Positions 1 through 36,159 of a DNA stretch of 36,159 bases are shown here, one piece after another. Source of the stretch: an uncultured beta proteobacterium. GTDB taxonomy: Bacteria > Pseudomonadota > Gammaproteobacteria > Burkholderiales > SG8-41. The translations under genes were made by a program, and so were the position numbers. Under the pieces are notes generated by a model. The model was not told the origin of the DNA. It ran no database searches and saw only the letters and a program-made list of their open reading frames with translations. Where the stretch lies: contig CAIWNB010000524.1 of assembly GCA_903913965.1 (NCBI GenBank), forward strand, positions 1 through 36,159, read 5' to 3'. Every line of letters begins with the position of its first letter. The stretch's first letter is position 1.

Positions 1-2008
1 GTGCGGTCTCGCCCTTTAATTGCGATGAATAGGCGTAATCAATCTGACTGGCACGCCGGTTCAGAAGATTGAATCCATCCAGCTGGACGCGCGTCTTCTT
101 GTCCAGCTTATACCCCAGGCGCCCCGATACCAGCGTCGTAGAATTCGACCTTAGCGAGTTGTCCTCCACCAAGGGCCGCGGTCCAAAATAGCGCAAACGC
201 AGGCTGCCGTAATAAGGCCCCTTGTTGTCAACGGTGGCAGTCAGCGTTGCCACCCCCTCGACCGCCCCAGGTACGCGATCCCCTATCCCCACCACATCCA
301 CGCCTGCATAACGCGCCCGTGCATAAGCAATGTCGGCATCTATCAGCAACCATGACGCCGGCGTATAAAGATTTGAGAATTCGAAGCCGACACGCCGGCT
401 GGGGCGTCCCGTATCGCTGGTTGTGCCAGCGTCACCTTGAAATAATAGTTCCGACTGAAAATCGAGCCTGAAAAACGTCAACGCAGTCTGCAAATTCGGG
501 ATGAGCGCACTACGCAGCCCGGTCTCATAGCCCGTGGCACGCACCAACAACGGTTCGCGAACTGCGGTCTGGGCCGGACCTTTCGGATCTACAGTAATCG
601 TGGCTCCGCGCGCATCATTACTACGAAAACCGCGGCCATAATTGGCGTAATACTCAGTCTTGGCCCAGGGTCCGAAAACGAGGTTAATTTTCGGACTGAC
701 GATGCGGTCTTCGGCACGGCCGGAGTTGACCTGTTTATCGCTGCTCACATCGGCCACATAATAGTCGGCACGCACACCGACGAGCGTTCTGAACCAGTCA
801 TTCCAGCGCAGGCCGTTCTGATAATAAAGTGCGCCGCTCGACTCAACGACATGATCGCTGCGGGTGGTGGCAATCACCGTACGTTGCATCGAATTGAACA
901 AACCGACATTGATGTTGTCATTGCGGAACTGGAAACCAAGGGTGTTTTCCAACTCACGTCCACCCCATACGCCCAAGACCGAGTGCTTGACGCTCACACC
1001 GCTGGTAACACGCTGATCGCGCTGTTCGAACTGATCGCCGTTGACCGGATCGTCCTGATAAAAAGTGAAGTTGTTCCACAATTGCAGGCGGCTGCGGATC
1101 ACATAAGCATTAGCAGATGTCGCCCTGCTGTCCCCCGTTCTGTTCCAGGCGGCAGAAAGACTATAACGACTCGACTCGCCACCGTCGCTGGGGTCCACCG
1201 CGTCCCAGCGACTAATCAACCCTGCATCCAAAGCACGCTTGGGAATCTGGTTGGTCGCGTTCCAAGTACCCTGGTTGGCCATCGCGGTGACCGTGTAGCC
1301 GTTCTGCTGGCTGCCGTCGGCGTAGCGCAGCATGCCGTTGAACCTGCGAAAATCATCCGGTTTGGTCCACGGGCCATCGGTTCGCAACACTTCCAGCGCA
1401 TACATCAGATTGCCGTTGGCAGCCTTCGGTGCGTCCGCCAGCAAAAACCGACCGTAACCGAAACTGCCAACCCCGACCTCGGCCATCGGACGCTCGAGCC
1501 GGTACGGCAACAAGACGTACATCGAACCAGCAGCGGAGAAGTCACCGTCTTCCGCAGAGTAAGGACCTTTCCTGTATTGCATACTATCGACGAGATCAGG
1601 AATCAGGAAATTCAAATCGCTGTAGCCCTGCCCATGTCCATGCGTACGCTGATTGACCGGCATTCCGTCGACACTGATCGCCAGATCGGTTCCATGATCA
1701 AGATTCATGCCACGCAAAAAATACTGATTCGCCTTACCTTCACCGCTGTGCTGGGTCACGATAACGCCAGGCGCCCCTTCTAATAATTCGCCGCTGCGGT
1801 AAGTCGGTCGCGCCTCGATCTGATCTCGTGTATGTGTACCCTGGCTGGACGTATCGGTATTACCAATCAGATCTGTAGCGTCAGCTTTTACCTCGACCGT
1901 CTCAAGTGTTTGTACTCCGGCACACCAAAGGGGGGTGGAAACAGCCGCAGCGACTGTCAGGAAAAGATAACGGGCACGCAGGCGCAGATCGTCAAACAAA
2001 TCGAACAC
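1..2008 (-). CDS. TonB-dependent outer-membrane receptor, C-terminus cut by window edge
   Basis: The minus strand is open without a stop from 2008 to the window edge (about 669 codons). The N-terminus has a hydrophobic signal segment (YLFLTVAAAVS) and then a plug-like region: a TonB-box-like stretch (ETVEVKA), a segment with GELLEGAPGVIV, and QYFLRGMNLDHGTDLAISVDG, typical of TonB-dependent receptors. Alternating aromatic strands of a 22-stranded barrel follow. Such receptors take up iron chelates, cobalamin, metals or other ligands using TonB energy. The start is taken as GTG 2008: the only upstream in-frame codons lead straight to the TonB stop at 2023-2021, and no strong ribosome site is visible. 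It is the last visible gene of a TPR, HupE-like, TonB, receptor operon, so a metal such as nickel or cobalt is a reasonable substrate guess, but this is inference. Confidence 0.88.
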   Translation of the reverse strand, partial: MFDLFDDLRLRARYLFLTVAAAVSTPLWCAGVQTLETVEVKADATDLIGNTDTSSQGTHTRDQIEARPTYRSGELLEGAPGVIVTQHSGEGKANQYFLRGMNLDHGTDLAISVDGMPVNQRTHGHGQGYSDLNFLIPDLVDSMQYRKGPYSAEDGDFSAAGSMYVLLPYRLERPMAEVGVGSFGYGRFLLADAPKAANGNLMYALEVLRTDGPWTKPDDFRRFNGMLRYADGSQQNGYTVTAMANQGTWNATNQIPKRALDAGLISRWDAVDPSDGGESSRYSLSAAWNRTGDSRATSANAYVIRSRLQLWNNFTFYQDDPVNGDQFEQRDQRVTSGVSVKHSVLGVWGGRELENTLGFQFRNDNINVGLFNSMQRTVIATTRSDHVVESSGALYYQNGLRWNDWFRTLVGVRADYYVADVSSDKQVNSGRAEDRIVSPKINLVFGPWAKTEYYANYGRGFRSNDARGATITVDPKGPAQTAVREPLLVRATGYETGLRSALIPNLQTALTFFRLDFQSELLFQGDAGTTSDTGRPSRRVGFEFSNLYTPASWLLIDADIAYARARYAGVDVVGIGDRVPGAVEGVATLTATVDNKGPYYGSLRLRYFGPRPLVEDNSLRSNSTTLVSGRLGYKLDKKTRVQLDGFNLLNRRASQIDYAYSSQLKGETA

Positions 2009-2020
2009 TCTGGAATTCGC

Positions 2021-2722
2021 TTAATTTTTTAGCTGAAAGCGCACGGGCACATCCACCTCATGCGCAATCGGCTTGTCACCGCGGCGGGCGGGCACGAAGG
2101 ACCAACCCTGGACCGCGCGTAACGCAGCTTCATCGAGCACCGTCTGTCCCGAGGTCTGCGTGACCACCACTTGCTCGGGCAAGCCCTTTGCACTCACCTG
2201 CACCCGCAACACCACCAAGCCCTCAATGCCAAGGCGACGCGCCATCGGCGGATATGCCGGACGAGGGTTGTTCAGATAAGCCACGTTGAAATGCGGCGGC
2301 TCAATGACGTCGGCGCGCGCAGGCAACGCTGGTGCAACCGCCATTTTTGGCGGTGTGGGCGGCGCGGCAGGCGTTTCCACCACCGGGACAGACGCTACAG
2401 GCAGGGCGGTCGTGCGCTCGACCGCCATGGGCGTTAGTACAGGCGCGGGCTGTACGACTGGTGCTGGCTGCGGCGGGTTACGCTCGGGAGGCGCCCTCCG
2501 CGCCGGTGTCAGGGGCACCAAAGCCGCAGGCCGCAGCGGCTCCACCTCGACCATCGTGACCTTCAAGGGTTTAGGCAACTCGACCGACACGCGCTGCGAC
2601 GCATGAAGAAACAGACCACCCAAGGCGGCGTGTAGCGTCAGTGACACCAGCAAGGCTGGCGCCAAGGCCCGCACTGCGCGGCGGCTGTCGATTTCGTGAG
2701 CGCTATCCGCATTATTAAGCAT
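2021..2722 (-). CDS. tonB: TonB family energy transducer
   Basis: The protein has the TonB plan: a short cytoplasmic N-terminus, one membrane anchor (ALLVSLTLHAALGGLFLHA, about residues 23-41), a long Pro/Ala-rich periplasmic spacer (about residues 60-140), and a C-terminal TonB domain. That domain has the hallmark YPPMARRLGIEGLVVLRVQV and then GWSFVPARRGDKPIAHEVDVPVRF. It couples the proton-motive force, through ExbB/ExbD (not in this window), to outer-membrane receptors. The receptor gene starts 12 nt after its stop, so the pair is co-transcribed and probably dedicated. The start is uncertain: ATG 2722 is preferred, and GTG 2731 would add three residues. Neither has a clear Shine-Dalgarno sequence. 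The call does not depend on the start. Confidence 0.9.
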   Translation of the reverse strand: MLNNADSAHEIDSRRAVRALAPALLVSLTLHAALGGLFLHASQRVSVELPKPLKVTMVEVEPLRPAALVPLTPARRAPPERNPPQPAPVVQPAPVLTPMAVERTTALPVASVPVVETPAAPPTPPKMAVAPALPARADVIEPPHFNVAYLNNPRPAYPPMARRLGIEGLVVLRVQVSAKGLPEQVVVTQTSGQTVLDEAALRAVQGWSFVPARRGDKPIAHEVDVPVRFQLKN

Positions 2723-2769
2723 GGTGTGCACAAGGCTGATTGATGCCGGTTTAGCCGAATATTATGCCA

Positions 2770-3894
2770 TCAAAAACCGATGATTTTGAGATTGAAAGCC
2801 CGTTCAACCAGCCAGACCAAGGCCAGCAAAGTGATCAATATCGAACCGCCAAAGAGGACGACACGCCGGTAAAACCAACCGCTACGCAAACTAAAGGCCA
2901 GCGGCAGAAATACCGCGACTATCGCCAGTTGTCCGGTCTCAACCCCGAGGTTAAAACCGACCAGTGCCAGCAACAATGCATCACGCGGTAAGCCAAGGTC
3001 AGCCAGCACGCTGGCAAAACCGAATCCATGGATCAAACCAAAACCAAAGGCAACCATCCAGCGTCGCCCCTGAAACAACGGATAAATGTTGTTCAATGCA
3101 GCCAAGACCACGGAGAGTGCAATCGCTGATTCGGTCAAGCGTGTCGGTAATGCGATCACGCCGAGTGCCGCCAGACTCAGCGTAATTGAATGCGCGACGG
3201 TAAACGCGGTGACGATCTTCAACACATCCCAAAATGCTGGCTTGAAGCGCCCGACCGGTTGCCAGACATTTTGTCTGAACACCACCACCGCCGGCAGCAA
3301 CAGAGAGAGCAAAAACAGGATGTGATCGAAACCGATCCAGATGTGCCATACACCCTCGCGGGCATAATCAAAAAACTGTGCGAGACGGCTCGGCTTGATC
3401 AACTCATACGACTGCTGTGCGGTATCCGGACTGAAAATCGCCGTACGCGTCCCGCCCTCAAACTCCAGGCGCAGCAACCCTTTGTGCTGGGGATCAAGGT
3501 CAAAAAACAGCTGATAACCGATGGTGAGGCTGGCGCCGGCCTGCTGGCAGGGTGCCTCGAAGCGCAATACCGCGTAAGCGCCATCGCTATGACGGTCAAC
3601 GAGGTGTTCAGTCACCCGCGGCTGGCACGGTTTGCCATCCAAGGCTATCGTCAGCCGCGAAAATGCATACGCATCGATGTCCGGATGACGCGCACGCACC
3701 TCGCCCCAGGTAATTTCACCGTCGCCGTTGCTATCCAGACCGACCGCGAAGTCCAGATCGCGCAAGGCGATATCCCATTGACCGCGCACGGTGTCGCCAG
3801 CGACCGAGACGCCGAGATAACTGTCGCTAGGTTTATGCGCCAACACGGATGACACGCACAACAACAGGAACCCAAAGAGCGCGATACGCATCAT
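2770..3894 (-). CDS. HupE/UreJ-family membrane protein with N-terminal EF-hand-like extracytoplasmic domain
   Basis: This 374-aa protein starts with a signal peptide (MMRIALFGFLLLCVSSVLAH). An extracytoplasmic domain of about 170 residues follows, with an EF-hand-like loop (LDSNGDGEITWGEV, about residues 53-66). The C-terminal half is hydrophobic with about six to seven membrane segments and the family motif region HIWIGFDHILFLLSLLLP, VAHSITLSLAAL and GFGLIHGFGFASVL, rich in conserved His. HupE/UreJ proteins are linked to nickel or cobalt transport. This longer two-domain type is common in proteobacteria and its substrate is less certain. ATG 3894 overlaps the stop of the upstream TPR gene by 4 nt, indicating translational coupling. 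The downstream TonB and receptor genes fit a metal-uptake operon. Confidence 0.85.
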   Translation of the reverse strand: MMRIALFGFLLLCVSSVLAHKPSDSYLGVSVAGDTVRGQWDIALRDLDFAVGLDSNGDGEITWGEVRARHPDIDAYAFSRLTIALDGKPCQPRVTEHLVDRHSDGAYAVLRFEAPCQQAGASLTIGYQLFFDLDPQHKGLLRLEFEGGTRTAIFSPDTAQQSYELIKPSRLAQFFDYAREGVWHIWIGFDHILFLLSLLLPAVVVFRQNVWQPVGRFKPAFWDVLKIVTAFTVAHSITLSLAALGVIALPTRLTESAIALSVVLAALNNIYPLFQGRRWMVAFGFGLIHGFGFASVLADLGLPRDALLLALVGFNLGVETGQLAIVAVFLPLAFSLRSGWFYRRVVLFGGSILITLLALVWLVERAFNLKIIGF

Positions 3895-5075
3895 TTCGCG
3901 CCGCCCAGAGACGCCAACTGCGCGGCTATTTTGCGCAAATACCAATCCTCAATAGCGGTCATTTCCATCCAATCGAGCACTGGCTTTGCCGCCGCCGGTT
4001 TGTTCGCGGCGAGCGCGGCTTCCAGCAAGGCACGCGCATCGCGCGGCTCGCGCTGCACACGCCAGTTGCTTTGCGCCAGTCTGAGCGCCTCTTCCGGCTG
4101 TTTGAGCACCACCAGCGTGAAACGGGATTCTTCCTGTTCATGCGTAGTGTCACCGCGCATACGCGCTGCCGCATAACGCGCCGCCAGAGCCGTCTGATGC
4201 TCGGCGAACACCTTGTCGCCGGTCATGTGTGCGGCCAGCGTCAGACGCAATAACATCGGATCGGCACGCGACCAATCCTTTAACAGTACAAGCACCTCAC
4301 GCGGGCGCCCGTAATCGAGTAGAAAATCGGCATAAGCCGCGAGCAAAAAACCGTCGACGACATTCAGCGCCAGCGCGCGTTTGAAATGCGCCTCAGCCAA
4401 AGCGACGTCGTTCAAACGCCATGCCATTTCTGCCAATCGCGTCAGCAGCCAGAGGCGCTGCTCGGGGCTGACATTCTTCGCACTGTTTAACAGGTTGAGC
4501 AAGACATCGTGACTCTGACGCGCGCGCCCGGTCATACCCTCAATGAAGGTCACGCATCCAGCGTCGGTCAGCGTGGTCACATAGGGTGACATGCGCGCAC
4601 AATCCTTGCGCGAAGCCGCGTAATCACCGGTCACCAGATTGATATCGGCACGCAGGGACAACGCCTCGACATCCGCCGGATTGATGAGTAGCGCCGCATC
4701 CAGATCAGCCAGCGCGCCGGCAAAATCATGACCATACTGCCGCAGGGTCGCGCGCATCACCAGCACGGGCGCCGGCGGATTTGGCAGGCTCCACCAAGGT
4801 TTTAGCGCCGCCTGCGCATATCCCACATAGCGCGGATCACTCTGCGCGCCGGCCTGGGCGAAATAACTGCGCGCCAGTTGCAACGCGGTGGCCATGTTTT
4901 GGGGCTCCTCGGCCAGCTGCCGGCGCAGGCCGTTGATTTCGCGGGCGACCGGGTCGGTGGGTCTGAACGGGAGATGTTCCAGCACCTCGTTGTCCGTACG
5001 TGGCACAAACGGGGCGGCGACCGCCGCAGACGCCAGCAATAACCCGCACAATGTCAGGCAGATCGAATAATTCAT
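3891..5075 (-). CDS. Exported TPR-repeat protein
   Basis: This 394-aa protein has a clear signal peptide (MNYSICLTLCGLLLASAAVAA). Helical repeats of TPR character follow: ATALQLARSYFAQAG near residue 62, FAGALADLDAALLINPADVEALSLRADI near 117, and EAHFKRALALNVVDGFLLAAYADFLLDYGRP near 220. TPR proteins are scaffolds, so no reaction can be named. It is the first gene of the minus-strand operon and overlaps the HupE-like gene by 4 nt. It may help assemble or deliver the transport system, which is inference. A well-formed promoter lies upstream at 5166-5138. Confidence 0.82.
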   Translation of the reverse strand: MNYSICLTLCGLLLASAAVAAPFVPRTDNEVLEHLPFRPTDPVAREINGLRRQLAEEPQNMATALQLARSYFAQAGAQSDPRYVGYAQAALKPWWSLPNPPAPVLVMRATLRQYGHDFAGALADLDAALLINPADVEALSLRADINLVTGDYAASRKDCARMSPYVTTLTDAGCVTFIEGMTGRARQSHDVLLNLLNSAKNVSPEQRLWLLTRLAEMAWRLNDVALAEAHFKRALALNVVDGFLLAAYADFLLDYGRPREVLVLLKDWSRADPMLLRLTLAAHMTGDKVFAEHQTALAARYAAARMRGDTTHEQEESRFTLVVLKQPEEALRLAQSNWRVQREPRDARALLEAALAANKPAAAKPVLDWMEMTAIEDWYLRKIAAQLASLGGAK

Positions 5076-5137
5076 AGAGGGTGGCGGACCAAGATTTGCA
5101 AAAAAGAAACAGCAGCCAGTGGCGGCAAAATCACCGC

Positions 5138-5166
5138 ATCATAATTCGCTTTGCAAACACAAACAA
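5138..5166 (-). promoter_or_regulatory. Sigma70-type promoter for the TPR-HupE-TonB-receptor operon
   Basis: On the minus strand TTGTTT (5166-5161) is separated by 17 nt from TATGAT (5143-5138), about 60 nt before the TPR gene start. It overlaps the plus-strand promoter at 5151-5179, so both share DNA. Predicted by eye only. Confidence 0.5.
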
Positions 5167-5179
5167 CGTGATATATATT
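5151..5179 (+). promoter_or_regulatory. Sigma70-type promoter for the small Lys-rich secreted protein
   Basis: TTGCAA (5151-5156), a 17-nt spacer and TATATT (5174-5179) form a good -35/-10 pair. The predicted start near 5186 gives a 5' leader of about 95 nt before ATG 5280. The -35 box lies inside the spacer of the opposing operon promoter, so the two probably compete for polymerase or share a regulator. Confidence 0.55.
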
Positions 5180-5279
5180 CCGCTCACCAGTCTTGGACGA
5201 CATGTGTTTGCAGTAAAAACCGTGAGATATCCATGTTGGTTTTAAGGTTTTGTTTTTATCCATTTGAAAGGGAAATCGC

Positions 5280-5432
5280 ATGAAAAAAATTATCGCTGCT
5301 CTGATTGCCGGTGCTTTCGCGTTTGCTTCGGTTGGTGCGTTTGCCGCCGCCCACGCTGGTGCGCAACCCGCAAAAGATGGCAAGAAAGACGAAGCTAAAA
5401 AAGAAGAACCCAAGAAAGCAGAGAAGAAGTAA
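5280..5432 (+). CDS. Small secreted Lys/Glu-rich protein, 50 aa
   Basis: This 50-residue ORF has a textbook signal peptide (MKKIIAALIAGAFAFASVGAFA). The mature part is only about 27 residues, almost all Lys, Glu, Asp, Ala and Pro, with repeated K-K-x-E blocks, so it is probably disordered. The ribosome site is strong (AGGGA about 7 nt before ATG), a good promoter lies upstream and an intrinsic terminator directly downstream, so it is a complete single-gene unit despite its size. Similar short secreted proteins with low-complexity charged tails occur in Burkholderiales, but I know of no established function. Periplasmic charge buffering or metal binding would be speculation. Confidence 0.8.
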   Translation: MKKIIAALIAGAFAFASVGAFAAAHAGAQPAKDGKKDEAKKEEPKKAEKK

Positions 5433-5453
5433 TTTTTCTTTAGCTCTTCGAAA

Positions 5454-5479
5454 GGCAGGGTTCATCCCCTGCCTTTTTT
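5454..5479 (+). terminator. Rho-independent terminator after the small secreted protein gene
   Basis: A 7-bp GC-rich stem (5454-5460 with 5467-5473), a 6-nt loop and six T residues at 5474-5479, 21 nt after the stop codon. Confidence 0.85.
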
Positions 5480-5505
5480 ATTGCCCGCACTTCTCGTAAG
5501 CGGAA

Positions 5506-5829
5506 TTACACCATCGCCATCAGCAACAAACCCGCTGTCAATGCAAGCCGTGACAGTGGTCGCCAGACCCCCGACTCAACGTTATGTGAGCACAGCCATG
5601 CCAGGCGCGCCCACATCGTGTAAATCAGGATACGCGCGACATCGAGCCAGTCCGCCGCAACCGGATGCGCGGCAACGCGTGCCGCCTCGGCCGCAATAAC
5701 GAGAGCACTGGCAATCCAGGCTACAGGGATGCCGCACAGCCACCAGATGACCCAAAGTCGTTCTCGCCCGCGGTGTGAGCGCGTAAAAGCACTCGAAATA
5801 TGCCACTTCATGTCAACGTGCCATTGCAA
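5506..5829 (-). CDS. Small hydrophobic membrane protein of unknown function
   Basis: This 107-aa ORF has two hydrophobic stretches that could span the membrane: VIWWLCGIPVAWIASALVIAA (split here as about residues 27-47) and LALTAGLLLMAMV at the very C-terminus, with a Trp-rich region between. No family is recognised. ATG 5829 and an internal ATG at 5811 are both possible starts; neither has a convincing ribosome site. It lies tail-to-tail with the small secreted protein, whose terminator lies between them. Moderate confidence that it is expressed. Confidence 0.5.
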   Translation of the reverse strand: MQWHVDMKWHISSAFTRSHRGRERLWVIWWLCGIPVAWIASALVIAAEAARVAAHPVAADWLDVARILIYTMWARLAWLCSHNVESGVWRPLSRLALTAGLLLMAMV

Positions 5830-5915
5830 TACTCAGAGGCATAACTATGCCGCAAACAAACCAGCTGGCGCAATGCAGCGGCAAAATGCACTTTTGGCCA
5901 CGCGCTCACAGACGG

Positions 5916-5921
5916 TACAAT
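5916..5921 (+). promoter_or_regulatory. Possible -10 box (TACAAT) for nudJ-mnmA
   Basis: TACAAT lies 7 nt before ATG 5929, with TTGGCC at 5894-5899 as a possible -35 (16-nt spacer). Transcription would start almost at the ATG. No Shine-Dalgarno sequence is seen, so the nudJ mRNA could be leaderless. Confidence 0.35.
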
Positions 5922-5928
5922 AGTGCCC

Positions 5929-6396
5929 ATGAATTCCATTGAAACAATCTGGAGACCGGACGTCACCGTCGCCGCCATCATCGAGCACAGGGGCCGGTTT
6001 CTACTAATCGAAGAAGTCACACGACGCGGTCCCATGCTCAACCAGCCGGCCGGACACCTTGAGCCGGGCGAAACACTGACGGCGGCCGTGATCCGTGAAA
6101 CGCTCGAAGAATGTGCTCATCATTTCGAGCCTGAATCACTATTGGGCATCTACCACCACTGTCAGGGCACGGACACCGGCCTCACTTATATGCGCTTTGC
6201 CTTTGCCGGTCACACCATTGGCCACGAACCAGCACGCGCGCTTGACGAAGGTATCATCGGCTACGCCTGGCTGAGCCTCGAAGAAATACGCGCCAGCCAG
6301 GCGCGCCATCGTTCGCCGCTGGTATTGCAATGCGTCGAAGACTATTTGGCGGGCACCCGTTACCCGCTCGACATACTCAACCGCTACCGGCCCTGA
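5929..6396 (+). CDS. nudJ: Nudix hydrolase, NudJ type
   Basis: This 155-aa Nudix protein has a Nudix box at about residues 43-64 ([13 protein letters not shown] then IRETLEECA). It matches GX5EX7REUXEE, with Ala where the usual Gly stands near the end. NudJ proteins hydrolyse phosphate esters and nucleoside di- or triphosphates, including HMP-PP and thiamine-PP in E. coli. The position directly before mnmA, separated by 2 nt, matches the common proteobacterial order and supports the NudJ assignment. The start is taken as ATG 5929; an in-frame GTG at 5923 is the alternative. Probably co-transcribed with mnmA. Confidence 0.88.
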
Positions 6397-6398
6397 TC

Positions 6399-7475
6399 AT
6401 GAGCAAACCACGTATCGTTGTCGGCATGTCAGGCGGCGTTGATTCATCGGTCGCCGCCTTGTTGCTAAAAGAACAAGGGTACGAGGTGATCGGTCTTTTC
6501 ATGAAGAACTGGGAAGACGATGATGACGACGAGTACTGCAGCTCGCGGCAGGATCTGATCGACGCGGTGTCGGTCGCCGACCGCATCGGCATCGACATCG
6601 AAGCGGTGAATTTCTCGAAGCAATACAAAGATCGCGTCTTCAGCGAATTCCTGCGCGAATACAAATCCGGCCGCACGCCTAACCCCGATGTGCTGTGCAA
6701 CGCAGAAATCAAGTTCCGCGCTTTTCTGGACCACGCCATGGCAATGGGCGCTGAACGCATCGCCACCGGTCATTATGCGCAGGTGCGCGAGGTCGATGGC
6801 CTCAGCCAGCTGTTGAAAGCCGAGGATGGCACCAAGGACCAGAGTTATTTTCTCTACCGGCTAAACCAGAGCCAGTTATCGAAAACCCTGTTCCCGCTCG
6901 GCGGTCTCTACAAGCGCGAAGTACGCGAAATGGCACGCAAAGCAGGACTCGCGAATTTCGCGAAAAAGGATTCCACCGGCATCTGCTTCATCGGCGAACG
7001 GCCCTTCCGCGAATTTCTCAATCGCTATATTCCGTCAGAGCCGGGGGAAATATGGGCGGTCGACGGCCGCATGGTGGGCCGCCACATGGGGCTGATGTTT
7101 TATACCATCGGTCAGCGTCAGGGCCTCGGTATCGGTGGCACACGCGAAGGCGACGGCGACGCCTGGTATGTCGCCGCCAAGGACATGCCCAATAACCGGC
7201 TGATCGTAGTGCAAGGACGCGAACACGACGCACTGTTATCCAACACGCTGTGCAGCGCCGATCTGAACTGGATCAGTGGCGAAGCGCCGCATTGTGAGTG
7301 GGTCTACAACGCGAAGACGCGCTACCGGCAAAAAGATGCGCCATGCGCGATCAAGAGCCTGACGGCCGGGCGCTGCGAAATCAGCTTTGCCGAATCACAA
7401 TGGGCAGTCACGCCGGGGCAATCGGTGGTGGTCTACGAAAGCCGCGTCTGTCTGGGCGGCGGCATTATCCAGTAG
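6399..7475 (+). CDS. mnmA: tRNA-specific 2-thiouridylase MnmA
   Basis: This 358-aa protein has normal MnmA length. It has the PP-loop SGGVDSS at residues 11-17, which binds ATP; catalytic Cys100 in [12 protein letters not shown]; and the second catalytic Cys196 in [13 protein letters not shown]. The C-terminal beta domain carries [10 protein letters not shown]. MnmA transfers sulfur to U34 of tRNA Lys, Glu and Gln to give s2U, using ATP and sulfur relayed from IscS. In many bacteria this same s2U is the substrate for selenation by SelU, but no selU is seen here. ATG 6399 starts 2 nt after the nudJ stop. Confidence 0.97.
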
Positions 7476-7526
7476 CCCCGCCGTCGGCTCGTTTACTCGG
7501 GCCTGCGGGAAAGGCACCGCTGAACA

Positions 7527-8138
7527 CTAGCTTTTCGGCGGCGCCGAATCAACGAACGACGGACGCTTGTTGAGCTTCTCGGCGAGTTTTTCGAGATTCT
7601 GATAATCCCTGCGCCACTGGGTATCCGGCAAACGCATGTCGAGATAACCCAATGCACAGCCGACGGCGATATCGGCAAGACTGTAATGGTCACCGCTGCA
7701 CCAGGTGCGATTGCCCAGCTCTTCGGACATGACTTTCAACGCGCGATCAATCTTGCCCTGTTGACGCACGATCCACTCGGCGCTTTGCTTGTCTGCCGCA
7801 CGACGTTTTTCAACCACCACCGCATTGGCGGCATCCGTACAACCGTCGGCCAGCGCCTCCCAGCGGCGCGTTTGGATGCGCGCGCGCGTGTCGTCGGGGA
7901 TCAACCTGCCAACCGGGCTTGCATGATCGAGATATTCGACAATCACGCGGGAGTCAAACAACGTCGTATTGTCGTCGAGGATCAGCACGGGTATCTTGCC
8001 CAGCGGATTGTATTCAGGAACGCGTGTTGCCGGATCGCCCGGATTTTCAATAATGAATTCGTATTCAATCTTTTTTTCCGCCAGTACGATACGCACCTTA
8101 CGGCTGTAAGGGCTGGCAAGCGCGGCAATCAACTTCAT
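7527..8138 (-). CDS. Glutathione S-transferase family protein
   Basis: This 203-aa protein has an N-terminal thioredoxin-fold GST domain: MKLIAALASPYSRKVRIVLAEK with the likely catalytic Ser/Tyr region at 9-12, then NPLGKIPVLILDD with the cis-Pro, and LFDSRVIVEYLD for glutathione binding. The all-helical C-terminal domain has SLADIAVGCALGYLD. It resembles the small YibF-like bacterial GSTs. Substrate unknown; cytoplasmic. It is divergent from the neighbouring Sec-containing glutaredoxin/DinB gene across a 162-nt spacer, so the two may share control and a glutathione-related role, which is inference. Confidence 0.9.
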   Translation of the reverse strand: MKLIAALASPYSRKVRIVLAEKKIEYEFIIENPGDPATRVPEYNPLGKIPVLILDDNTTLFDSRVIVEYLDHASPVGRLIPDDTRARIQTRRWEALADGCTDAANAVVVEKRRAADKQSAEWIVRQQGKIDRALKVMSEELGNRTWCSGDHYSLADIAVGCALGYLDMRLPDTQWRRDYQNLEKLAEKLNKRPSFVDSAPPKS

Positions 8139-8300
8139 ACTCTCGTCCGTTCTTCTTGTTTATACAACGTTTTACGAATGAGATTATATCATCGAGAATC
8201 CCTGTCCCTAGCGCAGGTAATGGGAACGCTTGCTTGACGCCGCGCGCCAGCGGGTAGTACGCTCCGCGCAGACTTTAATCTTCCTTTTGCGAAAGCTCCC
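8139..8300. promoter_or_regulatory. Divergent intergenic region between GST and the Sec-glutaredoxin/DinB gene
   Basis: This 162-nt spacer should hold both promoters. An AT-rich patch at 8160-8192 includes TATACA (8161-8166) and TTATAT (8184-8189) 17 nt apart on the plus strand, a weak sigma70-like pair. No clear operator was found. The ribosome site in front of ATG 8301 is weak (GAAAG about 6 nt upstream). Confidence 0.3.
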
Positions 8301-9074
8301 ATGAACCCAAGCAGCGAACAATTCATACTATTTACCCAACCGGGTTGAAGCAGCTGTCTTCGAGCGAAAGAGTTTCTTTCGAAAAAAGGCATCGACTTCA
8401 TCGCGATTGACGTTCTCAACGACGCCGGCGGACGCGAGAAATTACTTTCCTTCGGCGTGCGTAATGTCCCAGTGGTCGCGCGTGGGGAACAATTTGTGTT
8501 CGGGCAAAACCTCGAGGACGTGGCTGAATTCGTCGGTCTGCAGGGTACCGGCCACCAACCACTGCCGCCGGAACAGTTAATCGGCAAGTGGATCGACGTA
8601 CTGCGCACCGCTCAGGGTCTGATCCGCCAGCTACCCGACGCCGCACTGAATGAACGCGTGGTCGCCAACCGCGACCGCTCGATCCGTCTGATGTGCCATC
8701 ACGTCTTCCGCGTTGGCGAAGCCTTTCTCGAAAGCGTTGTAGACGGCGTCGAATATGCGGTTCAGCTCGCCAATGTGCCGCCGGCAGAAGGCACCTTCAC
8801 CACGGGTGACGAAATCGCACGTTATGGCGAGAGCGTCATCGCACGACTGCAGCAGTGGTGGGACAAGCTCGACGACAAGACCTGCCAGCAGAAGGTGAAA
8901 ACCTTTTTTGGTATGCAACCGATCTATATGCTCTATGAACGCTCGACCTGGCACTCGGCACAACACGCGCGCCAGCTCACGGCCGTGCTCGAAGGCCGCG
9001 GCATCGAACCGAAAGCGCGTTTGAAGCCGGAAACGCTGGCGGGTCTTCCTCTGCCCGAGCGACTTTGGGAATAA
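8301..9074 (+). CDS. Selenoprotein: glutaredoxin-like domain with U-S-S-C motif fused to a DinB-like domain
   Basis: Reading TGA 8346-8348 as selenocysteine gives one 257-aa protein with Sec16. Residues 1-80 form a glutaredoxin-like fold: strand FILFTQPG, redox motif Sec16-S-S-C19, helix CLRAKEFLSKKG, strand FIAIDVL, then the cis-Pro loop VRNVPVVARGEQ and FGQNLEDVAEFVG. About residues 95-250 look like a DinB/DUF664 four-helix bundle with likely metal-binding His (MCHHVFR; TWHSAQHARQL). Gene callers would start at GTG 8457 and lose the active site. The coding before the TGA is in frame, continuous and conserved in character, and Sec replaces the first Cys of a CxxC, the usual Sec site. A stem-loop at 8365-8381 fits a bacterial SECIS. 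Expected role: thiol/selenol redox chemistry, perhaps with glutathione. The substrate is unknown. It ends in a strong terminator. Confidence 0.88.
8346..8381 (+). promoter_or_regulatory. UGA (Sec codon) and bacterial SECIS element in the glutaredoxin/DinB gene
   Basis: TGA at 8346-8348 is followed by a perfect 6-bp stem (8365-8370 with 8376-8381) and a 5-nt loop AGTTT. The loop begins 23 nt after the TGA and has a G at its second position, matching the known bSECIS rule (loop about 16-37 nt downstream, G in the first two loop bases). SelB would bind here to bring Sec-tRNA to the ribosome. Confidence 0.82.
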
Positions 9075-9090
9075 AGATTGTTCGCTGGAT

Positions 9091-9121
9091 AAAAAAAGCC
9101 CCGCAATGCGGGGCTTTTTTT
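9091..9121. terminator. Bidirectional Rho-independent terminator
   Basis: A 7-bp perfect GC stem (9098-9104 with 9108-9114) with loop AAT has an A-run before it and a T-run after it, so it ends transcription both ways. It separates the convergent Sec-glutaredoxin/DinB gene and the minus-strand TctC gene. Confidence 0.93.
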
Positions 9122-9141
9122 ATCCATCTGGCGATGCCGCA

Positions 9142-10113
9142 CTACTCGATCTTGATCGCCGCCTCTTTCACCAGCTTCGCATATTTCGCAAGGTCACTCT
9201 TAATCACACGCGCAAACTCTTCCGGCGTATTGCCGACGAGTTCGTTGCCGCCCTGCGTCGCCAGCCGCTCAATCACATCCGGCATTTTCAGCGCCTTGGT
9301 CACCTCGCGATGCAAGCGATCGACGATGGGCTGAGGCGTGCCAGCGGGCAGCATTACCGCCTGCCACTGCGTGATCTCGAAACCCTTGAGACCCAGTTCG
9401 TCCATTGTCGGCACTTCAGGCAGGGAGCTCGAGCGCTTCAACGCGGTGACACCGATCGCTCTCAACTTGCCGGCCTTCAACTGCGGCACCGAGGTGATGG
9501 TGGTGTCAAACATATAACTAAGCTGGCCACCCAACAAATCAGCCAGCGCCAACGCACTGCCCTTGTAGGGCACGTGTATCGACTTGGTCTGCGTCATCAA
9601 ATTAAAGAGCTCGCCCGCAAGGTGATTGCCGCCACCGATACCAGTCGAGCCGTAAGTCAGTACACCCGGCTTTGATTTGACCCAGGCAATCATGTCCTTG
9701 ATGTTGGCTACCGGATTGGCCGCCGGCACCACCAGCACATACATATAGAGCGTACCCTGCGTCACCGGAATGAAATCCTTGACCGGATCGTAGGCGATCT
9801 TTTTGTAGAGCACCGGGTTAGTGGTGAGGGGCCCGCTCTGCCCCAGCAGGATGGTGTAGCCATCGGGCTGCGCACGCGCCGCCAGTTCGGTGCCGATACC
9901 ACCATTGGCACCGGCGCGATTGTCGACGATGACGGTCTGACCAAAGGCCTCGCCGAGCTTTTGTCCGATGGTGCGTGAAAAAATATCTGCCGCACCGCCG
10001 GCAACATAAGGACAGATGAAACGCACCGGCTTGGTCGGCCAGTTCTCCGCCGCCGCCACCGATCCCGCTGTAAATCCCATCGCCAGCATGCTCAAGGCAA
10101 GTCGCATTTTCAT
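9142..10113 (-). CDS. TctC/Bug-family periplasmic solute-binding protein
   Basis: This 323-aa protein has a signal peptide (MLAMGFTAGSVAAA) and then the Bug pattern: WPTKPVRFICPYVAGGAADIFSRTIGQKL, VDNRAGANGGIGTELAARAQPDGYTI (seen as separate blocks), and HVPYKGSALALADLLGGQ. Bug proteins are Venus-flytrap binders of di/tricarboxylates or related anions. No TctA/TctB is nearby. The start is ATG 10113, because GGAGG lies 5 nt upstream. It begins 26 nt after the UGSC selenoprotein stop and is the last gene of a TctC-UGSC-TctC operon, so its ligand may be a substrate of the selenoprotein (inference). Confidence 0.92.
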   Translation of the reverse strand: MKMRLALSMLAMGFTAGSVAAAENWPTKPVRFICPYVAGGAADIFSRTIGQKLGEAFGQTVIVDNRAGANGGIGTELAARAQPDGYTILLGQSGPLTTNPVLYKKIAYDPVKDFIPVTQGTLYMYVLVVPAANPVANIKDMIAWVKSKPGVLTYGSTGIGGGNHLAGELFNLMTQTKSIHVPYKGSALALADLLGGQLSYMFDTTITSVPQLKAGKLRAIGVTALKRSSSLPEVPTMDELGLKGFEITQWQAVMLPAGTPQPIVDRLHREVTKALKMPDVIERLATQGGNELVGNTPEEFARVIKSDLAKYAKLVKEAAIKIE

Positions 10114-10139
10114 CACATCCTCCGCGCAGTGTTTTAATT

Positions 10140-11879
10140 TTATCCTTGGATCAGCGTATCCCAATTCTGTGGCAAGCGCACGGCCTTACTGACCGGCGGC
10201 CCCTGGATGTGGTTGCTGACATAGCCCTTGGACTGGTTACGTCCCCAATCGCCGGCTACCATGATGCCGATCCATTCAGGATGATGAAACACCGGGATCA
10301 AACGTTCGGGATCATCCGACTCGCCATAGACCGGTGGCAACAGGCCCTGCTTCACATAATTATTCACGCGAAAACCGGTCTGCCCGCAGTTCCAGGCATA
10401 ACGTTCGGCGAGTGACGCTTTCATCTTTACGTTCTCGTAGAGATAGCGGCGCAGGTCATCTTTGCTCCAGCCGTCTTCTGCGAACACTTTGGCAATACTC
10501 GGTCCCAACATGATGAGCGGATGCCAGTTGCTGTAGACCATGCCGATCGCCGTCCAATAGCCACAGGCGCGTTGCCCGATCACATCGGCGATCAGTTCGG
10601 CGTGTTCGACCGCCTTCTCACTACCGGTATAGGTCGGCGCACTGATCGCGACCACGCTTTGCACGGTGACAATGTTGTCGCCGGCCTTAAAGCCTCGATC
10701 GACACTGTAGGGCTGCCAACCGATCTCGGCGACCGCCTCTTCGTTTTCAGCGGCAGCCACCAGAAAACTCTGTCCGATGCTGCCCTTGTCGGCGCCCTCG
10801 GGTGCATGATGAAAGCCGGCGACGTTGCGTAGAAACATGCGCAGGAAACGCCCGACGCTGGTGTTTGCCTGTATGCCGGTGCGCATCACCCCCTGTCCGG
10901 AATTAAAGCCGAGTTGTTGCGCAATCGGGCCATTGATGACGATCAGCGATTCCCAGCCAGGGGTAGAACCGGCATCCTCGATTTTGTAAACAGGGTCAAT
11001 GATCGCTTCGATCACTGCCAACAGCACCGGCATATATTCAGGCCGGCAGCCCGCCATGACTCCGTTCACCGCCACATTCCACACCGTCGCCAGACGATTG
11101 GCCGGCGGGCACGGTCCGAGCACTTCGTCAGGCGCGCGATCGGTGAATTTTAAAAAGCGCTCGACGCGATCGAGTGTCGGCGGAATCACCGGCATGCCGT
11201 CGGCCCAGAAGCTTTTCTGGAAGTGTTCGTAGACTTCATCGAGCGTGCCGCGAAACACGATATCGCGCGGCGCCGGCTCAACCTCTGCTGCATCGTCAGA
11301 CAGTTTGCCGACCGGTTTCGACAAGCCGGCAATGATCTGCGGCAGCAATTCTTCCACGACCTTGCGCCGCAACTCGTCCTTGCTATCGGTCATCGGTACG
11401 CCGGGATACGCAGCGATGGGCATATCGGGCAAACCAAGGCCCTTGGCTACCACCGCCGCCTGCTTGAGGAATCCGCTGGAGATGATGGACACCGCCGGAT
11501 AGCCGGCGTTTTCAACCGCTGCACTCGCCCGCAACACGGCGGGCGTGCAGGCGCCTCAGGCGCCTATTGCAGAGATGACCGCATTACAACCATGCTGTTT
11601 GAGCAGCTTGGGCACATCGGCCACCAGTTCGCGCTGCTGCGGCCCGTGCACATTGCCGAATACATCGTAGGTAACAAAGCGGATGCCGGGAAAACGTTTG
11701 GTCAATTCTTCGCGCAGAATCGGAAAAATCTCTTCGCCGCGAAACAGGTAATCCCACAGTTCACCGACCACTTTGCCGGATAAATCATCGACCCGCGCAT
11801 TCGGCGCGCGGGTTTTGTAAGCCGAGGTGCCGAGTGGCCACACGACTTCGTATTTCGGTTCACTACTGATGCCGCTCAT
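10140..11879 (-). CDS. UGSC-family selenoprotein with U-G-A-C motif
   Basis: TGA 11558-11556 read as Sec joins two in-frame halves into a 579-aa protein with Sec108-G-A-Cys111. The N-terminal domain (residues 1-150) has YEVVWPLG, GKVVGELWDYLFRGEEIFP and RFPGIRFVTYDVFGNVHG, leading to AVISAIGA-Sec-GAC-TPAVLRASAAVE. The large C-terminal domain (about 165-579) has GMPVIPPTLDRVERFLKF, VNGVMAGCRPEYMPVLLAV, STPGWESLIVINGPIAQQLG and NTSVGRFLRMFLRNVAGF. The paralog at 25571 has the same length and the usual UGSC motif; here Ala replaces Ser. The start is ATG 11879, with GGGGAG 7 nt upstream and alignment to the paralog start; an upstream ATG at 11948 would not align. A 12-bp SECIS-like stem follows the TGA. 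The family was described from marine metagenomes and its reaction is not known to me. Confidence 0.95.
11519..11558 (-). promoter_or_regulatory. UGA (Sec codon) and bacterial SECIS element in UGSC gene 1
   Basis: After TGA 11558-11556, bases 11544-11539 pair with 11532-11527 (6 bp, GC-rich) around a 6-nt loop CGTGTT. A lower 6-bp stem (11550-11545 with 11524-11519) continues it past a 2-nt bulge. The loop starts 18 nt after the TGA and has G at its second position, as bSECIS rules require. The apical 20 nt (11546-11527) are identical to those in the second UGSC gene. Confidence 0.9.
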
Positions 11880-11906
11880 GGCAATGCTCCCCGGTAAAGA
11901 TGCCTC

Positions 11907-11926
11907 AGTTCGATATATATCGAACT
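11907..11926. promoter_or_regulatory. 20-bp perfect palindrome between tctC and UGSC gene 1
   Basis: AGTTCGATATATATCGAACT is a perfect 10+10 palindrome with no central spacer, ending 27 nt before the UGSC start codon and just upstream of its ribosome site. It could be an operator for a dimeric regulator (MarR, GntR or TetR size) or an RNA hairpin separating translation of the two genes. No T-run follows, so it is not a simple terminator. Confidence 0.6.
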
Positions 11927-11969
11927 CGAAATTCCCCGCGCCCCACATTCCCGGGGCGACGCAGTGATG

Positions 11970-12944
11970 CTATTCGGCCTTGATGCCGGCCTTCTCGATC
12001 ACGTCACGCCACATCGGCACTTCCTGCGTAATACGCGCACGCAAGGCCTCAGGGCTACCAGCGGTGACTTTGAGTCCGGCCGTCCACAACGCGTCGCGCA
12101 CCTCTTTTTGCGCCAACACCGCGATGATCTCTTTGGAGAGCTTCGCCATGACTTCGGGCGGCGTGCCGGCCGGCGCGAACAGCGCCTGAAAAGTGTCCGA
12201 CACCGCATCAGGGATCCCGGCTTCCGCCATGGTCGGCGTATTCGGCAGATCAGGCCAGCGCTCCTTGCCGGTCTGCACGATGGGCTTTAACAAGCCGCCC
12301 GCAATCTGTGGCATCACCGAAGACAAACTCGCCGACATCATCTGGATCTGTTTGCTCAACACCGCCTGCACCGCCGGCGCGCCACCGGTGAAGGCGATAT
12401 GCACCATATTGGTTTTGGTGCGCAGCTTTAGCACTTCAGCGGCGAGTTGCGGCGTGGTGCCCAGTCCGGGGCTGCCGTAGCTGATTAAATTAGGATTACC
12501 ACGCGCCTGCGCAATCAGGTCGGCGAGGCTGTTAATGCCGCCTTGCGGATGCACCACCATCACATTGGGCGAAGCACCGAATTCCACCAGCGGCAAAAAA
12601 TCCTTCTGCGGATCGTATGGCACATTTTTATAAAGACTGGGCGTCACCACATACACGCTCGAAGACGACAGTAGCGTGTAGCCATCGGGTTTGGCGCGCA
12701 TCACCGCGCTTGCCGCAATCATGCCGCCGGCACCACCGCGATTGTCGACGATGATCTGCTGGCCCAGCGACTGGCTCAAAAACTTGCCGACGATACGAGT
12801 CGAAATGTCAGTCGCGCCGCCAGCGGCAAATGCAACAACGACGGTAATGGGGCGTTCCGGATACGCCGCAGCAACGGCGACGGCAGCAGTCAACAAACTA
12901 CTGGAGAGTGCCAATATGACAGCACGTGAAAATGTCTTGAGCAT
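11970..12944 (-). CDS. TctC/Bug-family periplasmic solute-binding protein
   Basis: This 324-aa protein has a signal peptide (ILALSSSLLTAAVAVAAA) and Bug blocks: YPERPITVVVAFAAGGATDI, IIVDNRGGAGGMIAASAVM, DGYTLLSSSSVYVVTPSLYKN and HIAFTGGAPAVQAVLSKQ. It is the first gene of the minus-strand TctC-UGSC-TctC group; 90 nt holding a 20-bp palindrome separates it from the selenoprotein gene. The Bug consensus PYKG in the ligand-gate region is AFTG here, so its ligand may differ from that of its neighbours. The membrane subunits must come from elsewhere. Confidence 0.92.
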   Translation of the reverse strand: MLKTFSRAVILALSSSLLTAAVAVAAAYPERPITVVVAFAAGGATDISTRIVGKFLSQSLGQQIIVDNRGGAGGMIAASAVMRAKPDGYTLLSSSSVYVVTPSLYKNVPYDPQKDFLPLVEFGASPNVMVVHPQGGINSLADLIAQARGNPNLISYGSPGLGTTPQLAAEVLKLRTKTNMVHIAFTGGAPAVQAVLSKQIQMMSASLSSVMPQIAGGLLKPIVQTGKERWPDLPNTPTMAEAGIPDAVSDTFQALFAPAGTPPEVMAKLSKEIIAVLAQKEVRDALWTAGLKVTAGSPEALRARITQEVPMWRDVIEKAGIKAE

Positions 12945-13045
12945 GTGATGGTCCCTGTGTGCGATGAATCAAGGTCGGAGCTTTAAGCCGATTGATTTTA
13001 ACATTGCCACTCCGCGCACAACGCAGAAGCGTCGGGCCAGGCGAT

Positions 13046-13053
13046 GCTATAAT
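13046..13053 (+). promoter_or_regulatory. Extended -10 promoter element for the bicupin gene
   Basis: TATAAT at 13048-13053 sits 3 nt after TG (13045-13046), giving an extended -10 (TGnTATAAT). The -35 is poor, which extended -10 promoters tolerate. The predicted leader is about 45 nt. Confidence 0.5.
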
Positions 13054-13104
13054 TTTTAGCAAATCTGCCGTCTCGAATTGCCCTCGCGCAAGAGAAAAAT
13101 AACC

Positions 13105-13785
13105 ATGCTCAAAATCGCCGGATTCGAAATCGTTCGCATTGCCGACACACCGTGGCAAAAACGGGTGCGCTTTGATGGCCGCGAAAGCCGCTTTGCGATG
13201 TACAACGACGACCTCGAAAACGGTTTGCGCATGTCGATCGTCGAATATCCTCTGGGCTCAGTGGAACCGCGCCATGTGCATCCGGGCACCCACGCCACCA
13301 CGGTGGTCAAAGGCCGCGCCATCATCGACGGCCTGACGCTCAAACCGCTCGATTGCATCCTCGGCCCCAGCCACGAACCGCACGGCCCGCTCGAATACCC
13401 GGACAGCTGCACGCTGTTCTCCTGCTTTCAGGGCAGCAACGATCACAGCGAAGTAAAACAACTCGGTAGCGAGCGCCACTATCGCCTGATTCAGGCCGAC
13501 ACATTGGCGTGGCAAACATCCGAAAGCGGCGCAGGCGAAGGTAAAACGCTGGTCGATCATGGCGCCGGACGACTGTTATTACGCGCCGTGAAATTTGCGC
13601 CCGGCGCGAAGCTTGCGCCACAAACTCATCCATTCATGCGCGCCTCGCTGATCGTCGAAGGCGGTGCCATGATAGGCGGCGAATCTTTCGGCGTATGGGA
13701 TTTTCTCTATCAGCGTAAAGGCGTCGAACACGGTCCGGTGGAGTTTCCAAATGGCGCTACACTACTCTCGGTGGCCATGCGTTAA
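13105..13785 (+). CDS. Two-domain cupin protein
   Basis: This 226-aa protein has two cupin barrels. The first (about residues 35-115) has the metal-site-like block VEPRHVHPGTHATTVVKGRA and then GPSHEPHGPLEYPD. The second (about 150-226) has KLAPQTHPFMRASLIVEGGA and GVEHGPVEFPNG. The His in each motif would bind Fe, Mn or Ni. Bicupins of this size include dioxygenases, isomerases and ring-cleavage or sugar enzymes, so the reaction cannot be named. ATG 13105 is preferred because the upstream TTG start (13078) would add a basic tail not expected in cupins. It is divergent from the TctC-UGSC operon. Confidence 0.8.
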   Translation: MLKIAGFEIVRIADTPWQKRVRFDGRESRFAMYNDDLENGLRMSIVEYPLGSVEPRHVHPGTHATTVVKGRAIIDGLTLKPLDCILGPSHEPHGPLEYPDSCTLFSCFQGSNDHSEVKQLGSERHYRLIQADTLAWQTSESGAGEGKTLVDHGAGRLLLRAVKFAPGAKLAPQTHPFMRASLIVEGGAMIGGESFGVWDFLYQRKGVEHGPVEFPNGATLLSVAMR

Positions 13786-13899
13786 GGCCCGTTAAGGCCG
13801 CAACCCGTCAGGCATACTCACTAAAATGACCGTTGGACCGGTGCGCCGCCTGAGTGGCCATCACAGCCGCAGCGTTTGCCGCCAAACTTTGGAGACCAT

Positions 13900-14460
13900 T
13901 TGTTGCCTGCCCCGGATCAGGATCGGCTGACCTATAGCGCGTCCGCTTCGCTGCCTGCGGTTTTCGCGCGGACGGCATTGCTCTGTCTCGCACTGCTCGC
14001 AGGCGGCTGCGCGCCAGACGATGCAGAAAGCGGGCTGCGCGCATTCGAGGAAAAAGATTACGCCACAGCCACTGCGATCTGGAAAAAACTGGCGCAGGCA
14101 AACGACAGCACCGCGCAGTTCTACCTGGGGCGCATGTATGAACTCGGCGAAGGCGTGCGCGGTGATATGACCAAAGCTGCGCTCTGGTATCTGAAGGCAG
14201 CCGAACGCGGCAACCCGTATGCACAGGGCAATCTGGCCGTGCTCTACGCCTATGGCCGCGGCGTGGAAGCCGACTTTGTGCGCTCCTATGCCTGGTCCAC
14301 CAACGCCGCCAATGGCTATCCAAAATGGGCTGAAGATTTACGGGCGGCGGCACTCACTAACCGCGATATTGTCGGCGCCAAAATGAGCGCCCCCGAATTA
14401 ATCGCGGCGCAAAAACTCGCGGAGAGCTTACAAGCCGCAGCCAATTCAAACCCACGCTGA
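13900..14460 (+). CDS. Sel1-repeat lipoprotein
   Basis: This 186-aa protein has a lipobox (LLAGGC) after a hydrophobic signal (ALLCLALLAGG), so it is probably a lipoprotein. Two to three Sel1-like (TPR-related) repeats follow: AQFYLGRMYELGEGVRGDMT then KAALWYLKAAERGNPYAQ, and LAVLYAYGRGVEADFVRSYA. Sel1 refers to the repeat fold and has no link to selenium. The start is taken as TTG 13900 because GGAG lies 5 nt upstream; TTG 13876 is an alternative. Role unknown: such proteins act as envelope scaffolds. Confidence 0.82.
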   Translation: MLPAPDQDRLTYSASASLPAVFARTALLCLALLAGGCAPDDAESGLRAFEEKDYATATAIWKKLAQANDSTAQFYLGRMYELGEGVRGDMTKAALWYLKAAERGNPYAQGNLAVLYAYGRGVEADFVRSYAWSTNAANGYPKWAEDLRAAALTNRDIVGAKMSAPELIAAQKLAESLQAAANSNPR

Positions 14461-14569
14461 TTGAATAAGCAGATACGAAAAATATCCGTCATCGGCGCTC
14501 TCGGTCATGACCAAAAACTGTTTCCGACCCGTTTAAAATCGGGGCTGCTGTATGCCCAGGAGGAGGACC

Positions 14570-14892
14570 ATGCGCTGCCATTTCCTGAGCATCACCGCGC
14601 TGTCGACTGTAATTGCCTGAAGCCAGATACAGGCGCAGACCTTTCCGCCCAAACCGGTGCACTTGATCGCGCCCTTTCCCGCCGGCGCCGGCACCGGCAT
14701 ACCCGCCCGCATGATCGCGCGCAATCCTTCGTCGTTGATAATCGCACCGGTAGCGCCGGTATCATCGGCACTGAAGCCGTTGCCCGCCCCGTACCAAGCG
14801 GGCACACGCTGCTGATGGGCACCACAGGCACACACGCCACCAACCCTGCCGCCTTCGATCAGCAAATGTCTCGAAGGCAATGCCACGCGTAA
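14570..14892 (+). pseudogene. Decayed tctC/Bug gene fragment
   Basis: Downstream of a good ribosome site (AGGAGGA), ATG 14570 opens a signal-peptide-like stretch, then TGA 14618-14620, then QAQTFPPKPVHLIAPFPAGAGT, a recognisable Bug N-terminus. After MIARN the frame shifts and a stretch seems lost. FVVDNRTGSAGIIGTEAVARP then LLMGTTGTHATNPAAF resume in another frame, and the homology stops near 14865. Only about the first third of a normal 320-aa Bug gene remains. A dead duplicate of the surrounding family. Confidence 0.8.
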
Positions 14893-14932
14893 GCAGTTCA
14901 GAGCGAATGCGGGATATTCAGTGCAGTAGGCC

Positions 14933-15667
14933 TTAGACCTTCGCCGCCACCGTCAACCCGTGCGCCTGATGTTTCTCGATCAATTGCGCAACCAGTCCTG
15001 ATGCCTTGACGTCTTCGATATACGCCGCCAGAAACGCCGCCGCTGCAGGCCGTCCCTTGGGCACACCGGCCGCCTGTTGCACGGCAGTGAAGCGGCCTTC
15101 GAGAATGCGCGAACCGGGCAGGTTGGCGTGATCGGTGATGAGGCGTGGACGCAAACCGGCCAGCGCATCAATTTTGTCGGCAACGAATTTCTTGAACGCG
15201 TTATCAGCGCCGGCGGCGTGCAGCAGTTCCGCATTTTTCAGACTGCGCACCAGATAAAGATCATAGGCCGCTTTCTCGGGCACGATGATGCGCACGCCCT
15301 GGCGATCAACTTCTTCGACCGCTTGAATAGCAGAACCCGGCGGCACCAGATAGGTCGCTTCGATCTCCACATACGCGGGGCTGAAGTCGATGAGCTTGGC
15401 GCGCGCCGGCTCATCACCGAGGAAACCGACATCCCAAATATCGGTTGGCGCAGCTTCCGCGAGCTCTCCCGGCGAGGGGTAGCCGATGATTTCAGCTTCG
15501 GCACCGATGCGCCGCGCGAGTTCGCGACCAAGATCGACCGCAACGCCACCGGGTGCGCCGGTTTTCGGGTCTTTATGCGTCAACAAAAAATTCGAAAAAT
15601 TAATACCGACACGCAGTTTGCCTTTGGGCATCAGTTCGGCGCGGGCCTGGGCGGAGCATTCGATCAT
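14933..15667 (-). CDS. Solute-binding protein family 3 (amino-acid-type), no signal peptide
   Basis: This 244-aa protein has the SBP_bac_3 fold pattern: GKLRVGINFSNFLLTHKD, GVAVDLGRELARRIGAEAEI, DVGFLGDEPARAKLIDFSPA and EATYLVPPGSAI, typical of polar amino-acid binding proteins. The N-terminus (MIECSAQARAELMPKGK) is polar and not a signal peptide, and no export signal is found upstream in frame. It may therefore act in the cytoplasm or bind a ligand for another protein. ATG 15667 is chosen because AGGTGA lies 5 nt upstream; GTG 15676 falls within that ribosome site. It is divergent from selA. Confidence 0.83.
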   Translation of the reverse strand: MIECSAQARAELMPKGKLRVGINFSNFLLTHKDPKTGAPGGVAVDLGRELARRIGAEAEIIGYPSPGELAEAAPTDIWDVGFLGDEPARAKLIDFSPAYVEIEATYLVPPGSAIQAVEEVDRQGVRIIVPEKAAYDLYLVRSLKNAELLHAAGADNAFKKFVADKIDALAGLRPRLITDHANLPGSRILEGRFTAVQQAAGVPKGRPAAAAFLAAYIEDVKASGLVAQLIEKHQAHGLTVAAKV

Positions 15668-15849
15668 TGTGTTCACCTGGTGTGTCGATGCGATGGAGGG
15701 CTGAGAGTAGCCAAGATGCCGCCACGGCGCAATCTGCCCGCTGTGTAGCGGTGGGCACCGCGCACCCTGCCGCCGGGTTTCTGCATTGGAGGTACTAACG
15801 AATACCCATGCGCGCCACCAGTTTCAAAACCGCCCCTCCCGGATTGCGC

Positions 15850-15855
15850 TAGAAT
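15850..15855 (+). promoter_or_regulatory. Possible -10 box (TAGAAT) for the selA operon
   Basis: TAGAAT lies about 95 nt before selA, with no convincing -35. An 18-codon ORF (15901-15957) in the leader ends in TGA overlapping the selA ATG. The rest of the 283-nt gap (15668-15950) shows nothing further. Confidence 0.3.
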
Positions 15856-15950
15856 CAGTCTCCCGAACGACACTGTCGGTGCCGTGTGCGCCCCGCCCGC
15901 ATGACCATGCTGCAACACATTGATTCGATCCTCGCAGATCACCAGCGGCC

Positions 15951-17363
15951 ATGGTGAATCCGCCTGTTGGCGCGCGTCGCGCGCTCCCCTCGGTAGACCG
16001 CCTGCTACAACAGACGCGCGTCGTCGAACTCATTGCCCAATATGGACGACCGCTAGTCGTCGAAACCATCCGTGCAGTCATTGATGCGCAACGCGCGGCG
16101 ATGGCGCAAAACGCCGAACCGGCTGACGAAGCCACCCTGATCGAACGCTGCGCAGAAAACCTAGCCACCGCCATGCGTCCGTCGATGCGGCCGGTGTTCA
16201 ATCTCACCGGTACCGTGCTGCACACCAACCTCGGCCGCGCACTCATCGGCAAGATCGCCGCTGAAGCGGCCATGCAGGCGATGACGCGCGCGGTCAATCT
16301 CGAATTTGATATCGACGGTGGCGCACGCGGCGAACGCGACAGCCACGTCGAAGAGTGGTTGCGCCGTCTGACAGGCGCCGAGGCCGCGGTGGTCGTGAAC
16401 AACAATGCCGCCGCCGTTTATCTGGTGCTCAACACCTTTGCACAGAAAAAAGAAGTCATCGTCTCGCGCGGCGAACTCGTCGAGATCGGCGGCGCCTTTC
16501 GCATTCCAGACATCATGACGCGCTCGGGCTGCAAGCTGCGCGAAATCGGCACCACCAACCGCACGCACGCCAAAGACTTTGTCGAGGCCATCGACAAACG
16601 CACCGCGGCGCTGATGAAGGTGCACACCAGCAACTACGCCATACAGGGTTTCACCGCAGCCGTACCGGAACCCGAACTCGCCGCCATCGCACACGAACAT
16701 CAGCTGCCATTCTGGGTCGATCTCGGCAGCGGCACACTGGTTGATCTCGAACACTGGGGGCTGCCGCACGAACCCACCCCGCGCGACGCCATCGGTAACG
16801 GCGCCGATCTGGTCACCTTCAGCGGCGACAAACTATTGGGCGGCCCGCAATGCGGCCTCATCGTCGGCCGCAAGGATTTGATCGCCAAAATTCGCAAGAA
16901 CCCGATGAAGCGCGCCATGCGCATCGACAAGATCCGTATGGCCGCCCTCGAAGCGACACTGCGCCTCTACGCCGACCCTGAAAAACTGGTCAAAGAAGTG
17001 CCGACACTGCGTTTGCTGACGCGTCCGCAGCAAGACATCGAAGCGCAGGCCACACGCCTGCTGCCCGCGATCATCGCTGCAGTCGGTGACAGCGCAGACG
17101 CCATGGTCATCCACTGCGCGAGCCAAATCGGCAGCGGCGCACTGCCCGTTGATGCGCTGCCCAGCGCCGGCATTGCCGTGACGCCGCGCGGCAAAAACCG
17201 CAACAGCGCTGCAGAACGCCTGTCGAACGCCTTCCGTAAACTGCCGGTGCCGGTGGTCGGCCGCGTCAAAGACGGCGCATTCATACTCGATCTTCGATGT
17301 CTTGATGACGACGCCGGTTTCGTTCATCAACTTGATCAGCTTAAGCCGCAGAAATCGAAATGA
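15951..17363 (+). CDS. selA: L-seryl-tRNA(Sec) selenium transferase (selenocysteine synthase)
   Basis: This 470-aa protein has normal SelA length. N-terminal helices ALPSVDRLLQQTRVVELIAQYG bind tRNA-Sec. NLTGTVLHTNLGRALIG is the family signature. NNNAAAVYLVLNTFA and EIGTTNRTHAKDF (seen as REIGTTNRTH) line the active site. The PLP lysine is Lys294 in TFSGDKLLGGPQCGLIVG. SelA converts Ser-tRNA-Sec to Sec-tRNA-Sec using selenophosphate made by SelD, which is not in the window. It is the first gene of an apparent operon with a methyltransferase and selB. Its presence, with selB and selC, shows that UGA can be decoded as Sec in this organism. Confidence 0.97.
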   Translation: MVNPPVGARRALPSVDRLLQQTRVVELIAQYGRPLVVETIRAVIDAQRAAMAQNAEPADEATLIERCAENLATAMRPSMRPVFNLTGTVLHTNLGRALIGKIAAEAAMQAMTRAVNLEFDIDGGARGERDSHVEEWLRRLTGAEAAVVVNNNAAAVYLVLNTFAQKKEVIVSRGELVEIGGAFRIPDIMTRSGCKLREIGTTNRTHAKDFVEAIDKRTAALMKVHTSNYAIQGFTAAVPEPELAAIAHEHQLPFWVDLGSGTLVDLEHWGLPHEPTPRDAIGNGADLVTFSGDKLLGGPQCGLIVGRKDLIAKIRKNPMKRAMRIDKIRMAALEATLRLYADPEKLVKEVPTLRLLTRPQQDIEAQATRLLPAIIAAVGDSADAMVIHCASQIGSGALPVDALPSAGIAVTPRGKNRNSAAERLSNAFRKLPVPVVGRVKDGAFILDLRCLDDDAGFVHQLDQLKPQKSK

Positions 17364-17394
17364 TGACGCTACTCAGGGCAGACGAGAGACGCGT

Positions 17395-18024
17395 ATGACG
17401 CCCAACCTATGCATCGAGCTTCACGCGGTTGACGAAATGGTCGGACTCGCGATGCGCTTCCGGCACATCGAGGGCTGGCTCGGCGACCATGAAGGCTATC
17501 TGCTGTTCCGGCTTGCGCGCGACGCCGAAGGTGCGGGAGCCATCGTCGAGATCGGTAGCTGGATGGGGCGCTCGACCGCGTGGCTCGCCGCTGGCAGCAT
17601 CGCCACTGGTCGCGAACGTGTGCGTGCAGTCGATACTTTTACTGGCAGCCAGGAGCACCAGAATCACGATTTGATCCGCCGCGAGGGCACCACCTATCAT
17701 CGCTTTACTGACAATCTGGAGGGCGTTGGTTTGTTCGAACATGTCGAACCTATCATCGCCGAATCGCGGAACGCCGCGCGTGACTGGAATGGTGGCGCGA
17801 TCCGGCTACTATTCATTGATGGCGATCATCAATACGAAGGCGTCAAAACAGACTTCGACCTCTGGGCGAAGCACGTGCCGACGGGCGGCTTTGTCGTATT
17901 TGACGACGTCGCTGAAAAACATCCCGGCGTGTGGAAATTCATCGGCGAGCTGCGTGGCGATTCAGCACACTGGCAGCATGTGATCTCGGTTGGAAAAACC
18001 GCAACCTTTCAGCGTATCGCCTGA
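17395..18024 (+). CDS. Class I SAM-dependent methyltransferase in the sel operon
   Basis: This 209-aa protein has a Rossmann methyltransferase core of Methyltransf_24 type: motif [20 protein letters not shown] (about residues 45-63), acidic strand [13 protein letters not shown], and motif IV-like [20 protein letters not shown] followed by GGFVVFDDV. Substrate unknown; similar proteins act on sugars, cephalosporin-type or glycan acceptors. It lies 31 nt after selA and 36 nt before selB on the same strand, so it is probably co-transcribed. A link to selenium, such as selenide or tRNA methylation, is only inference from position. ATG 17395 is preferred over the longer TTG/ATG starts, which would overlap selA. 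Confidence 0.85.
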
Positions 18025-18060
18025 GACGGCAACAGCGCACAGAACCCGCAGAGAATCGTC

Positions 18061-20082
18061 ATGATCATCGCCACTGCCGGCCATATCGACCACGGCAAGA
18101 CCACCCTTGTGAAAGCGCTCACCGGCGTTGACACCGACCGTCTGCCCGAAGAAAAAGCCCGCGGCATTTCGATCGACATCGGTTTCGCCTACTGGAAAAC
18201 GCCTGACGCGCTGATCGGCTTTGTCGACGTTCCGGGCCACGAGCGTTTTATCCGCAACATGCTCGCCGGTGTTTCCGGTATCGATTACATCATGCTGATC
18301 GTCGCCGCCGATGACGGCGTGATGCCGCAGACCATCGAACACCTGAACATCGTCAACCTGCTCAACGTCTCGCATGGCGTGGCGGTGATCACCAAATGCG
18401 ACCGCGTCGCACCGGAGCGCGTGGCTGAAGTGGTGGCCGGCGTCAAAGCACTGCTCGCCGACACCAAACTCGCGGCGATCCCGGTGATGCCGGCCTCCGC
18501 CATCAGCGGTGAAGGTATCGAGACGCTGCGTGGCGAACTCTCAACCGCCGCCAAGGCGCATCAGCAGCGCGAACACGCCGGCCGCCATTTGCGTTACACC
18601 GTCGACCGCGTTTTCACCAAGGCGGGTAGCGGCACCGTTGTCACCGGCACGGTAGTGACGGGGGCGGTGGCCGTCGGCGACCATCTGATGCTCTCGCCGG
18701 GCGGCATCGAAGTGCGCGTACGCGGCATGCAAAAACAAAGCAGCGGCGCGCAACAGGCGGCAGCCGGTGAGCGTTGCGCCATCAACCTCTCTGGCGTCGA
18801 GCTCGCGCAAGTCAGCCGCGGCGACTGGCTGGTGGCCCCCGCCGTACACGCGCCGACCAAGCGCATCGACGCGCGCCTGCAGGTGCTCGCCAGCGAAGCG
18901 CAGGCACTCAAACACTGGACCCCGGTGCATATGCACTTGGGCACTGCGGATGTCACCGCACGGGTGTCGATCCGCCGCGGCGCGGTGATCGCGCCGGGTG
19001 AATCCGCGATGGTGCAACTCATCCTCGATCAGCCGTTGGCAGCCCTGCACGGCGACCGCTTCATCGTGCGCGACCAGTCGGCGACGCGCACGCTCGGCGG
19101 CGGCACCATCATCGACCCGTATGCGCCAGCCACCCGCCGCAACACCGCTGCGCGGGCCGCGCAACTCGCCGCCCTCGAACACGACGATCCGGCGCAGGCG
19201 CTCGCCGCCTTGCTGGCCTGCTCGCCGGCGGGCGTTGATCTCGCGCAATTCGAACGCACCTTCAATCTCAAGCCCGAGCGCGTCGACGCGCTGATCAGTG
19301 CACTCGACACCAACATCATCGGCAAGGAACAACGCGTCGCCCTGCCGCAGGCGGCAGTTGAAAAAATCAAACAGGCGGTGGTCGAGGCGCTGGTGAAATT
19401 CCACCGTGATTCTCCGCAGGCCACCGGCGCGGAAATCGACGCGCTGCACAAGACCCACGCGCCCGCCCTCAGTGCCGAAACCTTTAGCGCCCTGCTGCGC
19501 GTGCTCGCCGATGAAAAGAAACTCGAAGTGGCGGGTTCGCATGCACGCCTGCCGCAGCACATCGCCACCGACAATCCGGCCGACCAGAAAATGTGGCAGG
19601 CGGTCAGGCCGGTGATGGAGTCGGCCGGCTTCAACGTGCCGCCCTTGCGCGAACTGGCGCCGTTGACGAATCTGAAGGAACTCATCCTTAAGGATTTCCT
19701 CCATCGCAAGGCGAAGACCAACGAGGTGATCCGCGTCACGCCGGAGCGTTTTTATCCGCGCGCGACACTCGCACAACTCGCCGCCTGTGCAGTGGATGTG
19801 GCGCAGAACGCGCCGGGCAACCAGTTCACCGCCGCGCTGTATCGCGACCGCATCGGCGTCGGCCGCGGCCTGGCGATTGAAATTCTCGAATGCCTCGACC
19901 GCCTCGGCATCACGCAACGCATCGGTGATGGGCGCAAGATGCGCCGCGACTTCGTGCCGATACTGGGCGCGGCTGTCGCACCGCCGGCACCGCCGAAACA
20001 AGCAGCCGCCCCCGCACAAAACAAACCCGCCGCGCCTTCAGCGCAGCGCCGTCCCAACCCGCGTCCGATTAAACGTTACTGA
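18061..20082 (+). CDS. selB: Selenocysteine-specific translation elongation factor
   Basis: This 673-aa protein has normal SelB length with a Pro/Ala-rich tail. The GTPase domain has G1 GHIDHGKT (residues 7-14), G3 DVPGH (56-60) and G4 TKCD (111-114). SelB-type EF-Tu-like domains II-III follow ([20 protein letters not shown]). From about residue 390 four winged helices, ending near 640, would bind the mRNA SECIS hairpin. SelB takes the place of EF-Tu for Sec-tRNA-Sec and delivers it at UGA. It is the third gene after selA and the methyltransferase. Confidence 0.97.
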
Positions 20083-20124
20083 TGCGTCAATCTAAAAACC
20101 GGCTCTGCGCCTGCATGCCCAGCC

Positions 20125-20139
20125 CGCCCGATCCGGGCG
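20125..20139 (+). repeat. Short GC hairpin between selB and the TrxR-like gene
   Basis: A 6-bp stem (20125-20130 with 20134-20139) with a 3-nt loop, 43 nt after the selB stop. No T-run follows, so read-through into the next gene is expected. It might protect mRNA or act as a weak pause. Confidence 0.4.
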
Positions 20140-20193
20140 TTGCGGTTGAAGGCGCTGCGTTATCCATCCATCAAAACTCACCAAGAGGGAACC

Positions 20194-21096
20194 ATGTCTG
20201 CAACCAGTTTTGACCTTATCGTTATCGGCACCGGCATCGCCGGGCTGGCCGCCGCCAAAGTCGCCGCGCAAAAAGGTCTGCGCACCGCCACCGCGGAACA
20301 ACTCCTGTTCGGCGGCCTTGTCGTCAACATCAATGAACTCGACGGCGAGATCGAAGGCTCAGGCACCGATTACGCGTCCAACCTGATGATGGAAACCTCG
20401 GACCTGGGCGTTGAGAGCATCAACGAAACCGTCAGCGGCCTCAGCAAGAGCGGCGACACCATTACGGTGACCACCGACGGCGGCACGCACACAGCGCGCG
20501 CCGTCATCATCGCCTCGGGTGCGCGCCTCAAGCGCCTCGGCGTGCCGGGCGAAGCCGAGTTCGAACATCGTGGCGTGTCGCAATGCGCCGACTGTGACGG
20601 CCCCATGTATCAGGGCGAGGACGTGGTGGTGGTCGGCGGCGGCGACTCGGCACTACAGGAAGCGCTGGTGCTGGCGCATTTCTGCAAACGCGTGCACCTC
20701 GTGCATCGCGGCGCGAAGTTCAGCGCACGCCAGACCTATATTGACGCCGTGGCCGCGCAACCAGCGATCGAAACCCACTGGAACACCGTGGTCGAAGCGA
20801 TCGAGGGTGACGACATGGTGCGCAAGGTCCGCATCAACAGCGGCGGCACCAGTAGCGAACTGGCGACGAGCGGCTTCTTTGCTTACGTTGGGCTGGCGCC
20901 GAATGCGGAATTTGTGCCGGCTGACATCGCGCGCGATAAGCGCGGCGGCCTGACCACCAACGACACCTTGCAAACCTCGCTCACCGGTGTCTTTGCCGCT
21001 GGTGTGGTGCGCGCCGGTTGCGGCGGCAATCTGATCGACGCGAAAAACGATGGTGAAAAAGCCGGCGCGGCGGCAGCAAAGTTTCTCGGCAAGTAG
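20194..21096 (+). CDS. Thioredoxin-reductase-like FAD/NAD(P)H flavoprotein
   Basis: This 300-aa pyridine nucleotide-disulfide oxidoreductase has an FAD-binding GxGxxG (IVIGTGIAGLAAAKVAA, G12-G17), a redox pair Cys131-A-D-Cys134 in SQCADCDGPMY, an NAD(P)H site VVVVGGGDSALQEALVLA (about 143-160), and the C-terminal FAD motif TGVFAAGVV. The layout fits low-Mr thioredoxin reductase (CxxC between the two FAD halves). The usual CATC is CADC here, so it may serve another thiol or selenol partner. ATG 20194 has AGAGGG upstream; a longer start at 20140 is unlikely. It lies between selB and selC. It is a candidate reductant for the Sec proteins in this window (inference from position). Confidence 0.9.
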   Translation: MSATSFDLIVIGTGIAGLAAAKVAAQKGLRTATAEQLLFGGLVVNINELDGEIEGSGTDYASNLMMETSDLGVESINETVSGLSKSGDTITVTTDGGTHTARAVIIASGARLKRLGVPGEAEFEHRGVSQCADCDGPMYQGEDVVVVGGGDSALQEALVLAHFCKRVHLVHRGAKFSARQTYIDAVAAQPAIETHWNTVVEAIEGDDMVRKVRINSGGTSSELATSGFFAYVGLAPNAEFVPADIARDKRGGLTTNDTLQTSLTGVFAAGVVRAGCGGNLIDAKNDGEKAGAAAAKFLGK

Positions 21097-21163
21097 CCGC
21101 GGCGACGTTAGCCGGTTAAGATTGGGGCATGCAGCAAAACATCGCTGCAGCCATCCAAACAAC

Positions 21164-21258
21164 GGAAGGGAATCGCTCCCGGTGGGGCGGCCAGACTTCA
21201 AACCTGGTAGGGGCTGTTTACAGTCCTGCGTGGGTTCGACTCCCACTCTCTTCCGCCA
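21164..21258 (+). tRNA. selC: tRNA-Sec, anticodon UCA
   Basis: This 95-nt tRNA ends in an encoded CCA. The acceptor stem is 8 bp (GGAAGGGA with TCTCTTCC, one G-U), the D stem is 6 bp, the anticodon loop is CTTCAAA with UCA, the long variable arm is an 8-bp stem-loop, and the T arm is GTGGG-TTCGACT-CCCAC. These are the marks of bacterial selC. The loop-closing pair of the anticodon stem is A-C instead of A-U. Confidence 0.97.
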
Positions 21259-21259
21259 G

Positions 21260-21374
21260 TCAGCCTAACGCCACCGATCTCAGCAACGCCGACATTAAGG
21301 CTTCCTGTTGCGCAGCGTTGTCGTGCGCATCGAGCACGCGCGCGGACGATTGATGGTGCGCGCCCCGCACAACT
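21260..21374 (-). pseudogene. Possible C-terminal remnant of a protein gene abutting selC
   Basis: The minus strand has an open frame ending at 21260, one base after the selC CCA: VVRGAHHQSSARVLDAHDNA and then AQQEALMSALLRSVALG. It reads like a helical protein tail, but no full gene, start or family is seen. It may be chance. The rest of 21259-21406 shows nothing else. Confidence 0.2.
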
Positions 21375-21406
21375 GACCGGCAGGCCGCACCAAAAAATAG
21401 TCGCGC

Positions 21407-22387
21407 CTACTGCGGCGCGCTTTTCACCATCCCCAGATCGGTGAGGATTTTGGCGAACAGCACCGCCTCTTTATCCATTTCCTTTTTGAACGCCGCCGAA
21501 TTTAAATAAGCGTCCGACCAGCCGTATTTCTCCAGTGCTTTTTTCCACGCTTCGGTCTTGACGAAGCGCGCCAGCGTGTCCTCCCAATACTTCAGAGCCT
21601 CGGGCGGCATGCCCGGTGGCGCAAACAAACCGCGCCAATGCACCACTGCAACATCAATGCCGATCCCGCGCCAATGCGGTACGGCGGCCATCTCACCGCT
21701 CAAACGCTCGGGCGCCGACACCGCCAGCAAGCGCACCTGACCGCTGCGCACCAGCGCGATGATTTCGGAGAGCGTGGTCGAAATGACCGGCACATGCCCG
21801 CCGAGTAATTGCGTGTTGACGCCGCCGGCAGCGTTGAAGGCAACCATGCGCATTTTTTTCGCATCCACCCCCGCAGCGATGGCGGGGGCGACGACGTTGA
21901 TCTGGTCATTGCTGGGCAGCGACGACAAACCGAACACCACCGAGGCGGGGTCCACCTTCAAGCGGTCGAGAATCTCGCGCGCCGACTTGATCGGCGAATC
22001 CGCACGCACCGCCCATACCATGTATTCAGCAATCAGCCGTCCGACCGGCGTGACCGCATCGTGGCCGAGCGCGATGGTGCCGAGGAGCTTGTTGAGATAA
22101 ACGCGGTTGGTATCAAGGTAGAGATAATACGGATCGCCCTTGTGCTGATTGACGAAGATCTTGGCCTGATTACCGGCGCCTGCGCCCATATTGACGATCA
22201 CCAGCGGCTGCTCGATGCTTTTCGATTCGCGCAACGCCTGCTCGAATGCACGCGACAACTGGTCGAGCCCGCCGCCGGCGGGCCCACCGACGATCAATTG
22301 AACCGGCTTGACCGGATACGGTTGCGCCACCGCTAACGGCACGGCAAGCGCAAGCAACACCACACACAAACCACGCCAATATCTCAT
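21407..22387 (-). CDS. TctC-type tripartite tricarboxylate transporter binding protein
   Basis: This 326-aa protein has a signal peptide (LCVVLLALAVPLAVAQ) and a diverged Bug fold: YPVKPVQLIVGGPAGGGLDQLSRAF, VNMGAGAGNQAKIFVNQHKGD and LLGGHVPVISTTLSEIIALVRSGQVR. It lacks the DNRxGANG loop of the other Bugs, having VNMGAGAGN, and has a longer helical C-terminus (KKALEKYGWSDAYLNSAAFK). It therefore belongs to the TctC branch and probably binds another ligand. ATG 22387 follows AAGGG. It is divergent from the tandem TctC-UGSC operon. Confidence 0.88.
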   Translation of the reverse strand: MRYWRGLCVVLLALAVPLAVAQPYPVKPVQLIVGGPAGGGLDQLSRAFEQALRESKSIEQPLVIVNMGAGAGNQAKIFVNQHKGDPYYLYLDTNRVYLNKLLGTIALGHDAVTPVGRLIAEYMVWAVRADSPIKSAREILDRLKVDPASVVFGLSSLPSNDQINVVAPAIAAGVDAKKMRMVAFNAAGGVNTQLLGGHVPVISTTLSEIIALVRSGQVRLLAVSAPERLSGEMAAVPHWRGIGIDVAVVHWRGLFAPPGMPPEALKYWEDTLARFVKTEAWKKALEKYGWSDAYLNSAAFKKEMDKEAVLFAKILTDLGMVKSAPQ

Positions 22388-22500
22388 CGTCCAACCCTTC
22401 CGGTTAAAATGCGCCGCACGCATGCAAAGCGCATTATCGGCGGTGCAAACGCGCGCTGTCGAGTGTACCGTTACATCCATCCATAACCCGCGGGTCCAAC

Positions 22501-23481
22501 ATGCACTCACATCACAAACGCCTCGCCATCTGCACGCTGGCACTCGCCGCGACGGTTGCCGGCATGCCCGAATGCATGGCGCAAAACTATCCCAACGGCC
22601 CGCTGCGCATCGTCTCGCCCTATCCGCCCGGCGGCGGCACCGATATTCTGGCGCGCACGCTTGGACAAAAACTCAACGAACGTTTCAATCAACCTGCGGT
22701 GGTTGAAAACCGTTCCGGTGCCAACGGCACGGTCGGCGCGGCCTTCGTCGCGAAGAGCGCGCCCGATGGTCACACCATGCTGGTAGTGCCGGCCGGCTAT
22801 GCCGCCAATCCATCGCTCTACAAAAACCTGCCTTTCGATCAGGCCCGCGAACTGGCCGCCGTGTCGCTGATCGCCTCGGGCCCGCTGGTGCTCGTCGTCC
22901 ACCCCTCGCTGCCGGTAAAAAGCGTGAAGGAACTCATCGCCCTGGCAAAAGCGCAACCCGGTGCGCTCAACATCGGCTCGGCCGGCAACGGTTCGCTGCC
23001 GCATCTCTCGGCAGAACTCTTCAACACCATGGCCGGCATCAAGATCGTGCATATCCCGTTCAAGGGTTCGGGGGCGGCGGTGATTGATGTATTGAGCGGC
23101 CAGGTGCCAATCTATTTCATGAACGTCTTGCAAAGCCTGCCGATGATCAAGTCGGGCAAGCTGCGTCCGCTGGGCGTGAGCAGCCCGCAACGCTCGGCGA
23201 TCGCGCCCGATCTGCCCTCGATTGCCGAAGCGGGGCTCAAAGGTTTTGACATGACCAACTGGTACGGTCTCCTAGTGCAGGGCGCGACACCGCGCGACAC
23301 CATCAACAAACTGCAGCAGGAAGTCACGCGCATCCTCAATCTGCCGGAATTAAAAGAACGGCTGGCCGGCGAAGGCATGACAGTGGTGGGCAGCACTGCG
23401 GAACAGTTCGTTGAATTTCTTGCGCGTGAAACCGCCAAATTCAACCGCATCATCCAGACTGCGGGCATCAAGGGAGGCTAA
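22501..23481 (+). CDS. TctC/Bug-family binding protein, first of three in tandem
   Basis: This 326-aa protein has a signal peptide ending near MAQNYPNGPLRIV and Bug blocks PYPPGGGTDILARTLGQKLNE, VVENRSGANGTVGAAFVAKS, FDQARELAAVSLIASGPLVL and HIPFKGSGAAVIDVLSGQ. It is closely similar to the next two genes, so this is a local triplication. ATG 22501 is the likely start and no good ribosome site is seen. It heads the plus-strand operon that leads to the second UGSC selenoprotein. Confidence 0.92.
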   Translation: MHSHHKRLAICTLALAATVAGMPECMAQNYPNGPLRIVSPYPPGGGTDILARTLGQKLNERFNQPAVVENRSGANGTVGAAFVAKSAPDGHTMLVVPAGYAANPSLYKNLPFDQARELAAVSLIASGPLVLVVHPSLPVKSVKELIALAKAQPGALNIGSAGNGSLPHLSAELFNTMAGIKIVHIPFKGSGAAVIDVLSGQVPIYFMNVLQSLPMIKSGKLRPLGVSSPQRSAIAPDLPSIAEAGLKGFDMTNWYGLLVQGATPRDTINKLQQEVTRILNLPELKERLAGEGMTVVGSTAEQFVEFLARETAKFNRIIQTAGIKGG

Positions 23482-23485
23482 CGCC

Positions 23486-24451
23486 ATGCAAGCAACACGC
23501 ACACTTTTTGCAATCGGCGCCTTCTGCTTCGCGGCCGCGGTGCAGGCCCAAAACTATCCCTCGGGACCGCTGCGCATCATCATTCCGTTCAGTCCGGGCG
23601 GCTCAACCGACATTCTCGGCCGCATCATCGCGCAGCGCCTGAACGAAAAGTTCAAAGTGCCGGCGGTGGCCGATAACAGGCCCGGCGCCAACGGCACGCT
23701 GGGCACACTGGCCGCCGTCAAAGCACCGGCCGATGGTCACACGCTGTTGATCGTACCCGCCGGCTTCGCCGCCAATCCGATCATGTACAAAAACCTGCCC
23801 TACGACCAGACACGCGATCTCGCACCGGTGTCACAACTCGTCGCCGGACCGTTGACGCTCACCGTGCATCCCTCGTTGCCGGCGAAAACAGCGCGCGACC
23901 TGATCTCGCTGGCAAAAACGCGTCCGGGTGAGATTACCTTTGGCTCTTCGGGTACCGGTTCGCTGAATCAACTGGCGGCGGAATGGTTTGCGCTGTCGGC
24001 CGGCGTCAAAATGATCCATGTGCCGTATCGCGGCGGTGGTTCCGGCGTGATCGATTTAATGAGCGGACAAATCTCGCTGTATTTCATGAACGCACTGCAA
24101 AGCCTGCCATACATCAAAAGCGGGCGGCTGCGCGCGCTGGGCGTCACCACGCCGACACGTTCGCCGTTCGCACCAGACATTCCGGCCATCGCTGAATCGG
24201 GCCTGCCCGGTTACGACATGACGACCTGGACGGCGCTGCTGGTCACGGGTGGCACACCGCGTGAAGTCATCGCCAAATTGCACGCCGAAATTACCTTGAT
24301 CCTCAACCAACCCGAGACGCGCGAACGCCTCGCCGCCGATGGCATGACGGTGGTCGCAAGCACGCCGGCACAATTCACCGAATTCCTGGCCCGCGAAAAC
24401 AGCAAATACGCGCGCATCATCCAGGCTGCCGGCATCTCGGCGACGCAATGA
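23486..24451 (+). CDS. TctC/Bug-family binding protein, second of three in tandem
   Basis: This 321-aa protein has a signal peptide (LFAIGAFCFAAAVQAQ), then YPSGPLRIIIPFSPGGSTDIL, ADNRPGANGTLGTLAAVK, MYKNLPYDQTRDLAPVSQL and HVPYRGGGSGVIDLMSGQ. ATG 23486 lies 4 nt after the previous stop and 8 nt after GGGAGG; the long upstream alternative overlapping the previous gene is rejected. Its TGA overlaps the next ATG. It shares a DVxSGQ/DLMSGQ and YFMNxLQSLPxIKxGxLR signature with both neighbours, showing recent duplication. Confidence 0.92.
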   Translation: MQATRTLFAIGAFCFAAAVQAQNYPSGPLRIIIPFSPGGSTDILGRIIAQRLNEKFKVPAVADNRPGANGTLGTLAAVKAPADGHTLLIVPAGFAANPIMYKNLPYDQTRDLAPVSQLVAGPLTLTVHPSLPAKTARDLISLAKTRPGEITFGSSGTGSLNQLAAEWFALSAGVKMIHVPYRGGGSGVIDLMSGQISLYFMNALQSLPYIKSGRLRALGVTTPTRSPFAPDIPAIAESGLPGYDMTTWTALLVTGGTPREVIAKLHAEITLILNQPETRERLAADGMTVVASTPAQFTEFLARENSKYARIIQAAGISATQ

Positions 24452-25410
24452 AGTTCGCTTACCTATTGGGCTGCGCCTGTGCGCTCGCCTGTGGCATCAC
24501 GCAGGCGCAAACCTTTCCGAGCGGCGCCATGCGCTTGATCGTGCCTTTTCCGCCGGGTGGCGGCACCGATATTCTGGCGCGCCCGATCGCGCAAAAACTC
24601 AACGAACGTTTCAAGCGGCCGGTGGTGATTGAGAACCGCGGCGGCGCCAACGGCACCATCGGCACCGCCTATGTTGCCAAGAGCGCGCCTGCAGACGGCC
24701 ACACGCTGCTCTTCATTCCATCCGGCTATGCGGTCAACCCGAGCCTTTATCCGGCGCTGCCCTACGATCAGGCGCGTGACCTCGCCCCCGTCACACAAAC
24801 CGTCTCCGGTCCGCTGACGCTCGTGGTCCATCCGTCGTTGCCGGCAAAAAACGTGCGCGAACTGATCACACTGGCGAAAGCGCGGCCCGGTGAACTCAAC
24901 TACGGTTCTTCGGGCATCGGTTCGCTGCCGCATCTGGCCGGCGAATGGTTTGCGCTGTCAGCCGGCGTGCGCCTGAGCCATGTGCCGTACAAAGGTTCGG
25001 GTGCGGCCACCATCGACGTGATGAGCGGTGAAGTGCCGGTCTATTTCATGAACGTGTTGCAAAGTCTGCCCTTCATCAAGCAGGGCCGCCTGCGCGCAGT
25101 GGGCGTCACCGGCCTGCAACGTGTAGCGATCGCACCCGATATTCCGACGGTGGCGGAAAGCGGTCTCACCGGCTTCGATATGGCGACCTGGTTCGGCATC
25201 CTGGCGCCTGGTGCGACACCACGCGACATCATCCTGCGTCTGCACACAGAGATCGCCGCCATCCTGCAACAAAAAGAAATGCGCGACCGTCTTGCCGCCG
25301 ACGGCATGCTGGTGGTGGCCAGCACACCCGATCAATTTGCCGCCTTTCTGAAGAGCGAAACGGCGAAGTACGCGCGCGTGGTGCAAGCCGCCGCCATCAA
25401 AGCGCAGTAA
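24448..25410 (+). CDS. TctC/Bug-family binding protein, third of three in tandem
   Basis: This 320-aa protein has a signal peptide (YLLGCACALACGITQAQ), then FPSGAMRLIVPFPPGGGTDI, IENRGGANGTIGTAYVAKSA and HVPYKGSGAATIDVMSGEVP. ATG 24448 overlaps the preceding TGA by 4 nt (ATGA), so translation is coupled. It is followed by a 160-nt structured leader and the UGSC gene on the same strand. The ligand is unknown; in this family carboxylates are usual. Confidence 0.92.
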   Translation: MKFAYLLGCACALACGITQAQTFPSGAMRLIVPFPPGGGTDILARPIAQKLNERFKRPVVIENRGGANGTIGTAYVAKSAPADGHTLLFIPSGYAVNPSLYPALPYDQARDLAPVTQTVSGPLTLVVHPSLPAKNVRELITLAKARPGELNYGSSGIGSLPHLAGEWFALSAGVRLSHVPYKGSGAATIDVMSGEVPVYFMNVLQSLPFIKQGRLRAVGVTGLQRVAIAPDIPTVAESGLTGFDMATWFGILAPGATPRDIILRLHTEIAAILQQKEMRDRLAADGMLVVASTPDQFAAFLKSETAKYARVVQAAAIKAQ

Positions 25411-25463
25411 AATCGCGCTTCACTCAGCAAAGTGAATTAGCAAGTCCCTGCCCCCGCCTGCGC

Positions 25464-25518
25464 GGGACGGAGAGGATGGAGGTAATGCTTGATGCAATTG
25501 CCCCGCCTCCGCCGTCCC
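25464..25518 (+). promoter_or_regulatory. Long GC-rich stem-loop in the leader of UGSC gene 2
   Basis: A 7-bp stem (25464-25470 with 25512-25518) encloses a second 5-bp stem (25478-25482 with 25506-25510). A smaller hairpin precedes it (TTCACT at 25419-25424 with AGTGAA at 25429-25434). No T-run follows either. Together they fill the 160-nt gap before the gene and could be an mRNA control element or a processing site. Confidence 0.4.
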
Positions 25519-25570
25519 CCGCGCCGCGCGCCAGTGAGGCAGCCATCCAATCCGCACCCGGGAGAGTTGC

Positions 25571-27310
25571 ATGAGCAATACGCCTAACCATGAACCGCGT
25601 TACGACGTGCTATGGCCGCTGTCACGCAAAGCGGTGAAAAAATCAGCCGCCGCCAAACGCGTACCCGACCTCAACGGCAAAGTGATTTGCGAACTGTGGG
25701 ATGTGATTTTTCGTGGCGAAACCATTTATCCGCTGGTGCGCGAATACATCCAGAAACGTTTTCCCGGTGTCAAATTCGTGCCCTACAGCGAGTTCGGTAA
25801 TTTCCACGGCGCGCGCGAACATGAAGTCACCGCCACCATCCCCGACAAAATCAGATTGCACAAAGCCGACGCCGCCATTGTCGGCATCGGTGCCTGAGGG
25901 AGCTGTACGCCCGCCGTGTTGCGGGCCGCAGCAGTCGTCGAACGCATGGGCGTGCCGACCGCGTCCATCATAGGGTCAGGCTTTCTCAAGCAGGCTGAAG
26001 TCATCGTCAAAGGACTGGGCGTACCGCTCGGCATCGGCGTCTATCCCGGCGCCCCCATGCTGGACAGCGACGCCGAATTAAAACGCAAGGTCGAGGAAGT
26101 GCTCGCCCCGGGCCTGCTCAAGGCACTGATTGGCGACGAGCCCGTCGAAGCGGATTCATCCATCGAACCCGAGCCGGGCACGGTGGTGTTCAGCGGCGAT
26201 TACGACGCTGTGCAGGAACACTTCTACAAAAATCTGTGGACCGACGGCCTGCCGGTGACGCCACCGACCCGCGAGCGCGTCGATGCCTTCCTCAAATTCA
26301 CCGACCGCAAACCGGAAGACGTACTGCGGGTGATTCCGCAGGAAGGCCGCGAAGCCTCCATCCTCAGCATCGCCGTCAACGGCGTAATGGCGGGTTGCCG
26401 TCCGGAATACATGCCGGTACTGATTGCAATCGTCGATGCGCTGTGCGATCCACGCTATCGCGTCGAAGATTCGGGCTCGACGCCAGGCTGGGAACCGGTA
26501 GTTATCGTCAACGGACCCATCGTCAAGGAACTCGATTTCAACTACGGTCAGGGTGTGATGCGCGTCGGCCGCCAGGCCAACACCAGCATCGGCCGCTTCG
26601 TGCGTATGTATCTGCGCAACATCTGCGGCTTTCGCATTCCGCCCGGCGCGGGCGACAAGGGCAGCATTGGCCAAACCTTTCTTGTCGCCATGGCCGAGGA
26701 TGAAGACAGCGCCACGGCGATCGGCTGGCCGACCTATGGCGAGGACCGCGGTTTCAAGAAGGGTGAAAACGTCGTCACCGTGCACAGCGTGGTGGCCATC
26801 ACCTCGCCAATGTACAGCGGCGGTGACGATGCAAAGACGCATGTGCAACAGTGGACCGACATCATTGGCGGCAGCTTCACCTACTGGGCGCATACCGGTT
26901 TCAAAACCGGCTTGTGGAGTCCGCTCATCATCGCCGGCCCCAGCATCGCCGGCGTGATCGCCAAAGAATGGACGAAGGACCAGGTCCGGCAATACCTGTA
27001 CGACAACATGAAAGTGACCGCCGCCAAAGCCACGCATTACGCGCAAATGACCAGCACGCCGACCTTCAATTTCGAAAGCCTCGTCGAGCAAGGCATCCTG
27101 CCGCCGTCGTATACGGAATCAAAAGACCCGCAGCGTCTCGTCAATGTACTGATCAAACCGGAGATGGTGGAAATTCTGATCGCCGGCGATCCGGGCCGCA
27201 ATCAATCGCGCGCCTACATGAGTAATCACGTGCAGGGGCCGCCGACCAGTCGCAAGGTCGAGCTGCCGAAGAACTGGTCGCAATTAATCGATCGCAGCGG
27301 CACATCATAG
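25571..27310 (+). CDS. UGSC-family selenoprotein with U-G-S-C motif
   Basis: TGA 25895-25897 read as Sec gives a 579-aa protein with Sec109-G-S-Cys112, the motif that names the family. The N-terminal domain has YDVLWPLS, GKVICELWDVIFRGETIYP and RFPGVKFVPYSEFGNFHG, and leads to AAIVGIGA-Sec-GSC-TPAVLRAAAVVE. The C-terminal domain has GLPVTPPTRERVDAFLKF, VNGVMAGCRPEYMPVLIAI, STPGWEPVVIVNGPIVKELD and NTSIGRFVRMYLRNICGF. It aligns throughout with the copy at 11879-10140. GGGAGAG lies 4 nt before the ATG. A SECIS-like hairpin starts 11 nt after the TGA. The Sec-Cys pair suggests a redox or selenolate-based reaction. The substrate is not known; the TctC genes before it suggest a carboxylate-like compound (inference). 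Confidence 0.97.
25895..25932 (+). promoter_or_regulatory. UGA (Sec codon) and bacterial SECIS element in UGSC gene 2
   Basis: After TGA 25895-25897, a 6-bp stem (25909-25914 with 25921-25926) holds loop CGTGTT, starting 18 nt from the TGA with G at its second base. A lower 4-bp stem (25902-25905 with 25929-25932) extends it. The 20 nt at 25907-25926 are identical to UGSC gene 1 although the surrounding codons differ. Confidence 0.92.
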
Positions 27311-27320
27311 AAGACGTAAA

Positions 27321-27359
27321 AGAACGAAACAGCAAGGCGGGGGCATGCCGTTTCGTTCT
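27321..27359 (+). repeat. Inverted repeat downstream of UGSC gene 2
   Basis: A perfect 10-bp inverted repeat (27321-27330 with 27350-27359) around a 19-nt loop starts 10 nt after the selenoprotein stop. No T-run follows. It could be an mRNA-stabilising or weak terminator hairpin. The rest of 27311-27486 shows no gene. Confidence 0.55.
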
Positions 27360-27486
27360 GGCAGGAGAAGGTTGCAATCGACCGACGGTGCCGGCGGCGG
27401 ATAAACCGCGCATGCCGTAGCGAAGGTCGCGGCCATTACGACGCTCCGGTCTGGCGGCCGGCACTGTAACTTTGGGGGGTAAGGAT

Positions 27487-29157
27487 ATGTCAGCGAGAAC
27501 TAGCCTGTCGTCACTCTGTGGCCGCGTCCTCTCCACACGCGCGGCAGCCTGCGTATTGCTGCAGGCACTACTGATGTGCCTGGCTCTGCACGCCAGCGCC
27601 GCCGAGCAGGAAAAACCTGCCGAACTGGTTCTGGGCAATCGCACCATTCATGTGTTCCGCACTTCGCTCGGCGCCTTTTCCGCTGCCGAACGTGCCGAGG
27701 GTGCGCGTCACCGCTTTGCCCACGCACTCGACAACGCCGGTGACGGCGAGGTCACCGTCAAGCCTATCGACAGCGGCTTTCAGGTCGAGCTCGACGGCAA
27801 ACCGATCTTCAACGTGCTGCCCGGCGATGCCCGCGAACTCGCCGGTGAAACCGCCGAGGCGCTCGCAAAAAAATCCTCACGCCTTTTGCAAACCACCTGG
27901 CGGGAGCAGCGCGAACAAGGCGACCCGCGCGCCACGCTCTTCTCCGTGCTGCGTGTCGCCGCCGCAGCGGCTATCCTGGCCGGCATGCTGGTGGGGATTT
28001 TTAAATTCATGGGTTATGCCGGCAATGCGATCAACACCCATCTGGCGCGACGCGTAAAAACGCTCTCCGCATCAGGTCTGTCGGCACGCACAGGTTCGGT
28101 TTTTCTAAGCCTTGCCTCGCGTTCTTATCTATTCATCGCCTGGCTGTTGAGTCTGTTCGGGATCTTCCTGTTTCTGATCTTTGCACTCGAACAGTTCGCG
28201 CATACCCGTGCGATCGGCGAACAACTCGCCGAGACCATGCAAAATCTGAGCGGGCAGATGCTGCAATCGGTCGGTGCGGCAATTCCGGGGGTGTTTGTCG
28301 CCATCGTTATTTTTATGCTGACCTGGGTCGTCGCCCAGCTGTTGCGGGAATTCGCCAACCTGCTCGCCTCCGGCCGCGTACGCTTCGGCGCACTCAACGC
28401 CCATACCGGGCCGACCACCATGCGCCTCGCCGGCATCAGCCTCTGGCTGTTTGCGCTGGCAATGGCGTTTCCGTATCTACCCGGCGCACAGACCGAAGCC
28501 TTCAAAGGCCTCTCGGTAGTAGTCGGCATCATGGTGTCGATCGGCGCCTCAGGCATCATCGGCCAGATCGCCAGCGGCATGATCCTGACCTACACGCGTG
28601 CGCTGCTGGTCGGTGAATACGTCCGTATTCAGGAACACGAAGGCACCGTCACAGAACTGGGTCTGTTTGTGACGCGCCTGCGCACCGGTCTGGGCGAGGA
28701 AATCGCGCTGCCCAATGCGCTGGTGCTGGCGAATGTGACGCGCAATTTTTCGCGCGCGGCGCAAGGCTGCAGTTTTGTTTTCGACACCAGTGTCACCATC
28801 GGCTATGACACACCGTGGCGCCAGGTTCACGCCATGCTGATGGAGGCCGCCAAGCCGATTGCCGAAATCGCCACCGACCCGGCGCCGGTGGTGGCACAAA
28901 CTGCGCTGGCCGATTTCTATGTCGCCTACAAGCTCGCCGTCTACGTGAAGGCGGAAAGCCCTGCGGTGCGCGCACGCGTGGCGAGCGACCTGCATGCCTC
29001 GATTCAGGACGTCTTCAACCGTCACGGCGTGCAAATCATGTCGCCGCATTACATGCTCGATCCGGCCATCGCCAAGACGGTCCCCGAGTCGCAGTGGTAT
29101 ACCGCCCCGGCGGCGGCAGATGCCCGACTGCCACGCGGATAACGCCTGCCGGAACCA
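27487..29157 (+). CDS. MscS-family mechanosensitive ion channel (stop at 29140-29142)
   Basis: The coding frame ends at the TAA at 29140-29142, giving 551 aa. It has a signal peptide (LLQALLMCLALHASAAE), a periplasmic domain of about 120 residues, and several membrane helices (VAAAAAILAGMLVGIFKFMG; LFGIFLFLIFALEQF; VAIVIFMLTWVVAQLL; LWLFALAMAFPYLP). The MscS pore and beta domain follows: VSIGASGIIGQIASGMILTY, GEYVRIQEHEGTVTELGLF and GEEIALPNALVLANV. It opens on membrane tension to release solutes. It is larger than E. coli MscS (286 aa), as is common for the extended members. ATG 27487 is preferred to TTG 27472, with GGGGG about 8 nt upstream. Confidence 0.9.
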
Positions 29158-29340
29158 CCGGTGCGACCACGCTTCGCCGTCCCCGCGGCCTACCGCTGTC
29201 GGGCGCCGTATACCTGCCTGATCAACCTTCAGTCATAAAAACCGTCCTGGTGCTACGGCGCGCGTCCGACACACAGACTGTGGTCGGTAACCGCGCTAAA
29301 ATGTGCGGCTAGTTCAACCCCTCCCCGGATTATCGTGGCC

Positions 29341-30321
29341 ATGACACATCCCGTTTTTGTTGGTATCGCAGCGGTTGCACTGCTCGCTGCACCGCCGGTT
29401 CTCGCCCAGCAAAAAAGCGCCGGCGACTACCCTTCCAAACCAATCCGTCTGATCGTGCCCTTCGCACCCGGCGGCGGCACCGACCTCACTGCGCGCGCGA
29501 TTGCCTTGAAACTCACCGAAGCATGGGGACAAACCGTCGTGCCGGATAACCGCGCCGGCGCCAACGGCACCATCGCCGTTGATATCGCCACCAAAGCGGT
29601 GCCCGACGGTTACACGCTGACGATGATTTCATCGAGCCACTCGGTCAACGCCTCGCTCTATAAAAATCTGTCCTACGATCTGGCGCGCGATCTCGCCCCG
29701 ATCACGCAGGCAACCTCGCAACCCTATGCGCTGGTCGTTCATCCCTCGGTGGCGGCCAAATCCATCAAAGAACTGGTTGCGCTGGCAAAAACAAAACCCG
29801 ACGGCATGAGCTACGGTTCGTCGGGCATCGGCGGCCTCTCGCATCTGTCGGGCGCGCTGTTTTGTTCGCTCGCCGACATGAAGCTCGTGCATGTGCCGTA
29901 CAAAGGCGGCTTTCCGGCGTTGAACGACGTGGTTGGCGGACAAATCCAGATGCTGTTCTCAACGCTGTTGCAAAGCGATGCGCAGCGCAAGGCCGGCCGT
30001 GTCCGCGCACTCGCCGTGACGACGAAGAAACGCTCGCAAGGCGCACCCGATCTGCCGACCATGCAGGAGGCCGGTGTCGCCGGTTATGAAGTCGCCGGCT
30101 GGTACGGCGTGCTCGCGCCGGCGAAAACGCCGCGCCCCATCATCGACAAACTCAACACCGAAATCGTGCGCATCCTGCACAGCACCGATATACAAAGCAA
30201 ACTCGCCGCCGACGGCTCCGAGCCGGTCGGCAACACGCCCGAGCAGTTTCACGCCCATATCAAAGCGGAAGTCGCGAAATGGGCCAAGGTCGTGCGCGAC
30301 GCCAACATCCGCGCAGATTAA
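29341..30321 (+). CDS. TctC/Bug-family periplasmic solute-binding protein
   Basis: This 326-aa protein has a signal peptide (VGIAAVALLAAPPVLAQQ), then YPSKPIRLIVPFAPGGGTDL, PDNRAGANGTIAVDIATKA, NASLYKNLSYDLARDLAPIT and HVPYKGGFPALNDVVGGQ. The start is ATG 29341; GTG 29335 would add two residues, and no strong ribosome site is seen. It lies 31 nt before an MmgE/PrpD gene on the same strand, so the pair is probably one operon and the ligand may be a substrate of that enzyme. Confidence 0.92.
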   Translation: MTHPVFVGIAAVALLAAPPVLAQQKSAGDYPSKPIRLIVPFAPGGGTDLTARAIALKLTEAWGQTVVPDNRAGANGTIAVDIATKAVPDGYTLTMISSSHSVNASLYKNLSYDLARDLAPITQATSQPYALVVHPSVAAKSIKELVALAKTKPDGMSYGSSGIGGLSHLSGALFCSLADMKLVHVPYKGGFPALNDVVGGQIQMLFSTLLQSDAQRKAGRVRALAVTTKKRSQGAPDLPTMQEAGVAGYEVAGWYGVLAPAKTPRPIIDKLNTEIVRILHSTDIQSKLAADGSEPVGNTPEQFHAHIKAEVAKWAKVVRDANIRAD

Positions 30322-30352
30322 GCGCAACCACCAGCCACCCACGGATACCGCC

Positions 30353-31717
30353 ATGCCCTTCGCCCTGGAACTCGCAAAACTCATCAATGCAACCACCTTC
30401 GACTCGTTGCCCGCCGAAACATTGAAATGGGCCAAGGTCGGCATCCTCGACACGGTCGGCGTGACCATCGCCGGTGCCGCTGATCCGTCGGCGCGTATCT
30501 GTGCGCGTTCACTCGGTTCGGCGACGGGGCCGGCATTCGTCTTCGGCAGCCATGAAAAAGTCGGCATGCTCGACGCCGCACTGATCAACGGCACCGCCTC
30601 GCACGCACTCGACTTCGATGATTGCAACAACACGCTCGGCGGTCATCCGTCGGCGCCCATCCTGCCGGCGCTGTTTGCGCTGGCCGACGAAACAGGGGCA
30701 AGCGGTCGCGACTTTGTCGCTGCGTATGTGGCCGGTTTTGAAGCCGAATGCAAAATTTCCATGGGCGTGAATTTTTATCAATACACGCGCGGCTGGCACC
30801 CCACCACCACCATCGGTGTGTTCGGCGCAGCAGCAGCCTGCGCGCTGCTGTTGAAACTCAGCGACGAGCAAACCGCCACCGCACTGTCGATTGCCGCCTC
30901 CCTCGCCGCCGGTGTGAAATCGAATTTCGGCACCATGACCAAACCGCTGCACGTCGGTCATTGCTGCCGTAGCGGCCTGTTCGCCGCACTGCTGGCGCGC
31001 GACGGCTTCACCGCCAGTAGCGTGGCCTTCGAACACAAGCAAGGCTACTTCGAAGTCTTTAACGGCGCGGGTAATTACGACGCCGCAAAAATCCTGCCGG
31101 CCTGGGGCCAGCCCTGGGACATCATCGAGCCGGGCATCGCCATCAAGCAGTACCCGTGCTGCGGCAGCACGCACCCGGCGATCGACGCCATGCTGCTACT
31201 GGTGCGCGAACACGATCTCAAAGCCGATGACGTCACGCGGATCGACGCCTGGACCCACAAGCGCCGCCTCGAACACACCAACCGCCCCGATCCGCAAAGC
31301 ACTTTCGACGCCAAGTTCAGCGTGCAATACGCGCTGTCGCGCGCGCTGGTTAACCGCAAGGTCGCCCTGCAGCACTTCGAAGGCGAGACCTATAAAGACC
31401 CGGCGGTGCGCGCCATCCTGCCGCGTATTCACGTCGCGCCCTACACCACCGAACAATTCCCCGCCGACAATCACTTCGCCGCCGAGGTCAACATCACCTT
31501 GAAAAACGGCACGGTGCTCAAACAGAAAGTCGACCAGCCCTTCGGCCGCACGTCGAAGAACGCGCTGCCGCCGGAATTGCTCAAGGACAAATTCGTTAAT
31601 TGCGCAACCATGGCGCTGCCGGCAGCGACGGTCGAACATTTGTATGCCGGTATCCAGCACATCGAAACGCTGACCGATGTGCGCACACTCTCGGCATTGA
31701 GCTCGCAACACAGCTAA
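30353..31717 (+). CDS. MmgE/PrpD family protein
   Basis: This 454-aa protein matches the 2-methylcitrate dehydratase / aconitate decarboxylase superfamily. It has a helical N-terminus ALELAKLINATTFDSLPAET, VGILDTVGVTIAGAADPSAR, the signature HALDFDDCNNTLGGHPSAPI, and GWHPTTTIGVFGAAAACALL. GSTHPAIDAMLLL lies near 285. Members dehydrate or decarboxylate tricarboxylates such as 2-methylcitrate and cis-aconitate. No prpB/prpC is near, so the true substrate is not known. It follows a tctC gene by 31 nt, which fits carboxylate use. ATG 30353 is preferred over longer starts that overlap the tctC gene. Confidence 0.92.
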   Translation: MPFALELAKLINATTFDSLPAETLKWAKVGILDTVGVTIAGAADPSARICARSLGSATGPAFVFGSHEKVGMLDAALINGTASHALDFDDCNNTLGGHPSAPILPALFALADETGASGRDFVAAYVAGFEAECKISMGVNFYQYTRGWHPTTTIGVFGAAAACALLLKLSDEQTATALSIAASLAAGVKSNFGTMTKPLHVGHCCRSGLFAALLARDGFTASSVAFEHKQGYFEVFNGAGNYDAAKILPAWGQPWDIIEPGIAIKQYPCCGSTHPAIDAMLLLVREHDLKADDVTRIDAWTHKRRLEHTNRPDPQSTFDAKFSVQYALSRALVNRKVALQHFEGETYKDPAVRAILPRIHVAPYTTEQFPADNHFAAEVNITLKNGTVLKQKVDQPFGRTSKNALPPELLKDKFVNCATMALPAATVEHLYAGIQHIETLTDVRTLSALSSQHS

Positions 31718-31874
31718 GCAGTCGGCCCGCCGCCGCGGTGGGCCGCAGTGAACAGAGCCGCATAACCGCAACAGCTGTTGCGGTTTGCTTCAAACTGCCG
31801 AATTGAATACCATCCTGCGTTCCGGGTCACGGGAATCGATCCTGCACCGGCCAACCCTGCGGAGGACATCACCA

Positions 31875-32942
31875 ATGTCGAATAAATACAAGATTCTGAT
31901 TATGGGCGCGTCATATGGCTCGCTGCTGGGCACCAAGCTCGCACTCGCCGGACATTCGACTCACCTGATCTGCCTGCCCGCCGAGGCCGACCTGATCAAT
32001 GCGGAAGGCGCGGTTGTGCGCATGCCGATCAAGGGACGCGAAGGTCTGGTTGAAGTCAATTCGAAGACGCTGCCGGGGAAAATCACCGCCGGCGGTACCG
32101 CGGGCGTCAACCCGGCCGATTACGATCTGGTGGCCCTCGCCATGCAGGAGCCGCAATACCGCTCGCCGGGCGTGCGTGAACTGCTCGAAGCCGTGGCCAA
32201 ATCCAAAGTGCCCTGCATGTCGATCATGAACATGCCGCCGCTGCCCTACCTCGCGCGCATTCCCGGCGTCGATGTATCGAAACTGCGCGACTGCTATACC
32301 GACGCCACCGTGTGGGACGCCTTCGATCCGAAACTGATGACGCTGTGCAGCCCCGACCCGCAGGCCTTCCGTCCGCCGGAAGACAAAGTCAACGTGCTGC
32401 AAGTGCGGCTGCCGACCAACTTCAAAGCAGCGCGTTTTGATTCTGATGCGCACACGCAAATCCTGCGCGATCTGGCCGCCGATATCGAAGCCGCGCGTTT
32501 TGATCTCAACGGTGAAAAACTCGAACTGCCGGTCAAACTGAAGGTGCATGATTCGATTTTCGTGCCGCTGGCGAAATGGAGCATGTTGATCGCCGGTAAC
32601 TACCGCTGCGTGCAAAAAGACGCCGCGCGCTCGATCAAGGAAGCCGTGCACACCGACATCGAAGCCACGCGCGCCGTCTACAACTGGGTGAAGACGTTGT
32701 GCATCGGTCTGGGCGCCGAGGAAAAAGACCTTGTGCCCTTCGAGAAATACGCGGCCGCCGCGCAATCGCTGGTGACACCTTCATCGGCGGCACGCGCGCT
32801 GTTTGCCGGTGCGCCGAACATTGAACGTGTCGACCGTCTGGTCAAAACCATCGCCGCACAAAAAGGCGAGAAGTCCACGGTGCTCGACGAAACCTCAGCC
32901 CTGGTCGATGCACGTCTCGAGATCAATCGCAAAAAAGTCTGA
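31875..32942 (+). CDS. Ketopantoate-reductase-like (PanE/ApbA) NAD(P)-binding protein
   Basis: This 355-aa protein has an N-terminal Rossmann fold YKILIMGASYGSLLGTKLALAG (GxxxGxxxG type) like ApbA/PanE, then DYDLVALAMQEPQYRSPGVR, and a helical C-terminal half with FVPLAKWSMLIAGNYRC. It is longer than PanE (about 300 aa) and the usual GAGAxG is GASYGS, so reduction of ketopantoate is doubtful. A 2-hydroxyacid or related oxidoreductase is likely. ATG 31875 follows GGAGG by 9 nt. It may be in one transcript with the MmgE/PrpD gene 157 nt upstream, and ends in a strong terminator. Confidence 0.78.
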   Translation: MSNKYKILIMGASYGSLLGTKLALAGHSTHLICLPAEADLINAEGAVVRMPIKGREGLVEVNSKTLPGKITAGGTAGVNPADYDLVALAMQEPQYRSPGVRELLEAVAKSKVPCMSIMNMPPLPYLARIPGVDVSKLRDCYTDATVWDAFDPKLMTLCSPDPQAFRPPEDKVNVLQVRLPTNFKAARFDSDAHTQILRDLAADIEAARFDLNGEKLELPVKLKVHDSIFVPLAKWSMLIAGNYRCVQKDAARSIKEAVHTDIEATRAVYNWVKTLCIGLGAEEKDLVPFEKYAAAAQSLVTPSSAARALFAGAPNIERVDRLVKTIAAQKGEKSTVLDETSALVDARLEINRKKV

Positions 32943-32956
32943 TCCATCGCACCAGT

Positions 32957-32988
32957 AAAAAAGCCCGGCATCTGCCGGGCTTTTTTTT
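32957..32988. terminator. Bidirectional Rho-independent terminator
   Basis: A GC-rich 7-8-bp stem (32963-32970 with 32973-32980) is preceded by an A-run and followed by eight T. It serves both the PanE-like gene and the convergent tctC gene. Confidence 0.93.
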
Positions 32989-33017
32989 GTGCCGTCTGCG
33001 CAGAACAGCTCCGCAGA

Positions 33018-33980
33018 TCAATCAGCCTTCGCGCCCGACTCCTTGACGATACGGCCCCACTTGGCAATTTCGTCGCGCAGAAAAGCCGCAAATTGTTCCG
33101 TGCTGCCCGGAATCGGATCGGCGCCACGACTGACCAGCTTCTCGCGGAATTCGGCGTCATTGAGCGCCTTGTGCAGCCCTTCACGCAAACGGGTGATGAT
33201 TTCCGGCGGCGTTTTCGCCGCCACCGTAATGCCGTACCAGTTGATCGCCTCCACCGGTTGCCCCTGTTCACGCAGTGTTGGCACCTCGCGCATCAGCGGT
33301 GAGCGCTGCGCGCTGGCCACGCCCAAAGCGCGCAGCTTGCCGCTCAATATATTCGGCTGCAGCACCGGCAGATCGGCAAACAGACCGCTGACCTGACCGC
33401 CCAACAAATCGGCGATCGCCGGCGCAGCGCCCTTGTACGGAATATGAATCAGCTCAATCTTCGCCGCAGTTTTGAACATCTCCAGCGCGAGGTGGGGCAA
33501 CCCGCCGCTGCCCGTCGAGGCAACACTGATCTGGCCGGGCCGCGCTTTCGCCAGCGCCACCATCTCGCGGATCGACTTCACCGGGACCGACGGATGCACG
33601 ACAAACAACTCCGGCGTTGAAGTAATCAGTGTCACCGGCGCAAGATCACGCAGCGTGTCAAAAGGCAGCTTCGGATAGAGATTGGGGTTGATCGCAATGC
33701 CGGTGCTGACGAGGATCATCGTATAGCCGTCGGGGGCCGACTTCGCCACATACTCCATGCCGATAATGCCGTTGGCGCCGGCGCGATTATCGACCACCAC
33801 TTGCTGGCCGTAGACCTCGGAGAGTTTGACCGCCAGCAGGCGCGCCACGATATCAATCGGGCCGCCGGCCGGGAAACCCACGACGAGCCGCAGTGGTTTG
33901 GACGGAAAATTTTGTGCAAACGCCGGCAAGGCAAGGCAAAAACACCACAAAAAAGTCAAGCCAAAAACGCTGCGTTTCAT
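33018..33980 (-). CDS. TctC/Bug-family periplasmic solute-binding protein
   Basis: This 320-aa protein has a signal peptide (VFGLTFLWCFCLALPAFAQ), then FPSKPLRLVVGFPAGGPIDI, VDNRAGANGIIGMEYVAKSA, NPNLYPKLPFDTLRDLAPVT and HIPYKGAAPAIADLLGGQ. ATG 33980 has AGGAGA 7 nt upstream, so longer starts are rejected. It is divergent from the TcuA-like flavoprotein with 110 nt between, and may supply its substrate. This layout of a tctC next to a tricarballylate-dehydrogenase-like gene is familiar from Burkholderiales. Confidence 0.92.
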   Translation of the reverse strand: MKRSVFGLTFLWCFCLALPAFAQNFPSKPLRLVVGFPAGGPIDIVARLLAVKLSEVYGQQVVVDNRAGANGIIGMEYVAKSAPDGYTMILVSTGIAINPNLYPKLPFDTLRDLAPVTLITSTPELFVVHPSVPVKSIREMVALAKARPGQISVASTGSGGLPHLALEMFKTAAKIELIHIPYKGAAPAIADLLGGQVSGLFADLPVLQPNILSGKLRALGVASAQRSPLMREVPTLREQGQPVEAINWYGITVAAKTPPEIITRLREGLHKALNDAEFREKLVSRGADPIPGSTEQFAAFLRDEIAKWGRIVKESGAKAD

Positions 33981-34090
33981 CAATTTTCTCCTCGTAGAAC
34001 GGCTGTTTCGGTTGATTGTGATGGATGCGCTTTCCAAACTCAATCTCCGCGTGTAAAGTGCTGCCTCCCTACGTTTTTCATAAGCACATC

Positions 34091-35575
34091 ATGACCAGCC
34101 AATACGACGTAATCGTGGTCGGGAAGGGCAATGCCGCCCTCTCCGCCGCCCTCTCAGCGACCGACAACGGCGCCAAAGTTCTCGTTCTCGAAGCCGCCAG
34201 CGAAGAAGAATCCGGCGGCAACAGCCGCTTTGCCGGCGGTGTGATGCGTTTCGCCTACGAATCGGTGGACGATCTGAAACGCGTCACCGACCTCACCGAT
34301 GAAGAAGTCGCCAACAGCGATTTCGGCACCAATACACGCGAGGAATACCTCGAAGACATCTACCGCCTGACGAGCTACCGCACCGACCCTGATCTGTCGG
34401 AAACCCTGGTCAACGAAAGCCTCGAGACCATGGCGTGGCTGCGCTCGAAAGGCACGCGCTTCGTGCCGAACTATGGCCGCCAGTCGGGCATGGTCAACGG
34501 CAAACGCAAATTCTTCGGCCGCCTGCCGATCGAAGTCTCGGGCGGCGGCGCCGGCCTCGTGCAATATCTCGACAAGGCAGCCAAAAACGCCGGCATCGAA
34601 GTACGCTACGGCACACGCGCCATTTCGCTCATATTTGACGGCATCCGCGTTTCCGGCGTGCGCGTGCAATGCGACGGCAAACTCGAAGAGATCACAGCCA
34701 AATCCGTCGTGCTTGGTTGCGGCGGCTTTGAAGCCAATCCGGAAATGCGCGCCCGTTACCTCGGCCCGGGCTGGGAACTGGCAAAAGTACGCGGCACCAA
34801 ATACAACGTCGGCGACGGCATCAAGATGGCGCTCGACGTCGGCGCCTGCCCGTACGGCAACTGGTCAGGCTGCCACGCCACCGGCTGGGACCGCTACGCA
34901 CCGGAATTCGGTGACATCAGCGTCGGCGACCAGTTCCAGAAACACTCCTACATCTTCGGCCTTCTGATTAACGCCGACGGTAAACGCTTCGTCGACGAGG
35001 GTTGGGATTTCCATTCCTTCACCTACGCCAAATACGGCGGCGAAGTGTTGAAACAGCCGGGCCAGTTCGCCTATCAGGTCTTCGACGCGAAAGTCAGCAA
35101 GCTGCTGCGCTCGGAATACCGCATCAAGTTCATGACCAAGTTTTCGGCCAACACGCTCGAAGAGCTCGCCGAAAAAATGGAAGGCGTCAATCCCCAAGGC
35201 TTCCTCAAAACGGTGAACGAATACAACGCTGCCGTGAAAAAAGATGTGCCCTTCGACCACATCGTCAAAGACGGCAAATGCACCGTCGGTATCGAGCCGG
35301 CGAAATCGAACTGGGCGCAGGCGCTCGACACGCCGCCCTACGATGCCTACGCGACAACCTGCGGTATCACCTTTACCTTCGGCGGCCTGCGCATCGATCA
35401 CGCAACCGGCCAGGTGCTCAACGTGAACTTCCACAAGATCCCCGGCCTCTATGCGGCCGGCGAAATGGTCGGCGGCTTGTTCTATTTCAGCTACCCAAGC
35501 GGCGCCGGCCTGGTGTCCGGTGCGGTGTTTGGAAAAATCGCCGGACGCGGCGCCGCGCTCTCGGCGAAAGCGTGA
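34091..35575 (+). CDS. FAD-dependent dehydrogenase, tricarballylate dehydrogenase (TcuA)-like
   Basis: This 494-aa flavoprotein of the FAD_binding_2 / fumarate-reductase type has an N-terminal dinucleotide fold YDVIVVGKGNAALSAALSA (GKGNAA rather than GxGxxG, as in TcuA) and EEESGGNSRFAGGVMRFAYE. VVLGCGGFEANPEMR follows in the middle, and a C-terminal GLRIDHATGQVLNV and GLYAAGEMVGGLFYFSYPSG. TcuA oxidises tricarballylate to cis-aconitate. Many paralogs act on other substrates and TcuB/TcuC are absent, so the symbol is withheld. The start is ATG 34091. Confidence 0.85.
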   Translation: MTSQYDVIVVGKGNAALSAALSATDNGAKVLVLEAASEEESGGNSRFAGGVMRFAYESVDDLKRVTDLTDEEVANSDFGTNTREEYLEDIYRLTSYRTDPDLSETLVNESLETMAWLRSKGTRFVPNYGRQSGMVNGKRKFFGRLPIEVSGGGAGLVQYLDKAAKNAGIEVRYGTRAISLIFDGIRVSGVRVQCDGKLEEITAKSVVLGCGGFEANPEMRARYLGPGWELAKVRGTKYNVGDGIKMALDVGACPYGNWSGCHATGWDRYAPEFGDISVGDQFQKHSYIFGLLINADGKRFVDEGWDFHSFTYAKYGGEVLKQPGQFAYQVFDAKVSKLLRSEYRIKFMTKFSANTLEELAEKMEGVNPQGFLKTVNEYNAAVKKDVPFDHIVKDGKCTVGIEPAKSNWAQALDTPPYDAYATTCGITFTFGGLRIDHATGQVLNVNFHKIPGLYAAGEMVGGLFYFSYPSGAGLVSGAVFGKIAGRGAALSAKA

Positions 35576-35587
35576 CCCACGACGCCA

Positions 35588-35613
35588 ACCTGATTCGTAT
35601 CGGCGAATCAGGT
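35588..35613 (+). repeat. Perfect 10-bp inverted repeat after the TcuA-like gene
   Basis: ACCTGATTCG (35588-35597) pairs fully with 35604-35613 around a 6-nt loop, 12 nt after the stop. No T-run follows. It is probably a transcript-end or protective hairpin. Confidence 0.6.
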
Positions 35614-35621
35614 CAGCGCTC

Positions 35622-35656
35622 ACCCTCTCCCCCGGGGAGAGGGCGGGGTCAGGGTA
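35622..35656. repeat. REP-like extragenic palindromic repeat
   Basis: CCCTCTCCCC (35623-35632) and GGGGAGAGGG (35634-35643) form a 10-bp palindrome with a single C between, followed by GCGGGGTCAGGGTA. This form of extragenic palindrome is common between genes in many beta- and gammaproteobacteria. Only one copy was recognised here. Confidence 0.6.
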
Positions 35657-35682
35657 GACACCGCTCAGGCATAAAACAGGCC

Positions 35683-36159
35683 ATGCAAGTGGCAACAACC
35701 GCCGTGTTGTTTCTGGCGGCCAGCGGAGCGCAGGCGCAACAGAACTATCCGGAAAAAACCGTGCGTTTGATCGTGCCCTATGCGGCCGGCGGCAACGCCG
35801 ATCTTCTGGGGCGCGTGGTCGGGCAAAAGCTCGGCGAAATGTTTTCGCAACAATTCATCATCGACAACCGCGGCGGCGCAAACGGCGTGATCGGCACCGA
35901 GTTGGTGGCCAAAGCCGCGGCCGACGGCTATACCCTGGCCTTCATCGCCAGCGGCCATTCGATCAATCCGGGCATGTATGCAAAGATGCCCTTCGACCCG
36001 ATACGCGATTTCGCGCCAGTCGCGCAGACCTCATCAACGCCCATCCTCATCGCGGTGACTGCCGCCTTGCCGGCGAAGACCGTTAAAGCACTCGCTGCAC
36101 TGGCCAAAGCACGGCCCGGCGATCTTTCGTATGCATCTCAAGGCAACGGTTCGCCCGGA
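35683..36159 (+). CDS. TctC/Bug-family binding protein, C-terminus cut by window edge
   Basis: The frame is open from ATG 35683 to the window edge (159 codons, about half a normal 320-aa Bug protein). It has a signal peptide (VATTAVLFLAASGAQAQ), then YPEKTVRLIVPYAAGGNADL, IDNRGGANGVIGTELVAKAA, NPGMYAKMPFDPIRDFAPVA and AKARPGDLSYASQGNGSP. No ribosome site stands out. It follows the REP-like element and is the ninth live Bug gene in the window. Confidence 0.88.
   Translation, partial: MQVATTAVLFLAASGAQAQQNYPEKTVRLIVPYAAGGNADLLGRVVGQKLGEMFSQQFIIDNRGGANGVIGTELVAKAAADGYTLAFIASGHSINPGMYAKMPFDPIRDFAPVAQTSSTPILIAVTAALPAKTVKALAALAKARPGDLSYASQGNGSPG

Follow-up and report, generated by a model that had tools for sequence, protein, structure and literature searches.

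The DNA considered here, a stretch of 36,159 nucleotides from an uncultured betaproteobacterium (hereafter, the window), raises the question of whether an ORF listed by default as a DinB-like protein is part of a longer gene for a selenoprotein. Without recoding, the listed ORF runs from GTG 8457 to 9074, encodes 205 aa and misses the active site, as the first-pass annotation had said of ordinary gene calling. With TGA translated as selenocysteine (Sec), positions 8301–9074 of the forward strand give 257 residues, from ATG 8301 to a TAA stop, with a single TGA (8346–8348, residue 16) and the active-site motif TQPG-U-SSC. This read-through, proposed in the same annotation, joins a glutaredoxin (Grx) start in frame to the DinB-like part. 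PF00462 matched residues 9–66 (8325–8498; E = 3.7e-12; 46.7 bits against the Pfam gathering cut-off of 22.9), which include the UxxC site GUSSC, and PF12867 (DinB_2) matched residues 103–226 (8607–8978; E = 1.3e-7; 32.5 bits against 24.8). All 16 rows of a second alignment (A2) also matched PF12867 at E 0.1. Pfam at E 0.001 returned these two domains alone for the window protein, with GST_N and GST_C not among them; the top Foldseek rows were GST chains, yet the GST rows have an rmsd of at least 8.8 Å.

The alternative is that this UGA is a true stop and that the real protein is DinB-only from GTG 8457, which is the ORF that the default listing gives. Homologues were collected by a scan of the genome contigs, which yielded 60 loci; three of these (L088–L090) were dropped as contig-end matches short of the Sec codon, and the remaining 57 span residues 10–256 or more. 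At the Sec column these near-complete homologues have TGA (n = 49) or Cys (n = 8) and nothing else. Cys or Sec at position 16 is what the first-pass annotation had proposed to look for in homologues; as for the contrary outcome that it named, homologues starting only at the DinB domain and with neither residue, we found the Grx half with Sec or Cys in 57 of the 60 loci. Both the composition of the column and the presence of the Grx half in 57/57 homologues reaching that region argue against a true stop. Reading of UGA as Trp was also ruled out, as the column is TGA or Cys only. Invariant columns of the 49-row alignment (A1) include G15, the Sec/Cys column, C19, K23, E24, P57, and H134.

Whole genomes gave the same picture. 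A Grx-DinB match at 1e-15 was detected in 57 of 100 genomes (that of the window and 99 relatives), and the listed matches covering residue 16 have exactly one internal TGA each, the exception being G075 with Cys; the position of the TGA in these matches was confirmed only for translated loci. The Sec form is also present in G589, a genome in one contig, so assembly error is an unlikely source of the TGA, a further point against the stop reading. The G589 protein scored 17.4 bits against PF12867, under the cut-off (24.8). In a wider sample, matches at 1e-20 were found in 2 of 369 genomes of the class (the window's own and G219) and 2 of 398 of the phylum (its own and G589), and the family is therefore patchy. 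Three distant Sec forms (L092–L094; 25–27% identity) have the sites UFSC, UHAC, and UTAC.

Directly 3′ of the UGA lies a hairpin (8365–8381, forward strand) in which C8365–G8370 (CGAAAG) is paired with C8376–G8381 (CTTTCG) over 6 bp, with the loop AGTTT at 8371–8375. The first-pass annotation had described a SECIS-like stem 23 nt downstream; its 6 bp and loop AGTTT were borne out, and the distance, taken from UGA to loop, is 22 nt, within one of that figure. According to the bacterial SECIS (bSECIS) model given in PMC13188914, the hairpin has a G within the first two bases of its loop and lies 16–37 nt from the UGA, and the hairpin of the window agrees with this in loop and distance. Folding of the single sequence was unremarkable in both tests, the first giving −12.4 kcal/mol and z = −0.68 (47 of 200 shuffles equally good) and the second z = −1.48 (16 of 200), which is what the stop reading has in its favor. 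That the hairpin is more than chance is thus argued from comparison across genes.

An exact copy of the hairpin core, CGAAAGAGTTTCTTTCG, is present in 57 of the 60 Sec genes compared (that of the window, those of 49 public loci, and a further 10 from other genomes; 58 distinct sequences). The other three are one base off each, and none of 15 Cys genes has the exact core. Because the stem barely varies, the argument was built on silent sites. The Cys genes retain Lys-Glu-Phe/Tyr-Leu/Ile, encoded mostly by AAG, GAG, TTC, and CTG or CTC. Outside the hairpin stretch, the 49 public Sec genes use CTT for 105 of their 1278 Leu codons and TTT for 104 of their 511 Phe codons, and 78% of third positions are G or C. 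The core is therefore conserved at the RNA level. The Sec gene of G589, which is outside the 60, goes against this uniformity, having a different sequence and no exact core. The distant forms L092–L094 keep the core, with one base altered in two of the three. Cys genes on a Rhizobium plasmid (L112) and a Caballeronia plasmid (L113) have AAA GAG TTT, and L113 also CTT, resembling the SECIS core; these codons are perhaps a remnant inherited from an ancestor with Sec.

Conservation of the SECIS at silent sites, together with the Sec/Cys column, led us to reject the DinB-only stop-codon reading, which is close to refuted and which we regard as exceedingly improbable. As far as sequences can tell, comparison among genes shows the hairpin to be a SECIS and UGA 8346–8348 to be decoded as Sec, and 8301–9074 almost certainly encodes a selenoprotein. 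The nearly invariant 17-nt core, missing from Cys sisters with near-identical residues, offers a clean natural test for the reading of the hairpin by SelB.

Cys forms also occur on plasmids. Thirteen plasmid records contain a Grx-DinB protein with both domains and 33–45% identity to the window protein, annotated as "glutaredoxin domain-containing protein" or "DinB family protein"; the five that were read (L109–L113) have Cys at the Sec place and no SECIS core. Of the 78 rows placed in a midpoint-rooted tree, 63 are Sec and 15 Cys; long deep branches in it make deep joins unsure. In this tree the Cys forms fall among Sec forms, with four Sec/Cys changes, at least two of them forced by well-supported branches. 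Sec has likely been lost more than once, and where the host has no Sec the Cys homologues presumably serve the same function.

The surroundings of the gene were profiled in the window and in the main clade of 47 Sec loci (L031–L077), many of which end too early for neighbors to be judged. Upstream lies mnmA (tRNA 2-thiouridylase; 6402–7475, forward strand), a conserved neighbor found in 40 of the 47, and between the two is a divergent glutathione S-transferase gene (7527–8138, reverse strand; 30 of 47). The genes selA (15951–17363; PF03841, E = 1.5e-163), selB (18061–20082, by domain search), a thioredoxin-reductase-like (TrxR-like) flavoprotein (20185–21096), and selC (21164–21254; RF01852, 75.5 bits; 21164–21258 by ARAGORN), all on the forward strand, sit 7–12 kb downstream of the Grx-DinB gene, with a Methyltransf_24 gene (17398–18024, forward strand; domain search) between selA and selB. 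The window thus holds selA, selB, and selC, the three that the first-pass annotation had credited to the organism. The selD gene, which contains a single in-frame TGA of its own, lies outside the window in another part of the host genome, and the Sec set of the host is complete. The TrxR-like protein, a candidate reductase, has a Pyr_redox_2 domain and a CADC site; it matched TIGR01292 (TRX_reduct) at E = 2.8e-70, yet with 236.5 bits against a cut-off of 343.45.

In the main clade, 33 of the 47 loci have selA downstream in the same orientation, at gaps of 156–5053 nt (11 under 400 nt), along with selB in 26, and the TrxR-like gene accompanies the Sec gene in 20. Exceptions are four loci with 6 kb downstream and no selA, and three with 3 kb upstream and no mnmA. 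G064, from another family, has kept the order mnmA, Grx-DinB, selA, selB, TrxR-like, and selC, at 50% identity. ARAGORN detected selC in 9 of the 66 loci scanned. In a further group (L078–L087; eight Cys, two Sec) neither mnmA nor selA was found, with just four of the ten holding 3 kb upstream and six holding 6 kb downstream.

Immediately behind the Grx-DinB gene is a strong symmetrical hairpin with A- and T-runs (9086–9126; −31 kcal/mol, z = −8.9), likely a two-way terminator; it was not listed by a pattern scan, and a promoter scan of 8100–9300 found none. Opposite-strand genes stand between the Grx-DinB gene and selA. The terminator-like hairpin and these genes weaken the case for a transcript or operon shared with selA or the TrxR-like gene in the window.

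Neighbors of this kind invite the explanation that the Sec-redoxin serves the selenium supply, reducing selenite or selenodiglutathione with the TrxR-like protein and handing selenide to SelD, so that Sec production would be coupled to a selenoprotein. Besides the frequent presence of selA, selB, the TrxR-like gene, and selC nearby, the glutathione (GSH) and Trx systems are named as possible selenium donors to SelD in the sections of PMC13188914 consulted. However, Cys forms are kept in both Cys-form genomes that were tested (G075 and G219), neither of which has selA, and also occur on plasmids in differing neighborhoods, and 10 of the 13 selA-positive genomes outside the family of the window have no Grx-DinB protein. 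We therefore consider both the supply role and the coupling improbable.

Among the opposite-strand genes that separate Grx-DinB from selA is one for a UGSC-family selenoprotein (10140–11948, reverse strand; PF24696, E = 6e-29), with an in-frame TGA at residue 131 in the motif UGAC. A second such gene (25571–27310, forward strand; PF24696, E = 1.1e-21) has its TGA at residue 109 in the motif UGSC. The default ORF listing splits both. The genome of the window has 19 UGSC hits, each with one TGA, and up to 34 were found in its relatives (G001–G059), where at most 34 candidates were scored. A table row in PMC5029168 gives 26 and 33 for UGSC, taken here as organisms and genes, and the same paper reports the record as of 2016, a single bacterium with at least 39 genes for selenoproteins. 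The betaproteobacterial family of the window looks unusually rich in selenoproteins.

Across the 100 genomes, selA was detected in 70, UGSC in 63 (NF041046, 1e-7), and Grx-DinB in 57. Of the 40 genomes outside the family of the window, three (G061, G064, and G071) have the Sec form at E 1e-15; these three and no others have UGSC at E 1e-7, and a further ten selA-positive genomes have neither. The chance of such a coincidence among 13 selA-positive genomes is 1 in 286, with the lineages being few. Given this shared occurrence in 3 of 40 genomes, UGSC selenoproteins are candidate partners of the Sec form. G589 combines the Sec form with selA and two UGSC genes, and G219 and G075, with Cys forms, have neither selA nor UGSC. 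Inside the family, UGSC was found in 60/60 genomes, seven of which lack a Grx-DinB match (assemblies 69–92% complete). Three (G012, G026, and G050) have no selA hit despite UGSC, among them G012 (91% complete) with a fragment of the Sec form. Assembly gaps likely explain the family genomes that miss Grx-DinB or selA.

This distribution suggests that the protein could be the dedicated reductant of the UGSC selenoproteins of its hosts, with electrons from NADPH reaching the UGSC enzymes by way of the TrxR-like protein and then the Sec-redoxin, a role compatible with our preferred explanation (set out below) and narrower than it. Besides the out-of-family coincidence and the contrast of G589 with G219 and G075, 7 of the 47 loci have a UGSC homologue close to the Sec gene, two of these homologues being just 29% identical to those of the window, and the window itself has two. 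Kim is said to have described in 2011 a Sec-Grx that serves a Sec-MsrA. The same pattern could, however, reflect a general taste for Sec in few independent lineages; Cys forms occur where UGSC was not found, and the seven family genomes with UGSC and no Grx-DinB match count against it, subject to their completeness of 69–92%. To our knowledge, no reaction is known for UGSC. We hold this role as a possibility, though a doubtful one. In its broader form, equally tentative if not slightly more so, a TrxR-like protein would charge a Sec-redoxin/thiol-transferase hub that serves a greatly expanded UGSC set in catabolic gene clusters and whose gene travels with selA, selB, and selC; such a selenium redox circuit would exist in a single betaproteobacterial lineage that has been little studied, and in a few relatives scattered elsewhere.

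What the protein itself may do was approached through its predicted structure. The AlphaFold2 model has a mean pLDDT of 94.9 and a pTM of 0.90. Its N half resembles BC3987 (3zit, Z = 13.4), cGrx1 (7c10, Z = 12.1), and NrdH (Z about 11). Its C half resembles DinB/YfiT structures (6iz2, Z = 15.5, rmsd 2.5, 144 aligned), zinc mycothiol S-transferase (8f5v, Z = 12.9), and maleylpyruvate isomerase (2nsf, Z = 12.8). Helical bundles can reach high scores by chance, so the Pfam match and the His pattern weigh more than these fold scores. The DinB fold match rests on the predicted model; when a profile built from the DinB half was searched against the PDB, no DinB structure came up, the only matches being DHT03 protein A and ribosome hibernation factors, which at E above 0.01 are uninformative. 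The sequence has the pattern H...HxxxH, formed by H134 (8700–8702), invariant in the 49-row alignment, and by H218 and H222 of the HSAQH motif (8952–8966), present in at least 90% of the 49 rows. By analogy with the triad of BstA (PMC5815605, consulted in part), these would be the first, second, and third metal ligands. The distant forms L092–L094 retain Sec and Cys and have lost HxxxH. The redox part can therefore persist where the metal site is gone, and it is the more constant function.

From sequence and model, the protein is best described as a predicted NrdH/UXX-star-like glutaredoxin with UxxC fused to a DinB/STL four-helix domain. We infer, from the DinB fold and His triad as in BstA and from the presence in the host of gshB, by which it is judged to make glutathione, that its most likely activity would be that of a Sec-redoxin, supplied by TrxR or GSH, working together with a metal-dependent thiol transferase. 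Sec16 would attack a disulfide, mixed disulfide, or similar oxidized sulfur or selenium group, and Cys19 would resolve the intermediate as a selenenylsulfide, the Sec site then being recharged by the TrxR-like flavoprotein encoded beside selB, or by GSH. The DinB half may bind a divalent metal through H134, H218, and H222 and activate a thiol, in this host GSH, that is either transferred to the substrate or removed from it. Taken as a whole, we regard this mechanism as evenly poised between right and wrong. The "thiol-linked transferase or isomerase" suggested in the first-pass annotation is consistent with the predicted DinB fold matches and His triad.

In another explanation, the protein would be a thiol-dependent isomerase or lyase of a catabolic pathway with a built-in redoxin, like mycothiol-dependent maleylpyruvate isomerase, which the modeled DinB half resembles (the Z of 12.8 above). 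One plasmid homologue lies amid genes for a TTT binding protein, a ring-hydroxylating dioxygenase, and acyl-CoA genes, another is flanked by isochorismatase and amidase genes, and an SBP_bac_3 gene adjoins Grx-DinB in four Cys-form loci (upstream and close in L078, L079, L083, and L084; the window homologue is at 14933–15676, reverse strand). But the neighbors vary among loci, and the Sec main clade adjoins mnmA and the sel genes, not one pathway. A catabolic enzyme of this type thus seems unlikely to us, if a little less so than a role in selenium supply.

The redoxin coupled to a thiol transferase, our preferred reading, can be compared with known systems. Sec-glutaredoxins and both domains were known already, and the Sec fusion appears to be new: no Grx-DinB entry is present in the 119-family selenoprotein table of a 2026 review (PMC13188914) or among the matches listed in literature searches. 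The first-pass annotation had likewise known of no named selenoprotein family with this pair, and on these sources that holds. What we describe looks like a new selenoprotein family built from two known domains, whose genes the default ORF listing shortens to a DinB protein. It connects, in bacteria that make glutathione, a selenium redoxin with the DinB thiol-transferase superfamily, and Grx-DinB becomes a candidate partner for the UGSC selenoproteins.

The best profile match in the PDB is the Sec glutaredoxin cGrx1 (7c10; E = 9.6e-18), which we take to be the Clostridium oremlandii selenoprotein Grx; it has the same Grx fold, and its chain of 84 residues, unlike the window protein, has no DinB half. 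A Grx-like domain is also shared with UXX-star (NF041212, NF041211, NF047338), and NF041212 matches 49 of the 49 rows of A1 at E 1e-5. Membership in that named family was rejected (39.7 bits for the window protein against a cut-off of 66), no NCBIfam model listed for the window protein reached its cut-off, and unlike UXX-star the window protein has UxxC with an invariant C19, followed by DinB. Fusion of a Grx-like domain with another domain is known from HUGP/GUXX-star (NF045501), according to the part of PMC13188914 consulted. With DinB/STL proteins (BstA/YfiT, mycothiol S-transferase, maleylpyruvate isomerase) the window protein shares the predicted four-helix fold and the H...HxxxH triad, the difference being that here DinB comes after a Sec-redoxin. 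In the portion of PMC5815605 available, H67, H160, and H164 of BstA are the sole fully conserved residues across eight B. subtilis enzymes, metal-dependent S-transferases whose activity is abolished by EDTA in 8/8, and the HxxxH spacing equals that of H218 and H222 after H134 in the window protein. Two-domain DinB/STL members are mentioned there, and the word "glutaredoxin" is absent from its main text. The mycothiol S-transferase of M. tuberculosis has two His and one Asp instead (PMC10950700, in the part consulted). The plasmid Cys forms have both domains, and L109–L113 differ from the window protein in having Cys in place of Sec and no SECIS core.
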